DNA from: Methanosarcina sp. MTP4
Lineage (GTDB): Archaea; Halobacteriota; Methanosarcinia; Methanosarcinales; Methanosarcinaceae
DNA length: 64,000 nt
Direction: 5' to 3'
Assembly: GCF_000970045.1 (NCBI RefSeq)
Contig: NZ_CP009505.1
Location: 4,054,808-4,118,807 of the forward strand
The notes beneath the pieces are model-generated. The model saw only the letters and a list, made by a program, of their open reading frames with translations. It ran no database searches and was not told the DNA's origin. This document shows positions 1 through 64,000 of this stretch, piece after piece; position 1 is the stretch's first letter, and each line of letters opens with the position of its first letter. The translations under genes and the position numbers were made by a program.

Positions 1-1354
1 TAAAGTGAGAAGGATTATTGCCCATTACAGCTTTCCACTGTTTCTGAGTAACAGGATACTTACTCAAAAGGAAAGACGTCTTAATCGTTACTTTGCGAAC
101 AGGCTGTTCATCGTTATACTCCTTCGACCCCATCATGAAATCCCCAACAGGGATTTTCACAAATTTCATGCCAATAGAGTTGCTGAGTTTCCTTTTTTCT
201 TCCATCTGCTTCCTCAGAATTTCCTTTTCGGCAGTAAAACAATTCTCGCATAGAGGTTTCTCCCCACGTTTTCTCTTTTCACGGAACCAGCTCTCGCATA
301 TCTGGCAAAATTGAGCTCCACATTTTCCGCACAATAAGGACCTGTTGGAGGAATCAATGAGGTTCATGCATAAAGGACACTCTCGTTTCCCATTTTCTGC
401 TTTTGAATCCTCTTTCATACTTCCCGTTTTCTGGTTTTCAGGAGAGGGTGACGGGGTCACAGGAGGGGGACTCACCTTGTTATCCTTCAAATTAGCACCC
501 AAAACTTCGATATGCAACTGCTCCACAAGAGAGTCACAGAGACGGAGGTACCGCGACTTGAATTCACTCATGTTGCCTTCGTCAAGAATGGTGAGTACTT
601 TGATGCCTTCATTTAGAAGAGGGTTAATACGTTTATCGGCAATCTCGGGAACCTTTTCGAAATTGGAATACAGCGAATTGAGTTTGTAAAGAAGGTCATC
701 CTTTCCAATGGGGCCGGAATGACAGTATTTGTAAAGGTCGTGTATCATCCGGAAACTGTTGGTGAAAACCTGGACCGACTTTGAAGAATAGCGGAATGAG
801 AGGCGTCTTTCGGCATAGATGGAAGCTTCATCCGGGTTGTTATCGAAGATCTGCCGAAATTCTCCGACCTTGCAGGAATAACGGAACATTTTTTCCCGGA
901 CGTCAATGGCTTCAACCCCCTGTGCAATGAACTTGCCGGAAATACCATATTCGTGCATCAGACCTTCCCGGCAGTTTACATCCACTTTGAAGAAAATACG
1001 GCGAGTCCCGCTGCCTACAATGGGAATTCCCAATTGTTTTGGAATGGAGAGGACGTATTTATCACTCCATGGGTCACGTTCACGTTTCTTAAGTTCAAAA
1101 CGCCGGTCTATGCCGTCAATGTAAGCGTCTGTGATGTTGAGGGCCTGGTGGTTGTAGAGTTCAACGGCCCACTGGTCGAGCAGGAGTTCTGAAGGGTTGT
1201 CTACACGCAGGATATACCAGTAAATAACAGGATTTTGCTTGTCTATCCACTGCCTGATGTTAGGCATAGCCCTGCCTTCGGGAGAATCAAAAACAAAATC
1301 TTTGAGGGCAGGGTCGTAGATGGTACGGGTGATCGCGATGGGATGAGAAGGCAT
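1..1354 (-). CDS. Zinc-ribbon / formylglycine-generating-enzyme-like (FGE-sulfatase) protein, C-terminus off the left edge
   Basis: The frame stays open for 451 codons from an ATG at 1354 to the window edge. An AGGAG ribosome site lies about 10 bases upstream of the ATG. Residues 1 to about 290 match no family I recognise. A Ser/Pro-rich linker follows, then a cysteine cluster (CPLC, CGKC, CQIC, CENC) that looks like a double zinc ribbon or RING-like fold. The sequence from about residue 390 onward (GMKFVKIPVGDFMMGS..., YPVTQKQWKAVMGNNPSHF) is the start of an FGE-sulfatase/SUMF1-type domain. Most such prokaryotic domains are not true sulfatase activators, and the catalytic cysteines would lie outside the window, so activity is unknown. 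It lies downstream of ramA on the same strand, but with a 230-base gap and its own ribosome site. Confidence 0.85.
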   Translation of the reverse strand, partial: MPSHPIAITRTIYDPALKDFVFDSPEGRAMPNIRQWIDKQNPVIYWYILRVDNPSELLLDQWAVELYNHQALNITDAYIDGIDRRFELKKRERDPWSDKYVLSIPKQLGIPIVGSGTRRIFFKVDVNCREGLMHEYGISGKFIAQGVEAIDVREKMFRYSCKVGEFRQIFDNNPDEASIYAERRLSFRYSSKSVQVFTNSFRMIHDLYKYCHSGPIGKDDLLYKLNSLYSNFEKVPEIADKRINPLLNEGIKVLTILDEGNMSEFKSRYLRLCDSLVEQLHIEVLGANLKDNKVSPPPVTPSPSPENQKTGSMKEDSKAENGKRECPLCMNLIDSSNRSLLCGKCGAQFCQICESWFREKRKRGEKPLCENCFTAEKEILRKQMEEKRKLSNSIGMKFVKIPVGDFMMGSKEYNDEQPVRKVTIKTSFLLSKYPVTQKQWKAVMGNNPSHF

Positions 1355-1470
1355 AGACGTTCAGCTCCTGGTAAGAAGAAATATAGAAGGGAACCACTTA
1401 TCAAATTTTGTATTTGTGAAAGGCTAAGATGGCAAAAAATGAAAAAAATAAGGTGGTAGAACTTGCTAAA

Positions 1471-1530
1471 AATGAAAAAATGAAAAAATGAAAAAATGAA
1501 AAAATGAAAAAAATGAAAAAATGAAAAAAT
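1471..1530. repeat. A-rich 8-9 bp tandem repeat (ATGAAAAA)
   Basis: About seven head-to-tail copies of ATGAAAAA(A) lie between ramA and the FGE-like gene. On the ramA transcript strand this is T-rich (TTTTTCAT), so it could act as an archaeal poly-U terminator for ramA. That role is inference. Confidence 0.7.
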
Positions 1531-1588
1531 GTCAAAAATGAGAAAAAGAGGGAGAAACGCCCTTTTGAGGACGATTCCTGAAAAAAAC

Positions 1589-3217
1589 TTATTTTGCTTC
1601 CTTGATCTGGAGGTTGGACATCTCGATAGCACCTTCGGGGCAGATGTTTACGCAGCGGCGGCAACTTGTTCCCAGGCACTTCTGGCTGTCGTATCTGGCT
1701 GTCCGCTTGCCTTCAGCGTCTTCGATTATTTCGATGGCGTTTTCGGGGCATTCTTTTTCGCATTTGTGGCAGTAGATGCACTTGCTCACGGGGACTTCGA
1801 GGTTGATTCCGATTTCTTTGAGGATGGCAAGGCCTTCTGCTCCCACTTCTTCTATATCTTTGCTGACCCGGCGTTCGATTGAGGCATGTTCCAGGGTTTC
1901 GGGGAGGACGGGGATGCCGTACATTTCGAGCATCTGGTTGTACATTTCAAGGGGCATACCCTGGGTCCAGTAGGAGAGTTCGCAGAGATAGAAGTTGTTG
2001 AAGGTTTCGCTGGTCGCCATCATGAGGTGGTCGGCAGTGATCCTTTTGGCGATCTTAATAACGTCTTCGAGCCTGGACCTGTCCATTACCAGTTCCCGGG
2101 CAAGGGCAAGGGAAGTGTTCCCAAACTGAACAATATTCTTTGCAAAACCAGGGGCAGCCCCGAGCTGGCGGGCATCTTCGGCATCCGCATAAGCCCCGGA
2201 GGCTCCGGACATGTAAGCGTATTCCAGGTCTTCATACTTGATGCCGGAGTCCACGATAAGGGTAAGGTGGGCTGCCCTGATTGCCCCAATTGCTTTTCCG
2301 GCTTCTTCCACATCCTTTTCGGTGATTTCGATATCAGGGCCAAGGACCAGTCTGCCGTTTGGCAGGGACGGGGACTTTTCGATAAGGCCGCTTTTCAGCG
2401 CCAGAGCAAAAGCCGAGATCACACCGGTGCCCGTTATGCCCACAGCTTCGTAGCCGTAGAACTCCTTTATGTCCCCGGTGAGAGGATTAATGAGATAAGC
2501 GTCCCTTTTTTCCATCTCCTTGTCAAGGACAATAATCCTCCAGTACTCCCCTTCGGGCTTTACATCGCAGATCGCTCCGGGGCTTGCGAGCATCCCGCAG
2601 CTTATTCCCTGTCCTTCAATGGCAGGACCGGCAGCTGCACTTGCCGTGATTATCCGCTCCCCGATCTTCAGGGCCATCTCGGCATTTGTCCCGTAATCAG
2701 TAACAAGAGCAGGTTTAGTCTGGTTCAGGAAGTCAGTTTCAAGCATCATTGCCAGGGCGTCTGCCCCGATCTCATGCTTGATTGCGGGAGGGACGATAAC
2801 TTCGCAGTTAGGCATATCCAGGTCTTTAAAGAGCTCGGAAGCTGGGAACACACGGGCGTCTCTTTTTACATTTTCCACGCCCAGCTTTTTCTGCTTGTTT
2901 TCTCCGGCGTATGCAAGGTCCCTGATTTCTATGTTCTGGAAAAGGGAAAGCTGGATAGGGTTTCCGCAAACAGCCAGCCGCTCTACTTCGGAGAAGTCAA
3001 TATCGAATTTAAGGAACATTCTCCTGATGGTTTCCAGTATCACCGCATGGGCCACATCCTCTCCGGTTGAGATCGCAAAGTCAAGGTGATCCATGACATT
3101 TCCACCGGGCAGGGGGTGCCCCATGGTAATAACCGTTTTAATGGTTTCTTTCGTTTCAAGCTCAATAAGCTGTGCTCGAAAACCGCTCGTACCCAAATCA
3201 AGTGCTATGCCGTACAT
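1589..3217 (-). CDS. ramA: Corrinoid reductive-activation protein RamA
   Basis: RamA reactivates methylamine corrinoid proteins by ATP-dependent reduction of inactive Co(II) to Co(I). The protein is 542 residues, the usual length. The N-terminal two thirds is an ASKHA-type ATPase domain (MYGIALDLGTSGFRA at the start; VTDYGTNAE in the middle). The last about 65 residues carry two ferredoxin-like clusters: CIYCHKCEKECP at about residue 480, and a variant CLGTSCRRCVNICP at about 517. I chose the ATG at 3217 because GAGGAG sits just upstream and the family starts there; the frame extends further to 3274. It is divergent from mtbA, whose product uses the corrinoid proteins RamA activates. Very secure. 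Confidence 0.95.
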   Translation of the reverse strand: MYGIALDLGTSGFRAQLIELETKETIKTVITMGHPLPGGNVMDHLDFAISTGEDVAHAVILETIRRMFLKFDIDFSEVERLAVCGNPIQLSLFQNIEIRDLAYAGENKQKKLGVENVKRDARVFPASELFKDLDMPNCEVIVPPAIKHEIGADALAMMLETDFLNQTKPALVTDYGTNAEMALKIGERIITASAAAGPAIEGQGISCGMLASPGAICDVKPEGEYWRIIVLDKEMEKRDAYLINPLTGDIKEFYGYEAVGITGTGVISAFALALKSGLIEKSPSLPNGRLVLGPDIEITEKDVEEAGKAIGAIRAAHLTLIVDSGIKYEDLEYAYMSGASGAYADAEDARQLGAAPGFAKNIVQFGNTSLALARELVMDRSRLEDVIKIAKRITADHLMMATSETFNNFYLCELSYWTQGMPLEMYNQMLEMYGIPVLPETLEHASIERRVSKDIEEVGAEGLAILKEIGINLEVPVSKCIYCHKCEKECPENAIEIIEDAEGKRTARYDSQKCLGTSCRRCVNICPEGAIEMSNLQIKEAK

Positions 3218-3903
3218 TTTTTTATTCTCCTCAATGTTTTCCCGAAGTGTGCATGATTTCGAGGCATCCGGCACTCTGGATTACCCCTTAAAGGATTGGA
3301 AATAAGAAGGGAAAGAATTCAAATCCGAATACTGGAACAGCAAGGGTTAAGATATATGGCCCTATATTTATATAACCGATAGTATATATTAGTATACCTG
3401 TTAGTATACCGACATGATTTTGCTTTCAGTCCTTGCTTTCAGTCCTTGATAAGTATTAAGCTCTTTATCGCAATTCCCTTTCCATTAATGAAAAGCCTTT
3501 TTGTTCCGAGAACTTTTCTAATTGGACCTGAAGCTTCAAACAAATATTCAAAACTTTACCAATTCGATTTTTTAATTAGAGTTTTCCAATTAGTTTTCCA
3601 TTAGAGTTTTCCAATTTTAGATACTGTTCAATTAACTATTTCAATTCAATTTTATTTTATATTTATGCCTGCATGCCTCAGTCTTTAGTTAAGCCAGCAA
3701 ATCATTATATACATTAATTTTTCCATAGTTATCAGACTGATATAACAAATGTACTTGTTTTCAGAGAATTTAAGGTCAATCAAGATTAAAATTGACATAT
3801 ATTTATAATATAACATTTAATCAATATACAATAATACATATTTATTTATACTATGATTTTTTGATATTAGTCGCTGTTCTTATACTAGAGAGAGGGAAAA
3901 TAA
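3218..3903. promoter_or_regulatory. ramA / mtbA divergent intergenic region
   Basis: This 686-base AT-rich spacer separates two divergent genes. On the minus strand, a TATA-like element at 3360-3377 (TTATATAAATATAG read leftward) suits ramA. Several TATA-like stretches on the plus strand (about 3790-3850) could serve mtbA, which is preceded by the purine-rich GAGAGAGGGAAAA ribosome site. No ORF in the spacer looks real. Confidence 0.6.
3380..3409 (-). promoter_or_regulatory. Phased TAGTATAY repeats next to the ramA TATA box
   Basis: TAGTATAT at 3380 and TAGTATAC at 3390 and 3402 are direct repeats spaced 10 and 12 bases. That places them on roughly the same helix face, immediately upstream of the putative ramA TATA element. 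They look like a transcription-factor site, but no factor can be named. Confidence 0.5.
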
Positions 3904-4923
3904 ATGACAGAATACACACCGAAAGAAAGGTTATATCGTGCATTAAGGAAACAGCCAGTTGACAGAATGCCTTCCGCCTGCTTCACACAGACGGCAACTG
4001 TTGAGCAGATGGAAGCTTGCGGAGCCCACTGGCCTGAAGCCCATGAAGACGCAGAGAAAATGGCAACTCTTGCGGAAGCTGGGCACACAGTCATCGGTTT
4101 TGAAGCTGTGAGAGTACCTTTTGACATTACCGCTGAAGCTGAGCTCTTCGGTTGCGGCATCAAAGCTGGCGACCACAAGCAACAGCCTTCGGTCATCAAG
4201 CACAGCGTAAAGAACCTGGAAGACCTCGACAAGATCAGGGACTATAGCCTTGACGAAGGCAGGGTATCCAAGGTCCTCGAAGCAGTCAAGATCCTCAGTG
4301 AAAAATACGGGAAAGAACTCCCGATCATCGGATCCATGATCGGTCCTTTCTCCCTTGCCCAGCATATCAATGGAGATGCCTGGTTCGGGAACCTTTTCAC
4401 AGGGGAACCCATTGTCGCCGAACTCCTTGACTTCTGCGCTGACTTCAACGTAGCATACGCAAAAGAAATGGTCAAGAACGGAGCAGACACCCTGGCCATC
4501 ATTGACCCCACCGCAAGCTACGAACTCATCGGCGGAGAATTCTACGAGAAATTCGCCCTCCCCTACCAGAAGAGGCTCGTGGACGCAATGAAGGAACTCG
4601 ATGTAGCCTCCGTCCTCCACATCTGCGGCAACACCACCAACGGGCTTGCAATCATGGAAAAGACCGGCGTGGAAGGAATCAGCGTGGACCAGAGAGTCGA
4701 CATCGCAACCGCAAAGGGCAACGTTGAAAACACACTCATTATCGGAAACCTCGACCCTGTAGCAAACCTCTGGAACGGCACTCCAGAAACCGTCGCCGAA
4801 GAATCCAAGAAGATTCTCGACGCAGGAGTCGGACTGCTTGCCCCTGGCTGCGGGATTGTCAGCATGACCCCTACCGCCAACCTTCAGAAGATGGTCGAGT
4901 GTACCATCAACTACAAATACTGA
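3904..4923 (+). CDS. mtbA: Methylcobamide:CoM methyltransferase MtbA (methylamine-specific)
   Basis: MtbA transfers the methyl group from methylated methylamine corrinoid proteins to coenzyme M, giving methyl-CoM for methanogenesis. The protein is 339 residues with a uroporphyrinogen-decarboxylase-like TIM-barrel fold. The family's zinc ligands are visible as His239-x-Cys241 (VLHICG) and Cys316 (APGCG). It starts with an ATG after GAGAGAGGGAAAATAA. The neighbours ramA and mtmCB favour MtbA over the methanol paralogue MtaA. A hairpin and T-run terminator follows directly. Confidence 0.93.
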
Positions 4924-4948
4924 ATAAATTGAACTGAAAAAATGTAAT

Positions 4949-4976
4949 GTCGGCTCTGAAGCCGACACCTTTTTTT
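4949..4976 (+). terminator. Hairpin plus T-run after mtbA
   Basis: A perfect 7-bp stem GTCGGCT/AGCCGAC with loop CTGA (4949-4966) is followed by seven T residues at 4970-4976. Confidence 0.8.
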
Positions 4977-5015
4977 AAATTTGCAGGGAAAGGCACTTTA
5001 GAGAAGAGCTATTTT

Positions 5016-5066
5016 GAGAAAAATGAATTCTCTGAGAAAATGAATTCTCTGAGAAAATGAATTCTC
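5016..5066. repeat. 17-bp tandem repeat GAGAAAATGAATTCTCT
   Basis: Three head-to-tail copies of GAGAAAATGAATTCTCT lie upstream of the presumed mtmCB promoter. Each copy contains the short palindrome GAGAATTC/GAATTCTC. Confidence 0.75.
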
Positions 5067-5752
5067 AGCTACTTTTACAAAAGCTTCTACTGGAGCCTGC
5101 GGTTTTCAACCTTCACATACCCCTTCCCGCCGGAAGAGAAAATAAACTCCTATTTATACATATCCATTTAATGGCCATTAAGACCGAATCAAATGGATGT
5201 GCTTCTAGTTAGTGTTCAGGCAGGCATGCAGACAAGGGTAAACCTGAAGCCTGAGAGATTTGGTATAAATAATTTTTGATTTAACTTACAGTTTAGTTAG
5301 TTTCAGAACCTGTCCAGACAAAAAATAGGAAGGTTTTCGCCTGAACATTTATCACAAAAAAGATTAAAAAAATATTTCACATTATAATATTATTAAATAT
5401 AGTAATCGCTTATATAGTAGAAGGCTAATGTTTAACATAAGTAATTGCTTTTGAGATAGAGAGTGATTACAGGGCAACGATATAGTTGGGATATATCGAA
5501 AAATCTGTTCATCCGTCCAGGATATGACAGGTAGAAAATATAGGATAAGAGTATCCAGAAAACCAATGTAAAAATCTGTTCACTAAATGCACAGGACCCT
5601 CATTCAGAAAATGAATCTCATGTAAAGGAATTTCAAAATGGCAAAACTCAGAAAAACCCATTCTGAGGAAATTCCGATATGGCAAAATTATGGGAACGAA
5701 TTTTCTGAGAAGAAATTCCAAAATAGCATGTGAATAGGAAACTGAGCAAATA

Positions 5753-5856
5753 AGAACCCCACTCAAATCGGCTACCGGAAGGTATAGGTAGCGGAGCTTA
5801 TGAGAACCCTACTCAAATCGGCTACCGGAAGGTATAGGTAACGGAAGGTAGCGGAG
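5753..5856 (+). repeat. 50-bp-period direct repeat in the mtmC leader
   Basis: ACTCAAATCGGCTACCGGAA followed by GGTATAGGTARCGGA occurs at 5761-5795 and again at 5811-5845 with one mismatch. A third partial GGTAGCGGAG follows. Both copies can fold (CCG...CGG and ACC...GGT pairs). They lie in the presumed transcribed leader about 110-200 bases before the mtmC start. Confidence 0.7.
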
Positions 5857-5962
5857 CGTGAGTCATTCCTCAGAGCATGAGTCGTTTTTATGTGTATCAG
5901 TGAGCATTGCGTTGCCCCAGAAAAACTGCGTGATAACGGAGTTTTGAAATGGAGGATTAAAA

Positions 5963-6616
5963 ATGGCAAACGAAGAAATGTTTGACAAGCTTCGCGACTC
6001 TATTGTTAATCAGGATATCGCGGGATGTGTACAGTTAACCCAGGAAGCTCTTTCTGCTGGAATCCCAGCACTTGATATTATCACAAAGGGCCTTTCTGCA
6101 GGGATGAAGATCGTCGGAGACAAGTTTGAAGCCGCCGAAATCTTCCTGCCCCAGATAATGATGTCTGCAAAAGCAATGAGCGGGGCAATGGAAATCCTTA
6201 CTCCCGAACTTGAGAAGACCAGGAAGGAAGGAGAAGAAACCGGGCTTGCAATCACTTTTGTTGCAGAAGGAGACATCCACGACATCGGGCACCGCCTTGT
6301 TTCAACCATGCTCGGAGCAAATGGTTTTGATATACTCGACCTCGGAACCGACGTCCTCAACGAGACTGTTGTAGAAGAGGTTGCAAAGCACAAGGGAGAA
6401 AAAGTCATTCTTGTAGGTTCCGCCCTTATGACCACCTCCATGCTCGGCCAGAAGGACCTCATGGATCTGCTCAGGGAAGAAAACCTGAGAGACAGCGTAA
6501 AGTGCATGTTCGGAGGAGCCCCTGTTTCTGAAGGCTGGATCGAAGAAATCGGAGCAGACGCAACCGCAGAGAACGCTGCAGAAGCCGCAAAAGTAGCACT
6601 TGAAGTTATGAAATAA
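5963..6616 (+). CDS. mtmC: Monomethylamine corrinoid protein MtmC
   Basis: MtmC carries the methyl group on its cobalt between MtmB and MtbA in the cytoplasm. It has 217 residues: an N-terminal four-helix cap (about 1-90), then a Rossmann-type cobalamin domain. The lower-axial ligand motif is D104-x-H106-x-x-G109 (GDIHDIG). A strong GGAGG lies 7 bases before the ATG. mtmB starts 15 bases after the stop, so the two are co-transcribed. Confidence 0.93.
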   Translation: MANEEMFDKLRDSIVNQDIAGCVQLTQEALSAGIPALDIITKGLSAGMKIVGDKFEAAEIFLPQIMMSAKAMSGAMEILTPELEKTRKEGEETGLAITFVAEGDIHDIGHRLVSTMLGANGFDILDLGTDVLNETVVEEVAKHKGEKVILVGSALMTTSMLGQKDLMDLLREENLRDSVKCMFGGAPVSEGWIEEIGADATAENAAEAAKVALEVMK

Positions 6617-6631
6617 TCGGGGGAACCAGAC

Positions 6632-8008
6632 ATGACATTCAGAAAATCATTTGATTGCTACGATTTCTACGACAGAGCAAAAGTCGGTGAGAAATGCACC
6701 CAGGACGACTGGGACCTCATGACAATTCCCATGAAGTCCATGGAGCTTAAGCAGAAGTACGGGCTTGACTTCAAGGGAGAGATCATCCCTACCGACAAGG
6801 ACATGATGGAAAAGCTCTTCCAGGCAGGGTTTGAGATGCTCCTCGACTGCGGTATCTACTGTACTGACACCCACAGGATCGTCAAGTACACCGAAGAAGA
6901 GATCTGGGACGCACTCAACAACATCCAGACGGAATTCACCCTCGGGACCGGTAGGGATTCAGTTCAGTTCAAGAAGAGAAGCATCGGAGACAAGAGGAAG
7001 CCAATTGTCCAGGGAGGTCCTACCGGGTCCCCGATTTCCGAAGAAGTCTTCATGCCAGTCCACATGAGCTACGCCCTGGAAAAGGAAGTAGACACCATTG
7101 TAGACGGTGTTATGACCTCCGTCCGCGGCAAGCCTCCAATTCCGGGAAGCCCCTATGAAGTCCTGGCATCAAAGACCGAAACCAGGCTCATCAAGCAGGC
7201 AGCAGCAATGGCCGGCAGGCCAGGCATGGGCATATAGGGCCCTGAGACCTCCCTGTCCGCTCAGGGAAACATTGCCTCTGACTGCTACGGTGGACAGATC
7301 TCCTCTGACAGCCACGAAGTCTCCCAGCTCAACGAGCTGAAGATCGACCTCGATGCAATCGCAGTAATTGCTCACTACAAAGGCAACAGCGATATTATCA
7401 TGGACGAACAGATGCCAATCTTTGGCGGATACGCCGGCGGCATTGAAGAGACCACAATCGTGGACATTGCAACCCACATCAACGCATTCGTCATGAGCAG
7501 CGCAAGCTGGCACCTTGACGGCCCTGTCCACATCCGCTGGGGATCCACCAACACCAGGGAAACCCTGACAATCGCAGGCTGGGCATGTGCAACTATCTCC
7601 GAGTTTACAGACATCCTCTCCGGGAACCAGTACTACCCATGTGCAGGCCCCTGTACCGAGATGTGTCTCCTCGAAGCTTCCGCCCAGTCCATGACTGACA
7701 CCGCTTCAGGCCGTGAAATCCTCTCCGGTGTGGCAGCCGCAAAGGGTGTCGTCACCGACAAGACCACAGGTATGGAAGCCAGGATGATGGGAGAAGTCGC
7801 AAGGGCAACCGCAGGCATGGACATCGCAGAAGTCAACGGAATCCTCGACAAGCTCGTCGGCCTCTACGAGAAGAACTATGCAAACGCACCCGCAGGCAAG
7901 ACCTTCCAGGAATGCTACGACGTTAAGACCGTAACACCCACGGACGAATACATGCAGGTCTACGACGGAGCAAGGAAGCAGCTCGAAGACCTCGGACTCG
8001 TATTCTAA
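6632..8008 (+). CDS. mtmB: Monomethylamine methyltransferase MtmB (pyrrolysine protein)
   Basis: MtmB methylates MtmC with monomethylamine, the first step of methylamine methanogenesis. The frame runs 6632-7234, meets TAG at 7235-7237 and continues in frame to TAA at 8006-8008. This gives 458 residues with pyrrolysine at 202, matching the family's length and amber position (flank RPGMGI-O-GPETS). Without amber decoding the product would be a 201-residue fragment. The sequence strongly resembles known MtmB (start MTFRKSFDCYDFYDRAKVGE). GGGGGA precedes the ATG. A hairpin and T-run terminator follows. Confidence 0.95.
7235..7266 (+). promoter_or_regulatory. mtmB: Amber (pyrrolysine) codon and downstream stem (PYLIS region)
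   Basis: TAG at 7235-7237 is followed by CCCTGA (7240-7245), which can pair with TCAGGG (7261-7266). A structure at this place in mtmB mRNAs has been called PYLIS. Published work suggests it is not strictly required for amber decoding, so any role is modest. Confidence 0.6.
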
Positions 8009-8035
8009 ACTGACATCCCTAAGGCAATAAACCCG

Positions 8036-8070
8036 GCCGGCGAGATAGCCTCGTCGGCTAATTTTTTTTT
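8036..8070 (+). terminator. Hairpin plus T-run after mtmB
   Basis: The stem GCCGGCGAG/CTCGTCGGC (9 pairs, one G-U) with loop ATAGC is followed by nine T residues at 8062-8070. It separates mtmCB from the permease unit. Confidence 0.8.
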
Positions 8071-8188
8071 AAAAACATGGGCAAAACCCTTAAATAAGTC
8101 AGACACGCTTGGTTTGGAATATTTTTAATGAATAGACAAAGGAATGCAAAAAAACACTGTTTAAAAACATATCGGGGGATATGAGAAA

Positions 8189-8290
8189 ATGGACATCTGG
8201 ACTATCATAAACGGTATGATATATCTCCTTGCTTTTGCATTGATGGCCTGGGTTTTGCTGGACGCCAGCAAGATTTCAAAAAGAAGCTGA
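8189..8290 (+). CDS. 33-residue single-pass membrane peptide upstream of the permease
   Basis: The ATG at 8189 opens 33 codons ending TGA at 8290. GGGGAT lies about 12 bases upstream. The peptide is MDIWTIINGM, then a hydrophobic run (IYLLAFALMAWVLL), then a short basic tail DASKISKRS: one inward-facing transmembrane helix. It ends 16 bases before the permease ATG, so it is probably co-transcribed and translationally linked. I know no family for it. It resembles small accessory subunits of transporters only in size and topology. Confidence 0.6.
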   Translation: MDIWTIINGMIYLLAFALMAWVLLDASKISKRS

Positions 8291-8306
8291 ATGAGAGAGG
8301 GATAAA

Positions 8307-9719
8307 ATGTCTGAAAACTCTGAATCTGCCAGCCTAGTGAAGACTCTGCGCCCATTCCACGTATGGGCTCTTGGAGTCGGGATCGTGCTGGTCGGAGAGT
8401 ACATGGGCTGGAACTTCACCGTCGCAAAAGGAGGAGTTCTGGGTTCCCTGCTTGCCATGCTGGTTGCAGGAACCATGTATGTTATAATTTCTCTCTGTGC
8501 CAGTGAACTCGGATCAGCCACAAAACTTGCAGGAGGACCCTACGACTGGGCAAGACTATTTATAGGACCCGGAGCAGCCGCCAGTGTCGGGCTTGCGGTG
8601 TACATGGAATACATCGCTCTTGAAGCTGCGGACGCTATTGTGGTCGCATTTATTGCGTCGGAGGTATTTCCACAGTTACAGGTTTTCCCTGTGACCCTGC
8701 TAGTTATTGCACTATTGACATTTATTAACTACCGGGGTGTGGTTGCAGCTTTAACCCTGAACTTCTTCCTGACCATGATAGCCTTTATTGCAATTGTGGT
8801 ATTCTTCTTCGCAACCGCCTTCGGAACAGTGGACATTCACCCTGAATATCTCTTCCAGGGGGCTTTGCCAAACGGCATGATAGGCCTATTTGCAGCGTTG
8901 CAATTCGGGCCATGGTTCTACCTGGGAATAGAAGGGGCAGCGATGTGTGCCGAAGAATGTAAGCACCCGTCAAGGGCAGTCCCGCTCGGGCAGCAGGCAG
9001 GGATGATCACCCTCCTGATGGGAGCAGCTATGACCCTATACCTCTGTTCAGTGCTGATCCCCGCTAACATGCTAGGGGTTTCCGTGTATCCGCTCTTTGA
9101 AGCGGCACAGAACAGCGGTATATTAATCTTCATCGCCCTCCTGGGACTCGGGACACTCCTTACCTGCCTTGCAAGTGCAAACGGTTGTGTTTGTGACTCT
9201 TCACGCTCCTGGTTTGCACTCTCCAGAGACCACTACGTATCTTCCTGGTTCTCGGCGGTGCACCCGAAGTATAACACCCCTTACAGGGCTGTGATCTTCA
9301 CAATGCCGGTAGCAATCGGCTTTGCTTTCAGCGGTTTCCTGGACCAGGTCATTACCTTCTCCATCGTCTCGGGGCTGCTCTGCTATGTGCTGATCCCGTT
9401 TGCCCTGATCCGCTTCAGGACCCTCTTCCCGGAGACAACAAGCAAAGTCCGTCCCTTTGCAGGACCCCTCCAGCCCTACATCGCCTACTTTGCAATCGCA
9501 ATTGCCATTACGATCCTTTCAACCCTCTTCTGGGGCTACAAGTATAACCTGATCTTCGGGTTCGTATTCTACGGCATTGCGTACTTCTACTTCAGCCACA
9601 AGCACAAGACTTCAAAGGCAGAAAACAACTGGGCTGAAATGGGCTGGCCCGAACCCAGAGGGTCAGAAAATGCGAGGATAGGAAAGGAGGTGATTGGAGT
9701 TGAGTTCAGCAAAGATTAA
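8307..9719 (+). CDS. mtmP: Methylamine permease MtmP (APC superfamily)
   Basis: This 470-residue integral membrane protein has about 12 hydrophobic segments and APC-family character: a glycine-rich first helix (GVGIVLVGEYMGWN), GIEGAAMCAEECKHPSRAVP in the region that usually reads G-E-x-x-x-P-R-x-x-P, and a charged cytoplasmic C-terminal tail. Its position behind mtmCB and between tiny membrane proteins supports monomethylamine uptake; substrate specificity is inferred from this context. The start ATG follows AGAGAGGGATAAA. Confidence 0.85.
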   Translation: MSENSESASLVKTLRPFHVWALGVGIVLVGEYMGWNFTVAKGGVLGSLLAMLVAGTMYVIISLCASELGSATKLAGGPYDWARLFIGPGAAASVGLAVYMEYIALEAADAIVVAFIASEVFPQLQVFPVTLLVIALLTFINYRGVVAALTLNFFLTMIAFIAIVVFFFATAFGTVDIHPEYLFQGALPNGMIGLFAALQFGPWFYLGIEGAAMCAEECKHPSRAVPLGQQAGMITLLMGAAMTLYLCSVLIPANMLGVSVYPLFEAAQNSGILIFIALLGLGTLLTCLASANGCVCDSSRSWFALSRDHYVSSWFSAVHPKYNTPYRAVIFTMPVAIGFAFSGFLDQVITFSIVSGLLCYVLIPFALIRFRTLFPETTSKVRPFAGPLQPYIAYFAIAIAITILSTLFWGYKYNLIFGFVFYGIAYFYFSHKHKTSKAENNWAEMGWPEPRGSENARIGKEVIGVEFSKD

Positions 9720-9975
9720 CCAGGAGATGGAAAGCAAGTACCACAGCAAACTGACAGGAGACAGTATCCTGGTTGCAGGAATGCTCTTACTGCTTGTAAG
9801 TGTGGAACTCTTTGTGATCAGTAAGATCCTGGGGGCTACATGGGAGATAGCTTCGGACTTCTTCTATCTCTATGTGATCTTCTTCGGGCTGATAGTTGTA
9901 GTCGAAACGATAGGTTGCCTGCGGGTACGCGACTCCATCAAGAAGCACATGTTTGAGTTCGCCTACTACGATTGA
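9700..9975 (+). CDS. Small two-helix membrane protein following mtmP
   Basis: The frame overlaps the last codons of mtmP. The near-perfect AGGAGGTGA (GGAGG at 9686-9690) best fits a TTG at 9700 (9-base spacer, 91 residues). A TTG at 9694 and an ATG at 9727 are alternatives. Two hydrophobic segments (ILVAGMLLLLVSVELFVISKILG and FFYLYVIFFGLIVVVETIG, described in part) predict a hairpin membrane protein. I recognise no family. Its overlap with mtmP suggests it belongs to the transporter. Confidence 0.7.
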   Translation: MSSAKINQEMESKYHSKLTGDSILVAGMLLLLVSVELFVISKILGATWEIASDFFYLYVIFFGLIVVVETIGCLRVRDSIKKHMFEFAYYD

Positions 9976-9989
9976 GGAGGCTGAAAGAA

Positions 9990-10241
9990 ATGGCAGAAAT
10001 TACCAAAAAAGAAAAAAGTGCCCTTGCAGAGGCCTTTGATATCATATTCATCTTCGTCCTGGCCTTCGCTTGCGTCGTGGTTCCCACGGTGCTCCAGGGA
10101 GCAGTGCTCGTTTCCTGGGACGAAGGTGGAGCAGGCATAGGCTTCGTCTGGGACCCGGTCGGCTTCTTCAGCTTCGTGCTTGTAATCATCGCATTCTTTG
10201 TGGTAATCCTCCACCACTCGGTGAAGCACTACAAGTACTGA
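9990..10241 (+). CDS. Small membrane protein, last gene of the mtmP unit
   Basis: The ATG at 9990 is preceded by GAGGAGG (9974-9980), giving 83 residues. The frame is open back to 9972, but the ribosome site decides for 9990. The N-terminus is charged (MAEITKKEKSALAEA). Two hydrophobic segments (about 16-40 and 58-75) are separated by an acidic, glycine-rich loop (SWDEGGAGIGFVWDP). No family is recognised. It starts 14 bases after the preceding small membrane gene. Confidence 0.7.
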   Translation: MAEITKKEKSALAEAFDIIFIFVLAFACVVVPTVLQGAVLVSWDEGGAGIGFVWDPVGFFSFVLVIIAFFVVILHHSVKHYKY

Positions 10242-10252
10242 AGAATAGATGT

Positions 10253-10324
10253 AATGAATTAAAAAATAGTAATGAATTAAAAAATAGTAATGAATTAAAA
10301 AATAGTAATGAATTGAAGAATAGA
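10253..10324. repeat. 18-bp tandem repeat AATGAATTAAAAAATAGT
   Basis: Three exact copies and one degenerate copy start 11 bases after the last permease-unit gene and run up to its terminator. Confidence 0.85.
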
Positions 10325-10332
10325 CTGTTGAA

Positions 10333-10370
10333 CTGCCTGAAAGAGGGTTCAGGCAGTCAACGTTTTTTTT
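10333..10370 (+). terminator. Hairpin plus T-run ending the permease unit
   Basis: The perfect 9-bp stem CTGCCTGAA/TTCAGGCAG with loop AGAGGG (10333-10356) is followed by eight T residues at 10363-10370. Confidence 0.85.
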
Positions 10371-10868
10371 GAAATTCTGGCTTTTGTAATTTCCCGGCAG
10401 ATCCGACTGTTTTAATAGAACTGCTTCAAAAGCCCAATTATTAGATAAGCAAGATCTCCCTGAACCAGGAGGGATTCAGGGAATTTTGAGGGAGTTTTTG
10501 TGGAATTTTAAAGGCGACTCCCGAAGGAAGGGCACCTGCTCAAGGGAATTCAGGCCCTTTACCATTCAATAGAGATATTTTCGGACCCTTCTACGGACAT
10601 CCGTAGAACCCGGGCCCCGATATCCCTTTACAGAAGGTATTTTCGGACCTCTAGTATCCTGAGGAGCCCCATACCCAAGAAGTACCTTATGTTATACAAA
10701 AACACAATTATATAAATAAATTGCGCTCTAGATTTTAAAATGTTGAAACATAGTATATATATTTTGTGTATTTGACATTTTAGGAACCAAATATTATATA
10801 TATTAGAGCACTGAAGTTTGATAAAAGACCGAAAGTATTAAAAACAAATGTCACACAAATGAAAAAAA
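10371..10868. other. Convergent spacer with an 8-bp hairpin
   Basis: No gene is visible. TTCTACGG-ACAT-CCGTAGAA (10589-10608) is a perfect 8-bp hairpin. It is flanked by two copies of ATTTTCGGACC (about 10577 and 10639). It could be part of a small RNA, but no promoter is convincing. Confidence 0.4.
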
Positions 10869-11894
10869 TTAAGAAAAATGAGAAATGAGGTACTCCAGCT
10901 GGATCCTTTCGTTTGCTGCAACCACCATACAGGCATCAGCCTCCGCAATTTTCACCAGCAGACGGGCAATATTCTCATCCGGCCCCCCGGAATCTACAAG
11001 AGCTTCAGAGAGCCCCTCAAGGATCTCAATTCCGGAAAAACCCTTTTCTATAAGCATTTCGTCAATGAGCTTGCGCCCCCGGGCAAAGTCCCCGGAAAGA
11101 GCGGCGTCAAGCAGTTCATCTATTGTTTCATCCCTGCCTTTAACAGTGACCTCGTAGACGATCTCCTCCGTAATTTCGGCTCCCTCAGCCCTGAGAAAAG
11201 CAAGCTGAAGAGTCTGGACAGCCCGTGCAACGTTCCCTCTTGCAAAATAGAGGACCGCATCCAGGCTCCCTTCCGAACAGCTGAGCCCTTCGGCCTCAGC
11301 GATCTTCTCAAGATAGGTTTTCAGAGAGGTATCGGAGACATAGGTGAAAAAGAGCTGCAAGCCCCTGGAACGAAGAGGGGGGATCAGTTTTGAAGGCCGT
11401 GTTGTGGAGAGGATAAAGCGGCAGGTGGAAGTATACTTTTCCATGATGCGCCTGAGGGCATGCTGAGCATCGGAACTCAGGGACTCAGCGTTGTCAATGT
11501 AAATGAGCTTGTAGTCCGCATCAAGAGAAGCCATTCCTGCGTATTCGTTAATGATTTGCTTGAAAATCTCGATTACGCTTTTGTAGATCTTTTTCGGGTC
11601 ATCGGTCCCGATAATCCGGACAAAACGCCTATCCCGGACAAGGTAACGTTTACCCTGGTCGAAAAAGTCCGAGGCATTGAAATAGGTAAAGTTGTTTTTC
11701 CAGGTTTCCCCGTAAAGTTCCCGGGCAAGGGCAAGAGCCGCAGTTGTTTTTCCCGAATTTTCCGGACCGTGGAAAACAAGGTGGGGCAGATTCCCGGACT
11801 GCAGCAGCTCGGAGAGGGTATCCACCGAATGTTCGTTTCCAAGCAGTTCTTCCAGGGCAGCGGCCCTGTATTTCAACGTCCAGAGATCCTGCAT
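10869..11894 (-). CDS. Replication factor C small-subunit paralogue (clamp loader subunit)
   Basis: This 341-residue AAA+ protein is related to the archaeal RFC small subunit, which loads PCNA at primer ends. Walker A is intact (GPENSGKT, 43-50). Walker B is altered to DNAE (133-136) where the active subunit has DEAD/DEAE. The arginine-finger motif reads SRG (175-177) instead of SRC. Methanosarcina is known to have a three-subunit RFC with two different small subunits; these deviations fit the second one. It stands alone, about 190 bases downstream of secD on the same strand. Confidence 0.85.
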   Translation of the reverse strand: MQDLWTLKYRAAALEELLGNEHSVDTLSELLQSGNLPHLVFHGPENSGKTTAALALARELYGETWKNNFTYFNASDFFDQGKRYLVRDRRFVRIIGTDDPKKIYKSVIEIFKQIINEYAGMASLDADYKLIYIDNAESLSSDAQHALRRIMEKYTSTCRFILSTTRPSKLIPPLRSRGLQLFFTYVSDTSLKTYLEKIAEAEGLSCSEGSLDAVLYFARGNVARAVQTLQLAFLRAEGAEITEEIVYEVTVKGRDETIDELLDAALSGDFARGRKLIDEMLIEKGFSGIEILEGLSEALVDSGGPDENIARLLVKIAEADACMVVAANERIQLEYLISHFS

Positions 11895-12083
11895 CTTAGC
11901 ACCTCGTTATTTTGCTTTCCTTCGATCCGTTTATTTGTGGTTCTGGGATTCGCTTTGTCCTTTTTTTCGCAATTCTATTCGCTTTTCTGCGATTCTTTTG
12001 CCCACTTTCTTGCAATTCATTTTATTCGCTTTTCTGCAATCAACCTTTTCTGCGACCCTTATTTATTTTCCATAAAGCGCGGT

Positions 12084-13808
12084 TCACTCGTCAGCGGAAA
12101 TTTCCCCTTTACGAGCGGCAGAGGCTTCACCTGCTTCGAGCATTTCCTTAATCACCACTCCGTAGACCGGTCTTGCAATCACCACACCGATGAACACACC
12201 GATGATTGTGGTTATGGCAAAGCCCTTCAAGGCTCCAAAACCCATCACGACCAGGGGGGACATGGCAATGATAGTGGTTGCAGCAGCTCCGAAAATGATT
12301 CCGAAGGCTTTCCCGATCCTTGAGACAAAGACCTTTGTTGGGGGAAGCTTGCCTTCGTAAAGCACCTCGTCGGTGATGATAACCAGGTGGTCAATCCCTG
12401 TCCCTATGGCTGCGATGATACCTGCTATTGCTGCCAGGTCCATCTGCCAGCCGATGGCCGCAGCCACCCCGAGGATCATTACCACTTCACTGATAGAAGT
12501 CCCTACCATTGGTATGAGAATCTCAGGTCTCCTGTACCTGCGGAAGATCACTCCTGCCACGGCTAAAAGGGAAAGAAGGCCTGCAATCAGGGCTTCGGTC
12601 TTGAACTGTTCACCGAGAGCTGCGTCCACATGCCCGGAACCCACAAGCACCACGTTCACAGGGAGAGCCCCTGCCCTGAGGTGTATCTGGAGTGCCTGAG
12701 CCTGAGCCTTGGCTTCCTCATCGCCACCGGTGGAAGCTTGCCAGGAGTAGATAGGAGCTTCTTTTAGCTGGGATGCGGCGGAATAGCTAAGGGGAGCGCT
12801 GTAGACCACGTTTTCGTCCAGGTACATGGTAAGGTAGTGAGCACTCGGGTTGTCCACTGCCCCGGTTTCAATTGCGACTTTCTGGAGGGCGAGCGCCCCA
12901 GCCTCGTTCAGGGTAAAGGGCGTATTCCATTGGTTATCGTGGAAACCGGGTATCCCTACGCTTACTATGGAATCCCCGTAAAGCACATGCCGGGTCTCAG
13001 TTCCTGTAGTATTGATCCTGATCTCGAATTTCCCGGGCTTTTCGGCAATGTCCTTTGCGGTTGCCAGGTCTATGCCTGCAAAGTCAATGAGGATGTAGTC
13101 TTCCCCGACCGTCCGGACAGGGATATCTTTCAGGCCGAGGGCGTTGAGCTTGTCGTTCAGGATGTCCCGGGTCAGGTCCCGGGTCTGCACACTTACCCCT
13201 TCCTTGTAGCTGGAAGTCCCGTCTTCGTTCTTGAGGATTGAACCGCCTACCTTTGCCATCAGGGCTTCGAGTTCCTCTTCGGAAACAGCAGTCCTGATTT
13301 CATAGACAAGCCCTTCCCCTTCGTCAAAAGTAATGACTTCGGAATCCAGAGAGCTTGCCAGGTAGAGCCGGACCAGGCTTTCCTTGCTGGTAAAGAGGGT
13401 GACCTGGGTGGTCTCCTGGTTCAGCCGATCCACACTTACCCGCCCGATTTCCAGGAGCTCGAGTTCGGAGCTGCTGACCGGGACATCCGTGGTGAACGTA
13501 ATGGAGTTTTCAGCTTCTGAAAGGCCGTTTCCTTCCAGCTTGTTTTCCGTTATTGTGATGGGGGCTCCGATGACCGGTTCCACCATTTCACTGACAATCA
13601 TCCCGGAATCCGCGTCCACCTGGGCCAAAGCACCCTGCAGTTTGATCTGGAGCCAGGAACCGCCTTCCAGGTCAAGCCCGTAGTTCAGGTTTGAGGTCGT
13701 GCCTTCCCCCGAGGTATATCCTGGGTGGATTGCAATAATGGAAGCCAGCAGGGCAATAATAAAGATGATAACTCTCACGTTTTTAAAGAGACTTTTTGCG
13801 TCGCTCAT
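12084..13808 (-). CDS. secD: Protein-export membrane protein SecD
   Basis: SecD assists Sec-dependent protein translocation, using the ion gradient on the outer side of the membrane. The 574-residue protein has one N-terminal transmembrane helix, the conserved LGLDLEGGSW-type motif (here NYGLDLEGGSWLQI), a large extracytoplasmic domain, and five helices near the C-terminus (from about residue 405). Its ATG overlaps the secF stop by four bases, so the two form one operon with secF first. Confidence 0.93.
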   Translation of the reverse strand: MSDAKSLFKNVRVIIFIIALLASIIAIHPGYTSGEGTTSNLNYGLDLEGGSWLQIKLQGALAQVDADSGMIVSEMVEPVIGAPITITENKLEGNGLSEAENSITFTTDVPVSSSELELLEIGRVSVDRLNQETTQVTLFTSKESLVRLYLASSLDSEVITFDEGEGLVYEIRTAVSEEELEALMAKVGGSILKNEDGTSSYKEGVSVQTRDLTRDILNDKLNALGLKDIPVRTVGEDYILIDFAGIDLATAKDIAEKPGKFEIRINTTGTETRHVLYGDSIVSVGIPGFHDNQWNTPFTLNEAGALALQKVAIETGAVDNPSAHYLTMYLDENVVYSAPLSYSAASQLKEAPIYSWQASTGGDEEAKAQAQALQIHLRAGALPVNVVLVGSGHVDAALGEQFKTEALIAGLLSLLAVAGVIFRRYRRPEILIPMVGTSISEVVMILGVAAAIGWQMDLAAIAGIIAAIGTGIDHLVIITDEVLYEGKLPPTKVFVSRIGKAFGIIFGAAATTIIAMSPLVVMGFGALKGFAITTIIGVFIGVVIARPVYGVVIKEMLEAGEASAARKGEISADE

Positions 13809-14710
13809 CTGTTAAACCTCCCTCTGAATTCGGGTTTCAGGACATACCAGCGCAAAATCCCCGTGTTCAGGAGCCAGGTGTTCATCAGGTCCGCAGCCAG
13901 CCCTATGATCAGGACGCCGGAGATCTGCGAGAGCAGGGTTATCTGCGTGAAGGAGGGAATGATCAGGTAGGGGAAAGTGGAGACAGCGTACATCACTACG
14001 AGGGCTGCAAGGGTTGTGGAGGTCATGGTAATCCCGGTCTGCATGGCCCTGGAAACCTTCTCTTCCACCGTACCTCTGCGCTTCAGCACCCTGTTAGTAA
14101 GCAGGATGTCACTGTCCACGGAATAACCGATAAGCATAAGGAGGGCTGCAACCGTCCCCAGAGAAAGCTCGATCCCTGCAATCCGCATGAAAGCTGCGGC
14201 AATCACTATGTCCGAGAGAGCCGAAAGTACCACTGCAAAAGAGGGGACAGGGCTCCTGAAGATCAAGAAGACCACAATAGCCATCCCGATAAAGGAGATT
14301 AAAAGGGCCTGAAGAGCCTGGACCTGCAGGTCTTTTCCGTACACCGGCCCTATCTGCTTGATTTCCACATTGGAATAACGGCCCATTACATCGTCTTCTA
14401 GCTGGCGCTGTTCCTCATTATCCATGACACCGAACTGCATGATAACCCTGTTACCTGCCTGCCGGGCATCCATTATCGGATAATCGGAATACAGTTCTTC
14501 AAGCTCAGCAGGGGAATCGGTTGTTCCCATCGAAATCTGGGTACCTCCCTGGAACTCCATGCCCAGGAGCAAAGGCGACCCGCTGCTTGCGAAAGAAACC
14601 AGCAGTATCGCTAAAGAAACCGCGAATACTGCAAGAGGAATTGCCAGCAACTGGCGATTATCGTGACCCTTCACGAAGGAATCTAAAAAATCGGTAAAAC
14701 CTGTTGCCAT
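13805..14710 (-). CDS. secF: Protein-export membrane protein SecF
   Basis: SecF, 301 residues, is the partner of SecD. It has an N-terminal helix, the family motif GMEFQGGTQI, an extracytoplasmic domain, then five helices with the conserved YSVDSDILLTNRVLK region. It is promoter-proximal, with secD overlapping its end (ATGA). Its upstream region holds a large 13-bp tandem repeat. Confidence 0.93.
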   Translation of the reverse strand: MATGFTDFLDSFVKGHDNRQLLAIPLAVFAVSLAILLVSFASSGSPLLLGMEFQGGTQISMGTTDSPAELEELYSDYPIMDARQAGNRVIMQFGVMDNEEQRQLEDDVMGRYSNVEIKQIGPVYGKDLQVQALQALLISFIGMAIVVFLIFRSPVPSFAVVLSALSDIVIAAAFMRIAGIELSLGTVAALLMLIGYSVDSDILLTNRVLKRRGTVEEKVSRAMQTGITMTSTTLAALVVMYAVSTFPYLIIPSFTQITLLSQISGVLIIGLAADLMNTWLLNTGILRWYVLKPEFRGRFNR

Positions 14711-15211
14711 AATTAAATACTCCGGATGAATGCATCTATTATTTCCTTGAACTTATCCGAATCTGATTTTATAATCCAAATTGATAAGCCGAATTGAGAA
14801 TCAATTTATAATTCAAATCTATAATTCAAATCTATAATTCAAATCTATAATTCAAATCTATAATTCAAATCTATAATTCAAATCTATAATTCAAATCTAT
14901 AATTCAAATCTATAATCCAGATTTATAATCCAAATTTATAATCCAGATTTATAATCCGAGTTTGTAGTACTAAACATACCCGGTAATCCCGGACTCGTCC
15001 GGAAAAAAATTCCGATTGCGGTTCCGGAAATAAGTGATCAACACATCTTAATAATGCTGATGAATTTAATCTGTTTCAATTCTGTACTCTCATCGATTAT
15101 ATCAATTCTTCCTCTCTAAAGCAAAGATTCATTTCATTTAAAATTAATCTCAAAAATGGCACAAGTCCTAACGTCACAACTATATATACGAGTTACTGTT
15201 CATTAAAAATA
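14711..15211. other. secF / deaminase divergent spacer
   Basis: No gene is seen. The spacer contains the 13-bp repeat array described separately. A TATA-like ACTATATATACGA at about 15178-15191 lies about 25 bases before the deaminase ATG, so that mRNA may be nearly leaderless. Confidence 0.55.
14807..14962. repeat. 12-copy 13-bp tandem repeat TATAATTCAAATC
   Basis: Eight nearly exact copies of TATAATTCAAATC are followed by four variants (TATAATCCAGATT type). A single isolated variant copy lies at about 14770. The array lies about 100-250 bases upstream of the secF start. Confidence 0.9.
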
Positions 15212-15682
15212 ATGACAGAAAGACCATCCCTTGACGAATATTTCCTCGAAATCGCCTTCGTGGTAGGCAAACGGGCCACCTGCCTCAGGAACAACGTGGG
15301 GGCGGTGATCGTACGGGACAAGCGCATCCTTTCAACTGGATACAATGGTGCCCCAAGCGGTATGGACCACTGCCTGGATATAGGCTGCATCCGGGAAATG
15401 GAAAACATCCCGTCGGGCACGCGGCACGAGAAATGCCGGGCAGTGCATGCGGAGCAAAATGCCATTATACAGGCTGCACTCCACGGCGTGAGCATTGCAG
15501 GGGCAACCCTCTACTGCACCCACCAGCCCTGCATCCTCTGCGCAAAAATGATAATCAATTCAAACATCAAACGGGTCGTATACTCAACACCCTACCCGGA
15601 CACGGATTCTCTGGAATACTTCAGGGAGGCGGGAGTGGAAGTCGAGTACATTCCCTTTGAAGGAGAAAAAATTTCGGACTGA
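15212..15682 (+). CDS. dCMP deaminase-family (ComEB-like) cytidine deaminase
   Basis: This enzyme probably deaminates dCMP to dUMP for thymidylate synthesis. The 156-residue protein has the zinc-deaminase signature HAEQNAI (catalytic His and Glu), then PCILCAKM with the two zinc cysteines. A further Cys/His set (HCLDIGC, HEKC) is typical of the ComEB/dCMP deaminase group. No ribosome site is obvious before the ATG, and a TATA element sits about 25 bases upstream, which points to leaderless initiation. Confidence 0.85.
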
Positions 15683-15721
15683 AAAGGAGAAAAACCTGGC
15701 TTTTCAGCTTATTTTTTCAGC

Positions 15722-16483
15722 TTATTTTTTCAAAAGGCAACGAAGCCCTTTTTTGATAACGTCAAACTCTTCCGGACGGTACATTTCCTTTATTCCCGGG
15801 TTTTCCTCGCAGTAATAATCAAGACCCCTGATAACTATCACAGGAACACCACCGTTGCCTTCTCCCATAAGGAGGTTTGCGGCCCCTGCAAGCTCATCAG
15901 CAACGGCTTCCTCGGAAATTTCCAGGGTTTTCCCAAAGAGGTCTTTTTCCCCGATCCAGCGCTTGACAGGTTTTATTTTATAGAGCCCGATGGCAACCCC
16001 TGTCTGCCCGACCTTGAACGCACGGCCGTTAGTGTCCGTGACAATCACGCTGAGCTTTTTTCCGCTAAGGGTTTCAATCCTCTCTCCGATTTTTGCAGCA
16101 CTGATGTCCGGATTTTCCGGGGTGTTCAGCAGCAGATCACCCTCGACGTTTGAGTCGTCAATCCCCGCATTTACGCAGGTGTGCCCTGCAAGAGTCGTTG
16201 CAAGCATAAAAGGGGCCTCTACCAGGACTTCCCTGCTCCGGGAAAGGACCGCCTGGACAAAACACGGATCCTGCCCGTTCATGGATGCAAGCTCAAGTGC
16301 CCGTTCCCCGGGGGTGATGTCCTCGAGCCTGAAAGTCAGCCCTTCGGTTTTTCCAACGATGGTGGAGGCAATGATAACTATATCCCGGTCCTCAAGAAAG
16401 ATATTTTCACAGATGATAGAGGGGAGGTCATCCCCCTTCCGAATCAGGGGGATATTTTCTACGGCTATGGCTTCAAATTTCAA
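15722..16483 (-). CDS. cofE: Coenzyme F420-0:L-glutamate ligase CofE
   Basis: CofE adds gamma-linked glutamates to F420-0 using GTP, finishing the deazaflavin cofactor of methanogenic hydride transfer. The 253-residue protein matches the family over its length: an N-terminal beta region (AVENIPLIRKGDDL), IIASTIVGKTEG, and the metal/GTP-site stretch VTDTNGRAFKVGQTGVAIG (first part shown). It is convergent with the deaminase gene, with 39 bases between stops. Confidence 0.92.
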   Translation of the reverse strand: MKFEAIAVENIPLIRKGDDLPSIICENIFLEDRDIVIIASTIVGKTEGLTFRLEDITPGERALELASMNGQDPCFVQAVLSRSREVLVEAPFMLATTLAGHTCVNAGIDDSNVEGDLLLNTPENPDISAAKIGERIETLSGKKLSVIVTDTNGRAFKVGQTGVAIGLYKIKPVKRWIGEKDLFGKTLEISEEAVADELAGAANLLMGEGNGGVPVIVIRGLDYYCEENPGIKEMYRPEEFDVIKKGLRCLLKK

Positions 16484-16703
16484 GCAGGTTCCTCAAAGTT
16501 TTGTTAGGGTTATAAGAGTATTAATAGTAGACATGGGAAATAACATGGGAAAGGTATGAAATGGATATATGAGGGGTATATGAGAGTCATATGAAAGACA
16601 TATGATAAGATATTTAAAGCGGATTAAAGCGCCCCCACAGTTGAGAATAATTTTGATCAGTAAAGGCACTAAACATAAATAAGACCATCTATATACTACT
16701 TTT

Positions 16704-16768
16704 TGCGGCGATGATGAGAGTTACCCCGACCGAGCAAAGTATGACGAGAACTATTTCCTGATGCCGCA
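16704..16768 (+). ncRNA. Probable box C/D guide RNA
   Basis: The terminal stem TGCGGC/GCCGCA (16704-16709 and 16763-16768) encloses box C ATGATGA (16711-16717) and box D CTGA (16758-16761). Internally there is a D'-like CCGA (16726 or 16730) and C'-like TGACGA (16742-16747). Guide intervals of about 8-12 bases (GAGTTACC..., GAACTATTTC) fit archaeal 2'-O-methylation guides. A possible TATA element (AACATAAATAAG) lies about 25-30 bases upstream. The D guide would direct methylation of the U in target GAAAUAGUUC. The target was not identified. Confidence 0.7.
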
Positions 16769-16962
16769 CTTTTCTCCAACTTTCCATGCCCATACTTCAG
16801 GTTAGGGCTTCAAGGCCATAGCTACATCTAAGGTTAACTTCCAACTTGTTCACCCTCAGTTTCACATTACAAATTCCAGCTAGGGCCAGAATGCCAGCTG
16901 AAAATCCGATACATTTGAGAATTCTTATTTAGTTTGCCGTCCAAAACTTCCAGGGTGAAAAA

Positions 16963-17355
16963 ATGACTCAGTATGACCTTGACGTAATAATACAGAAAAT
17001 TCAGGACAAAAGCCCCTTCGAACACAAAGACAACAAAAAGAGCAGACCAAGGACCCTGAAAATCATCATATCCAGGCTTTATTACTCCCAGAGCTATACA
17101 AAAGAACCCCAGGCAACCCGGGAAAAGGTTACGCAACTTTTACTCGACCACGGGCAATTCAGCAAAGAAGAAATAGATGAAATCTTCAAGCAAGGTTCCA
17201 GAAGGCAGACCACCGATTATTCGGAAGAATTCCTGAATCAGCACCCTGAACTCGTAAAACCCGAAGGTTCGAAAGACAAGGGAGCCCCTGATAATAAGGG
17301 GATAGAAGAAGAAAAACCGGAAGAAATAAAATACCTTTTCCCTCGTTATGCATGA
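16963..17355 (+). CDS. Hypothetical protein, 130 residues
   Basis: No family is recognised. The N-terminal about 85 residues are mixed charged and probably helical, with a helix resembling a small DNA-binding or adaptor fold (ATREKVTQLLLDHGQFSKEE). The C-terminal third is a low-complexity Lys/Glu/Pro tail (KPEGSKDKGAPDNKG). The ATG follows CAGGGTGAAAAA, a reasonable ribosome site. There is no signal peptide or membrane segment. Soluble and cytoplasmic; function unknown. Confidence 0.65.
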   Translation: MTQYDLDVIIQKIQDKSPFEHKDNKKSRPRTLKIIISRLYYSQSYTKEPQATREKVTQLLLDHGQFSKEEIDEIFKQGSRRQTTDYSEEFLNQHPELVKPEGSKDKGAPDNKGIEEEKPEEIKYLFPRYA

Positions 17356-17460
17356 ACAGATTGAAAAAAATCAAAAAAGAAATTAATGAAAACTAAAGAC
17401 CTGATGAAAAAGTAGGGACCAAAAAGAAGTTTCCCTATAGTCACCGGGTCTTTTTGAAAA

Positions 17461-17925
17461 TTACTCGATATCTATCTTTTTCTTGGGCTCTTCGAGCTGG
17501 AGTTTCGGAATTGTTATTGTCAGGACCCCGTTTTCCATTTTTGCAGTTGCTTTTTCGTCCGTCACGTTGGTTGGCAGGCGGACCGCCCGGTAAAAGCGCG
17601 TGTAAGCCCGCTCCCGGCGCAGGTAGCCTTCTTCTTCGGTTTCCTTTTCCCGGCCGCATTTTGCGCTGATCTCAAGCATGTCTTCTTTTACGTTTATTTC
17701 AATATCTTTCTTATCGACTCCCGGAAGGTCAGTGGTAACTACGAGTTTGTTATCTTCTTCCATGATGTCAATAGCAGGAGCGTATACTTTACCCCCGGCC
17801 CACTCTTCAACTGGCATGAACTCTTCAAACAGCTGGTTCAGGCGATCCTGTGTCCTCTTGATCTCATCAAACGGGTCCCAGCGTATGGGACCTCCGGAAG
17901 GTCTTCTGACAGGCCATCTAACCAT
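17461..17925 (-). CDS. Small heat-shock protein (Hsp20/alpha-crystallin)
   Basis: An ATP-independent chaperone that holds unfolding proteins. The 154-residue protein has an N-terminal arm with WDPFDEIKRTQDRLNQLFEE, an alpha-crystallin domain (about 48-140: YAPAIDIMEEDNKLVV, DLPGVDKKDIEI, ENGVLTITIPK), and a short C-terminal tail ending KKIDIE, whose I-x-I-like element usually docks oligomers. GGGGG lies 8 bases before the ATG. Confidence 0.93.
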   Translation of the reverse strand: MVRWPVRRPSGGPIRWDPFDEIKRTQDRLNQLFEEFMPVEEWAGGKVYAPAIDIMEEDNKLVVTTDLPGVDKKDIEINVKEDMLEISAKCGREKETEEEGYLRRERAYTRFYRAVRLPTNVTDEKATAKMENGVLTITIPKLQLEEPKKKIDIE

Positions 17926-18044
17926 AAAAATACCCCCTTAAATGAAGTGATAACGTTCAATATTTGAATACATTGAGAGCAAATATATAGGTTTTCTGAG
18001 AAAATATAATTAGGATGTTAAATAAAAAAAATAAAAAAAATAAA

Positions 18045-18108
18045 AAAGCTACAGAAAGAAAAAGCTACAGAAAGAAAAAGCTACAGAAAGAAAAAGCTAC
18101 AAAAAGAA
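18045..18108. repeat. 16-bp tandem repeat AAAGCTACAGAAAGAA
   Basis: Four head-to-tail copies, the last with one change, lie between apgM and the upstream region of the small heat-shock gene. Confidence 0.85.
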
Positions 18109-18159
18109 AAAATTCCCGAAATTCGAAAATCCGGGAAATAATAACAGGATGTAAGGCAC

Positions 18160-19356
18160 TTATTCAGCCTTTATAAGCATCCCGACAAGGTCCGAAGCTT
18201 TCACAATGCCCATGGAACCATTTTTAACAGACTCCTCATCAAAAGCCCCTGCTTCATCCGGATCTTCCTTATCGGTCCTGTAGACCGCAAAAGGTACAGG
18301 GTCCGGAGTATGGGTCTTTAAGGAGATGGGAGTCGGGTGGTCGGGCATTACAAGGATGGTAAAAGACTCTTCAGAGGCTTTGGCATGCTCAAGGATGGGA
18401 GCGACGATCCTGCGGTCAAAATCCTCAACAGCTTTTAGTTTTTTCTCAAGGCTTCCTTCGTGCCCTGCCTCATCCGGAGCTTCTACATGGACAAAAACGA
18501 GATCCCGGGACTCAAAAGCTTCGATTGCGGCACGGGCTTTTCCCTCATAGTTTGTGTCCAGGTAACCGGTGGCTCCCGGGACTTCTATTACGTCCAGCCC
18601 TGCATAGATCCCTATCCCTTTCAGGAGGTCCACCGCCGAGATCACGGCTCCGGTCTTCCCGTAAAGCTCCCTGAAGGATGTGAACTGCGGGGCATGCCCC
18701 TGGCCCCAGACCCAGATGGAATTGGCCGGGTTTTTGCCTTCCTCGGCTCTCTTCAGGTTCACCGGGTGCAGTTCCAGAATCTCCATGGAAGCCTCCATAA
18801 GGTCCCTGAAGAAATCCTCTTCCTCTCCTTTAGGTAGATGTTCCGCCGCCCTTTCCCCTGTCACATCGTGAGGAGGGGTGCATTCCATTTCGATACCCCT
18901 GTCCCCTCTTGCGACCAGAAGGTGCCTGTAGCTAATTCCGGGGTAGAACTTAAGCTCCTCAGTTCTTAATTCCGAATCAAGGGTCTCGATAAGGGTTTTC
19001 GCTTCATCACTGCTTATGTGTCCTGCACTGTAATCCTTTACTAATCCGTTTTCAATTGTCACGAGGTTGCACCTGAAAGCCACATCGTCCGCGGCAAGAG
19101 CCACTCCCATGCTTGCAGCTTCCAGGGGAGCCCGACCGGAATAGTAGACTGCGGGGTCATAACCGATAATGGACATGTTTGCCACATCACTGCCGGGGGG
19201 AAAGCCTTCCGGTACGGTTCTTGCAAGCCCTGCTTTTCCGCGGGCTGCGATGGAATCCATAGCTGGAGTACTGGCTGCCTGGAGGATTGTCTTTCCATCC
19301 AGATCCTCAATAGGATAATCCGCCATTCCGTCTCCGATAAGTACGGCGTATTTCAT
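18160..19356 (-). CDS. apgM: 2,3-bisphosphoglycerate-independent phosphoglycerate mutase, archaeal type
   Basis: Interconverts 3- and 2-phosphoglycerate in glycolysis and gluconeogenesis. It belongs to the alkaline-phosphatase superfamily. Of 398 residues, the N-terminus [15 protein letters not shown] holds the metal-binding Asp. Further metal-site segments include [16 protein letters not shown] (nucleophile Ser), [12 protein letters not shown] and VMPDHPTP. The ATG at 19356 follows AGGTGA and matches the family start; the frame is open back to 19392. Confidence 0.92.
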
Positions 19357-19781
19357 TGCTTCACCTGTGTTTACTGTTTTACTCTCTTTCACTTGGGGAT
19401 AAGATATATCCCTTTCTACCGTTCCCTTCTACAAGGCACTGCAAAGCCTGCCTGCAGGAGATTTTCCGAGATTTCAATCCTGCACTTTGCTACACTTTGT
19501 TTTACACAAATGTTATAATATAGTACCTATATCCTATACAGGAAATGCTTGCAGCGTAAATTATATTAATCTGCAAAAAGAGCTGGCATGTAAATGCCCG
19601 TTCAGAAAAAAACCGTATCAGAGAAAGGCAAACTGCAAACATGACAGATAAGCATTGAATAAATTCCAGAATTGAATAAATTTCAGAGAATGATGCTAAT
19701 TAGAATAACCCTATTAAAAATAAATCATTAAAAGATTCAAATTAAAATACTTTTATTTAAATCCTGAAATGTGATTCGATC
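19357..19781. other. apgM / lysC divergent spacer
   Basis: AT-rich, with no gene seen. TATA-like TTATAATATAGTACC at about 19510 could serve apgM, and ATTAAAATACTTTTATTTAAAT at about 19741-19762 could serve lysC. There is a partial duplication of AATTGAATAAATT.. around 19655-19685. Confidence 0.45.
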
Positions 19782-21188
19782 ATGAGACTTGTGATGAAAT
19801 TTGGAGGAAGTTCCGTAGGCGACGGAAAGAAGATCCGTCATGTTGCCCAGCTCCTCATGAAGTACTATGAGGAAGGCAATCAGATCGTGGTGGTAACTTC
19901 GGCACTCGGCGGAGTGACCGATGTGCTCATGGAAAATGCGAACTTTGCTTCCACAAAGGGCAAAGTGACTCTTGTGAAAGAGTTTAAGACAGAGCTGACA
20001 AACAAACACCACGAAGCCGTTAAGGAAGCTATTGACAACCCCAAAATCGCAGAAGAAGTCCTCCAGATCCTTGACATCCGCATTGACGAACTTGAAAAAG
20101 CTCTGATCGGGATCTGCTACCTGGGAGAACTTACTCCAAGGTCCATTGACTACATATCATCCTACGGGGAACGCCTGGCAGCCCCTATCATATCAGGAGC
20201 AATCCGCTCTCTTGGAGTCTCCTCCACGGAATACACGGGAGGCGAAGCCGGGATCATAACCACTGGAGATTACGGAAACGCCCGGCCTCTTGAAAAGACC
20301 TACGAATTGGTGGAAAAACGGCTGGGCTGCCGGCTTGAGTCCCAGATCCAGGTGGTCACAGGCTTTATCGGGGAAAACGAGGACGGGATCATTACGACAC
20401 TTGGCCGGAGCGGCTCGGACTTCTCGGCATCCATCCTTGGCGCTTCCCTGAAAGTTGATGAAATTTGGCTCTGGAAAGAAGTAAACGGAATCATGACCAC
20501 CGACCCAAGGATCGTGCCCGAAGCCAAGACCATCCCCAGGATTTCCTACTCCGAAGCCATGGAACTTTCTTACTTCGGGGCAAACGTGCTCCACCCGCGG
20601 TCAATCGAACCTGCGATGCGCGAGCACATCCCTGTCCGGGTCAAGAACACTTTCGCCCCCCTGTTCGAAGGCACCCTTGTGGTCGCGGACAAGTTCCAGT
20701 GCAGGCACGTGGTAAAGGCGGTAAGCCTGATCAAGAACGTAGCTCTTATCAACATCTCAGGAGCCGAAATGGCAGGCACCATAGGCACCGTTGCAAGGCT
20801 CTTTACCACCCTTGCAAGCGCAGGCGTGAACATCGTCATGATCAGCCAGGGCTCTTCCGAGTCCAACCTCTCCTTCGTGGTCAGCGAAGCCCATGTGGAA
20901 AAGGCCGTAAAAGCCCTCCACAGGGAGTTTAACCGAAAAATCATCCGGGAAATCATTTCGGACAAAGAAGTCTGCGTGGTTGCCGTGGTAGGCGCGGGCA
21001 TGGCCGGGACCCCGGGAGTGGCAAAGCGAGTCTTTGGGGCTCTAGGGAATTCCATGATCAACATCATCATGATCAGCCAGGGCTCTTCGCAGTACAACAT
21101 CTCCTTCGTGGTCCGGGAAAAAGACGCAATCCCCGCGGTCAGGACCCTGCATCAGGAATTCGAACTTTACAACGGAAACGGGATCTAA
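19782..21188 (+). CDS. lysC: Aspartate kinase
   Basis: Phosphorylates aspartate, the entry to lysine, threonine, methionine and isoleucine synthesis. The 468-residue protein has the kinase motif KFGGSSVGDG at residues 6-15, the IITTLGRSGSDFSA segment, and the TTDPR catalytic loop. Two C-terminal ACT domains follow (each with a G-VARLFTTLASAGVNI or G-AKRVFGALGNSMINI core), which usually bind feedback amino acids. purM follows 35 bases downstream. Confidence 0.93.
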   Translation: MRLVMKFGGSSVGDGKKIRHVAQLLMKYYEEGNQIVVVTSALGGVTDVLMENANFASTKGKVTLVKEFKTELTNKHHEAVKEAIDNPKIAEEVLQILDIRIDELEKALIGICYLGELTPRSIDYISSYGERLAAPIISGAIRSLGVSSTEYTGGEAGIITTGDYGNARPLEKTYELVEKRLGCRLESQIQVVTGFIGENEDGIITTLGRSGSDFSASILGASLKVDEIWLWKEVNGIMTTDPRIVPEAKTIPRISYSEAMELSYFGANVLHPRSIEPAMREHIPVRVKNTFAPLFEGTLVVADKFQCRHVVKAVSLIKNVALINISGAEMAGTIGTVARLFTTLASAGVNIVMISQGSSESNLSFVVSEAHVEKAVKALHREFNRKIIREIISDKEVCVVAVVGAGMAGTPGVAKRVFGALGNSMINIIMISQGSSQYNISFVVREKDAIPAVRTLHQEFELYNGNGI

Positions 21189-21223
21189 TATCAAATTTGA
21201 ACGGCACGGCAAGAGGTCAGAGA

Positions 21224-22225
21224 GTGAGCGAAAAACACCTTACATACGCAGAATCAGGCGTTGACATCAGGAAAGAAGAAAAAACCATTAAAGCCCTGAC
21301 AGGCAAACTCAGCTATGTACGGGAAGGCATCGGCGCCCCCCTGACGGGGATCGGGCACTATGCAGGTCTGCTGGACTTCGGGGAATATGCCCTTGCCCTG
21401 GCAACGGACGGGGTAGGCTCGAAAGTTCTCATCGCAAACGAGATGCAGCGCTGGAACACCGTGGGAATCGACTGCATCGCTATGAACGTAAACGACCTCC
21501 TTGCCATAGGGGCCGAACCCATGGCTTTTGTGGACTATCTGGCTCTCGAAGAGCACGATGAAGCCTTCGCCGAGCAGATAGGAGAGGGACTTTTGAAAGG
21601 AGCTGAAATCTCCAGGATGTCCATCGTGGGAGGGGAAACCGCAACTCTGCCCGATATCATCAAAGGTTTCGACCTTGCAGGCACCTGTCTTGGAATGGTT
21701 AAGAAAGGTGAGATAGTAACCGGGGAAAAAGTGCAGGAAGGGGACGTTATTGTGGGAGTCCCGAGCAACGGGGTACACAGCAACGGCTACACACTTGTCA
21801 GGAAGATCATTGAAGAGTCGGAATACTCCTACCAGGACCCCTGCCCCTACGATGCTTCAAAGACCATAGGAGAAGACCTCCTGATACCGACCAGGATCTA
21901 TATCGAAGTCCTGGACGCCCTCAAGGAATGCGAAGTCCACGGGCTTGCCCACATCACGGGCAGCGGGCTTTTGAAGCTGAGAAGGGTGACAAAACTCGGT
22001 TTCGACTTTTACGACCCCCTGGAACCCCAGGAGATCTTCAAGTTCCTCCAGAAAGAAGGCGGAGTCGAGGACCTTGAGATGTACAAGACCTTCAACATGG
22101 GCATGGGCTTCCTGCTCATCCTCCCGGAAAAAGACGCAGCAAGGGCTGCCGAAATAACCGGTGGGAAAATAGTAGGGAAAATAGTGGAAAGCGGAATCAG
22201 GGTCAGAGACCTGGTAATAGAATAA
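21224..22225 (+). CDS. purM: Phosphoribosylformylglycinamidine cyclo-ligase PurM (AIR synthetase)
   Basis: Closes the imidazole ring in purine synthesis, converting FGAM to AIR with ATP. The 333-residue protein starts at GTG 21224 (SEKHLTYAESGVDI), because AGAGGT lies 7 bases before it and the family starts there; the frame is open to 21197. Signature segments are GHYAGL, LATDGVGSKV, GIDCIAMNVND, IVGGETA and HITGSGL. It lies directly behind lysC and is probably co-transcribed. Confidence 0.93.
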   Translation: MSEKHLTYAESGVDIRKEEKTIKALTGKLSYVREGIGAPLTGIGHYAGLLDFGEYALALATDGVGSKVLIANEMQRWNTVGIDCIAMNVNDLLAIGAEPMAFVDYLALEEHDEAFAEQIGEGLLKGAEISRMSIVGGETATLPDIIKGFDLAGTCLGMVKKGEIVTGEKVQEGDVIVGVPSNGVHSNGYTLVRKIIEESEYSYQDPCPYDASKTIGEDLLIPTRIYIEVLDALKECEVHGLAHITGSGLLKLRRVTKLGFDFYDPLEPQEIFKFLQKEGGVEDLEMYKTFNMGMGFLLILPEKDAARAAEITGGKIVGKIVESGIRVRDLVIE

Positions 22226-22231
22226 GCGAGT

Positions 22232-22340
22232 GTAAAACTAATTAGTGCAAAACTATTAGTGCAAAACTATTAGTGCAAAACTATTAGTGCAAAATTAATT
22301 AGTGTAAAACTATTACTTCAAAATTAATTAGTGCAAAACT
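22232..22340. repeat. 14-16 bp degenerate tandem repeat (TTAGTGCAAAACTA)
   Basis: About seven imperfect copies of TTAGTGCAAAACTA or a TTAATTAGTG variant start a few bases after the purM stop. Confidence 0.8.
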
Positions 22341-22429
22341 CGATTTTGAAAGTCAACTTAGAGGAAAGTGAGGGTAAAACTCTTTTCCCCTAGGTTGAAA
22401 TCTTTTTAGAATTCACCTGCTTTTTGAAT

Positions 22430-22804
22430 TCATTTTTTCCACATATCCAGGAAGCTGCCTGGTGGTTTTTTGGAGCTTTCAGGAGGCTTGCTTTTCTTCA
22501 ATGAGGAAGTCACCTTTTCCTTCTCCATTTCCCTGAGCCGATTGATCTCCTTTATGCTATCCTCGTTGTCTACTGTCAGGACAAAAGTTCCATAGCAGGG
22601 CTTTGTATAGGTGAAGATCAGAGCACTTCCTTTAGCCCCCAGAGCAATGGGCGGAACTCCTATTATGTGGTAGTCCCTGAATATCTTGTAGCCGGGGGAA
22701 ACATAGTAAACCTCGTCCGAGTTTTCCTTAATATACTCTCTGGCATCCTTATAGGTCGTCCTATCCAGGAGGATCTCGTACTTCATTTGCTCAATACAGC
22801 TCAT
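22430..22804 (-). CDS. DUF1894 family protein
   Basis: A 124-residue protein of the methanogen-restricted DUF1894 type (recognised from DREYIKENSDEVYYVSPGYKI-like and GSALIFTYTKPCYGTFVL regions; conserved Cys in KPCYG). The first about 90 residues form the domain. The rest is a Lys/Ser/Pro-rich tail ending SFLDMWKK. Its ATG overlaps the stop of the DUF1890 gene by four bases. Function unknown. A second copy of this family lies at 23790. Confidence 0.85.
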   Translation of the reverse strand: MSCIEQMKYEILLDRTTYKDAREYIKENSDEVYYVSPGYKIFRDYHIIGVPPIALGAKGSALIFTYTKPCYGTFVLTVDNEDSIKEINRLREMEKEKVTSSLKKSKPPESSKKPPGSFLDMWKK

Positions 22805-23268
22805 TTGGATATCTCCTCCAGCACCTTATCCAGTTTTTTCTTGAGCTGAACGGGATTGTGAGCGGCCTTTTCGATGATCCTATCACAATCGAATTCGATG
22901 GTTTCTGCCAGAGCCTCGGCGTTCCTTCCAAAGACTATGGAGTACAGTTTAGCCTCGGAAAGGGCACTCATTGTAGCGGCATAGGTCATTCCGGCATCAT
23001 TATGCATAAAGGCAAAGCAGATGTCGAAATCCGCTCTTTTCTCAATAACGTCCTTCAGGGTTTTATCGAGATTCACCAGATTTTTTACATAATAGCTGTC
23101 GGAATCAGAGACTCTCAAAAGCTTAGTTGCTGCACCTGTCCCGGCAACGGTTACATCGAATCCTGAGTTAGTCAGCTTATGGGAAAGATACAGAGCAATG
23201 CTGGTTTGAATTGGGACCTCAGGGCATCCCATCATGAGGAGCACTTTTACGCCGGTCATAAATTTCAT
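22801..23268 (-). CDS. DUF1890 family protein
   Basis: A 155-residue Rossmann-like protein of the methanogen DUF1890 family. It begins VKVLLMMGCPEVP, has a GTGAATKLLRVSD loop, and CFAFMHNDAGMTYAAT in the middle. The start could be ATG 23268 or, with GAGATG spaced six bases away, ATG 23259. It is joined to DUF1894 by a stop/start overlap, so the two proteins very likely act together. Their role in methanogens is not established. Confidence 0.85.
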   Translation of the reverse strand: MKFMTGVKVLLMMGCPEVPIQTSIALYLSHKLTNSGFDVTVAGTGAATKLLRVSDSDSYYVKNLVNLDKTLKDVIEKRADFDICFAFMHNDAGMTYAATMSALSEAKLYSIVFGRNAEALAETIEFDCDRIIEKAAHNPVQLKKKLDKVLEEISK

Positions 23269-23789
23269 CTCTGATGTATTTTTATCATTAAGAATGGTAT
23301 CTGTAAGAATGCTATCTGTAAGAATGCTATCTGTAAGAATGCTATCTGTAAGAATGGAATATAGATGAGCCTGAATCTCAACCTTTGCAATTAAGATTTA
23401 GACGGAAATCCTTGAAACGAGAAAACGTTTTAATTCAACCATTTTCCCGTATATTCGTGTTTCGATCCTTCTAAGTTCTGATTATAACAATTCTCATGTG
23501 TTAACAATTTATATGTTTGTTGATATCAGTCCAAAAACGGTTCAATATCCCAGGTTAAAATATCGTGAGAAGGAAGTTCTGAGAAGCACTAAGGGTTAGA
23601 AAGTTCCGTAATAAAGTCAAAGAAGCAAAACTTGGAACCATCTTTTTACTCTTTTTAGAATGAGCTATCTCTATATAGTATCCCCCCTTAATTTAAATTT
23701 GTAGATATAATAAAGGTCATTTGAGGCAGTGGCAGCCATCAAAATCTTTCTGGCTGATCTAAAAGAAAAAAATCATAAAAGGTACAAAA
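23269..23789. other. Divergent spacer between DUF1890 and the second DUF1894 gene
   Basis: The 15-bp unit AGAATGCTATCTGTA is repeated at 23291-23360. The rest is AT-rich without a gene. A TATA-like CTATATAGTATC at about 23671 lies about 120 bases before the second DUF1894 gene. Confidence 0.5.
23291..23360. repeat. 15-bp tandem repeat AGAATGCTATCTGTA
   Basis: Four copies plus a partial fifth, 20 bases upstream of the DUF1890 start. Confidence 0.9.
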
Positions 23790-24092
23790 ATGGTATGTTT
23801 AAGCGATCTGGACTTTGAACTTCTCCTGAAGAATGCCACACTCAAGGAGTGTGAAAAAACCGTAAAGGATAATTCTGAAGAAGTTTACCTTGTACCCGGC
23901 GGATACAAGGTAAAAGACCTCCCTCTCATGGGAGAGGTAGCCCCTGTGGGGTTTTCAGGAGACGACATAATATTTCAGTATATAAAACCCTGCTTCGGCT
24001 TGTTTGTCCTGAGGCTTAGAAACGAAGCAAAAGAGATCAAAAAGCTGAAAGCCCAGTACAGCAAAGACAAAGACGTCAAAAAAATAAAATGA
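23790..24092 (+). CDS. DUF1894 family protein, second copy
   Basis: This 100-residue paralogue of the protein at 22430 shares VKDNSEEVYLVPGGYKV and IIFQYIKPCFGLFVLRL with it, including the invariant KPC(Y/F)G. It lacks the long tail. It is divergent from the DUF1890-DUF1894 operon. No good ribosome site precedes the ATG (only AAAAGG at -12). Function unknown. Confidence 0.82.
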   Translation: MVCLSDLDFELLLKNATLKECEKTVKDNSEEVYLVPGGYKVKDLPLMGEVAPVGFSGDDIIFQYIKPCFGLFVLRLRNEAKEIKKLKAQYSKDKDVKKIK

Positions 24093-24127
24093 GGAAGATG
24101 AAGGCCGATAAAAAAAAGAATTAAGAC

Positions 24128-24237
24128 TTTAACTTTTCTTCATAATCTGACTTTTCCTTCAAATCTTAATTTTCCGAACCTGACTTTTCCTTCAAATCTT
24201 AACTTTCCTGACCTGAACTTTCCTGACCTGAACTTGT
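24128..24237. repeat. Degenerate repeats after the 24238 gene
   Basis: GACTTTTCCTTCAAATCTTAA occurs in two near copies (one base short of complete identity). CTTTCCTGACCTGAA is repeated twice next to the stop codon of the leftward gene at 24238. Confidence 0.7.
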
Positions 24238-24804
24238 TCAGACCTTAACTTTACAGGCCCCGCAGATCCTGCATTTGAAGAACTCTTCTGCAGGCAGTTC
24301 ATGCACGGTGGTTGCCACTATCAGTCCCTTTCCGATTTCCTTTGCAACCATAATGGCTCTTCCCTTATCATCTTCCAGCACCACGTAGGCATCGGTTTCT
24401 GCGAAATAACCGTCGCATCCAACGGGAGGGTGGACGCCTTCCACAAGCTTCTGGGCATCGTGCTCGCCTACTGGCCGGGGAGTACAGGGGTTTTCTTCCA
24501 TTACGTACTTCAGGGTGAAGGGAAGCCATTCATATTCATATTCCGGAACAAGAGGGCTGAAGATCAGGAGGGTCCCACCCTTTTCCACAAACCTTTCAAG
24601 GCGAGTTCCACTGCTTTCGATCCCGGACCCTATTTTGGTATACTGCCGGTTTGCAAAACCTGTGGGCACAACCAGGATTTTACAGGCGGGAAGATAGGGG
24701 GTGCCCAGGGAGCCGGAATGTGTCCGGGTGCATTCAAGGCCGTATTCAAGAAACAGTTTTTCAAAAAGCAAAGGGGTGTCCCAGAGCAGAATCACGTCAC
24801 TCAT
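24238..24804 (-). CDS. Hypothetical protein with glutamine-amidotransferase-like fold
   Basis: The 188-residue protein has an alpha/beta pattern like class I glutamine-amidotransferase or ThuA-type domains: VILLWDTPL, CKILVVPTGFANRQY, RLERFVEKGGTLLIFSP, GKGLIVATTVHE. No catalytic Cys-His-Glu triad is evident. It ends CRICGACKVKV, three cysteines that could bind metal or iron-sulfur. The function cannot be assigned. Confidence 0.6.
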   Translation of the reverse strand: MSDVILLWDTPLLFEKLFLEYGLECTRTHSGSLGTPYLPACKILVVPTGFANRQYTKIGSGIESSGTRLERFVEKGGTLLIFSPLVPEYEYEWLPFTLKYVMEENPCTPRPVGEHDAQKLVEGVHPPVGCDGYFAETDAYVVLEDDKGRAIMVAKEIGKGLIVATTVHELPAEEFFKCRICGACKVKV

Positions 24805-24831
24805 GGAAAAAGGATATGAAACTCTGCAATA

Positions 24832-24942
24832 TCAATGTATCTGTAGGTCAACGCATCAGTAAGTCAACGTATCAGTAAGTCAACGTATCTGTAAGTCAAC
24901 GTATCAGTAAGTCAACGTATCAGTAAGTCAACGCATCAGTAA
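24832..24942. repeat. 16-bp tandem repeat GTCAACGTATCAGTAA
   Basis: Six near-exact copies (24847-24942) and one degenerate copy on the left fill the region upstream of the 24238 gene. Confidence 0.9.
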
Positions 24943-24999
24943 GTAAATAGTGGATTTTTTTGAAACAAAATCCTGAAACAAAACCCTGAAAGCAGAGTT

Positions 25000-26124
25000 T
25001 CAGGGAATCAGAGAACCGGGATCGACAAAATCGGGTTTTGTTTCGGCACAGGAATCGGGGCCTTTCCTGAAATTAAAAAGGATCATGTTGGGACTGGAAG
25101 TTACTGTGAAAGGATAGAAAAGAGCCCTTAACATGTTTGAGTAATACTGAGTGACGTATTCACAGACCTTTTCATCGTAATACTCATGAATGAGTTTTAT
25201 GTATTCACGCCCTTTTTCCGTGGAGACCTCAATATCACTCCCTATGTTGTCTGTCAGGTAGAGTTCCTTGAAAATCATAATGTGTTCGGAAAGAGTGAGA
25301 GCATCAGGAGGTTTTCCCGCGAGGAATTCGAAGTCCCTTGCAATATCCGCAACATCGGGCACTCTTCCGGAGACAAGGTCCTCAAAAATTGTTTTCTGTA
25401 TGCTGATTCGCTGGTAGTTGTGCTGCCTGTGGAGCTGGATGAGATTTTTCCAGAAATCAGGCTTTTTCCGGATTTCCCGGAAGGTGCTGTCCATGGAACC
25501 GAAATGCCCTTCAAAGCCTTCCGGAACCTTTTCATAATCAAGATACTTAAAGCGCTTCAGGTAAAGTTTGGTCACATTTGACCTGCTGTACAGTCCCTGG
25601 ACATCCAGTTTCATCTGTTTAACCAGGTAAAGAGCAACCCCGTGAACCAGGTGTTCCCGGAAAGAAGGATTGCCGTTTGAGAAAGTAAGAGTAAACGATT
25701 CCGGTTCCGGCTCTCCCTGGTATTCTGCGGAAACCTTAATCTTCCAGCCAAGCTTCTCGTTAAGTGTGTTCAGGTAGTTGATTATTTCAGGGACCTTTCT
25801 GAACTTATAAGGATTTATAAGCTCATATATTGTAGATTCATCCATAAGCAGCCCTGAAGTTTTTTTAAAGAACCATTCAAACATGGTACGGTGTACAAGT
25901 ATGAATTCTTCCGTCTCAATAAGCTTATTGCGAATTTCCGCATTTTGAGGAACATTATTTACGTACTTTTCCGCATCCACAGCCTTTTTTCCTTCCACTA
26001 CCCGGGAAGAAATTTCAATAGCGTCCCTTATCGCTGCACTAAGGTTGCCGTTATTTTTTTCCAGAAAAGGCTGGAGCTTATCGATATAGCACTGGTCAAT
26101 CGAGATATTCTTCCGGACTATCAC
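25000..26124 (-). CDS. Ribbon-helix-helix-like regulator paralogue 1
   Basis: A 374-residue protein starting at GTG. Residues 1-45 (VRKNISIDQ, LQPFLEKNNGNLSAAIRDAIEI) have the strand-helix-helix pattern of ribbon-helix-helix DNA-binding domains. The remaining about 320 residues are shared with the genes at 26389 and 27804 and match no family I know. Shared landmarks are LINPYKFRKVPE, a conserved SRSNVTKLYLKRF segment, and GSMDSTFREIRKKPDFWKNL. A DNA-binding regulator with a ligand or signal-sensing C-terminal part is a fair inference. It has no membrane segment. Confidence 0.7.
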   Translation of the reverse strand: MIVRKNISIDQCYIDKLQPFLEKNNGNLSAAIRDAIEISSRVVEGKKAVDAEKYVNNVPQNAEIRNKLIETEEFILVHRTMFEWFFKKTSGLLMDESTIYELINPYKFRKVPEIINYLNTLNEKLGWKIKVSAEYQGEPEPESFTLTFSNGNPSFREHLVHGVALYLVKQMKLDVQGLYSRSNVTKLYLKRFKYLDYEKVPEGFEGHFGSMDSTFREIRKKPDFWKNLIQLHRQHNYQRISIQKTIFEDLVSGRVPDVADIARDFEFLAGKPPDALTLSEHIMIFKELYLTDNIGSDIEVSTEKGREYIKLIHEYYDEKVCEYVTQYYSNMLRALFYPFTVTSSPNMILFNFRKGPDSCAETKPDFVDPGSLIP

Positions 26125-26388
26125 TTAGATTGCCTTCTTCAACCTGTTGGGACCAGGCAGGTATTTAAGCATTAATTGTTCACTCGCCTTGACCACATAA
26201 TTGAGTAACACCCAATACCAAATAATTGTAGATTATAACTTTTAATTTTTTTGGTATATGTGTTTAAAAAATTAGACAGTTTGAGAGGGACAAAAACGTA
26301 GAATACAGAACTTTGGAGAGAAGGGAGAAGGCCGGGGAAAAAGAAAACATCCGAAAAGAGAATTATTTGAAAAAAGCCTTTAGGCTGT
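26125..26388. other. Spacer between RHH-like paralogues 1 and 2
   Basis: AT-rich; no gene seen. TATA-like CATATACCAAAAAAATT on the minus strand at about 26245-26260 could drive paralogue 1. Confidence 0.4.
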
Positions 26389-27441
26389 TTAACACTTTTC
26401 CCTGAATTCGAAAATCAGAAGGTTCGAAATGATCCTTACTTCAAACTCATATCCGGCAGCCTGGAACAGCCTGGAAAACATTTCAACCAATTTGAGAGAA
26501 GCCTTTTCACTGGAAAACTGATGCCGGATTTTTACCTGCATCCTTCCTTCCTCAAAAACCCTTTCGACATCACTTACAAGCTGGGTGACTGAGGCCAGTT
26601 TTTTCGTGGCAACGATCATTTCGCAAAGCGAGATCTCTCGTATAGGTTTACCCGCAGATTCTTCAAAAAAGCTTGTCACGTCAGGGACTTCTCCCACGAG
26701 GAAAGCTTCAAAAACGTCCTTGTTCAGGTTCACCCTCTGGTACCTTTGCTGCCTGTACCTGACTATGAGGGAAATCCAGAAATCAGGCCGGCTCTTAATC
26801 TCCTTGAAAACGGCATCGAAAGCTCCGAAGTTTTTTAAAATCCCGGGAGGAAGTTCCAGACCCATAGACCTGTATTCCTTGAGATATATACGTACAGAGT
26901 TTGATTTCCGGTGGACAAAAGAGACGTCCAGATCCATATAAAAGCCAAGGAAAATAGAGATTTTCTCGGAAATGAAAGCCCTGAAACTCGGGTCCCCGTT
27001 TTCGAGTATGATTACTTCGGTTTTATCGTCATCCAGGTGATAGGTTGAAGCTACAAGTTCCCATCCCATGTTCCTGCTTCGGGTGTTCAGGTACTCCACC
27101 AGGTCGGGAAGAGACTTTATCCGGTAAGGATTGAAAAGTTCACTTACAACCCCTTCTTCCACGAGAATCCCATCGGTTTTCTCGATCAGCCACCTAACGG
27201 TGAGCTGACTCATTAATATACATTCTCCACTTTCAATTAGGCTGTTGCGAAGCGCAGGGTACCCGGATTCTTCCCTGAAGTGCTTTATTGCCTCCTCGAT
27301 TGTGTCATATTCCTGTAATGCAGCTTCGGCAAGTTCGATGGCATCCCGTATTGCCGCACTCAGATTACCAGAATTATTATCCAGAAAAGGGCGCAATTTT
27401 TGCAGGTACTCATCTTCCATTGAGATGTTCTTTCGGATCAC
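26389..27441 (-). CDS. Ribbon-helix-helix-like regulator paralogue 2
   Basis: A 350-residue paralogue of the 25000 and 27804 genes. It starts with GTG (IRKNISMEDEYLQKLRPFL, NNSGNLSAAIRDAIEL). It shares LFNPYRIKSLPDLVEYLN, RSRNMGWELV, VHRKSNSVRIYLKEY, FGAFDAVFKEIKSRPDFW and YQRVNLNKDVFEAF with its relatives. GGGGAACGCTA precedes the start. It is the shortest of the three at the C-terminus. Function unknown beyond a probable DNA-binding N-terminus. Confidence 0.7.
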   Translation of the reverse strand: MIRKNISMEDEYLQKLRPFLDNNSGNLSAAIRDAIELAEAALQEYDTIEEAIKHFREESGYPALRNSLIESGECILMSQLTVRWLIEKTDGILVEEGVVSELFNPYRIKSLPDLVEYLNTRSRNMGWELVASTYHLDDDKTEVIILENGDPSFRAFISEKISIFLGFYMDLDVSFVHRKSNSVRIYLKEYRSMGLELPPGILKNFGAFDAVFKEIKSRPDFWISLIVRYRQQRYQRVNLNKDVFEAFLVGEVPDVTSFFEESAGKPIREISLCEMIVATKKLASVTQLVSDVERVFEEGRMQVKIRHQFSSEKASLKLVEMFSRLFQAAGYEFEVRIISNLLIFEFREKC

Positions 27442-27803
27442 TAGCGTTCCCCAGAGTTCTTATTTAAATAAGGTACTTTCAAGCCGGCCATTGAAATTTG
27501 AAACAAATTTCCTTCGTATTTCCGGATAAAGGATGTTTACGGGCATCAAGATGTGAATGGATGGCATCCAATACACACTAAGATGTTAATCGATGGTATA
27601 TAAAATTTCTTGGATATTATATAAAATAAGAATAAGCTGCATTCATACAGGTCCTTACAGAGAAACTGAAAAAGGCCTGAAAAAACACGAAAAAATCGAG
27701 AGGATGCGAAAGAAAAAGAGAAGAGGCGAAAAAATCAGAAAGAACACGAAGGGATCTGAAAGGACACAAAAAAATCTGAAATTAGACCCCAACTCTCATT
27801 TTC
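27442..27803. other. Spacer between RHH-like paralogues 2 and 3
   Basis: The right part holds degenerate purine-rich repeats (GAAAAAATCxGAAAG-like, about 27680-27780). No real gene is seen. Confidence 0.4.
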
Positions 27804-28934
27804 TCAGAGTTCCACGCCTTCGTCTGAAGGGTAGGGAAGCCCGGAACTTTCCTTTTCAACTTCCGGATCATTGAACTCCAATATTGTAAGCCCCTTAAGA
27901 GAGGTTACACTGAAACTGTGCCAGCCTGCCCGGAATACATCAGAAAAAAGACGAACCATTTTGGCATTTACCTTTTCACTGGAATAATTATGGTAAACTT
28001 TGATGTACTCTTTCCCTTTTTCCGTGTTAATTTCGACATCGTCCACAAGCTGTGAGGTCATAAACAGGTGTTTGAAAAGAGGGATCAGTTCCGAAAGCGG
28101 GATTTCATGGAGCTGGCGCCCGGCTTTTACCTCGAAATACTTCATTATATCGGGATATTCCCCGGCAGCAAAAGATTCGAAGAGGTCCCTGTCAATGTTT
28201 ATCCGCTGGTAGTTGAAAAACTTGTATAGTTCGACGAGCGTTTTCCAGAAATCCCCTTTTCTTTCGATTTCCCTGTACATGCTGTCCATCGACCCGAAGT
28301 ACTTCAGGACCCCGGGGGGAATTTCTCCCTGCTCATGCCGTGCAAAGGGCTTCAGGTAGAGGGTAGTCGAGTTGGACTTCCTGTGCACCACTTCCACATC
28401 TAGGCTCATCCACCGCGCCAGGAAAAGGCAAACTGTTTCCACAACGAGTTCCCGGAGGTCCCGATCTCCCCCCAGAAAACTCATAGTTGAAAATTCAGGA
28501 TCAAGTTCCTTGCCGCAGGCAGCCGAGACCTCCAGATTCCAGCCCATCTTCCGGCTTCGGGCATTGAGATATCCTTCAAGTTCAGACATCGTTCTGATCC
28601 TGTAAGGGTTGATCAGTTCATGGACAACGTCTTCATCCAGCAGCCTGCCGGAAGTATTCTTCACAAGCCAGTTCAACACTTGCTGGCTTACCATGATGCC
28701 TTCCCCTGACTCCACCAGGGTTTCCATTCCTCCGAAATCAATTTCACTTCCATTCAGAGAATTTGCTGCTTTTTCCGGTGTCCCGTGCATTTCCAGAGCG
28801 AGATCGGCAAGCTCGATAGCTTCTCTTACCGCCGCACTGAGATTTCCTCCATGCCTGTCCAGGAAAGGCTGGAGCTTAAGTAGATGAGCATCATCCAGGG
28901 AGATGTTTTTACGAATCAAAAGAGCCCTCGACAT
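27804..28934 (-). CDS. Ribbon-helix-helix-like regulator paralogue 3
   Basis: A 376-residue paralogue of the two preceding genes. The ATG at 28934 is listed. A TTG at 28919, preceded by GAGGG and aligned with the starts of the other two (IRKNIS), is an equally good choice. Shared segments are HGGNLSAAVREAIELADLAL, LINPYRIRTMSELEGYLN, ARSRKMGWNLEV, VHRKSNSTTLYLKPF and FGSMDSMYREIERKGDFW. TATA-like CTTATATAAAA abuts the ATG. The function is inferred as for the paralogues. Confidence 0.7.
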   Translation of the reverse strand: MSRALLIRKNISLDDAHLLKLQPFLDRHGGNLSAAVREAIELADLALEMHGTPEKAANSLNGSEIDFGGMETLVESGEGIMVSQQVLNWLVKNTSGRLLDEDVVHELINPYRIRTMSELEGYLNARSRKMGWNLEVSAACGKELDPEFSTMSFLGGDRDLRELVVETVCLFLARWMSLDVEVVHRKSNSTTLYLKPFARHEQGEIPPGVLKYFGSMDSMYREIERKGDFWKTLVELYKFFNYQRINIDRDLFESFAAGEYPDIMKYFEVKAGRQLHEIPLSELIPLFKHLFMTSQLVDDVEINTEKGKEYIKVYHNYSSEKVNAKMVRLFSDVFRAGWHSFSVTSLKGLTILEFNDPEVEKESSGLPYPSDEGVEL

Positions 28935-29169
28935 TTTATATAAGATAACTTTCCGGGCCGGCAGATCAGGTCCGTAGATCCTTGGACCCGGAAAACGCCA
29001 TAAACTTTCACGAAATTTTATATTTTCTACCAGTTACTGCTTTAATGCAACAAATATAAATAAGTTATTATATCATTTTATAAATATTAATAAGATGCAT
29101 CCCGGGAAATCTCTCCGGAAAACTCAGGATGACCGACACGGCTTTAAGTTCAGCATATTATTTACTCTC

Positions 29170-29649
29170 ATGCAAAGCGAAGAAAGACTTACAAGAGTCC
29201 GCACGATCGCGGATTACCAGTTTGGTAAAGGCTCCGGAAAAGAACTTTTCCCTGAAGGGGCAACATTCCAGTTATCCCGGACAAAGAGAGTGCGCCAGGT
29301 TTTCCACTCCGGAAAGCGCATCACAACAGCAAGGGCAAAGGACGGTTTTTTTACCCTGAGCATGAAAGGGGCAGCCGTTCTTCACGGACATTTACCGGGA
29401 AAAAGGCTCAGGGTAGTGGTCTGTGAAGACGCGGCCCCTTTTGTGGCAAAAGGTAAAACGGCTTTTGCAAAACATGTGGTATCCCTCGACCCCGAACTCA
29501 GGGCAGGGGACGAAGTCCTTGTCACGGACGAAAACGACAGGCTGCTTGCGACCGGACAGCTACTCCTCTCTCCCGAAGAGGTCCTTGCCCTTGAGGGTGG
29601 GCCTGCAGTGGATGTGCGGGTAGGCATAGAATCAAAGAAAGCGGAATGA
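29170..29649 (+). CDS. PUA-domain protein
   Basis: The 159-residue protein has an RNA-binding PUA domain in its C-terminal half (KRLRVVVCEDAAPFVAKGK, FAKHVVSLDPELRAGDEVLVTDEN, shown in part; LLATGQLLLSPEEV). Similar archaeal stand-alone PUA proteins are thought to act on tRNA or rRNA. The start ATG 29170 (MQSEERLTRVRTIADYQFG) is preferred on family length; the frame is open from 29095. No clear ribosome site is present. Confidence 0.75.
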   Translation: MQSEERLTRVRTIADYQFGKGSGKELFPEGATFQLSRTKRVRQVFHSGKRITTARAKDGFFTLSMKGAAVLHGHLPGKRLRVVVCEDAAPFVAKGKTAFAKHVVSLDPELRAGDEVLVTDENDRLLATGQLLLSPEEVLALEGGPAVDVRVGIESKKAE

Positions 29650-29882
29650 ACCTCCAACGCAGGAGTCCCTGTGTTTTCCCTTTGCACTTCCCGGATTTAT
29701 CTTTAGGATTTTCCGGAGAAGACACTGGAGAAAGGAAATAGAATAGACATTTCCGGAAATTTACACAATATTTTATATGTAAAGGCTGGTAGAAATAGGA
29801 CATAATATAATAAGGATGCCATTTTGTGTGGCTCAGGCCCACAGTAAATGAATAAAAATATATCCTGTAAAGTAGTTTTTGC

Positions 29883-31124
29883 TTGAAAGTACTTCATAGA
29901 TTTCTGAAAAAGGATTTCAAACAATATCCCTGCAGCAGAGATCCAGGTATCCAAAATCAGTCCCCGGAGAGTGAAAACATTTCAGAACCAGAACAGGTCT
30001 TTAAATCCCTGCTCATTCCCGACAACACCAGAATAGAAGCTAACCGGATCTTCGTGGAAGGAGACGTGATTGTCGGCAACCACTCCAGTATTGAATACGG
30101 GATTTCCGGAAATACGGTTATAATCGGGGAAGGGGTGAGCGTTTCTGGAGACGTTGCAGCCAGGTCCGATGCCAGGATTGACATGTGGTCCAAATTTGGG
30201 AGCAATGTCGATGTTGGGAGAAACGCCTACCTGGGGGAATTCGTGACAATTGACGGGAAACTGACCGTTGAAAGAGATCTGGACGTCGGAAAAGAAGTGA
30301 AGGTCAAAGCCGGATTCGAAACCAAAGGCTGGATAGTTGTCAGGAACCCCGTACCCGTTATCATGTTCCTTTTCCTGTACATCAGGGAAATGATGGGCCT
30401 CGGAAAGGGCGAAGAAGTTGAAAAAGCCATTGAAGACCTCTTCGAAGATTATGAGGACAATGAAGAGACCCCCCGGCTTGGCGAAAAGCTCCTGATTGTG
30501 CCCGCCGGCTCGAAAGTCTCCCCGAAAGCCATAGAAGTTGCAGAAAAAGCCTTGATAGGAAGCGGCTGTGTTCTCATAGGAAATATTAAGGCGCAGTCGT
30601 TAGAGGCAGGAAAAGGCCTGACCCTGCAGGGAAGCATCCATTCGGAGGACAAGATTACCCTCGGGGACAACAGCACTGTCCACGGCAGCCTTGTTTCAAA
30701 AGGACAGGTCCGTATAGGAAGAAACAGCCGGATCTACGGAGGAATAAAGGCCGATGCCGTGTTCCTGCATGAAAAGGCAAGGGTAGACGGCACTATCAGG
30801 GCACCTTCCGGAGTATCTTTTATCCGGGAACCTGCAGAAAAAATAGCTTTCAAAAAAATCCGGAACTTTGAAAGCCCAGCGGCTGAAAAAGCATCTGAAG
30901 GGTTTAAAGCAAGATCTCATGAAGAAGGGGGCGTAAAAGCCTTTGAAGTGGTAGAAATCGAAACCCTCATGAAAACAAAGGCAAAAGCTAAAAACGGTTT
31001 TGTGCCCGGCAGAGGAAGAATGCCTGCCAGGACTGGGGCAATGGGAAGAAGCCGACGTTTCATGGGTGCGCAGAGGTTCAGATTAGAAAAATGCAGGGCT
31101 TCAGGTTCCGGAAGACTGCCATAA
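29883..31124 (+). CDS. Bactofilin-like polymer-forming protein
   Basis: The 413-residue protein has two blocks of short beta-strand repeats like bactofilins, which polymerise into cell-envelope scaffolds. Block one is about 30-155 (RIFVEGDVIVG, NTVIIGEGVSVSGDV, TVERDLDVGKEVKVKAG). Block two is about 205-315 (GCVLIGNIKAQSLEAG, ITLGDNSTVHGSL, RIGRNSRIYGGIKADAV). Between them lies a hydrophobic segment (VPVIMFLFLYIREMMG) and an acidic linker. The C-terminus is basic and Arg/Gly-rich (GRGRMPARTGAMGRSRR). The TTG start is uncertain; no ribosome site is clear. Confidence 0.75.
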   Translation: MKVLHRFLKKDFKQYPCSRDPGIQNQSPESENISEPEQVFKSLLIPDNTRIEANRIFVEGDVIVGNHSSIEYGISGNTVIIGEGVSVSGDVAARSDARIDMWSKFGSNVDVGRNAYLGEFVTIDGKLTVERDLDVGKEVKVKAGFETKGWIVVRNPVPVIMFLFLYIREMMGLGKGEEVEKAIEDLFEDYEDNEETPRLGEKLLIVPAGSKVSPKAIEVAEKALIGSGCVLIGNIKAQSLEAGKGLTLQGSIHSEDKITLGDNSTVHGSLVSKGQVRIGRNSRIYGGIKADAVFLHEKARVDGTIRAPSGVSFIREPAEKIAFKKIRNFESPAAEKASEGFKARSHEEGGVKAFEVVEIETLMKTKAKAKNGFVPGRGRMPARTGAMGRSRRFMGAQRFRLEKCRASGSGRLP

Positions 31125-31486
31125 GCCGGGGACCGGACATTCCCCCACTCCGAGCCCAACGCTGGGAAGAGTCAGAAAACTCCCCAACCCTGACTAATCC
31201 TGACCCTTCTAAGACATATTTCGATTTTTTTTATTTTGAATGAAGAAACCTTTAACAAGGTACTATATTCTTTAAAGGAAACTGCCAGGTAGCAGTAAGA
31301 TTAATTAGGGAATCAGGGAATTATCTGGCTTCAGATAGAATAGATGAGAGTTTCAACTGACTGCTATAATTACGGAGATATTCTTCCGCAGGTAAGAGCT
31401 GCAAGTAAGTTGTCGCAAGTAAGCGGTTGCAAGTAAGCGGCTTACCATTATAACCTTTAGTTATAAATCTCAGAGAAGGTGTTCAT
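31125..31486. other. Upstream region of argD
   Basis: No gene is visible. A GCAAGTAAG(C/T)GG(C/T)T-like unit is repeated three times (about 31399-31444). TATA-like TTATAACCTTTAGTTATAAA lies at about 31448-31467. Confidence 0.45.
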
Positions 31487-32674
31487 TTGACAGAAGGAAT
31501 AATGGATCAGAAAGATCCGCAGGCAAAGTACGATTCCGTCATCGGGAAAGATGCAAAATACGTTATGCAGACCTATGGGCGCCAGCCCCTTGTGCTCTCG
31601 AAAGGAAAAGGTGCGCTTGTCTATGACGTGCACGGGAAAGAGTATATCGACTGCGTGGCAGGGATTGCGGTAAACAACGTGGGACACTGCCACCCGAAAG
31701 TGGTCCAAGCTATCAGAGAACAGGCAGGAGAACTGATGCACGTCTCCAACCTATACTACACCGAAATCCAGGCAGAACTTGCGGAAGCCCTGGTCTCGGT
31801 TACGGGCATGGGACGTGTTTTCTTCTGCAACTCGGGAGCTGAAGCCGTAGAAGCTGCAATGAAACTTGCCCGCATGGTTTCAGGGAAAAGCGCCTTTATT
31901 GCAGCTGAAGGCTCCTTCCACGGCAGGACCATAGGAGCACTTTCCGTAACTTACAAAAACGCTTACAGGGCACCTTTTGAACCCCCGGTAAGTACGGCGA
32001 CCACCTTTGTCCCCTACTCCGATGCCGCTGCAATCAGGCAGGCAATCTCCGACAATACCGCCGCCGTTATCCTGGAACCCGTCCAGGGGGAAGGCGGGGT
32101 GAACATTCCTGACCCCGGCTACCTTAAAGAAGTAAGGGAAATCTGCGACGAAACCGGCACTCTCCTGATCTTTGACGAGGTGCAGACCGGCTTTGGGAGG
32201 ACAGGGACCTGGTTCTGTAAAGAGCAGGCAGGGGTTGAACCCGACATTATGAGCATGGCAAAAGCAATCGGAGGAGGTTTCCCCATGGGAGCCATTGCCG
32301 CCCGTGAAGGAATCAGTTTTGAGCGCGGCCAGCATGCGGCCACCTTCGGAGGCGGGCCCCTGGCCTGTGCTGCTGCTCTCGCCTCAATTGGAGCCATCAA
32401 GGAAGAAAAGCTCCTAGAACGTTCCCGTGAAATGGGAGCTTATTTTATAGAAAAACTCAGGAACATGAACAGGGACGATGTAGTGGAAGTCCGCGGGAAA
32501 GGGCTCATGATCGGGGTTGAGATGAACTACAAATGTGGGGATATCGTGGACTTTGCCCGGGAACACGGTGTGCTTGTGAACTGCACCTCGGACTCGGTGC
32601 TCCGCCTTGTGCCCCCGCTTGTAATCACCAAAGAGCAGATAGATACGGTAGTTGGTATCCTTGAGCAGGCCTGA
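31487..32674 (+). CDS. argD: Acetylornithine aminotransferase
   Basis: A PLP enzyme of arginine synthesis that transaminates N-acetylglutamate semialdehyde. The 395-residue class III fold has [44 protein letters not shown] and the Schiff-base lysine in [14 protein letters not shown]. The TTG at 31487 is preceded by AAGGTG; ATG 31502 is an alternative. hisC overlaps its end. Confidence 0.9.
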
Positions 32675-33755
32675 ACTCATAAAAAAAGAAATTTTTGAGA
32701 TTGCAGAGTACGTGCCCGGCAAGTCCATCGAGGAAATAGCCTCGGCTTACGGGCTTGACCCTGCAACGATCATCAAACTCGGCTCGAACGAAAACCCGCT
32801 TGGCCCCTCTCCAAAAGCCGTGGAAGCCCTGGTAAAAGCCGCTCCCGGCGCAAACATCTACCCCTCAGCCGATGCCCGGGAGTTAAGGGAAGCCCTGTCT
32901 GAATACACAGGATTCCCGGTCTCGAACCTTGTCGCGTCAGGCCCCGGGATGGACGGGCTCCTGGACGGGCTTTGCAGGCTCACCCTCGAAAAGGGAGACG
33001 AAGTCATTGTCCCGACCCCCACCTTTGCCTATTACGAACTTCCGGCCCTGGCCTGCGGGGGAATCCCGGTCTTTGTCAGCAGGGAAGCCGACTTTTCCGT
33101 TGACCCGGAAAAAGTCCTGGCAGCCGAAACACCGCGGACAAAGCTTATCTTCCTCTGCTCCCCCAACAACCCCTCGGGAAACCTCCTGCCCGAAGCCGAC
33201 CTCAGGAAGATCCTTGAAAATGCCCGGGCCCTTGTCTTCGTTGACGAAGCCTATGTGGAATTTGCCGACAGGAAGCTCTCAAGCCTGGTCAGCGAGTACG
33301 ACAACCTGATCGTAGGCAGGACCTTTTCCAAAGCCTTCGGACTTGCAGGCCTGCGCCTTGGCTACGGGATCATGCAGGAATGGCTTCAAAGGGAATACAT
33401 GCGGGCAGCAACGCCTTTCTGCGTGAGCCTTCCCGCTCTCAGGGCAGGAATCGCTGCCCTATCGGATACCGAACAACTCCGGAAGAGCATAGAACTTGCC
33501 AGGAAAGGAAGGGAAGACCTGAAAGAGAGGATGCCTTTCAAAGTTTACCCCTCCCAGGCCAACTTCGTCCTCGTGGACGTCATCCCGCTTAAATCAAAAG
33601 CCGTGTCCGAAGCTCTCCTGAAAAAAGGAATTATTGTGCGTCCCTGCGATTCCTTCCGGGACGCCGGGGATACCCTGATCCGCCTGACAGTGGGAACCCC
33701 GGAACAGAACGATAAGGTGGTCCGGGCTTTCGAGGCTGTAAAAGAAGAATTGTAA
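32661..33755 (+). CDS. hisC: Histidinol-phosphate aminotransferase
   Basis: A PLP class I/II aminotransferase of histidine synthesis. The 364-residue protein begins [20 protein letters not shown] at TTG 32661, which matches the family start; the frame is open from 32652. Key segments are [32 protein letters not shown] and the PLP lysine in [18 protein letters not shown]. It overlaps argD by 14 bases, so translation is coupled. Confidence 0.92.
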
Positions 33756-33898
33756 AAAAGAAGTTTGAAAAAGGAAGTTGAAAAAGGAAGTTGAAAAAAG
33801 ATGTGACGGAAACCCCGGGCCCGGGTTTCTGACTTCAATTTTATAAATTACCCGGTTTTTCAATTAATTCGCTTCATAACTTTACTTCTTCAATTCCT

Positions 33899-34270
33899 TC
33901 AAAATTCTTCAATTCCTTCGATTTTCATAAGAGGATAATTCAGCTCGGGATCGAATTCCATTCCGACATTGACCCGCTTAGAGCCATATTTTACGGTTAT
34001 TTTAACCTTCAGCATGGGTCCCTGGAGTTCGGTGTAGCCGAATTCATCGTTCAGTTTACCCTTTAACATTTCCCGGTCGATTTTTACGGAAATGTCTTCC
34101 ACGTAAGGCTGGACGGAGATACTTTCCTGAATGGCTTTTTCCAGACTTCCTGCCGTTTTCAGGTTCACGGGGGAACCGGTAAACTGGTGGTAGAGAGCGC
34201 CCAGTTTTATGCCTGCCTCGAAGAGAGCGTTGTCCCTGTCAGTTATATTATCATTTGTACAACCAGTCAT
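33899..34270 (-). CDS. mptD: Archaeal dihydroneopterin aldolase MptD
   Basis: Converts 7,8-dihydroneopterin to 6-hydroxymethyl-dihydropterin in methanopterin synthesis. The 123-residue protein resembles the MptD family: RDNALFEAGIKLGALYHQFTG, SLEKAIQESISVQPYVEDI and ELNYPLMKIEGIEEF. It is the last gene of the leftward artA-asd-pssA-mptD series, 29 bases after pssA. Its stop lies in a small duplication of the coding end (GAAGGAATTGAAGAA twice). Confidence 0.75.
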   Translation of the reverse strand: MTGCTNDNITDRDNALFEAGIKLGALYHQFTGSPVNLKTAGSLEKAIQESISVQPYVEDISVKIDREMLKGKLNDEFGYTELQGPMLKVKITVKYGSKRVNVGMEFDPELNYPLMKIEGIEEF

Positions 34271-34299
34271 AGTATCACCTTATCTTACCTTTTTTACCT

Positions 34300-34995
34300 T
34301 TACCTTTTCCTTTTATTATTAACATTGCTCAACATGGGTACTTTCAGGAAGGGAGAGAGCATATAAACCAGCATCAAAATGAAAGGAACAGGGGAAAAGA
34401 ACCTCATGTAACGCAGGTCTATGAAGAAGAGCAGCACCATGGCGAAAAACATGAAAGCTATGAAAGCCAGGAGTTTAAAGTTCTTGATCTTGGGATAGGC
34501 CACGGAGCTTACCATCAGGAGGGACAGGGCAAGAGTCAGGGCAAGCAGGAAATCAATCCTGACAAGGCTTTCTCCCAGGAGCATATACGAGGCGAGCATA
34601 ACACAGCCTGCGGTGATCGGGAGCCCTTCAAAACCTGTCTTTTCCGAGGGGATTACGTTAAAACGGGCAAGTCTCAGGACCCCGCAGAGGGCGTAGAAGT
34701 ATGCAAAAATGACTACTATCAGGTCTTCTCCGCCGAAATAGAAGTAAATGAGAAGAGCAGGAGCGACACCGAAAGAGACAGCATCTGCCAGGGAGTCCAG
34801 CTGTTCCCCAAGCTTACCTCCCCCGAATTTCCGGGCAAAGTACCCATCAGCCCCATCTGCAATTGCTGCAAGGAGCAGGAGGATCAGGGCAAAGTCAAAG
34901 GAGCCTACATGAGCAGCGGAAATAGCCGAGATTCCAAAGAAGAGGTTCGAGAGGGAAACAAAGTCAGGTAATTTTAAAAGCTGCAAAAGGGTCAT
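34300..34995 (-). CDS. pssA: CDP-archaeol/diacylglycerol-serine O-phosphatidyltransferase (archaetidylserine synthase)
   Basis: Makes archaetidylserine from CDP-archaeol and serine at the membrane. The 231-residue protein has 6-7 hydrophobic segments and the CDP-alcohol phosphotransferase motif DGYFAR...G...D...D (IADGADGYFARKFGGGKLGE, then QLDSLADAV). It overlaps the asd gene by four bases. Together with asd and artA it forms the aminophospholipid and surface-protein anchoring cluster. Confidence 0.9.
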   Translation of the reverse strand: MTLLQLLKLPDFVSLSNLFFGISAISAAHVGSFDFALILLLLAAIADGADGYFARKFGGGKLGEQLDSLADAVSFGVAPALLIYFYFGGEDLIVVIFAYFYALCGVLRLARFNVIPSEKTGFEGLPITAGCVMLASYMLLGESLVRIDFLLALTLALSLLMVSSVAYPKIKNFKLLAFIAFMFFAMVLLFFIDLRYMRFFSPVPFILMLVYMLSPFLKVPMLSNVNNKRKR

Positions 34996-35618
34996 AATAC
35001 ATCACTGTCCTCATTTAGTGTTGCTATAACGGTCCTGCCTGCGGACACCCTCTCTCCTTTACGGACAGTGATGTCAAAGGCTTCGGGGATTGTCACGTCT
35101 ACCCTCGACCCGAAACGGATCATACCTATGCGCTGGCCCTGTTCAACAACATCATCTTTTTTTGCATAAGTAACGATCCTGCGGGCAATTGTACCTGCGA
35201 TCTGTGTAACACTAACATCCCCGTGTTTGCTGATGATAATGAACTCGTTTCTTTCATTCCTTTCAGAGTCCTTGCAAAAAGCCGGGAGATATCCTCCTTT
35301 TTTGTAGACTACTTCCGTAATCCTGCCGGAAATTGGAGTCCTGTTTACATGAACATTCTGAAGAAACATGAATATACAGATTTTGCGTCCTCTTATGTCA
35401 ATGACCGTGCCATCAGCCGGAGAGATCATGTAGTTGTCCGAAACTTCTACATTCCTCTCGGGGTCCCTGAAGAACCAGACCATGAATATGGCCATTGCTG
35501 TCCCCAGATACGTAGCGTGGAGAAACACGGAATAATTCGTAACCCGATGAAAGCCCGCAAGAAGGGCGGTGACGGAGATAGCAGCACAAATCCAGGGTTC
35601 TGAGCCTTTTGCAAACAT
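34992..35618 (-). CDS. asd: Archaetidylserine decarboxylase (phosphatidylserine-decarboxylase family)
   Basis: Makes archaetidylethanolamine. It is a pyruvoyl enzyme of the short archaeal type, 208 residues, with two N-terminal membrane segments. Conserved PADG and NVHVNRTPISG are followed by the self-cleavage site Gly170-Ser171 (RFGSRVDV), which generates the pyruvoyl group. Its neighbours are artA (6 bases upstream) and pssA (4-base overlap). Confidence 0.9.
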   Translation of the reverse strand: MFAKGSEPWICAAISVTALLAGFHRVTNYSVFLHATYLGTAMAIFMVWFFRDPERNVEVSDNYMISPADGTVIDIRGRKICIFMFLQNVHVNRTPISGRITEVVYKKGGYLPAFCKDSERNERNEFIIISKHGDVSVTQIAGTIARRIVTYAKKDDVVEQGQRIGMIRFGSRVDVTIPEAFDITVRKGERVSAGRTVIATLNEDSDVL

Positions 35619-35624
35619 GCCTCT

Positions 35625-36497
35625 TCAGTCCCCCGCAAACCTGTCCAGGATATTTTTCATTTCTCTGGAAAGGACAACCCACAAACCATCGATCAGATCC
35701 AGCAGTTCCGGCAGGATGCGGAGTACTGCGTATGAAATTAAAAAGAGAGCTATTCCTGAACCTGCCTTTGCAATATAGTTGTGGGCAATCGAGAAACTGT
35801 TAATGCCAAACCACTGTTCCCCGTAAGCCAGAACCACAAAACTATCCCTGATAAGATTGAGCACGTAAATCACCGGTACTGAAACAATAAAAGCGGCAAC
35901 CAGGCGCCTGAAAGGAGCACTGACAGAACCGATAAGTCCCATGAAAAGAGCAATGCTCTCGATTGCCGTACAGGCAAGGATGATCTCCACGGTATACCCG
36001 TTCAGGGTTATCATATTCCAGTCCTTCATATACACAGGGATATCAAAATAATGGAGTATCCAGACAACCTGGGAGGCTACCTCTCCTATGATCCAGGTGT
36101 TAAGGGCTGAAAAATTCGCAAATGGGAAATAGATAAGAGCTCCGAGGGCACTTGCACTTGTAAGCATGGAAGTTATTTCCATGCCTTTTTCCATGCCATT
36201 GGGGGAAGGAATTTTCGAGCGTACCAGATCCCTGTTCTTTCCTACCAGGAGGACGCCTTCCCTGTATTCCCGGAGCATTATGTACGCAACGAACACACAG
36301 AAAAGGGCAAAGATAAAGGTTAAGCCCACATTTGCATAGTCCTGAATCTCTATGTAGTGAAAGGGCTGGTAACCCCAGTGAACGGAAAATAATCCCCAGC
36401 CTATTCCGCCGACCAGTTTGCGGACCATAAGGTTCCTGGGAATTACTGATGATGCAATCATTAACCCGACTGCAAGCCAGAGTACATTTTCGATCAT
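35625..36497 (-). CDS. artA: Archaeosortase A
   Basis: A membrane transpeptidase-like enzyme that removes C-terminal PGF-CTERM-type sorting signals so that a lipid anchor can be attached. The 290-residue protein has about eight membrane segments. The catalytic set is visible: Cys176 (ACTAIES), Arg217 (NLIRDSFV) and His239 (IAHNYIAKAGSG). Linkage to pssA and asd matches haloarchaeal work tying ArtA to archaetidylserine/ethanolamine synthesis. The family is known; the exact substrates in this organism are not. Confidence 0.9.
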   Translation of the reverse strand: MIENVLWLAVGLMIASSVIPRNLMVRKLVGGIGWGLFSVHWGYQPFHYIEIQDYANVGLTFIFALFCVFVAYIMLREYREGVLLVGKNRDLVRSKIPSPNGMEKGMEITSMLTSASALGALIYFPFANFSALNTWIIGEVASQVVWILHYFDIPVYMKDWNMITLNGYTVEIILACTAIESIALFMGLIGSVSAPFRRLVAAFIVSVPVIYVLNLIRDSFVVLAYGEQWFGINSFSIAHNYIAKAGSGIALFLISYAVLRILPELLDLIDGLWVVLSREMKNILDRFAGD

Positions 36498-37075
36498 TTT
36501 TCAAGCACCTTTTTCCGGAAAACAGTATCTGAAATTCTCCAAGATGATTAAAAGCATTTCTATTGAAGATTCAGTTACAAGCTACCAGGCATGCGGATTT
36601 TAGTCTCATTTGAAAAACCCGATGCGTTATGGCTGCAAAAGCCAGAAGAAGCCCGGGAGAGAGCACTTGATTTACAAGCACTTAGTAAGTATGATAATAA
36701 ATTTCTATTATAGAAGAATACCGATTACAAGAAGGTTTCCGTTAATAAAAAACCTGCTGCCTGACAAAAAGAAGTTTACCAGATGGAAAAGAGAAGTTAC
36801 TTAGGAAGCAAAGAATAGAAAACTTTAAGAAAGGCTTCAGCAAAAGGAATCTTTTTGCATGAGAAATTCCTGCAAAGAAAAAAAGAATTTAGAAGAATAA
36901 TTGAAATATGATAACGATTTTCTACATATGTACAATAATAATATAATATTCTGCTATAACATAATACAACATAATATAATATTCTACTCCGGCACACCTG
37001 CCGGAAAAACATCATTCATGAGGAGATTGATAGCGGTAAAAACATCTCCATGAAAGTGTGTTACGAAGGCGTTTT
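36498..37075. other. artA / Nudix divergent spacer
   Basis: AT-rich, with no convincing gene. ACATAATATAATATTCT and related TATA-like runs (about 36940-36990) probably contain the promoter of the rightward Nudix-tfs genes. Confidence 0.45.
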
Positions 37076-37495
37076 ATGAGTCCTCCCTCCAGTCCCAGTC
37101 TAACCGTAGACGCAGTGATCCTCTATAAAAACAGGCTTGTTCTTATAAAGAGAAAAAACCCCCCCTATCAAGGAAAATTTGCCCTTCCGGGCGGCTTTGT
37201 TGAAGTCGGAGAAAGCACGGAAAAGGCAGCTGTAAGAGAAGCTTTTGAAGAAACCGGACTTTCTATAGAACTCGTCAAGTTAATCGGGGTCTATTCCGAC
37301 CCCCGTCGAGACCCGAGAAGGCATACGGTTTCGGTGTGTTACCTCGCGACAGGACAAGGACAATTAAGATCGGGCTCTGATGCCGCTGATGTGGAGCTTT
37401 TTGAACTTGATTCAATCCCTGAACTGGCTTTTGACCATGATAAAATGATAAACGATGCAAAAAGTGATATTAATGCGGTTTTGTCCCAAATGTAA
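37076..37495 (+). CDS. Nudix hydrolase (ADP-ribose pyrophosphatase-like)
   Basis: Hydrolyses a nucleoside-diphosphate-linked substrate; ADP-ribose is plausible from similarity, not proven. The 139-residue protein has a complete Nudix box, GGFVEVGESTEKAAVREAFE followed by ETGL. ATG 37076 follows GAAGGCG; the frame is open from 37058. The last 23 bases overlap the TFS gene, indicating an operon. Confidence 0.88.
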   Translation: MSPPSSPSLTVDAVILYKNRLVLIKRKNPPYQGKFALPGGFVEVGESTEKAAVREAFEETGLSIELVKLIGVYSDPRRDPRRHTVSVCYLATGQGQLRSGSDAADVELFELDSIPELAFDHDKMINDAKSDINAVLSQM

Positions 37496-37787
37496 AAGTA
37501 TGATGTTTCCTAAGAATGGCAATTTAGAATGTAGAAAATGTGGTCATTCGGAACCCGTTGAAGAAAACGCAAAAGCGTTTGTCTCCAAAGCAAAGATGGA
37601 AGAACACGAAGTGGTAGTCCTGGAAGGGGAACAGATGTCGGGTCTGCCCTCAACAAACGCAAAATGTCCGGAATGCGGGAATAACAGCGCATACTGGTGG
37701 TTAAGACAGCTCCGATCTGCAGATGAGTCAGAAACCCGCTTTTTCAAGTGCACCAAATGTGGGTTCACCTGGAGAGAATACGACTAA
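37473..37787 (+). CDS. tfs: Transcription factor S (TFIIS/RpoM-like RNA cleavage factor)
   Basis: Stimulates transcript cleavage by backtracked RNA polymerase. The 104-residue protein has two zinc ribbons: CPKC..CRKC at the N-terminus and CPECG...CTKCGFTWREYD at the C-terminus. The acidic cleavage hairpin reads SADESETRFF (Asp-Glu). The ATG at 37473 gives the family start MRFCPKC and overlaps the Nudix gene; the frame is open from 37455. Confidence 0.92.
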   Translation: MRFCPKCKSMMFPKNGNLECRKCGHSEPVEENAKAFVSKAKMEEHEVVVLEGEQMSGLPSTNAKCPECGNNSAYWWLRQLRSADESETRFFKCTKCGFTWREYD

Positions 37788-38123
37788 AAATCCGGGAAAA
37801 AAATCCTATCGCAAAAAAAAGCTCGAGAACTGTAAGGGAGTTGCTGTTCCCGCAACCCTGCATTCCTAAAAGAAAGCGAATGCCCCCTGCGAACCTGCCT
37901 TCCGACTTCCGGATGAGGTTAAAGCCTCCGGTTTTCTAACCAAGCTTTATATAGTTGCCGGGACTTTGGACCTATTGATTCCAAAATTCCAGAAGGTTGT
38001 TTCCCCGGATTCCGGATTTTTCCGTCCGAAACGGCCTGAAAGCGCCCTCGCCTATAAAGAAATTTATATATCTCAAGGGTAAATAGGAGTTTAAGATTTA
38101 AATTTATTTAACGGAGAAGAACT
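37788..38123. promoter_or_regulatory. PCNA upstream region
   Basis: No gene is seen. TATA-like AAATTTATATATCTC at about 38060-38072 sits about 55 bases before the pcn ATG. A second, CTTTATATAG, lies at about 37943. Confidence 0.55.
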
Positions 38124-38861
38124 ATGTTCAAGGCAGCGATTAATGCAGAGCTTCTGAAAGATTCGATTGCCTCACTGGCTGTAATTGTCGATGAAGTACG
38201 CTTCAGGATTAACTCGGAAGGAATTACCGTAAAAGCGGTTGACCCCGCAAACGTTGCGATGGGGATTTTCGAGCTCGGGTCGGCAGCTTTTGATGAATAC
38301 AGCGCAGATGAGTGCGAAATCGGAGTCGACCTGAACAAGATCACGGACCTGCTGGGAATTGCGGACAGGAGCGATACCGTGAGGATGGAGCTTGACGAAG
38401 TAAACCAGAAACTCCTTATCGACGTCGGTGGGCTTTCTTACACCCTTTCCCTCCTTGACCCCTCAACCATCCGGGCAGAACCGCGGGTACCCCAGCTCGA
38501 GCTGCCCGCAAAAGTCGTCCTTAACGGAGCTGACCTGAGGCGGGCTGTAAAGGCGTCCGAAAAGATCAGTGACCACATGCTCATGGGAATTTCCGACGAT
38601 ACCTTTTACATGGAAGCAAAAGGCGACACCGACAAGGTCCGCCTGGAGATGGGCAGGGACCAGCTGATCGACATGAAGTCTGGAGATGCATGTTCACTCT
38701 TCTCCCTGGACTACCTGTCCGATATTGTCAAACCCACAAACAAGATTAACGAGGTTACCCTCTCCCTTGGCAGAGACTTCCCAATCCTGATCGATTTTGA
38801 AATCGCAAACGGGGCAGGAAAGATCTCCTATCTTCTGGCTCCGAGAATTGAGTCGGACTAA
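38124..38861 (+). CDS. pcn: DNA polymerase sliding clamp (PCNA)
   Basis: A homotrimeric ring that tethers polymerase, ligase and nucleases to DNA. The 245-residue protein has the two-domain clamp fold: MFKAAINAELLKDSIASLAV (first part shown), the interdomain loop LDPSTIRAEPRVPQLELPAK, and the C-terminal LLAPRIESD. GGAGAAG lies 8 bases before the ATG. The primase large subunit starts six bases later. Confidence 0.95.
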   Translation: MFKAAINAELLKDSIASLAVIVDEVRFRINSEGITVKAVDPANVAMGIFELGSAAFDEYSADECEIGVDLNKITDLLGIADRSDTVRMELDEVNQKLLIDVGGLSYTLSLLDPSTIRAEPRVPQLELPAKVVLNGADLRRAVKASEKISDHMLMGISDDTFYMEAKGDTDKVRLEMGRDQLIDMKSGDACSLFSLDYLSDIVKPTNKINEVTLSLGRDFPILIDFEIANGAGKISYLLAPRIESD

Positions 38862-38866
38862 CATTT

Positions 38867-39982
38867 ATGGAAAATGAACAACTGGCATACTACCCATTTG
38901 TTTCAGAAGCATCTGCTTACGTGGAAAGCCTGGGGGTATCTCTGGATAGCCTCCTCAATTCCCGTGCCTACCGGGCTGCCAGAGCCCGGGGGATAGGACG
39001 GGTAAAAGAGGCGCTCGAAGGAGAGATTGGAAAATCTCCCCTCAATGGGGAAGCCCAGGTCCTTTCAGAACTCCTTTCTTATCCTTTTGCCAGGATGCTG
39101 GTCGCGTGTATTGATGACCAGCTCTTTACCCGGCGCTATGCCCTGGCAGAGGCAAAAGCTGCCTATACTCTCCTGAAAACGGAAAGTAACGATTTTTTGC
39201 TGGAATTCGGGGAGGACTTTGGAATCTCCGCCGAACCCCGGGAAACACATTTCAGCATGCATTTTACGGATTACATCAGGTTCTCGAATTCCTTAAAAGA
39301 CCCCGCCTGGAAACTGACCAACCGCCAGCTCCGTGCAGGAAAAGTCCGGGTTACCAGGGAAGAATTCGCAAGGCTGCTCCAGGAAGCCGTCAGGGAACGC
39401 ATCGAGCAGTCCTTTCCAATCCCCGAAATCCCCGAAGAGATTTCAGCCTTTTGCGCCCCGCACGCTGCCGAGATCAAAGAACAGTTCGAGGTCCAGAAGA
39501 AAAAGTTCGGAGCAACGGATTTCGGAGTTGTGGAACCCGGACTCTTCCCCCCCTGTATCACCCATGCTCTGGCAAACGTGCAGGGCGGGGTAAACCTGGC
39601 ACATTCCATGCGCTTTGCCATGACCTCTTTTCTCCTGAACGTCGGGATGTCCGTGGACGAAATCCTGAACCTCTTCAACGTCTCCCCTGACTTTGACGCG
39701 GAAAAAACCCTCTACCAGATCGAGCACATCGCCGGAGCTACGGGCAACGAGTACAAACCTCCTGCCTGCGACACCATGCGGACCTACGGGAACTGCGTAG
39801 GAAAGGACGGGATCTGCGCAAAGATCAGCCACCCCCTGGGATATTACGAGAGAAAAGTTTTCCTGAAGAACAGGGATAGGGAAAAGGAAGAGAATAAAGG
39901 AGAGCAGAAGGAGAAAGAGGGGAAAAGAGGAGAAAAGGAAAAGAAAGAAGAAGCAGGAAAAAAAAAGAAGAAGCAAAATTAA
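38867..39982 (+). CDS. priL: DNA primase large subunit PriL
   Basis: Regulatory, iron-sulfur-containing subunit of archaeal/eukaryotic-type primase, working with PriS (not in the window). The 371-residue protein has an N-terminal helical domain and a C-terminal domain with cysteines PPCI (about 226), CDTM (about 303), CVGKDGIC (about 311) that can ligate 4Fe-4S. The last about 40 residues are an unusual Lys/Glu-only tail. It follows pcn by five bases and is co-transcribed with it. Confidence 0.92.
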   Translation: MENEQLAYYPFVSEASAYVESLGVSLDSLLNSRAYRAARARGIGRVKEALEGEIGKSPLNGEAQVLSELLSYPFARMLVACIDDQLFTRRYALAEAKAAYTLLKTESNDFLLEFGEDFGISAEPRETHFSMHFTDYIRFSNSLKDPAWKLTNRQLRAGKVRVTREEFARLLQEAVRERIEQSFPIPEIPEEISAFCAPHAAEIKEQFEVQKKKFGATDFGVVEPGLFPPCITHALANVQGGVNLAHSMRFAMTSFLLNVGMSVDEILNLFNVSPDFDAEKTLYQIEHIAGATGNEYKPPACDTMRTYGNCVGKDGICAKISHPLGYYERKVFLKNRDREKEENKGEQKEKEGKRGEKEKKEEAGKKKKKQN

Positions 39983-40065
39983 TAAAAAAAGAAGTAGAAT
40001 AAGTGGTCTTAAATCCTATTGCCTTCTCCCTCTTCTTATAGAATTGCTTTTTTTCTTCCTTTCAC

Positions 40066-41385
40066 TCACTTCCGTTTGTATTCCCTGCACTTTTCCACGA
40101 ACTTTTCTACCGGGAAGGTAGAGGGATGAGCGTGCATGTACCCTGCCAGGGTGTTGTGTTCAATCAGCCCGTCAAAACCGCCCTGGATGCCTTTTCCGCG
40201 GAGCATTTCGTAGGCAAACCTGGCGTCCCTGTCGCAGTCGGTGAGGGAGTAGTGGAACTCGTGCCCTTTGAGGTTGTGGGAACTGAAATTTTTGTCAAGG
40301 GGGCGGGCTTCGGTGTACCCGAGGCCTCTTAAGCGATTTGTCATGCGGGTGTCGGCGGGAACGACGTCTGCAAGTTTGTAGGTCCGGCCTTCCACTTCAT
40401 AGGTCCCGCAGAGGTATAGCAGCCCTCCGCATTCCCCGTAGATGGGCAGGCCGTCGGCTGAAAGGTCCTTTAAGCCGCGGGTGGTCTTCGAAACTTCCAG
40501 TTCCCCGGCGTAGAGTTCAGGGTAGCCGCCTCCGAAATAGATCCCATCCACGTCCGGAAGTTCCCCTTTCATGGGACTGAAGAACTCGATATCAGCCCCG
40601 CAGGCCCGGAAGGCGTCGAACATGTCCTGGTAGTAGAAGCAAAATGCTGCGTCCATGGCAACCCCTATCCTTACGTCCGCTTCCTTATCAGGAATTTCTT
40701 CTATTTCAGGAACGGAACAGGGTTCAGAAAGTTCGAGAACTGCGTCAAGGTCCACATTTTCCTCAATGAATTCCGCCATTTCGGCAGTGTTGTAGTCCTT
40801 TTCATGAGCCATGTACAGCCCGAGGTGCCGGGAGGGAACCTCGATATCTTTCCTCCGCGGGATCATTCCTACAATGGGTATATCCCCGGGAAGAGCGTTT
40901 TTGATCATTTCCCCGTGGCGGGGGCTTCCGACCTTGTTCAGGATGACGCCTGCAATCCGGACTTCCGGGTCAAACTCGGAGTAGCCCTTGAGGAGAGCTG
41001 CAGCGCTTCGGGACATCCCGTGCACGTTGATGACCAGAAGTACCGGAATGTCAAGGATCTTTGCAACATGCGCCGAGCTTGCAATTTCCGTAGAGTCCAT
41101 TCCGTCAAAGAGCCCCATTACCCCTTCAACGACAGAGATTTCGGCATCTCCGGAGGTTCTTGCAACCGTTTCCCCAACCCCGTCCGTGCCCATCATATAG
41201 GTATCCAGGTTCCGGGAAGGACGCCCGCAAATTGCGGTATGGTGAGAGGGATCGATGTAATCCGGGCCAACTTTGTAAGGCTGGACCTTAAGCTGCCTGT
41301 GCTTGAGGGCCGCCATTATACCCATGGAGACAGTGGTTTTTCCAACTCCGCTGTGGGTTCCTGCAATAAGTATTCCTTTTGTCAT
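40066..41385 (-). CDS. cbiA: Cobyrinate / Ni-sirohydrochlorin a,c-diamide synthase (CbiA/CfbB family)
   Basis: ATP- and glutamine-dependent amidation of corrin (cobalamin) or Ni-sirohydrochlorin (F430) side chains. The 439-residue protein has an N-terminal DTB-synthetase-like ATPase with GTHSGVGKTT (residues 8-17) and a C-terminal class I amidotransferase with YGECGGLLYL (nucleophile Cys) and HEFHYS. Both paralogues occur in methanogens. With no F430 or cobalamin genes adjacent, the two roles cannot be separated here. Confidence 0.85.
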   Translation of the reverse strand: MTKGILIAGTHSGVGKTTVSMGIMAALKHRQLKVQPYKVGPDYIDPSHHTAICGRPSRNLDTYMMGTDGVGETVARTSGDAEISVVEGVMGLFDGMDSTEIASSAHVAKILDIPVLLVINVHGMSRSAAALLKGYSEFDPEVRIAGVILNKVGSPRHGEMIKNALPGDIPIVGMIPRRKDIEVPSRHLGLYMAHEKDYNTAEMAEFIEENVDLDAVLELSEPCSVPEIEEIPDKEADVRIGVAMDAAFCFYYQDMFDAFRACGADIEFFSPMKGELPDVDGIYFGGGYPELYAGELEVSKTTRGLKDLSADGLPIYGECGGLLYLCGTYEVEGRTYKLADVVPADTRMTNRLRGLGYTEARPLDKNFSSHNLKGHEFHYSLTDCDRDARFAYEMLRGKGIQGGFDGLIEHNTLAGYMHAHPSTFPVEKFVEKCREYKRK

Positions 41386-41828
41386 TTGCTCACTATTGTA
41401 CAGATTAATATATATTAATTGGGCTGCTGCAAAACTCTGAGAACCTGAGACACTGAAGCCCCGTGCAGAAAATTTTACAAATAGGGTTATAAATAGGGTT
41501 ACAAATGGAGATATAAATAGGACTATAAAAAGAAATATAAATAGGGACGTTTTTTATAAAAATGAAAAACCTATCCGGGAGCCGAAGAATAAAATTCCTT
41601 TCACCTGAGTTTATCCCGGACCTGCGCTACTCATTTATATTACCTACTATTAGGTATATTACCGGCTATACATAACCGGTTTTTATTTCAGAGACCATTT
41701 TCGCCTTCTGCAGTGACGTTTTTCAGCTGCGGGAGCAAAAAACTATAATTCGAATTACAACTACAATTATTCGAATTACAACTACAATTAGAATTATAAT
41801 TATAAAAAAATGAAAAGGCTGGAAACCC
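41386..41828. other. cbiA / moaA divergent spacer
   Basis: Contains ATAAATAGG(G)-type repeats (about 41477-41550), then a duplicated ATTCGAATTACAACTACAATT (21-base unit without its last base, 41746-41790) just before moaA. TATA-like TTATATTACC and GGTATATTACC lie at about 41636-41662. Confidence 0.5.
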
Positions 41829-42884
41829 ATGTCAGAAGACAGGCCTGAACTCAATGCTCAAAAAACATCATTCGGAGCAACAAAGAAAACAGGAGCAGGA
41901 AAAGATACTTTTGAAAACGTTCTGCCCCTGGCAGACCCTTACGGACGAAAAGTAACGGGGCTGCGCATATCGATCACGGAGAGGTGCAACCTTGCCTGCA
42001 TGTACTGCCACAACGAAGGCTCGGAAGGCTGCACGCGGGGCCCTTCCGAAAAAGAGATGCCTCCGGAACTAATCTGTGAAATCGTCCGTACAGCGGCAAA
42101 ATTCGGGGTCCGCAAGGTCAAATTCTCAGGAGGAGAACCCCTGCTCCGAAAGGATTTCGAGGAAATCCTGGCTTGCCTTCCACCCCTGAAGGAGGTCTCG
42201 GCAACTACCAACGGCGTCCTGCTCTCAAAACGCGCAAAATCCCTGAAAGCTGCGGGCCTGGACAGGGTAAATGTGAGCCTTGACTCCCTCATTCCGGAAA
42301 GGTACGAGGCAATAACCGGAGCTCCTCCGGGCACCCTGGAAAAGGTGAAGGAAGGAATCGACAGCGCCGTTGAAGCGGGCCTGACCCCGGTAAAACTGAA
42401 CATGGTGCTCCTGAAAGGCGTAAATGACGGCGAGATCGATGCCATGATGGACTTCGTCCGCCCCTACGAGGGCCAGGTCATTCTGCAGCTAATTGAACTC
42501 ATGGACATCGACCCGGAACTCTCCCCGTATATGATCGATTCGGAATCCCTCAAAAAAACCCTGGCAGAGAGGGCGAGCGAGGTCAGGGTCCGGCACCTGC
42601 ACCACCGGAAAAAGTACATGATCGACGGGGTGGAAGTGGAGTTCGTACAGCCCATGGACAACTCCGAATTCTGCGCCAACTGCAGCAGGCTCAGGGTCAC
42701 TGCAGACGGGAAATTAAAACCCTGCCTGCTGGTAAACGACAACCTGGTAGACGCCATAGAGGCAGAAAATCCGGAAGAGATCGAAAAGCTCCTGAGGCTT
42801 GCGGTAAGCCGGAGAAAGCCCTATTACATAGCTGGCGCTGAAAAGAAAAGAATAGAACTCAAGGTTACAGGGGAAAAAAATTGA
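41829..42884 (+). CDS. moaA: GTP 3',8-cyclase MoaA (molybdopterin synthesis)
   Basis: A radical-SAM enzyme for the first step of molybdenum/tungsten cofactor synthesis, needed by formylmethanofuran dehydrogenase. The 351-residue protein has the SAM cluster motif CNLACMYC, the FSGGEPLLR motif, and the second cluster CANC...C (FCANCSRLRVTADGKLKPCLL, partly shown). There is a 35-residue N-terminal extension. It lacks the C-terminal Gly-Gly used by bacterial MoaA, ending VTGEKN. A 56-codon gene follows. Confidence 0.92.
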   Translation: MSEDRPELNAQKTSFGATKKTGAGKDTFENVLPLADPYGRKVTGLRISITERCNLACMYCHNEGSEGCTRGPSEKEMPPELICEIVRTAAKFGVRKVKFSGGEPLLRKDFEEILACLPPLKEVSATTNGVLLSKRAKSLKAAGLDRVNVSLDSLIPERYEAITGAPPGTLEKVKEGIDSAVEAGLTPVKLNMVLLKGVNDGEIDAMMDFVRPYEGQVILQLIELMDIDPELSPYMIDSESLKKTLAERASEVRVRHLHHRKKYMIDGVEVEFVQPMDNSEFCANCSRLRVTADGKLKPCLLVNDNLVDAIEAENPEEIEKLLRLAVSRRKPYYIAGAEKKRIELKVTGEKN

Positions 42885-42958
42885 AGTAACAAAGAGCAAT
42901 AAAAAACAGCATAAAAGAAAGGAAAAAAGGAAAGAAAGGAAAAGAAGGAGGAAGAAAA

Positions 42959-43129
42959 GTGAAAACCGAACTCGTAATTGATGGAAAGAAAGTTCCGATG
43001 AACGACTTTATAAGGAAAATCTTCACCAACACCGTAGGAGCAATGGCGGAATGCCTGCACGGAATCGACGAAAACTGGACAGAGATTTCGTTAAAAATAG
43101 AAAAAGACGGGGAAGAAGAAAAATCCTGA
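42959..43129 (+). CDS. 56-residue conserved-looking small archaeal protein
   Basis: The GTG at 42959 is preceded by a strong AAGGAGG (42945-42951, 7-base spacer) and opens 56 codons. The peptide (MKTELVIDGKKVPMNDFIRK...VGAMAECLHGIDENWTEISLKIEKDGEEEKS) has a strand-helix-strand pattern. It resembles small euryarchaeal proteins I recall with VxINGKxIPLNxFV starts, though I cannot name the family. It is 74 bases after moaA and probably co-transcribed. Confidence 0.75.
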   Translation: MKTELVIDGKKVPMNDFIRKIFTNTVGAMAECLHGIDENWTEISLKIEKDGEEEKS

Positions 43130-43741
43130 TTTATGGATTTGAATCCCCAATGTACTTCCACTTTTTTGGACTTATCTGAGCTTATGCCAAAATTTACTAA
43201 AATGCTTTAAAACGGTAAAAAAAGATTAAGAATACTTATTTATCCAAAAAATTACATATAATGCTTTTAAATTAGTACTCCTCAAAATGCAGATTAAAAA
43301 TTTTAATCATAAATACTTAATTTATGTTATATATAAATTTTAAATTGATATTTAATATGATTTTTTATCATAGAATGTATAAAAATATAATTTTTTACTA
43401 TGTTTGAAACTCCTATTTGCTCCTATTTTACTTATTAAACGATTAATACAACATCTAATTGCTATTATACCTTTATTTAGGCATATAATTACTTTAAAAA
43501 TGTTTAAAACAAATTTTTTCGGCAAATAATTTTTATTAGCCAATATTATTGGAAACTAAGGAATTCTGTGAAAAATGGCATAAGCTCATCTAATTGTTAG
43601 AACTTATCTGGTTTTTAGGACTTGAAGACGTCCAATTTTTCTGATTTATTCAGGTTCTCTGAATTGCCTAATTTTTCAGATTTATCTAATTGTCAGGCAC
43701 GCCTAATTGTCAGGCATACCTAATTGTCAGACTTGCCTGAT
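43130..43741. other. AT-rich spacer after the moaA unit
   Basis: Convergent and extremely AT-rich; no gene is visible. The right end (43683-43742) has four imperfect copies of CCTAATTGTCAGGCATA, next to the surE stop. Confidence 0.5.
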
Positions 43742-43742
43742 T
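43683..43742. repeat. 14-16 bp repeat CTAATTGTCAGGC
   Basis: Four imperfect tandem copies run up to the surE stop codon. Confidence 0.75.
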
Positions 43743-44533
43743 CAAAAATACTTCTCAATTTCTGAAAACTCGATCCTTGCTGTGGAATCCAGGGATATGG
43801 GGGTTATTGAGATGTGTTCTTTTTGCATAAGGGCATGCACGTCTGTCCCTTCGGCTTCTTCCTTTATGAGGTCTCCTGCGATCCAGTAGTAGGGCCTGCC
43901 GCGCGGGTCGTGCCGCTCTTCCACGTCGGTTTTGAAAACCTTCCGGGCGAGGCGGGTGATGTCTATGGGTGTGTCCTCTTCGGCGTGGAAGGGGACGTTT
44001 ATGTTCAGGAGGTCCACGGAATCGGGCATGCCGTGTTTGAGGACGTTTCTTGCAATTCTGTTTACGACCTTTATCGCAACTTCGAAGCGTTCCCGGTGGT
44101 AGTCCCGCGGGTCGTCGAATTTTTCTCCTTCCTCCAGGACCTGGATGGAAGCCGCTATTGCCGGAACACCATAGCTTGCGGCTTCAAGGGCCCCTCCTAT
44201 GGTCCCGGAAGTCGTGATCGTGTCCGTACTGATATTTTCCCCGATATTGAAGCCTGAAAGGATGAGGTCCGGCATTTCCTTCATGATCGTAAAAATCCCG
44301 AGAATAACCGAATCCGTGGGAGTCCCGCCAACGGCATTGGCAGGAATTCCTCCGATATCCGTTTTCGTGATTCTCAGGGGTTCAAAAATAGAGATCGAAC
44401 GCCCGACCCCGCTCTGCTGCATGGCAGGGGCCGAGATGGTGACTTCCCCGAGGTCCGCAACGCTTTCATAAGCAGCTTTGAGACCCGTAGAATAAACACC
44501 GTCATCATTTGTAACAAGGATTTTGGGGGACAT
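43742..44533 (-). CDS. surE: 5'-nucleotidase SurE
   Basis: A metal-dependent survival protein that dephosphorylates nucleoside monophosphates. The 263-residue protein has the N-terminal metal site LVTNDDG, SAPAMQQSGVGRSIS, SGFNIGENISTDTITTSGT (part) and LLNINVP. ATG 44533 (SPKILVTNDDG) follows GAGTGA; the frame continues upstream to 44542. Confidence 0.92.
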   Translation of the reverse strand: MSPKILVTNDDGVYSTGLKAAYESVADLGEVTISAPAMQQSGVGRSISIFEPLRITKTDIGGIPANAVGGTPTDSVILGIFTIMKEMPDLILSGFNIGENISTDTITTSGTIGGALEAASYGVPAIAASIQVLEEGEKFDDPRDYHRERFEVAIKVVNRIARNVLKHGMPDSVDLLNINVPFHAEEDTPIDITRLARKVFKTDVEERHDPRGRPYYWIAGDLIKEEAEGTDVHALMQKEHISITPISLDSTARIEFSEIEKYF

Positions 44534-44929
44534 TAGCTTCACTCTTAAGTTTGCTGATGATTTAAAATTAATGGAGGGGAACCCCCCTGAAATCGTGATT
44601 CATTTTCTTAAGAATCTGCATTGAAAAGTGCCTACAATGAACTTTTCAAATTGTTGTTAGTCAGTATAATCACCATTCGAAGAACAGAATCAAAAGTGAA
44701 AACAAAAACAAAAGTGAAAACAAAAACAAAAATAAAAAATTAAAGAGAAATATGAAATTTCAAGGCTGTTTCTTTGGCGTTTGCTGAGCCCTGGACTCTC
44801 TTTTTACATTGAATTCAAACAATTCCTGAAGCATTCCTTAAAACGCGCCTGTAAAGCGAATAAATAATCCCCCACAAAAACATAAAAGGGGAAATTGAGG
44901 GAATGCTTTGAATTCAACTTAATTGCGGC
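44534..44929. other. Spacer left of the accessory island
   Basis: No gene is seen. GTGAAAACAAAAACAAAA is repeated (44695-44740). The rest is AT-rich. Confidence 0.4.
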
Positions 44930-45112
44930 TTAAAAAATAGTCTTAACCGCATACTCATATAGGTGATACAGGCTCAAAGAAATCATTATCACCTTTATTG
45001 CCAGAAATTCCAGGCTGTGGAGTGATTCCACAACCAGTTCCATACTTAATTCTCTTTCTTCAACGATAAGTTTTACAATTTCTCTTAAACTTCTTTCAAA
45101 CATTTTAATCAT
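44930..45112 (-). CDS. Possible 60-residue protein
   Basis: MIKMFERSLREIVKLIVEER... is amphipathic at the N-terminus and ends with a hydrophobic segment (FLAIKVIMISLSLYHLYEY). GGGGT lies about 12 bases before the ATG, a weak ribosome site. The MITE-like element begins 14 bases upstream of the start. It may be real, a remnant or chance. Confidence 0.3.
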   Translation of the reverse strand: MIKMFERSLREIVKLIVEERELSMELVVESLHSLEFLAIKVIMISLSLYHLYEYAVKTIF

Positions 45113-45125
45113 ACCCCACTGATAA

Positions 45126-45258
45126 ACTCACATTTCGACCCTCTGCCAATGTGAGATATTAATTTCTGTATATTGGCCATTTGATTAATAGGGTCTCAAC
45201 AGAATGGCACACTTGTACCGTTAATTTGTACAAAAATACCAGAATTCGAAATGTGAGT
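45126..45258. mobile_element. 133-bp MITE-like element
   Basis: Perfect 13-bp terminal inverted repeats ACTCACATTTCGA (45126-45138) and TCGAAATGTGAGT (45246-45258) are bordered directly on both sides by GATAA (45121-45125 and 45259-45263), a 5-bp target duplication. The interior has no coding capacity. This is the structure of a non-autonomous transposable element. Confidence 0.7.
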
Positions 45259-45811
45259 GATAACGTATACCCACAAAGTATTCGTATACCCATTTAACGA
45301 ATACTCATAAAGTATCCTATTATCAATAATGCCCTGAAAAGGCATCTTCAAACGAAAACATCCTTTTCTCACCCCCGTGCAATCTAGCTTTACATATCGA
45401 TCATATTAATAAATTTTGGGTTAATATAAAAAATTATAAATGAGTGCATTAATGATGCTCTAGCCCTCCAATCCACATATAAACCGCCTGAACAAGAAGC
45501 AAAAACAGAACATGAAAAGTAAAGAATGGCGGGGCATAGGGTTTGAAAAGAAGCTTTGAACAAAAAAACAAATGCAAGAGCGGTGTTGACTAGTCGCCGT
45601 TAATTCGTCATGTCCTTTAGGGCTGAGCCGAAAACACCTTGAAATTCCGGACAAAAGAGCTTAAAAAAGCTTTTAAGAATCAAAAATAATCAAGACACTT
45701 GCTTTTTATCATGTTGCATTTATTTTTTAACTGCCCGCTTAGCTTCCTGAAAAACTGTCAAAAAATTAAAGGATTCTTCCGGATCCTCAAGGTAAAAAGG
45801 CAAAACCGGTT
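45259..45811. other. Spacer in the accessory island
   Basis: No credible gene is seen. ACGTATACCCACAAAGTATTC and ACGAATACTCATAAAGTATCC (both near 45265-45320, one base longer than shown) form an imperfect direct repeat. The rest shows no structure I can interpret. Confidence 0.4.
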
Positions 45812-45968
45812 TCAATCTTTCAAATATTTGTCTCGAAAACCGGGTAAAAGCCTGTGAATCCGAAAAAACAAAACCGAAGCGGCGTTAAATAGCCGTATCC
45901 CTTCTGTCTTCCCCCGCGCCACGGCGCGGCCCGAGCAAGAAACCCCCTGAAATCAAAAGAAAAGAACT
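45812..45968. repeat. Dispersed repeat family 1, copy 1
   Basis: A segment of about 155 bases beginning TCAATCTTTCAAATATTTGT and ending near AAAAGAAAAGAAC. It includes TTAAATAGCCGTATCCC and a GC-rich hairpin CCGCGCC-ACG-GCGCGG. It is downstream of hepT, in the same orientation as the copy upstream of mntA. Confidence 0.75.
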
Positions 45969-45991
45969 CAACGGCGAGTTGAGAAGAAGCC

Positions 45992-46348
45992 TCATCCTTC
46001 ATGGCTTTTCTCTTCCTTGAGAACTTGCCTTACATTTGTTTCCAGGGGATTGAGCCTGTACTTTATGACATCCCAGACGATATCAAGGTCAATTCCAGAG
46101 TAATCATGGATCAGGATATTTCTCAAACCCACAATCTTTTTCCATTCTATTTCCGGATATTTAACACGGATTTCAGGGGCAATATGTCCGGCAGCTTCTC
46201 CTATTACCTCAAGATTCCGGATTACAGCATCTATTAGCATTTCATTTTCCAAAAACTCGTCAAAGGAAGAATCGCCCAGGTATTTTTGAATTTTTTCAAT
46301 CGAGTCAAGAATGTCCTCCAAATAAAGAACAGGACTTTTCTCAGGCAT
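45992..46348 (-). CDS. hepT: HEPN-type toxin (HepT, DUF86)
   Basis: A predicted RNase toxin of the HEPN/MNT toxin-antitoxin type. The protein has 118 residues from ATG 46348 (120 if GTG 46354). The HEPN active motif R-x4-6-H is visible as LRNILIHDYSG (Arg, His, Tyr). ATGCCTGA joins the start to the mntA stop (8-base overlap), so translation is coupled. Adenylylation of the Tyr by the MNT partner is the known neutralisation mechanism in this family. Confidence 0.88.
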   Translation of the reverse strand: MPEKSPVLYLEDILDSIEKIQKYLGDSSFDEFLENEMLIDAVIRNLEVIGEAAGHIAPEIRVKYPEIEWKKIVGLRNILIHDYSGIDLDIVWDVIKYRLNPLETNVRQVLKEEKSHEG

Positions 46349-46625
46349 ACACAACTTCCTTCATGATGATATCCTTAAGTTGCCGCTTGAGTGCTTTTTC
46401 AGTAACGAGGTCAACATCCCTGCCAAATAAGTCTTCCAGGTAAAACTTCAGGTCCATGTAATTATCGAATGTTTTCTGACCCTCTTCAAACTCAACGAGT
46501 ACGTCAAGATCGCTATCTTCCCTTTCCTCCCCCCTCGCAAAAGAGCCGAATATCCCGATCCTTTTTACCCCGAATTTCTGCCGGATAAGTTTCTCATGCT
46601 CCTTCAAAGTCGAGATAGCATCCAT
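46341..46625 (-). CDS. mntA: MNT-type nucleotidyltransferase antitoxin (MntA)
   Basis: Minimal nucleotidyltransferase of 94 residues with the active-site motif GSFARGEEREDSDLDVLVEF (residues 27-46; the two Asp of DLD bind metal). In MNT/HEPN systems it AMPylates the HEPN toxin. It is the first gene of the pair. Its TATA-like TTAAATATTTG lies inside a copy of repeat family 1 directly upstream, so the repeat may carry its promoter. Confidence 0.9.
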   Translation of the reverse strand: MDAISTLKEHEKLIRQKFGVKRIGIFGSFARGEEREDSDLDVLVEFEEGQKTFDNYMDLKFYLEDLFGRDVDLVTEKALKRQLKDIIMKEVVYA

Positions 46626-46640
46626 AATTAGTACTCGGCA

Positions 46641-46800
46641 TCAATCTTTTAAATATTTGTCTCGAAAAACCGGAAAAAGAGAACATTCGGCTCAGGAATC
46701 AAAAAGACGGGGAAACGTTAATAGCCGTCTCCCGTCTGTCTTTCCCCGCGCCCCGGCGCGGCTCGAGCAAGAAAACCCCTGAAATGCAAAAGAAAAGAAC
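46641..46800. repeat. Dispersed repeat family 1, copy 2
   Basis: TCAATCTTTTAAATATTTGT... through GTTAATAGCCGTCTCCCG, the hairpin CCGCGCC-CC-GGCGCGG, to AAAAGAAAAGAAC. It matches copy 1 in order and orientation. Together they bracket mntA-hepT as direct repeats. Confidence 0.75.
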
Positions 46801-46865
46801 ACAATGATGCCATTAGCAATCGAAAACAAGCGCACATATTCTAAAATTTATACATTTTAGTCTTC

Positions 46866-47030
46866 AAAATACATTTATGGAAAAGGCCGGTCAGCAAGCT
46901 GACCGGTGAGAGCCCCGGTACCTATGAAAGCAGATCAAAAAAGGTTTCCTGGAATTTTTGCCCGATTTTTACAACTCTATTATTATATTTCGTTGGGGGC
47001 GCCAGAACCAACCCCACGCAACATTCAAAG
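46866..47030. repeat. Repeat family 2, copy 1 (hairpin element)
   Basis: Contains the perfect hairpin CCGGTCAG-CAAG-CTGACCGG (46887-46906), then GTGAGAG..CCGGTACCTATGAA and the strictly kept GATTTTTACAACTCTATTAT. A second copy is at 47292. It may encode a structured RNA or be a MITE-type unit. Confidence 0.75.
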
Positions 47031-47084
47031 TATGAGCACTTGAAGTATGAGATTCCAGGGCAGGGAGAGTTTCAAACTCAATGA

Positions 47085-47190
47085 CTCAAAAAACAGAGCA
47101 ACATTAATAGCCATCTTCCGTCTGTTTTTCCCCGCGCTTCAGCGCGGCCCGAGCAGGAAAAACTCTGAAATACAAAAGAAAAAGCTCAAT
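47085..47190. repeat. Dispersed repeat family 1, copy 3 (left end lost)
   Basis: CATTAATAGCCATCTTCCGT, hairpin CCGCGC-TTCA-GCGCGG, then GAGCAGGAAAAACTCTGAAA. It is missing the TCAATCTT...TATTTG start seen in copies 1 and 2. Confidence 0.7.
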
Positions 47191-47291
47191 TACGTCATCA
47201 GGAATCAAAAACAGGGGAAGCTATTCCAAAATCGTCCCTTGCATTTTTTTCTGAACATTTCGCCCCACAGCCGGATTCATTTCTTGTTCAT

Positions 47292-47474
47292 TAAAATACA
47301 ATTTATGGGAAAAGCCGGTCAGCAAGCTGACCGGTGAGAGTGCCGGTACCTATGAAGCAGATCCAAAAAAGGTTTCCGGGGATAACCAAGCAGGGACAAT
47401 TTGCCCGATTTTTACAACTCTATTATTATATTTCGCCCGGGGGACACCAGAACCAACCCGACACAACGTTCAAC
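47292..47474. repeat. Repeat family 2, copy 2 (hairpin element)
   Basis: Same order as copy 1, with hairpin at 47315-47334. With the preceding family 1 copy it forms the second half of a tandem duplication of about 400 bases (46700-47080 and 47100-47480). Confidence 0.75.
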
Positions 47475-47500
47475 AAAAGCACCCCCAAAAAAAGAACCTT

Positions 47501-47914
47501 TTAACCCTCTGCCTCTATCGCTTCGACAACCCGCCTGCAAACCCTATCCATCAGCACCCAGTAATCCCTTATCTGGTGATAGATCTCTTCCGCTACTTCC
47601 TCAAAGTCAGCATGCTCGGTAATATTCTCAACCTCCTCCCTCTGATCGATCATCTCAAGTGCCTGCACCGTTTCTTCTTCATCCATAAGCCCGACCTTGA
47701 ACGCCATCCTCATGCAGGGCTTGGGTAGATCGCATACTAAGCCTTCATGGACGCAGAGGTAGTCTTTCAGGAGCCTGCTGAAGATTTCGACGCTGCGGTT
47801 GAATCTTAGAAGAGCGGCGTCCCGGATTATTGGGGAGTAGGGTTCGGAGAGGATTTCTTGGAGAGAGGTTAGGGATTTTGTTGTGAGTTCGAGTTTGGGG
47901 TTCAGGTTTTGCAT
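47501..47914 (-). CDS. Nucleotidyltransferase substrate-binding protein (HI0074-like), orphan
   Basis: A 137-residue all-helical protein of the HI0074 / NTase_sub_bind type (HEPN-related). Key regions are SLQEILSEP, RDAALLRFNRSVEIFSRLLKDYL (part), KPCMRMAFKVGLMDEEE and HADFEEVAEEI. These normally sit next to a small MNT-type nucleotidyltransferase, but none is adjacent; the nearest is mntA about 900 bases away with its own HEPN partner. It may have lost its partner, or use MntA. Confidence 0.75.
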   Translation of the reverse strand: MQNLNPKLELTTKSLTSLQEILSEPYSPIIRDAALLRFNRSVEIFSRLLKDYLCVHEGLVCDLPKPCMRMAFKVGLMDEEETVQALEMIDQREEVENITEHADFEEVAEEIYHQIRDYWVLMDRVCRRVVEAIEAEG

Positions 47915-47973
47915 ATAACCTCTTCGAGATTTTCATTTAAAATTAAATTGAGCATTAAACTCTCCAAGAATAA

Positions 47974-49551
47974 TTATTCGAGGAAACTTAAAATACATAC
48001 TTTTATTTCTTCAAATGATTCCTTGTTGCATTTCACAGCACTTCTACAAAATAGGTTTTTAACATCAGACATACCAAGATTTGTTCTTTGACATATAGTT
48101 TGGAATTCATTATGTTTTCCAGCCCTTATCGCTTCATCCAAATATCCACTTAATCGAACCTCATCCAGTGAATCATCCAGTGAAAGTTCTGCTGCCAACT
48201 CTGATCCATATTTTTGTTTTAGCTCTGAAAAGATCCATTTTTCAGGCCAAGTATCACCAGGTAAAAATTTCAATCTCTCTTTGACATATGATTCAGCAAC
48301 TTCTTTGTCACCGGCGTTCTCCAACATTTTTAAAAATTGATTACATAAGCTAACTAACTTTGAATATTTATCCCCATCTAGAATTGCAATACATTCTCCC
48401 TTTTTTATATTTTTATAACGAGCTGCAAGCTGTCTAATTACTGCTGAGGAGGAACCTATAGTTAATATATTAACTCTCAACCTAGTTTCGTTTGACAAGG
48501 ATGATTCAATCAAGCATTTTGCAGTACTATCTTCAACAAAAATATCTAATTCATTGCTATTCTCTCCAGCCAGCTTCCCAGCCGCATACAAAGATGAAAT
48601 TCCAGGGCTAACAATGGTATTAGTACCAATGCTTTCTACAAAGAACCTCGCTTCTGGAGGGAGATTGCTCATAATCGTAGAAGAATGAGTTGTACAAATA
48701 ATTTGTATATGTTTTTGCTTACATATTTTTTTCAGTTCATCAACCAAACGTTTTTGAGCTTCTTCATGCAGCCCTAATTCAATTTCATCTATGATAAAAA
48801 GAGCACCATCAGGGCAAGAATGTACTGTAGAAAATATTTTAAATAGCGCATTTTCACCAGCTCCCATGTTAAATCCTGAGTATAATTTACCATCGGCTCT
48901 CACCATTGGCAACTGATACTTGGTGTGTTTTTTGTACCAAAATTCATCATAATTCTTATTTAATATTCTCCCAACTATATTTTTTACACTTTCTTCCCAC
49001 CCATGGAACTCAATATTTTTAAAACGATTTTTATAACTTTTCGAAACACTTTTTTCAGAGTGAGGAACTACTCTATCGATACCGAAATATACAACATTTC
49101 TGTGAACTCTTTTTGAATATTTATTCCAATTACCACCGACTTTCTTTTTCCTAAACTGCAAACCAGCACCAATGCCTCTAGGCATCTTTTTAGTTGGCGT
49201 CCAGTTATTATGTAGTATTTTGTATCCAATGACTATGCCATCAGGCGAGACTTCCTCTTTTGACTGGATGAAAAAATCTGAAAATGTGTAATATCCTTTT
49301 TCCCTTTCAAGAAGTTTAAACCCACCTTCATCATTGTGAAACGAACATGCTGCCAAAGCAAGTAAAGTGGATTTCCCAGAACCATTTTTACCTGCGATAA
49401 CAGATATAGGATAATTAAATTTAATTTCGAAAGGATTTAACCCTCTCAAACGACCTACAAACAACTCTATACTCAGTAAAGTAGCCTTAGAAGTGTCTTT
49501 TGAAAACCAGTTTAAATTATCCCTATCAATTTGTGAATAATTATATGACAT
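47974..49551 (-). CDS. OLD-like AAA ATPase, possible TOPRIM nuclease
   Basis: A 525-residue ABC/SMC-type ATPase. It has Walker A GKNGSGKST (about residue 46-54), Walker B LFIIDEIELGLH and a switch His in TTHSSTIMS. After about residue 315 a TOPRIM-like part follows (IFVEDSTAKCLIE, AILDGDKYSKL), the layout of OLD-family nucleases that often act in phage defence. ATG 49551 (SYNYSQID) is preceded by GGGATTT. AT content is clearly higher than in neighbours, suggesting transfer. It is a single gene with no evident partner helicase. Confidence 0.75.
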   Translation of the reverse strand: MSYNYSQIDRDNLNWFSKDTSKATLLSIELFVGRLRGLNPFEIKFNYPISVIAGKNGSGKSTLLALAACSFHNDEGGFKLLEREKGYYTFSDFFIQSKEEVSPDGIVIGYKILHNNWTPTKKMPRGIGAGLQFRKKKVGGNWNKYSKRVHRNVVYFGIDRVVPHSEKSVSKSYKNRFKNIEFHGWEESVKNIVGRILNKNYDEFWYKKHTKYQLPMVRADGKLYSGFNMGAGENALFKIFSTVHSCPDGALFIIDEIELGLHEEAQKRLVDELKKICKQKHIQIICTTHSSTIMSNLPPEARFFVESIGTNTIVSPGISSLYAAGKLAGENSNELDIFVEDSTAKCLIESSLSNETRLRVNILTIGSSSAVIRQLAARYKNIKKGECIAILDGDKYSKLVSLCNQFLKMLENAGDKEVAESYVKERLKFLPGDTWPEKWIFSELKQKYGSELAAELSLDDSLDEVRLSGYLDEAIRAGKHNEFQTICQRTNLGMSDVKNLFCRSAVKCNKESFEEIKVCILSFLE

Positions 49552-49919
49552 AATAAATCCCAGAAACAAAATTAAAGCTGATTAAATTCATCATTCAATA
49601 AACATATTAGAAGATAAAAGGTTTTCCAACTTTGATCGTAATTTTAATAAGCCTACTTCAAAACATATTACGTAATCTAACAATATAATAAAAAAGAGGA
49701 AAGGATCAAATTAACGTAAATTATAGAGGAAAACTGAGAATCCAGCATAAAGGCTCTGTACGTCTTTCATATTCCTCCTTCCCACCTCAACCCTCCTCCC
49801 CAACCTCAGACCAGTATAAATTTAATATGATGAATCCGTTATCCCTCTAATATTCCGGACAAATCACGAATTCACAATCATCCAATACCCCCCAATCAAT
49901 CATCACGAGGATTTATAAA
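49552..49919. other. Divergent spacer between the OLD-like gene and glyS
   Basis: No gene is seen. The glyS ATG is preceded by CACGAGGATTTATAAA (ribosome site GAGG). Confidence 0.45.
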
Positions 49920-51767
49920 ATGGACAAGTACGAGCAGGTTATCGAGCTGGCAAAACGCCGCGGTTTTCTCTGGAACTCTTTTGAGCTTTACGGCGGAAGC
50001 CGTGGTTTTTACGATTACGGACCCCTCGGGAGCACGTTGAAGCGGCGGATCGAACAGATCTGGAGGGAGTTTTACGTTATTCAGGAAGGGCATATGGAGA
50101 TCGAGTGCCCGACCATCGGGATCGAGGACGTCTTTGTAGCGTCCGGGCACGTGGGCGGCTTTTCAGACCCCCTTTGCGAGTGCAAGAAGTGCGGTGAAGC
50201 GTTCCGGGCAGACCACCTGGTGGAAAACGTCATGGACGCGGCAGGGACCCTGAATGCGGAACAGCTTACGCAGGTCATTAAGGAAAAGGGAATCACCTGT
50301 CCCGAATGCGGCGGAGAGTTCAACGACGCCTACGAATTCAACCTGATGTTCAAAACCACCATCGGGCCGGGGACCGGGCGCCAGGGATACCTCAGGCCGG
50401 AAACGGCTCAGGGGATGTTCGTGGACTTCCAGAGGCTGTCCCGCTTCTACAGGGAAAAGCTCCCCTTCGGGGCAGTGCAGATCGGAAAGTCCTACAGGAA
50501 CGAAATCGCACCCCGGCAGGGTGTAATCCGGCTCCGGGAGTTTACCCAGGCTGAGTGTGAGATCTTCACCGATCCCAGGGATAAGAGCCACCCGAACTTC
50601 GAGCGCTTCGCAGACAAAGAACTTACACTCTACTCCCAGGAAGGGCAGGAGAAAGGCGAGTCCGTCCGCATGACCGTCCGGGACGCAGTCGAAAAGGGAG
50701 TCATTGCCCACGAGTTCCTGGGCTACAACCTCGCGCTTACAAACGAGTTCCTCACAAAGATCGGGATCGACCCCTCAAGGCTCAGGTTCAGGCAGCACCT
50801 GAAAGACGAGATGGCCCACTACGCAATCGACTGCTGGGACGCCGAGATTGAGATGGACCGTTTCGGCTGGGTCGAGACCGTGGGGATTGCCGACAGGACC
50901 GACTACGACCTGAACGCCCACGCAAAGGTCAGCAAGACCGAGCTTTACGTCTACGTGGAATACGACGAGCCGAAGATGGTCACCCGCTTCACCGTAAAAC
51001 CGAACATGGGAAAGCTGGGCCCCATCTTCAAGGGAAAGGCAAAAGCCGTTTCAGAAGCCCTCAAACAGCTCTCCGAAGCCGAACTCAGCCAGGCCGAGAT
51101 CAAAGTGACGGTGGACGGAGAAGAAGTCAGCGTCAGCTCCGACATGGTGGAGTTTGCGGAAGAGACCGTAAAGGTCAGCGGTGAGGCAGTCGTGCCCCAT
51201 GTAATCGAGCCCTCCTACGGGATTGACAGGATCTTCTACGGGACCATGGAACACGCCTTTGAAGAAGAGGACGTTGCCGCAAAGGAAACCGAGTCCGGGC
51301 TGAAAGGCGCCGGGGAAGCAAAAGAAGGGGATTCGGAAACCGCAGTCGAAACCGGGGGCAAAGCCGAAGCCAAAAAAGAGGACGAAGCTGAAGAAGAAAC
51401 CCGTCTGGTCATGCGCTTTTCCAGTGCCGTTGCCCCTGTCCAGGTGGCAGTCCTCCCGCTCCTGACGCGGAAAGAACTTGCAGACCCTGCAAAGGAAATC
51501 CTGGCAAAGTTCAGGGAAAAGAACCTGCTGGTCGCCTACGACGATTCCGGAACCATCGGACGCCGCTACCGGAGAAACGACGAAATCGGAACTCCCTACT
51601 CCGTCACCGTTGACTACACCACCCTGGAAGACAAAACCGTCACCATCAGAGACAGGGACTCCATGCGTCAGATCAGAGCCCCGGTCGAAGGCATCGAAGA
51701 CGTGCTCTACGAGCTGATCTACAGGGGCAGGAGCTTCGAATCCGCAGGCAAACCCTTCAACTTCTGA
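49920..51767 (+). CDS. glyS: Glycyl-tRNA synthetase (class II, archaeal/eukaryotic type)
   Basis: Charges tRNA(Gly). The 615-residue protein begins MDKYEQVIELAKRRGFLWNS. Class II motifs are visible: YDYGPLGSTLKRRIE, YLRPETAQGMF, FGAVQIGKSYRNEI and YGIDRIFYG. An anticodon-binding domain forms the C-terminus. A low-complexity acidic insert of about 45 residues (about 450-495; many Glu/Ala/Gly/Lys) separates the catalytic and anticodon domains. It includes a zinc ribbon-like CECKKCG...CPECGG in the N-terminal part. Confidence 0.95.
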   Translation: MDKYEQVIELAKRRGFLWNSFELYGGSRGFYDYGPLGSTLKRRIEQIWREFYVIQEGHMEIECPTIGIEDVFVASGHVGGFSDPLCECKKCGEAFRADHLVENVMDAAGTLNAEQLTQVIKEKGITCPECGGEFNDAYEFNLMFKTTIGPGTGRQGYLRPETAQGMFVDFQRLSRFYREKLPFGAVQIGKSYRNEIAPRQGVIRLREFTQAECEIFTDPRDKSHPNFERFADKELTLYSQEGQEKGESVRMTVRDAVEKGVIAHEFLGYNLALTNEFLTKIGIDPSRLRFRQHLKDEMAHYAIDCWDAEIEMDRFGWVETVGIADRTDYDLNAHAKVSKTELYVYVEYDEPKMVTRFTVKPNMGKLGPIFKGKAKAVSEALKQLSEAELSQAEIKVTVDGEEVSVSSDMVEFAEETVKVSGEAVVPHVIEPSYGIDRIFYGTMEHAFEEEDVAAKETESGLKGAGEAKEGDSETAVETGGKAEAKKEDEAEEETRLVMRFSSAVAPVQVAVLPLLTRKELADPAKEILAKFREKNLLVAYDDSGTIGRRYRRNDEIGTPYSVTVDYTTLEDKTVTIRDRDSMRQIRAPVEGIEDVLYELIYRGRSFESAGKPFNF

Positions 51768-51870
51768 ATCCCTGCAATCCTAAGCTGCAATTTGAAGCTG
51801 CAAAAAAGCTGTAAAATAAGGGCTCTTAACAGGGTCCACAGCAAACTTTTTATTTTTTATTACTTTTTTT

Positions 51871-51888
51871 ATAACACGGACGTGTTAT
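51871..51888. promoter_or_regulatory. ATAACACG-GA-CGTGTTAT palindrome upstream of hef
   Basis: An inverted repeat with 8-bp arms in the glyS-hef gap. It is followed at 51896-52025 by degenerate repeats in which CTGATAACAC and CTGACAGCAC recur. It lacks a T-run on either strand's 3' side, so it fits an operator better than a terminator. Confidence 0.45.
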
Positions 51889-51895
51889 AGTACTA

Positions 51896-52025
51896 ACTGA
51901 CAGCACTGAAATATCACTAAGCTGATAACACCAGGCTGATAACACTAAGCTGAGAGCACTGAAGTATATCACTAGGCTGACAGCATAAACCAAGAGCATA
52001 AACTGACAGCACAAACTGAGGCCAC
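51896..52025. repeat. Degenerate CTGATAACAC / CTGACAGCAC repeats before hef
   Basis: Eight or so imperfect copies of a CTGA(T/C)A(A/G)CAC-type unit, spaced 14-20 bases, reach to just before the hef ATG. Confidence 0.7.
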
Positions 52026-52034
52026 TGGATCGAA

Positions 52035-54377
52035 ATGAAAGACACACTCTTCACGAACGAGCCTTCCTACATCAAGCACCCGCTTATAAAACCCGATACC
52101 GTGGAGCAGAGGCTCTACCAGCTCAACCTGGCAGGAAAAGCCCTGGAGGGTCCGAGCCTGGTGGTGCTCCCGACAGGCCTTGGAAAGACCATCATAGCCC
52201 TTTTTGTTATTGCTTCCCGGCTCCAGCGTTTCGGGGGAAAAGCCCTCCTGCTTTCCCCGACCAAACCCCTGGTGGAGCAGCATGCGTCTTTTTTCAGGAG
52301 GGTAATGAACATCCCCGAAGAGGAAGTCCTGACCTTTACGGGGAGCATCTCTCCTGCGGAGCGGGAAAAGCTCTGGGAAAAAGGCAGGCTGATCGTGTCC
52401 ACGCCCCAGGTAATCGAAAACGACATCCTGACAAAGCGGATCAGCCTCGAGGACGTAAGCCATGTCACCTTTGACGAAGCCCACAGGGCTGTTGGGAATT
52501 ACGCTTACACTTTCATTGCGGAAAAGTACTTTGAAGCTGCCAAAAACCCGCACATCCTGGCGATTACCGCAAGCCCCGGGAGTTCCGACGAGAAAATTGC
52601 CGAGGTTTGCGAAGCCCTCCATATCGAGAACGTTGCGGTGAAAACGGAAAAGGACAGGGACGTCAGGCCCTATGTGCAGGAAAAGGAAATCGAATGGGTA
52701 AAGGTAAACCTTCCACCCGAAATGAAGGAGGTCAGGGACCTGCTTGAAATAATCATGGACGACCGCATAGGGAAACTCGGGGAACTGGGCTTTCCGGTTG
52801 CTGCCCGGAAAAACATGTCCAAGAAAGACCTGCTGGCCCTCCAGAAAAGTCTCCAGTCCGAACTACGGGGGGAAGGAAACCCGGCAGTCTTTACCGCCCT
52901 TTCGGTCCTGGCAGAGATGATGAAACTGAACCACGGCATAGAACTTATCGAGACTCAGGGAGTGCTTGCCCTTAAAAAATACCTGGAAAAACTCGGACAG
53001 GAAGCCTTTGCAAAAGGCGGGACCAAAGCCGCAAAACGGCTGATGGAAGACCTGTACATGCGAAAAGCCCTCCACATGTTAAAAGAAAATATGGGGGAAG
53101 TCGAGCACCCGAAACTCGGCCTGGCACAAAAAATCGTATCCGGACAGCTTGAAGGAAGCCCGGAATCAAGGGTTATCGTCTTTACTAACTACAGGGATAC
53201 TGCGGAAATGGTCACGGATGCCCTTTCCGAAGTTCCGGGTCTTTCCCCTGTCCGCTTTGTGGGGCAGAGTTCGAAGTACAAAGATAAAGGACTTACCCAG
53301 AAAAAGCAGGTAGAAATCATAGAGAAATTCAGGGAAGGGGAATACAACGTCCTGGTAGCGACTTCCGTGGCAGAAGAAGGGCTTGACATCCCTTCCACCG
53401 ACCTTGTGCTTTTCTACGAACCAATCCCCTCGGAAATCCGGAGCATCCAGCGCAAAGGCAGGACCGGGAGGCTTCATAAGGGCAGGGTCGTCGTGCTGGT
53501 GACGAAAGGGACCAGGGATGAAGCTTACTACTGGAGCAGCAAAAACAAGGAAAAAAGGATGCTGAACAGCATGCACGGCCTGGAGTCTGCTCTGTGTTCG
53601 AAAAAGACCACCAGCCTTTCGGCTTTTGAAAACGGAACTGAAGCAGAAGCAGGTGCAGAAGCAGGTGCAGAGTTCGAAAAGCAAAAGACCCTCGGGGAGT
53701 TTGAAGTTCCAGACGAAACAGGGGGCGAAACCCTCAGAGTAGTCATCGACCACCGGGAAACGAAAAGCGGGGTTGCAAAATCCCTCGACCGGATGGGGGT
53801 GGGACTGAGCTTCAAGGCCCTGGAGGTCGGAGACTATGTGGTGAGCGACCGTGTAGCGGTTGAGAGAAAACGCACCGATGACTTTGCCAGTTCCCTGATT
53901 GACGGAAAACGCAACCTCTTTGCCCAGCTCTCGGACCTTGCCCGGGTGTATGAAAAACCTGTCCTGATTATCGAAGGTGAAGACCTGTTCACCGCAAGGC
54001 AGCTCAATCCGAATGCTATTTACGGCTCCCTGGCGTCCATTGCCATCGATTTCGGGGTTTCCATCCTTTATTCCCGGGACGAAGGAGAAACGGCTTCAAT
54101 CCTGAAAGTGCTTGCAAAGCGCGAGCAGATAGGAGAAAAACGCGAGGTCAACCCCCACGGGAAAAAGTCCGCCAGTACCCTTGCCGAGCAGCAGGAATAC
54201 CTGGTCTCCGCAATCTCCAACATAGGACCCAAAGCCGCCAGAAACCTCCTCCTCCATTTAGGGTCCGTGGAAGCTGTCATGAACGCCGACACGGAAGAGC
54301 TTCAAAAGGTAAAGCTGATCGGCCCGAAAACCGCAGCCAGGATAAGAGAAATCGTAACGAGTCAGTACAAAGGATAA
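52035..54377 (+). CDS. hef: Hef helicase-nuclease (FANCM/XPF-like)
   Basis: Acts at stalled replication forks. The 780-residue protein has an N-terminal SF2 helicase with LPTGLGKTIIA (Walker A), FDEAHRAVGN (DEAH), TASPGSSD and the QRKGRTGR motif VI. A C-terminal XPF-type nuclease carries the VERKRTDDF core (ERKxxxD), and tandem HhH motifs end the protein (ISNIGPKAARNLL, VKLIGPKTAARI). The linker (about 525-560) is Glu/Ala-rich with a repeated GAEAGAE. Full length for archaeal Hef. Confidence 0.94.
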   Translation: MKDTLFTNEPSYIKHPLIKPDTVEQRLYQLNLAGKALEGPSLVVLPTGLGKTIIALFVIASRLQRFGGKALLLSPTKPLVEQHASFFRRVMNIPEEEVLTFTGSISPAEREKLWEKGRLIVSTPQVIENDILTKRISLEDVSHVTFDEAHRAVGNYAYTFIAEKYFEAAKNPHILAITASPGSSDEKIAEVCEALHIENVAVKTEKDRDVRPYVQEKEIEWVKVNLPPEMKEVRDLLEIIMDDRIGKLGELGFPVAARKNMSKKDLLALQKSLQSELRGEGNPAVFTALSVLAEMMKLNHGIELIETQGVLALKKYLEKLGQEAFAKGGTKAAKRLMEDLYMRKALHMLKENMGEVEHPKLGLAQKIVSGQLEGSPESRVIVFTNYRDTAEMVTDALSEVPGLSPVRFVGQSSKYKDKGLTQKKQVEIIEKFREGEYNVLVATSVAEEGLDIPSTDLVLFYEPIPSEIRSIQRKGRTGRLHKGRVVVLVTKGTRDEAYYWSSKNKEKRMLNSMHGLESALCSKKTTSLSAFENGTEAEAGAEAGAEFEKQKTLGEFEVPDETGGETLRVVIDHRETKSGVAKSLDRMGVGLSFKALEVGDYVVSDRVAVERKRTDDFASSLIDGKRNLFAQLSDLARVYEKPVLIIEGEDLFTARQLNPNAIYGSLASIAIDFGVSILYSRDEGETASILKVLAKREQIGEKREVNPHGKKSASTLAEQQEYLVSAISNIGPKAARNLLLHLGSVEAVMNADTEELQKVKLIGPKTAARIREIVTSQYKG

Positions 54378-54590
54378 AAAGAAAAAAAAACAGGATTTAA
54401 AATATAAAAGCCAGGACCCTGCAGAAATAAAAACCATATAATGACCAGGAGGAAGCGGACAACGTCAGAGGAAAACCGCTTTTATCAGTACATGAAACAA
54501 TAACATTTAACCCTGCAGACCCCGGAAAATTCCGTTTTTTTAAAAAGGAAATTCCCTGGAGGGAATTCCCACGAGAGAGAACCGGTCTCT

Positions 54591-54770
54591 TTAATACCTT
54601 TTAAGGTTGCAACGCCTTTTCAAATGATGCCCAAGCACGGTACTTTCCGGTTCAGACAGCATGCAGAAAAGGAGGACGATCCACCCGAAAGGAACCAGAA
54701 GGACCAATCCACAAAGCAATTCTAGAAAGGTAAATAGATATGAAACCAGACCTCTGGACATATCTCGCAT
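54591..54770 (-). CDS. Small membrane protein, 59 residues
   Basis: ATG 54770 is preceded by GAGGTGATG at a 6-base spacing, a good ribosome site. The peptide MRDMSRGLVSYLFTFLELL continues into a long hydrophobic stretch (GLVLLVPFGWIVLLFCML) and a basic tail (HHLKRRCNLKRY). One or two membrane segments. No family is recognised. It stands alone. Confidence 0.55.
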   Translation of the reverse strand: MRDMSRGLVSYLFTFLELLCGLVLLVPFGWIVLLFCMLSEPESTVLGHHLKRRCNLKRY

Positions 54771-55472
54771 GCTTTCATCACCTCTCAATAGTAAAGTGTG
54801 AGTTTCTAAAATATAAAGACTTCTAAAATAAATTTATGAAAAATCGTGATAGATAAAAGAAGGGGTCTGGAACAGGATCCGGAAAAAAGGGCTTTATTCT
54901 CAATGATAAATAGTGATATATGAACTGTCTTCAAAGAGAGTTTGAAAAATATTTTCACAATAGAAAAAATACCTTCCATCTGATAACGAAAAATCTTTCC
55001 CCCACAGAATCAGGATTCATAAAATGAGAAATAGAAACCCTACCTGAGAAAATGAAGGGCCGGAATTGTAACGATAAATCAGGATCTATTAAAAATAATA
55101 TCGAAAGTTCTATATTTGTAGAAATATACAGAGATGAAAATACCGAAGTCTTTATAAAAATCTGCAGAAACCTTGACCCAGGCAAATAAGAGGAGAAAAG
55201 ACAGCAAGAGGGGCAACGGCGTGAAGCGGGGAGGAGCCGTAAACCTGAAAGGAAAAATATGCCCGAAGATAATTTTCCGGCGCATTCCATCTCCTTGCAG
55301 CGAGTCAGGGCGCTCTTACCTGAGAGTACCGGGACGATTGTCAGCCTCTAACCCTTAAATCCTCAAACCGTCAGCCTCTAAAATTTAAATCATCAACCAG
55401 GGCAAGAATTGAGTATTCATTCCTTTCTTTATTCCTTTCTCAGTATTTTCTCAGTATTTTCTCAGTATTTTC
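54771..55472. other. Spacer with no clear gene
   Basis: AT-rich at left. The right part carries CCGTCAGCCTCTAAMCCTTAAAT-like units twice (55340-55400, given in IUPAC form and longer than shown) and the TCTCAGTATTTT array. Short frames on both strands lack ribosome sites and I do not support them. Confidence 0.4.
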
Positions 55473-55485
55473 TCAGTATTTTCTC
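55438..55485. repeat. 12-bp tandem repeat TCTCAGTATTTT overlapping a stop codon
   Basis: Four exact copies. The stop of the p27-type gene (55473-55475) lies inside the array. The last codons of the gene (LRKY-stop) are a copy of the unit. Confidence 0.9.
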
Positions 55486-56081
55486 AAACTCTCGATAAGG
55501 CTCAGACCTTTTTCAATCAGTTCGAACTCCTCAATGACCCTTCGGGGATCCTTTTCAGCCTGCAGGAAAGTGGCAATGCTGATGAGTTTTCTCAGGAGCA
55601 GGGCTTCAAGCTCTGCCCGGTCTCCCTGAAGTTCGAGGACGTCAGCAGGTCCGGCATTTTGTACTGCAGCCTTCTGCCGGGGCAGCTCTTTGCTCTCGGG
55701 GACAGGGCTCTGTACCTCTGCCCTGAACTGCGGGACCCTCTCTTCTACTTCCACGGCTGCTTCTGCTCTCCTGGGCTCGAACCAGGAATTCTGACGGCTT
55801 TCCTGGACTTCCTTGTTGGTATCATACCAGGGCCTGCTTTTCTCGGGCAAAGTTCCGGTTTCCGGGGCAGGCCTTTCCACGGGAGCTTCCGGGACTGCTT
55901 CTATGGATGCCTCTGTTTCCTCTTCTCCTTCCTCCCGGACATCACAGAGTGGACAGATTACCTGACCCTGGTACCTGAACTTCGGAGCACCACAAACTTT
56001 GCAGTGCTCGGCAAGCATCGTACCTCCGAGTTCAAGGAAGCGAGCTATTCTTTTTACCTTCTGATCTTTCTCGGAATCCAT
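55473..56081 (-). CDS. Autoantigen p27 (SSSCA1)-type zinc-ribbon protein
   Basis: The 202-residue protein has an N-terminal helix and zinc ribbon: RFLELGGTMLAEHCKVCGAPKF (in part), then ICPLCD, four cysteines as CxxC...CxxC. This matches the archaeal Sjogren/scleroderma p27-like family, whose function is unknown. The middle is a Glu/Pro/Ala-rich disordered linker. The C-terminus is a predicted helical pair (LEALLLRKLISIATFLQAEK, in part). Confidence 0.82.
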   Translation of the reverse strand: MDSEKDQKVKRIARFLELGGTMLAEHCKVCGAPKFRYQGQVICPLCDVREEGEEETEASIEAVPEAPVERPAPETGTLPEKSRPWYDTNKEVQESRQNSWFEPRRAEAAVEVEERVPQFRAEVQSPVPESKELPRQKAAVQNAGPADVLELQGDRAELEALLLRKLISIATFLQAEKDPRRVIEEFELIEKGLSLIESLRKY

Positions 56082-56520
56082 GTGTTAACCATCCTCTCTG
56101 CACACATTCGTACTTCTCTTATAAGATTTCTCCTTTCCGCTCCATATATATTAAGCTACCTCAATTATGCCCTTCGAGGGAAAAACCCCAGGATAAAAGA
56201 AGGCATCGGGGTGAAGGAAAATATCAAGGAAAAGAAGAAGACCAGAAAAAAGTAAAGCATCAAGCCAAGAAAAGACCAGAATAAAGGAAAAACCTCGAGT
56301 TACTTTCGGATAATGGAGCATGAACGGCATCAAGCCAAGAAAAGACCAGAATAAAGGAAAAACAGAGGGGAAATAAAAACACTATACCAAAAGACAATGA
56401 GAAAATAAAAAAAATGATAATATCGGGAATTACCGATAATATTTTATATAACAAACCTGTCTTACACTAAATTAGCTAGCTCTTATTTTACATTACAATT
56501 AACCACCGAAGGTGATTTGA
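56082..56520. other. Divergent spacer before the UPF0147 gene
   Basis: Contains a 37-bp direct duplication (separate entry). TATA-like ATATTTTATATAAC at about 56438-56452 is a good promoter for the UPF0147 gene. GAAGGTGATTTGA is its ribosome site. Confidence 0.6.
56257..56363. repeat. 37-bp exact direct repeat
   Basis: The unit from GCATCAAGCCAAGAAAAGAC to ATAAAGGAAAAAC occurs at 56257-56293 and 56327-56363, 70 bases apart, with a 33-base unique spacer. Confidence 0.9.
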
Positions 56521-56793
56521 ATGTCATCAGTTGATTCAACAGAAGTTATCAGGCAATGTCTCCATGTCTTAGAAAGCATAACCAACGACTCGTCGGTTCC
56601 CAGAAATATCAGGCGTTCCGTAAACGAAATCACGGATATCCTTACCAATGATTCCGAGCCCCTTTTCCTCAGGGCCGCATCCAGCATCTCCATTCTCGAG
56701 GACGTCAGCAACGACCCAAACCTCCCACTGCACACAAGAACCCTTATCTGGAACCTCTCAAGCCAGCTCGAAACCATTCCCGTTGACGAGTAA
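56521..56793 (+). CDS. UPF0147 family protein
   Basis: A 90-residue all-helical archaeal protein of unknown function. The pattern [20 protein letters not shown] and [20 protein letters not shown], with paired VPRNIR/LPLHTR, is typical of UPF0147. GAAGGTGATTTG precedes the ATG. Confidence 0.88.
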
Positions 56794-57476
56794 ATCCGTT
56801 GATGAGTGAGTGGCACTTAAATTGACACTTGAAACAAGAAAAAACACAATTTCTCAAAGGACACAATTCTTCCAAAGAACAAAATTATCTCTCAACTCTT
56901 GAGATAAACCCAGAATAAAAAACCGAATACACACGCTAAAAACGAACTTAAAGCTTCGGAGACGGAAAGCGCGCTTCGAATACGTTTTTAAGACCTCCCT
57001 GTTTAAAGCCCAAAAGGTCACCTTGTTCTGAAAAAAGACAGCAGGGAAACGTCATCTTTATAATTCATATATACTGTCGGCTGATGCGGGTGCACTCCGA
57101 AACGAGTGCGCTTCCGGGAAAGCCAGGCACAGAAAATAGGGAAAAAATACCCTTTACTTCTTTTTTATCCATTCCGTGTGAAGCAGAATTAGAAGCCTCA
57201 TTTCGGATCTATTGGAGCTTATCAAAACGGAGTTTATCAAAACGGAGTTTATCGAAAAGGAGCCTATCAAAACGGAGCTTATAGAAACACGAAAAACTCC
57301 GGAAACTCCGGGAAAACAGAGAAGTTACAAATTTTAAGAAATATGGATGTCACCGATAGGCATAATATGTTTGAAGGGAAAATTGCTGGAAGTATTCAGC
57401 AAACTTTGAACAAATCCTGTACAATCCACAAAGGGAAAGGTTTGAACCGGGCCTTCTCGAGGGGGTAATGAAATAA
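56794..57476. other. Spacer between UPF0147 and translin genes
   Basis: No gene is seen. GCACTC-CGAAAC-GAGTGC (about 57090-57107) is a perfect 6-bp hairpin in a GC-rich patch just after TATA-like TCATATATAC (57066-57075). A small RNA is possible. A 15-bp tandem repeat follows at 57214. Confidence 0.45.
57214..57288. repeat. 15-bp tandem repeat GGAGCTTATCAAAAC
   Basis: Five copies with one or two changes each. Confidence 0.88.
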
Positions 57477-58154
57477 ATGCTCGAAGAAATTTCAGCCAGG
57501 GTAAGGGAAAATTTTGAGGCAAAGGATAGGGTAAGAGAAGAAGGACTAAAGCTTTCCCGGCAGGTCGTTAGGGACTGCCGGACCGCTACGTTTGCCCTGC
57601 ACGGACAGAATTTCAAAAAAGCCGAAAAGAACATCGAAGAAGCAAAAAAAGCCCTTTTCAAGCTTGATGTTCTCTTCGAGGAGCACTCTGACATTTACCA
57701 CGCAGGCTTTGTGGAACACGCCCAACAGGAGTTTGCAGAAGCCTCCATCCTTTTAGACCTGCTCAGGGAAGAAGAAAAACCTGAAACACTGCCTTCCCCG
57801 GAAACCCTGAGCATCGGATATGCAGCCTACCTGAACGGGCTCGGAGACGTTGTGGGAGAACTCAGGAGGCATGTCCTGGACCTTATAAGGACGGAAGCCC
57901 TGGAAAAAGCCGAAGTGTTTTTAGGGATAATGGAAAATATCCATGCAGTCCTTATGGACTTTGACTACCCGGACGCGATAACCCGGGGGCTCAGGCGAAA
58001 GACCGACGTAGCCCGCGGCCTGATCGAAAAGACCAGGGGAGACCTCATCAACGCAATCCAGCAAAAGAAACTGGAAACGGCAATGAGAGAACTGGAATCC
58101 AAGCTTGGACCCGCACCGTTCCCGGAGGAACAAATTGGCCCGGGATCACGGTAA
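57477..58154 (+). CDS. Translin family protein
   Basis: An archaeal relative of eukaryotic translin/TRAX, nucleic-acid-binding barrels that can act as RNases. The 225-residue helical protein has the conserved GYAAYLNGLGDVVGELRRHV (first 20 shown) and YPDAITRGLRRKTDVARGLIE (part) segments. The ATG is 5 bases from the stop of an upstream TAATGAAATAA stretch. GAGGGGG (about 57461) is the ribosome site. Confidence 0.87.
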   Translation: MLEEISARVRENFEAKDRVREEGLKLSRQVVRDCRTATFALHGQNFKKAEKNIEEAKKALFKLDVLFEEHSDIYHAGFVEHAQQEFAEASILLDLLREEEKPETLPSPETLSIGYAAYLNGLGDVVGELRRHVLDLIRTEALEKAEVFLGIMENIHAVLMDFDYPDAITRGLRRKTDVARGLIEKTRGDLINAIQQKKLETAMRELESKLGPAPFPEEQIGPGSR

Positions 58155-58199
58155 ATCACATTAACCACACTAAGCAGACTTCCAGAATTCAGAATACCC

Positions 58200-58348
58200 A
58201 TAATTCAAACTTCATAATACAGGATTCCCATAATGTAAACTTCATAATCATAATACAAAATTTCATAATACAAAATTTCATAATACAAAATTTCATAATG
58301 CGGAAATCCATAATTCAAACCATAATTCAAACCATAATTCAAACTTCA
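58200..58348. repeat. CATAATACAAAATTT / CATAATTCAAAC repeats before sepS
   Basis: The 15-bp unit CATAATACAAAATTT occurs four times (about 58250-58297). The 12-bp unit CATAATTCAAAC occurs three times (about 58309-58346). Looser copies lie on the left. Confidence 0.85.
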
Positions 58349-58412
58349 TAATGAGCAGATGAATATAGCACTGCGATAAAGGATTCCGATAATCAATCAC
58401 AAGAGGATACCC

Positions 58413-60032
58413 ATGAGATTTGATCCAGAGAAGATAAAAAAGGAAACAAAGGAGAACTTTGACCTTGCCTGGAACGAGGGGAAAAACCTGATCAAAACCC
58501 CTTCCCTGAACGAACGTTATCCCAGGACTACCCTGAAGTACGGGAAAGCCCACCCGGTCTATGACACCATACAGAAGCTGAGGGAAGCTTACCTCCGCAT
58601 GGGCTTTGAAGAAATGATGAACCCTCTGATCGTGGATGAAAAAGAAGTCCACAAACAGTTCGGAAGCGAAGCCCTGGCAGTTCTGGACCGCTGTTTCTAC
58701 CTGGCAGGCCTGCCCCGCCCGAATGTGGGGATTTCTGACGAGAGAATCGCCCGGGTCATGGAGATCCTTGGAGACGTAGGGGAAGAAGGCGTTGACAAAA
58801 TAAGGAAAGTTCTCCATGCATACAAGAAAGGCAAGGTTGAAGGAGACGACCTGGTCCCTGAAATTTCCGCAGCCCTGGAGGTTTCGGACGCCCTTGTGGC
58901 TGAGATGATTGACCGGGTTTTCCCGGAATTCAAGGAACTGGTGCCCGTGGCAAGCACAAAGACCCTTCGCAGCCACATGACCAGCGGCTGGTTCATTTCC
59001 CTTGGTGCTCTGCTTGAGCGAAAAGAACCTCCCTTCCATTTCTTCTCAGTGGACCGCTGTTTCAGGCGGGAACAGCAGGAAGACGCTTCCAGGCTCATGA
59101 CCTATTACTCGGCTTCCTGCGTAATCATGGACGAGGACGTGACTGTAGACCACGGGAAAGCCGTTGCAGAAGGTCTCCTCTCCCAGTTCGGCTTTGAAAA
59201 GTTCCTCTTCAGGCCCGACGAAAAACGCAGCAAGTACTATGTGCCTGACACCCAGATCGAAGTCTTTGCTTTCCACCCGAAACTCGTGGGTTCAAACTCC
59301 AAGTACTCGGACGGCTGGATAGAGGTCGCAACCTTCGGGATCTATTCCCCGACAGCCCTTGCCGAATATGACATTCCGTGTCCGGTTATGAACCTGGGGC
59401 TCGGAGTCGAGCGCCTTGCCATGATCCTCCACGACGCCCCCGACATCCGCTCTTTGACCTATCCGCAGATCCCCCAGTACTGTGAATGGGAGATTTCCGA
59501 CAGCGAGCTTGCAAAGCAGATATACGTTGACAGGGTCCCGGAAACCCCCGAAGGCAGGGCCATTGGGGAAGCAGTAGTTACCCAGTGCGAACTGCACGGG
59601 GGCGAACCTAGCCCCTGCGCTTTCCCTGCCTGGGAAGGGGAAATTTGCGGAAAGAAGGTAAAGGTATCCGTAATCGAACCCGAGGAAGAGACAAAACTCT
59701 GCGGTCCCGCAGCTTTTAATGAAGTCGTCGCCTATAATGGGGACATCCTGGGGCTTCCGAACACCAAAAAATGGAAGAAAGCCTTTGAAAACCACTCCGC
59801 AATGGCCGGGATCCGCTTCATAGAAGCTTTTGCCGCCCAGGCTGCCCGGGAAATCGAAGAAGCCGCAATGTCCGGGGCAGAGGAACACATCACAAGGGTC
59901 AGGATTGTAAAGGTCCCTTCGGAAGTCAACCTGAGGATAGGCCCCATGGCCCAGCGCTACATCACGGGCAAGAATAAGAAGATCGACATCAGAGGCCCTA
60001 TTTTCACCACGGTTAAAGCTGAGTTTGAATAA
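58413..60032 (+). CDS. sepS: O-phosphoseryl-tRNA(Cys) synthetase SepRS
   Basis: Charges tRNA(Cys) with O-phosphoserine, the first step of the tRNA-dependent cysteine route of methanogens (SepCysS completes it and is not in the window). The 539-residue class II enzyme has MRFDPEKIKKETKENFDLAW, motif 2 region DRCFRREQQEDASRLM, and motif 3 LGLGVERLAMI. CAAGAGGAT precedes the ATG. Confidence 0.95.
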   Translation: MRFDPEKIKKETKENFDLAWNEGKNLIKTPSLNERYPRTTLKYGKAHPVYDTIQKLREAYLRMGFEEMMNPLIVDEKEVHKQFGSEALAVLDRCFYLAGLPRPNVGISDERIARVMEILGDVGEEGVDKIRKVLHAYKKGKVEGDDLVPEISAALEVSDALVAEMIDRVFPEFKELVPVASTKTLRSHMTSGWFISLGALLERKEPPFHFFSVDRCFRREQQEDASRLMTYYSASCVIMDEDVTVDHGKAVAEGLLSQFGFEKFLFRPDEKRSKYYVPDTQIEVFAFHPKLVGSNSKYSDGWIEVATFGIYSPTALAEYDIPCPVMNLGLGVERLAMILHDAPDIRSLTYPQIPQYCEWEISDSELAKQIYVDRVPETPEGRAIGEAVVTQCELHGGEPSPCAFPAWEGEICGKKVKVSVIEPEEETKLCGPAAFNEVVAYNGDILGLPNTKKWKKAFENHSAMAGIRFIEAFAAQAAREIEEAAMSGAEEHITRVRIVKVPSEVNLRIGPMAQRYITGKNKKIDIRGPIFTTVKAEFE

Positions 60033-60063
60033 AAAATAAGGGACCGAAAGAGGAATGTGCCTC

Positions 60064-60795
60064 ATGCAGAGTGAAAAATCCGCTGTCAAGGGTTTCCCGG
60101 AACTCAGCAGGCTGATGGAAACCGGGGAACCCGTATGCGTGACCTTTGAAATGGGAGAAGAAAACGTAAAAGGGAAACCCGGAGAAGGAAAAACTGAGGA
60201 AGAAGAGACCGGGAGAAAAGAAGCTGCTGAGGCTCGCAGTGAAATCCTTCCCGAAAAATCCGACCTGCTCTTTTGCGAACTCGTGCACAAAGCCCGTTTC
60301 GGGGAAACTTTCAGGATCTCGGGGCAGGGCTGTTCCCCGGGAGATTACGTGCTCGGCCTTTCGGAAGAGAGCCCGGCTGCTTACTACCTGAAATCCGGCA
60401 GGTACAGGGATCCGCAGGCTGCTGAAAAGGCGGTTCTGGCACTTCCCAGGTTCGATAAAAAATTCTGTTCCGTAAGAATCGAGCCCCTTTCCCTGAACAA
60501 AGGAGATTTTGACGTACTGATCCTTTTCCTGAAACCCGAAAAAGCCATGCGCATCGTCCAGGCCAGCGCATACGCGAAAGGAGAAAGGACAAAAATGGAT
60601 ACCCTGGGCGCTGCTTCCGTCTGCGGGGACTGTACGGTGCTCGCCCTCCGGGAAGGCCTGGGGCTTTCCTTCGGGTGCAAGGGATCAAGGAAGCACAGTG
60701 GGTATGAGGACTTTGAGGTCCCTCTCGGGATTGCTTTTGACAAAGTTAAAGAAATAGAAGCCGGGCTTTCAAGCCTTCCCGGGACTCAAGCCTGA
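60064..60795 (+). CDS. DUF169 family protein
   Basis: The 243-residue protein of the DUF169 type shows HKARFGETFRISGQGCSPGDYVLG (part), a middle ALPRFDKKFCSVRIEPL and AASVCGDCTVLALREGLGLSFGCKGSR (part). Conserved Cys residues (CSPG, CGDC, CKGSR) may bind a metal or cluster; function unknown. ATG 60064 is chosen because GAGGA is 9 bases upstream; ATG 60055 is too close to it. The region about 45-60 is a Glu/Lys-rich insert. Confidence 0.8.
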   Translation: MQSEKSAVKGFPELSRLMETGEPVCVTFEMGEENVKGKPGEGKTEEEETGRKEAAEARSEILPEKSDLLFCELVHKARFGETFRISGQGCSPGDYVLGLSEESPAAYYLKSGRYRDPQAAEKAVLALPRFDKKFCSVRIEPLSLNKGDFDVLILFLKPEKAMRIVQASAYAKGERTKMDTLGAASVCGDCTVLALREGLGLSFGCKGSRKHSGYEDFEVPLGIAFDKVKEIEAGLSSLPGTQA

Positions 60796-60816
60796 AAAAA
60801 GGAAAAAACATACAGG

Positions 60817-60914
60817 TCAAAATACTCGGATCAAAATACTCAGATCAAAATACTCAAATCAAAGCACTCAAATCAAAGCACTCAAATCAAAGCACTCAAA
60901 TCAAAGCACTCAAA
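60817..60914. repeat. 14-bp tandem repeat TCAAAGCACTCAAA overlapping a stop codon
   Basis: Seven copies (three TCAAAATACTC-type, four TCAAAGCACTCAAA). The stop of the J-protein gene (60910-60912) is inside the last copy. Confidence 0.9.
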
Positions 60915-61704
60915 TCAGGCTTTTTGCTAAAAGCACCACCTTATCAAAAGTTTCTGTTACAGCACCTAATCCTGAAGCCTTTGCCCCCACAAGGTCGGGA
61001 GAAACAATCGTCAGGACCAGGAAAATACAGATAAGGACAACAGCATAACGAAAAGCCTTCCTTAAGACGAAACCTGCTGAAAACCCGGATTTTTTGCCGG
61101 TATCGTCATCAATATCTTCATCAAGTCCTTCATATTTAACTTTCACATAGGACCAGTCCGCACTGTTTTGCCCTGCACTGTTTTGGCCTGAGCCGTATGA
61201 AACTTCTTTCGACCGGTCATGACGATTCAAACTCTTTTCAGAAGGAAGGTATTTAGACCTCTTGGGTTTTCCGGATTCACCGGGACCTTTGGAGGAGGAA
61301 GCAGGGCTGGACGAGTAGGATTCACGATCGGATTTAAAAGAAACGTAGGAAATGCCGGTCAATTTGAAAGCACCCTTAGAACCTGAAACAGGCTGATCGG
61401 GAACTGGAGAAATGGACGAGTCCGGAGAAGGTGCATCGGAATCGGAAGAAAACCCCTCGGAATCCTCTGGTTCGGAAGAAGCTTCCACTGCCTTTTCTTC
61501 AGGGGGCAGGGACGCGTCGTATACCTTTCTTTTCTGAGGATTTTTTAGAGTCTCGTAAGCCTCTTTGATTTTTATGAACTTTTCATGGGCATCAGGGGAT
61601 TTAGACCTATCAGGATGGTATTTTTTTGCAAGTTCATGATACCTGTATTCAATGTCTTCAGGGTTTGCAACCCTGGGAATGTCCAGCAATTGATAGTAAT
61701 CCAC
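60910..61704 (-). CDS. Membrane-anchored J-domain protein
   Basis: The N-terminal J domain (residues 1-65) carries the Hsp70-stimulating HPD at 30-32 (KKYHPDRSKS). It continues with KIKEAYETLKNPQKRKVYD. A long Ser/Pro-rich disordered linker follows. Near the C-terminus is one membrane segment (AVVLICIFLVLTIV). It lacks the zinc-finger and substrate-binding domains of DnaJ. The start is the GTG at 61704, with GGGGG upstream. It lies 43 bases after the hsp70 stop, probably in one operon, so it likely recruits that short Hsp70 to the membrane. Confidence 0.82.
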   Translation of the reverse strand: MDYYQLLDIPRVANPEDIEYRYHELAKKYHPDRSKSPDAHEKFIKIKEAYETLKNPQKRKVYDASLPPEEKAVEASSEPEDSEGFSSDSDAPSPDSSISPVPDQPVSGSKGAFKLTGISYVSFKSDRESYSSSPASSSKGPGESGKPKRSKYLPSEKSLNRHDRSKEVSYGSGQNSAGQNSADWSYVKVKYEGLDEDIDDDTGKKSGFSAGFVLRKAFRYAVVLICIFLVLTIVSPDLVGAKASGLGAVTETFDKVVLLAKSLI

Positions 61705-61747
61705 TGCCTTTCCCCCTTTGAAAGATCTCATTTGTTAGCTTGAGATG

Positions 61748-63229
61748 TCAGTCATTGAGCCCTGCAGGCCTTTCGATAGTAACGCTGCGCATATTTCCTG
61801 TTGCAAGGTCTCTGGCTGTTGCGTTTATTATGCCGTTGGCATCGATATCAAAAGTAACCTCTATCCGCGGGACACCTTTCAGAGAGGGAGGAATATTCTC
61901 CAGGATAATTGTTCCCAGAGCCACATTTTTGGATGCCTCCTGCTCTTCTCCCTGAAGAATCTTACCCCTGACAACCTCCTGGTTGTCATAATGAGTGGTA
62001 AAGACCTTACTATTTCTGGTAGGTATCGTCGTGTTCCGGGGAATTATGAATGCCGTCGTGTCCCCTACGGTTTCGAATCCCAGTGTAAGAGAGGTGACGT
62101 CGAGGAGCACAAGATTGCCGCCATCGACCTGCTGGTTCCCGGAACTTTTCAGGTACTCGTTTCCGAGGATCCCGGCCTGGACAGCCGCTCCCATAGCCAC
62201 AACTTCATCAGGGTTAATGCTCTGAAGGGGGGATTTTTCCATGAAATCTTCTACCCGTTTCGCTACGGCAGGGATTCTGGTAGACCCGCCCACAAGAATG
62301 ACTTCATCAATATCTTGAGGAGAAAGGCCTGCATCTTTCAGGGATTTTTCCATGATTGAAATGGTTTTATTAACAAGGTCCTCGGTCATTGCTTCGAATT
62401 GTTCCCTTGAGACCTCCATATCCAGACGTTTATTTTCAGAAATGTAAGGGAGATCAACGTTTGCAGTCATAAGGGAAGACAGGTCAACCTTGCATCTCTC
62501 CGCGGCTTCCTTGATACGCTGCATGGCCTCCACATTTTCAGAGAGATCGGTCCCTTCGGCTTCCTTAAACTCCGAGAGCAAATAATCGACGATTTTCCGG
62601 TCGAAGTCATCACCACCAAGTTCAGTATCCCCACAGGTAGCCAGCACTTCGAAAACACCGTGTTTGATTTTGAGGATCGATACATCAAAAGTTCCGCCGC
62701 CGAGGTCGTAAACCAGGATTTTCTGGTCCTGGACACCGTCTCTCAGGCCGTAGGCAAGGGCTGCCGCTGTAGGTTCGTTTATAACCCTCAGTACATCCAA
62801 GCCTGCCATTTCCCCAGCTTTTTTCGTTGCGAAGCGCTGAGAATCGTTAAAATAAGCCGGAACCGTAATCACGGCTTTTCCAACAGCATCCCCAAGGTAT
62901 TTCTCCGCATCGACTTTAAGCTTCTGGAGAATCATTGCAGAGATTCCGTGCGGTGTATAGTGCTCGTTGTTCAGCGGCACCCTGTAGTCAGGTTTTCCCA
63001 TATATCGCTTTATGGACTGAACGGAATTCTCGGGATTGGAAACTATCTGCCTTTTGGCGAGTTCTCCCACAAGCAGTTCATTCTTTTTTGAAAAACCTAC
63101 AACTGAAGGTGTAAGCCTTTTTCCTTCTGAGTTTGTAATGACCTTCGGTTCCCCGAGTTCGATTATTGCTGTACACGAATTGGTGGTCCCAAGGTCTATA
63201 CCCAATACTTTACTTCTGACTTGAGCCAT
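61748..63229 (-). CDS. Hsp70 (DnaK) lacking the C-terminal lid
   Basis: A 493-residue chaperone ATPase. The nucleotide-binding domain is complete: GIDLGTTNS, VPAYFNDSQRFATKKAGEMA, YDLGGGTFDVSI, VGGSTRIPAV. The beta substrate-binding domain (LDVTSLTLGFETVGD, DIDANGIINATARD) ends at TIERPAGLND. The about 110-residue helical lid of normal DnaK (about 610-640 residues) is absent. ATG 63229 follows GGGGGAC; the frame is open to 63241. Its partner is the membrane J protein downstream; no grpE is adjacent. Confidence 0.9.
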   Translation of the reverse strand: MAQVRSKVLGIDLGTTNSCTAIIELGEPKVITNSEGKRLTPSVVGFSKKNELLVGELAKRQIVSNPENSVQSIKRYMGKPDYRVPLNNEHYTPHGISAMILQKLKVDAEKYLGDAVGKAVITVPAYFNDSQRFATKKAGEMAGLDVLRVINEPTAAALAYGLRDGVQDQKILVYDLGGGTFDVSILKIKHGVFEVLATCGDTELGGDDFDRKIVDYLLSEFKEAEGTDLSENVEAMQRIKEAAERCKVDLSSLMTANVDLPYISENKRLDMEVSREQFEAMTEDLVNKTISIMEKSLKDAGLSPQDIDEVILVGGSTRIPAVAKRVEDFMEKSPLQSINPDEVVAMGAAVQAGILGNEYLKSSGNQQVDGGNLVLLDVTSLTLGFETVGDTTAFIIPRNTTIPTRNSKVFTTHYDNQEVVRGKILQGEEQEASKNVALGTIILENIPPSLKGVPRIEVTFDIDANGIINATARDLATGNMRSVTIERPAGLND

Positions 63230-63566
63230 AAAGTCCCCCAAAATTTTATTATGGAGACATGAGATATTAACTTTTCTATTACAGTATTTTGACCAATCTG
63301 TTCTACCAAACCAGAAAATGGACTATATCTGTATTATAATATTTATATTAGAAGTACTTAAGATATTAATTTTTCCATTAAAATATTGAAGTATATTATT
63401 AGTTCATACCTATATTAAACTTATTAAATAATTAGACCATTAAACTATTAAAACCTTTCAATCCTTTTAAACCATTAAACTATTAGAAATTTCAATATGT
63501 TCAAACCATAAAACCCTTAAAAGCATCATCTTTTAGATTACAAGACCCCCAATCACATTAAATTAC

Positions 63567-63668
63567 TTAGACCATTAAAAGATCAAATTCGTTCAAAACA
63601 TTAGACCATTAAAAGATCAAATTCGTTCAAAACATTAGACCATTAAAAGATCAAATTTATCCAAAACA
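63567..63668. repeat. 34-bp tandem repeat, three copies
   Basis: The unit from TTAGACCATTAAAAGATCAA to ATTCGTTCAAAACA occurs at 63567-63600, 63601-63634 and 63635-63668; the third has one change. Confidence 0.9.
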
Positions 63669-63789
63669 TTAAACCATTAAACTAGTTAAACCATTAAACC
63701 GGTTAACTGGAAAATTGAACTCCGTAAAATCCTCGCCTTTAAAAGATAGGCATCAGCAAATATTTTTTTACAATGAATAATTATGAAGG

Positions 63790-64000
63790 GTAGTAAAAAA
63801 CAAGTTTATCAGGAGCAGAAATGTTGAAAAAATTATAGAAATTGACCCTGATGAACAATTTCCTTTCCTGAGGAAAAAGCAGATCCGCCTCAAGTTGACC
63901 CCGGGAATTGAGATTTAGAAGAAAGAGTTTGCACCGGCTTTATCGATGAGAAGAGCTGCGGAAGCGCAGATGTCCCACTTAAATCAATGGGATGACTTTA
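63790..64000 (+). pseudogene. Possible gene remnant or amber-interrupted frame at the right edge
   Basis: From about 63790 a frame reads ...RNVEKIIEIDPDEQFPFLRK..KLTPGIEI, meets TAG, then continues open to the window end (KKEFAPALSMRRAAEAQMSHLNQWDDF, shown in pieces). It has no start codon after the preceding TGA. The codon composition looks coding. It may be a decayed gene, a gene starting at ATG 63946 (MRRAAEAQM), or an amber-read gene. Evidence is weak. Confidence 0.3.

Follow-up and report, generated by a model that had tools for sequence, protein, structure and literature searches.

The genes that follow the monomethylamine methyltransferase operon in Methanosarcina sp. MTP4 raise the question of whether an APC-family permease works there alone or as the core of a larger carrier. 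In the window, meaning the whole 64,000-nucleotide stretch of DNA that was analysed, an initial annotation had placed a 33-residue reading frame upstream and 91- and 83-residue reading frames downstream of this permease, and we find all three, together with the permease, between positions 8189 and 10241. We call the four products A, P, B and C, in the order of their genes. Our preferred reading, to which we assign a probability of about 0.78, is that P has A, B and C as its dedicated accessory subunits, the four proteins together making up a carrier that brings in methylammonium for the methylamine pathway encoded next to it.

The A-P-B-C locus and its small genes

The features of the window that bear on this question are as follows.

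1592-3274, minus strand: ramA (over the TIGR04270 cut-off)
3904-4923: mtbA (over the NF041608 cut-off)
5963-6616, plus strand: mtmC, corrinoid protein (over the TIGR02370 cut-off)
6632-8008, plus strand: monomethylamine methyltransferase, which we take to be mtmB because of its place behind mtmC and of what is known about such proteins, rather than from a family search; in-frame TAG at 7235-7237, 458 codons with the TAG read through
8035-8059, plus strand: terminator-like hairpin with T-run, between mtmB and A (scan hit)
8084-8096, plus strand: putative archaeal TATA-type promoter element of consensus type, AAACCCTTAAATA, ahead of A (from the sequence and an alignment of relatives)
8189-8290, plus strand: A, 33-residue single-helix membrane protein, ATG start
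8307-9719, plus strand: P, APC-family permease core of 470 residues, ATG start (over the Pfam PF00324 cut-off)
9700-9975, plus strand: B, 91-residue two-helix membrane protein, TTG start
9990-10241, plus strand: C, 83-residue two-helix membrane protein, ATG start
10332-10357, plus strand: terminator-like hairpin 3' of C (scan hit)

The four genes are closely packed, with gaps of 16 nt between A and P and 14 nt between B and C, and the last 20 nt of P are also the first 20 of B. The upstream hairpin, its T-run and the TATA-like box (window 8035-8105) are recognisable in ten Methanosarcina relatives. Given that hairpins flank the genes on both sides and that a conserved TATA-like box precedes A, the signals suggest that A-P-B-C is probably a transcription unit of its own, with A as its first gene.

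Ribosome sites had been proposed for all three small genes. They are clear for B, whose Shine-Dalgarno-like site, AAAGGAGGTGA, lies within the end of P, and for C (GAGGAGG), and P has AGAGAGG; the site of A is weak, since only GGGGGAT is present upstream of it. Averaged over relatives, the longest match to the anti-Shine-Dalgarno sequence is 5.9 for B, 4.9 for C, 4.2 for P and 3.0 for A, against a background of 1.4. In pooled data from 12 Methanosarcina relatives, A has a pN/pS of 0.20, B of 0.28, C of 0.13 and P of 0.09; shifted into either wrong frame, the small ORFs show values of 1.0-2.2 in the same relatives. These low in-frame ratios indicate that the small ORFs did not arise by chance and that A, B and C are real genes under purifying selection.

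None of the archaeal and bacterial A, B and C proteins examined scores over the cut-off of any Pfam or NCBIfam model, and comparison with PDB sequences likewise gave nothing over cut-off, the few weak matches looking like chance. The distribution of charges suggests that A has its N terminus outside and its C terminus inside, and that B and C are hairpins with both termini inside, the bias being slight for B.

Linkage of the four genes in archaea and bacteria

Relatives of P were found by a scan at 80 loci. In 47 of 48 Methanosarcinaceae loci the genes stand in the order A-P-B-C, and in the one that is incomplete (L047) A is present and the contig ends before C. Across 112 Methanosarcinaceae genomes, P and B are each found in 68 and C and A each in 67, and the four are otherwise jointly absent; the mismatches fall mostly on fragmentary contigs. 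In two genomes (G004 and G088) A is broken and P is absent, and the second copy of the unit in another (G016) is decaying as a set, with a stop in C, a fragment of B that also contains a stop, and no P. The initial annotation had tied its proposal to the small frames being conserved beside the permease and under purifying selection, and the 47 of 48 loci and the ratios of 0.20, 0.28 and 0.13 bear it out on both counts.

The MTP4 genome contains a second full A-P-B-C set at 2.90 Mb (L084 and L002; G000:C1, about 2.902 Mb), whose P is 81% identical to that of the first and which has no mtmCB nearby, so A-P-B-C can exist apart from the methyltransferase genes. Similar sets at four other loci (L016, L017, L018 and L048) also have no mtmCB within reach.

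Relatives of P that are about 45% identical occur in Proteobacteria, Desulfobacterota and Firmicutes. At 34 bacterial loci from the same scan, three small membrane ORFs lie directly upstream of P, each time in the order B-C-A-P. This order is found in 54 of 58 bacterial loci; of the four incomplete ones, three run off the end of a contig and the fourth, L132, has no A. Complete sets were also found outside the first scan, in 6 of 9 loci of a Firmicutes sample, 5 of 6 of a Gammaproteobacteria sample and 9 of 9 plasmid loci. Taking archaea and bacteria together, all three partners are present at 101 of 106 loci with a close relative of P, the other five comprising four that are cut by contig ends and the one without A; these counts include related genomes and so do not represent independent events, and some of the profiles were built from counted loci, with the Firmicutes, Gammaproteobacteria and plasmid sets lying mostly outside them. 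The locus without a recognisable A is a divergent Firmicutes one in which P, B and C are present and C resembles the archaeal form (LLLQGAVLVGEGG). Searched at the DNA level, E. coli genomes gave no match to the bacterial unit.

Profile-profile alignment with hhalign links the archaeal to the bacterial proteins with probabilities of 96.8% for A (E = 2e-10), 97.3% for C (E = 2e-11) and 67.9% for B (E = 5e-5), and the three B-C cross comparisons all fall below 5%. On these alignments the archaeal and bacterial forms of A, B and C are homologous families, with the weakest link for B, which is also the least conserved of the partners. Among 293 Rhodobacterales genomes, the 10 that contain a close relative of P are exactly the 10 that contain C, and C is missing from the three genomes whose relatives of P are all distant.

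At five bacterial loci (L052, which comes from the same genome as L097, L128, L129, L130 and L140) B and C are fused into a single protein, L128 to L130 being close relatives of one another. Because of these fusions, B and C probably act as one module. A structure model of a natural B-C fusion has helices as expected, with pLDDT 55 and pTM 0.40, values too poor for helix packing to be read from it. On pSymB of Sinorhizobium meliloti Ak57 (L157:5791-7365), A and P lie in one frame with the stop of A disrupted; this apparent fusion seems to rest on a single-base difference from relatives at that stop, which may be a sequencing error, and we did not count it.

Two further genes are conserved 3' of P in Proteobacteria, namely X (about 230 residues) and Y (about 90-105 residues, a membrane protein), for example at L060:7363-8049 and L062:8042-8356. 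Y-like ORFs are also seen at some Desulfobacterota and Firmicutes loci. Neither X nor Y has a Pfam or NCBIfam match over cut-off.

The permease core and its likely substrate

P scores over the Pfam cut-offs for APC proteins (142.1 bits against 24.6 for PF00324, and 79.3 against 27 for PF13520). Its best NCBIfam model is TIGR00908, the APC family ethanolamine permease (1.1e-63), with a score far below the curated cut-off of that model (215.7 against 381.75 bits). A structure model of P (pLDDT 74, pTM 0.76) resembles BasC, LAT1, AdiC and GkApcT among PDB entries, with TM-scores of about 0.7-0.77, and P matches LAT1 in sequence at 6e-16. As modelled, P has the APC fold of the LeuT type.

The permeases that occur with A, B and C share two features. 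In TM1 they have G-[EQ]-[YF]-M-G-W-N where LAT1 in the alignment has G-S-G, and P and permeases of the TIGR00908 type have in common a similar motif, G-[ED]-[YF]-x-G-W, near the same position. The G-S-G motif of known APC carriers binds the carboxylate of the amino acid. Its loss therefore fits a simple amine as substrate; the distant ethanolamine-type permeases have a motif like that of the partnered ones. At the C-terminal end of P (window 9650-9700) lies a W-P-x-P tail that the archaeal and bacterial partnered permeases have in common, a few of them in variant form. Unlike P, the TIGR00908-type distant relatives examined have neither the partners nor this tail: 14 of them, ethanolamine-permease-like and about 28-32% identical to P, have no A, B or C, and the W-P-x-P tail was not found in those examined. 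Some of these distant relatives adjoin an apparent ethanolamine ammonia-lyase gene. From this distribution we regard the tail as a candidate docking site.

The genes around the unit point to methylamine. In methanogens, mtmB lies upstream of A-P-B-C wherever the contig extends far enough, except in the second paralogue group. At 19 of 27 proteobacterial loci, matches to gmaS and mgsA are found no more than about 6 kb away. In Paracoccus aminophilus the unit on pAMI6 adjoins the published mgsABC-gmaS operon (PMC4543880), and its annotation there lists three hypothetical proteins and an 'amino acid permease'. Given that the neighbours are mtmCB in methanogens and gmaS-mgsA in Proteobacteria, two unrelated methylamine pathways, as judged by gene neighbourhood, share the same unit. 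It is from this genomic context that we infer methylamine to be the substrate of the P unit. The substrate may vary, since gmaS-mgsA is missing from the 6 kb or so around the other 8 of the 27 proteobacterial loci, and the second archaeal set also lacks such neighbours. In the genome paper of Methanohalophilus mahii, the adjacent genes Mmah_1133 and Mmah_1134 are listed as 'monomethylamine transporter' (PMC3017947). Within the open-licence PMC literature we found no description of the A-P-B-C unit and no tests of this methylamine importer; papers under subscription may exist.

Precedents and possible roles of the small proteins

The initial annotation reasoned that APC permeases normally work alone, a premise that has exceptions in LAT1-4F2hc and related heterodimers and in GkApcT-MgtS (PMC5803215). 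Its further step, from conserved tiny partners to a multi-subunit amine transporter, is favoured by the linkage described above, and more strongly so with the bacterial loci included; the complex itself keeps its conditional standing. LAT1-4F2hc and b0,+AT-rBAT resemble the proposed carrier in joining an APC core to a partner subunit with a single membrane helix. The heavy chain of heteromeric amino acid transporters has a large ectodomain. A, B and C, by contrast, are tiny, three in number and prokaryotic.

By analogy, GkApcT-MgtS offers the nearest precedent. GkApcT crystallised with MgtS, a 31-residue E. coli peptide, bound to TM5 (PDB 5OQT, 6F34; PMC5803215), and thus combines an APC transporter with a single-helix peptide, as we propose for P and A. 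However, MgtS came from the E. coli expression host, whereas A is the product of a dedicated, linked gene; A has no significant sequence link to any PDB chain; and the N terminus of MgtS is cytoplasmic, the reverse of what the charge distribution suggests for A.

A tiny membrane protein also occurs in a methylamine permease operon of M. mazei, where sORF_05 lies beside the trimethylamine permease MM_1691 and was speculated by the authors of that study to be a permease subunit (PMC11456600). The initial annotation had proposed aligning the small peptides across mtmP, mtbP and mttP loci, but loci of the mttP type do not share these partners: permeases of the MttP type belong to a different superfamily, DMT/EamA (PMC11708041), and tblastn of A, B and C against the mttP loci, run to look for kinship with the small ORF there, yielded nothing above chance. 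In the MTP4 genome, a 49-residue one-helix ORF (L092:12997-13146, about 3.33 Mb) lies downstream of an EamA-type MttP-like permease; it is likely the counterpart of sORF_05 and shows no detectable similarity to A, B or C. The published speculation about a subunit thus concerns only the mttP-type locus, which is unrelated to A-P-B-C.

If A, B and C are subunits of P, the physical complex, its stoichiometry and the roles of its parts that we infer would be the following. The carrier would comprise about 12 + 1 + 2 + 2 helices, with P as the LeuT-fold transport core. A would pack on this core as a single helix, in the way that MgtS lies against TM5 of GkApcT. B and C would form a four-helix module that binds the core, possibly through the W-P-x-P tail of P, and without which assembly, stability or coupling may fail.

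The same linkage and co-occurrence would also be expected if A, B and C were dedicated chaperones, which would serve the assembly or quality control of P by helping it to insert or keeping it stable, and would stand outside the working carrier. GkApcT made without MgtS shows less total transport at similar initial rates (PMC5803215), so that MgtS raised total uptake and left the initial rate unchanged, as such a factor might. Nevertheless, three one- and two-helix proteins that lack soluble domains, match no known family and, in the case of B and C, are fused in some lineages look more like packed subunits, and we consider a role confined to assembly unlikely. Less probable still is that the small proteins regulate P according to nitrogen status or substrate level, as reported for the action of sP36 on AmtB1 in M. 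mazei. Regulation of a transporter by a small protein is thereby known in Methanosarcina (PMC11456600), and methylamine import overlaps with ammonium physiology, but the partners are kept wherever P is, in archaea and bacteria and beside varied pathways, and for a regulator one would expect losses to be more frequent. It is very improbable that A, B and C merely travel with P as membrane proteins of the methylamine operon that have nothing to do with it, for although operon neighbours can persist without interacting and bacteria also keep X and Y downstream of P, the A-P and B-C modules stay together despite differing gene order and unrelated neighbouring pathway genes, and the second paralogue set of MTP4 keeps all four genes without mtmCB.

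Beyond this locus, and with somewhat less assurance than for the subunit reading itself, we lean towards a widespread four-subunit class of APC transporters in bacteria and archaea, in which a methylammonium-selective core of LeuT fold needs a one-helix subunit and a module of two hairpins in order to function. Such a class would have gone unnoticed because its small genes either are called hypothetical or are left without annotation. Both a methane-producing pathway and the bacterial use of methylated amines begin with methylamine uptake, and if P is one part of four, expression of P by itself could fail or mislead. Since the gene sets are small and genera with genetic tools have them (Methanosarcina, Paracoccus and Sinorhizobium), the proposal is directly testable. 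If true, it would add a prokaryotic model for the heteromeric APC transporters, among them human LAT1.
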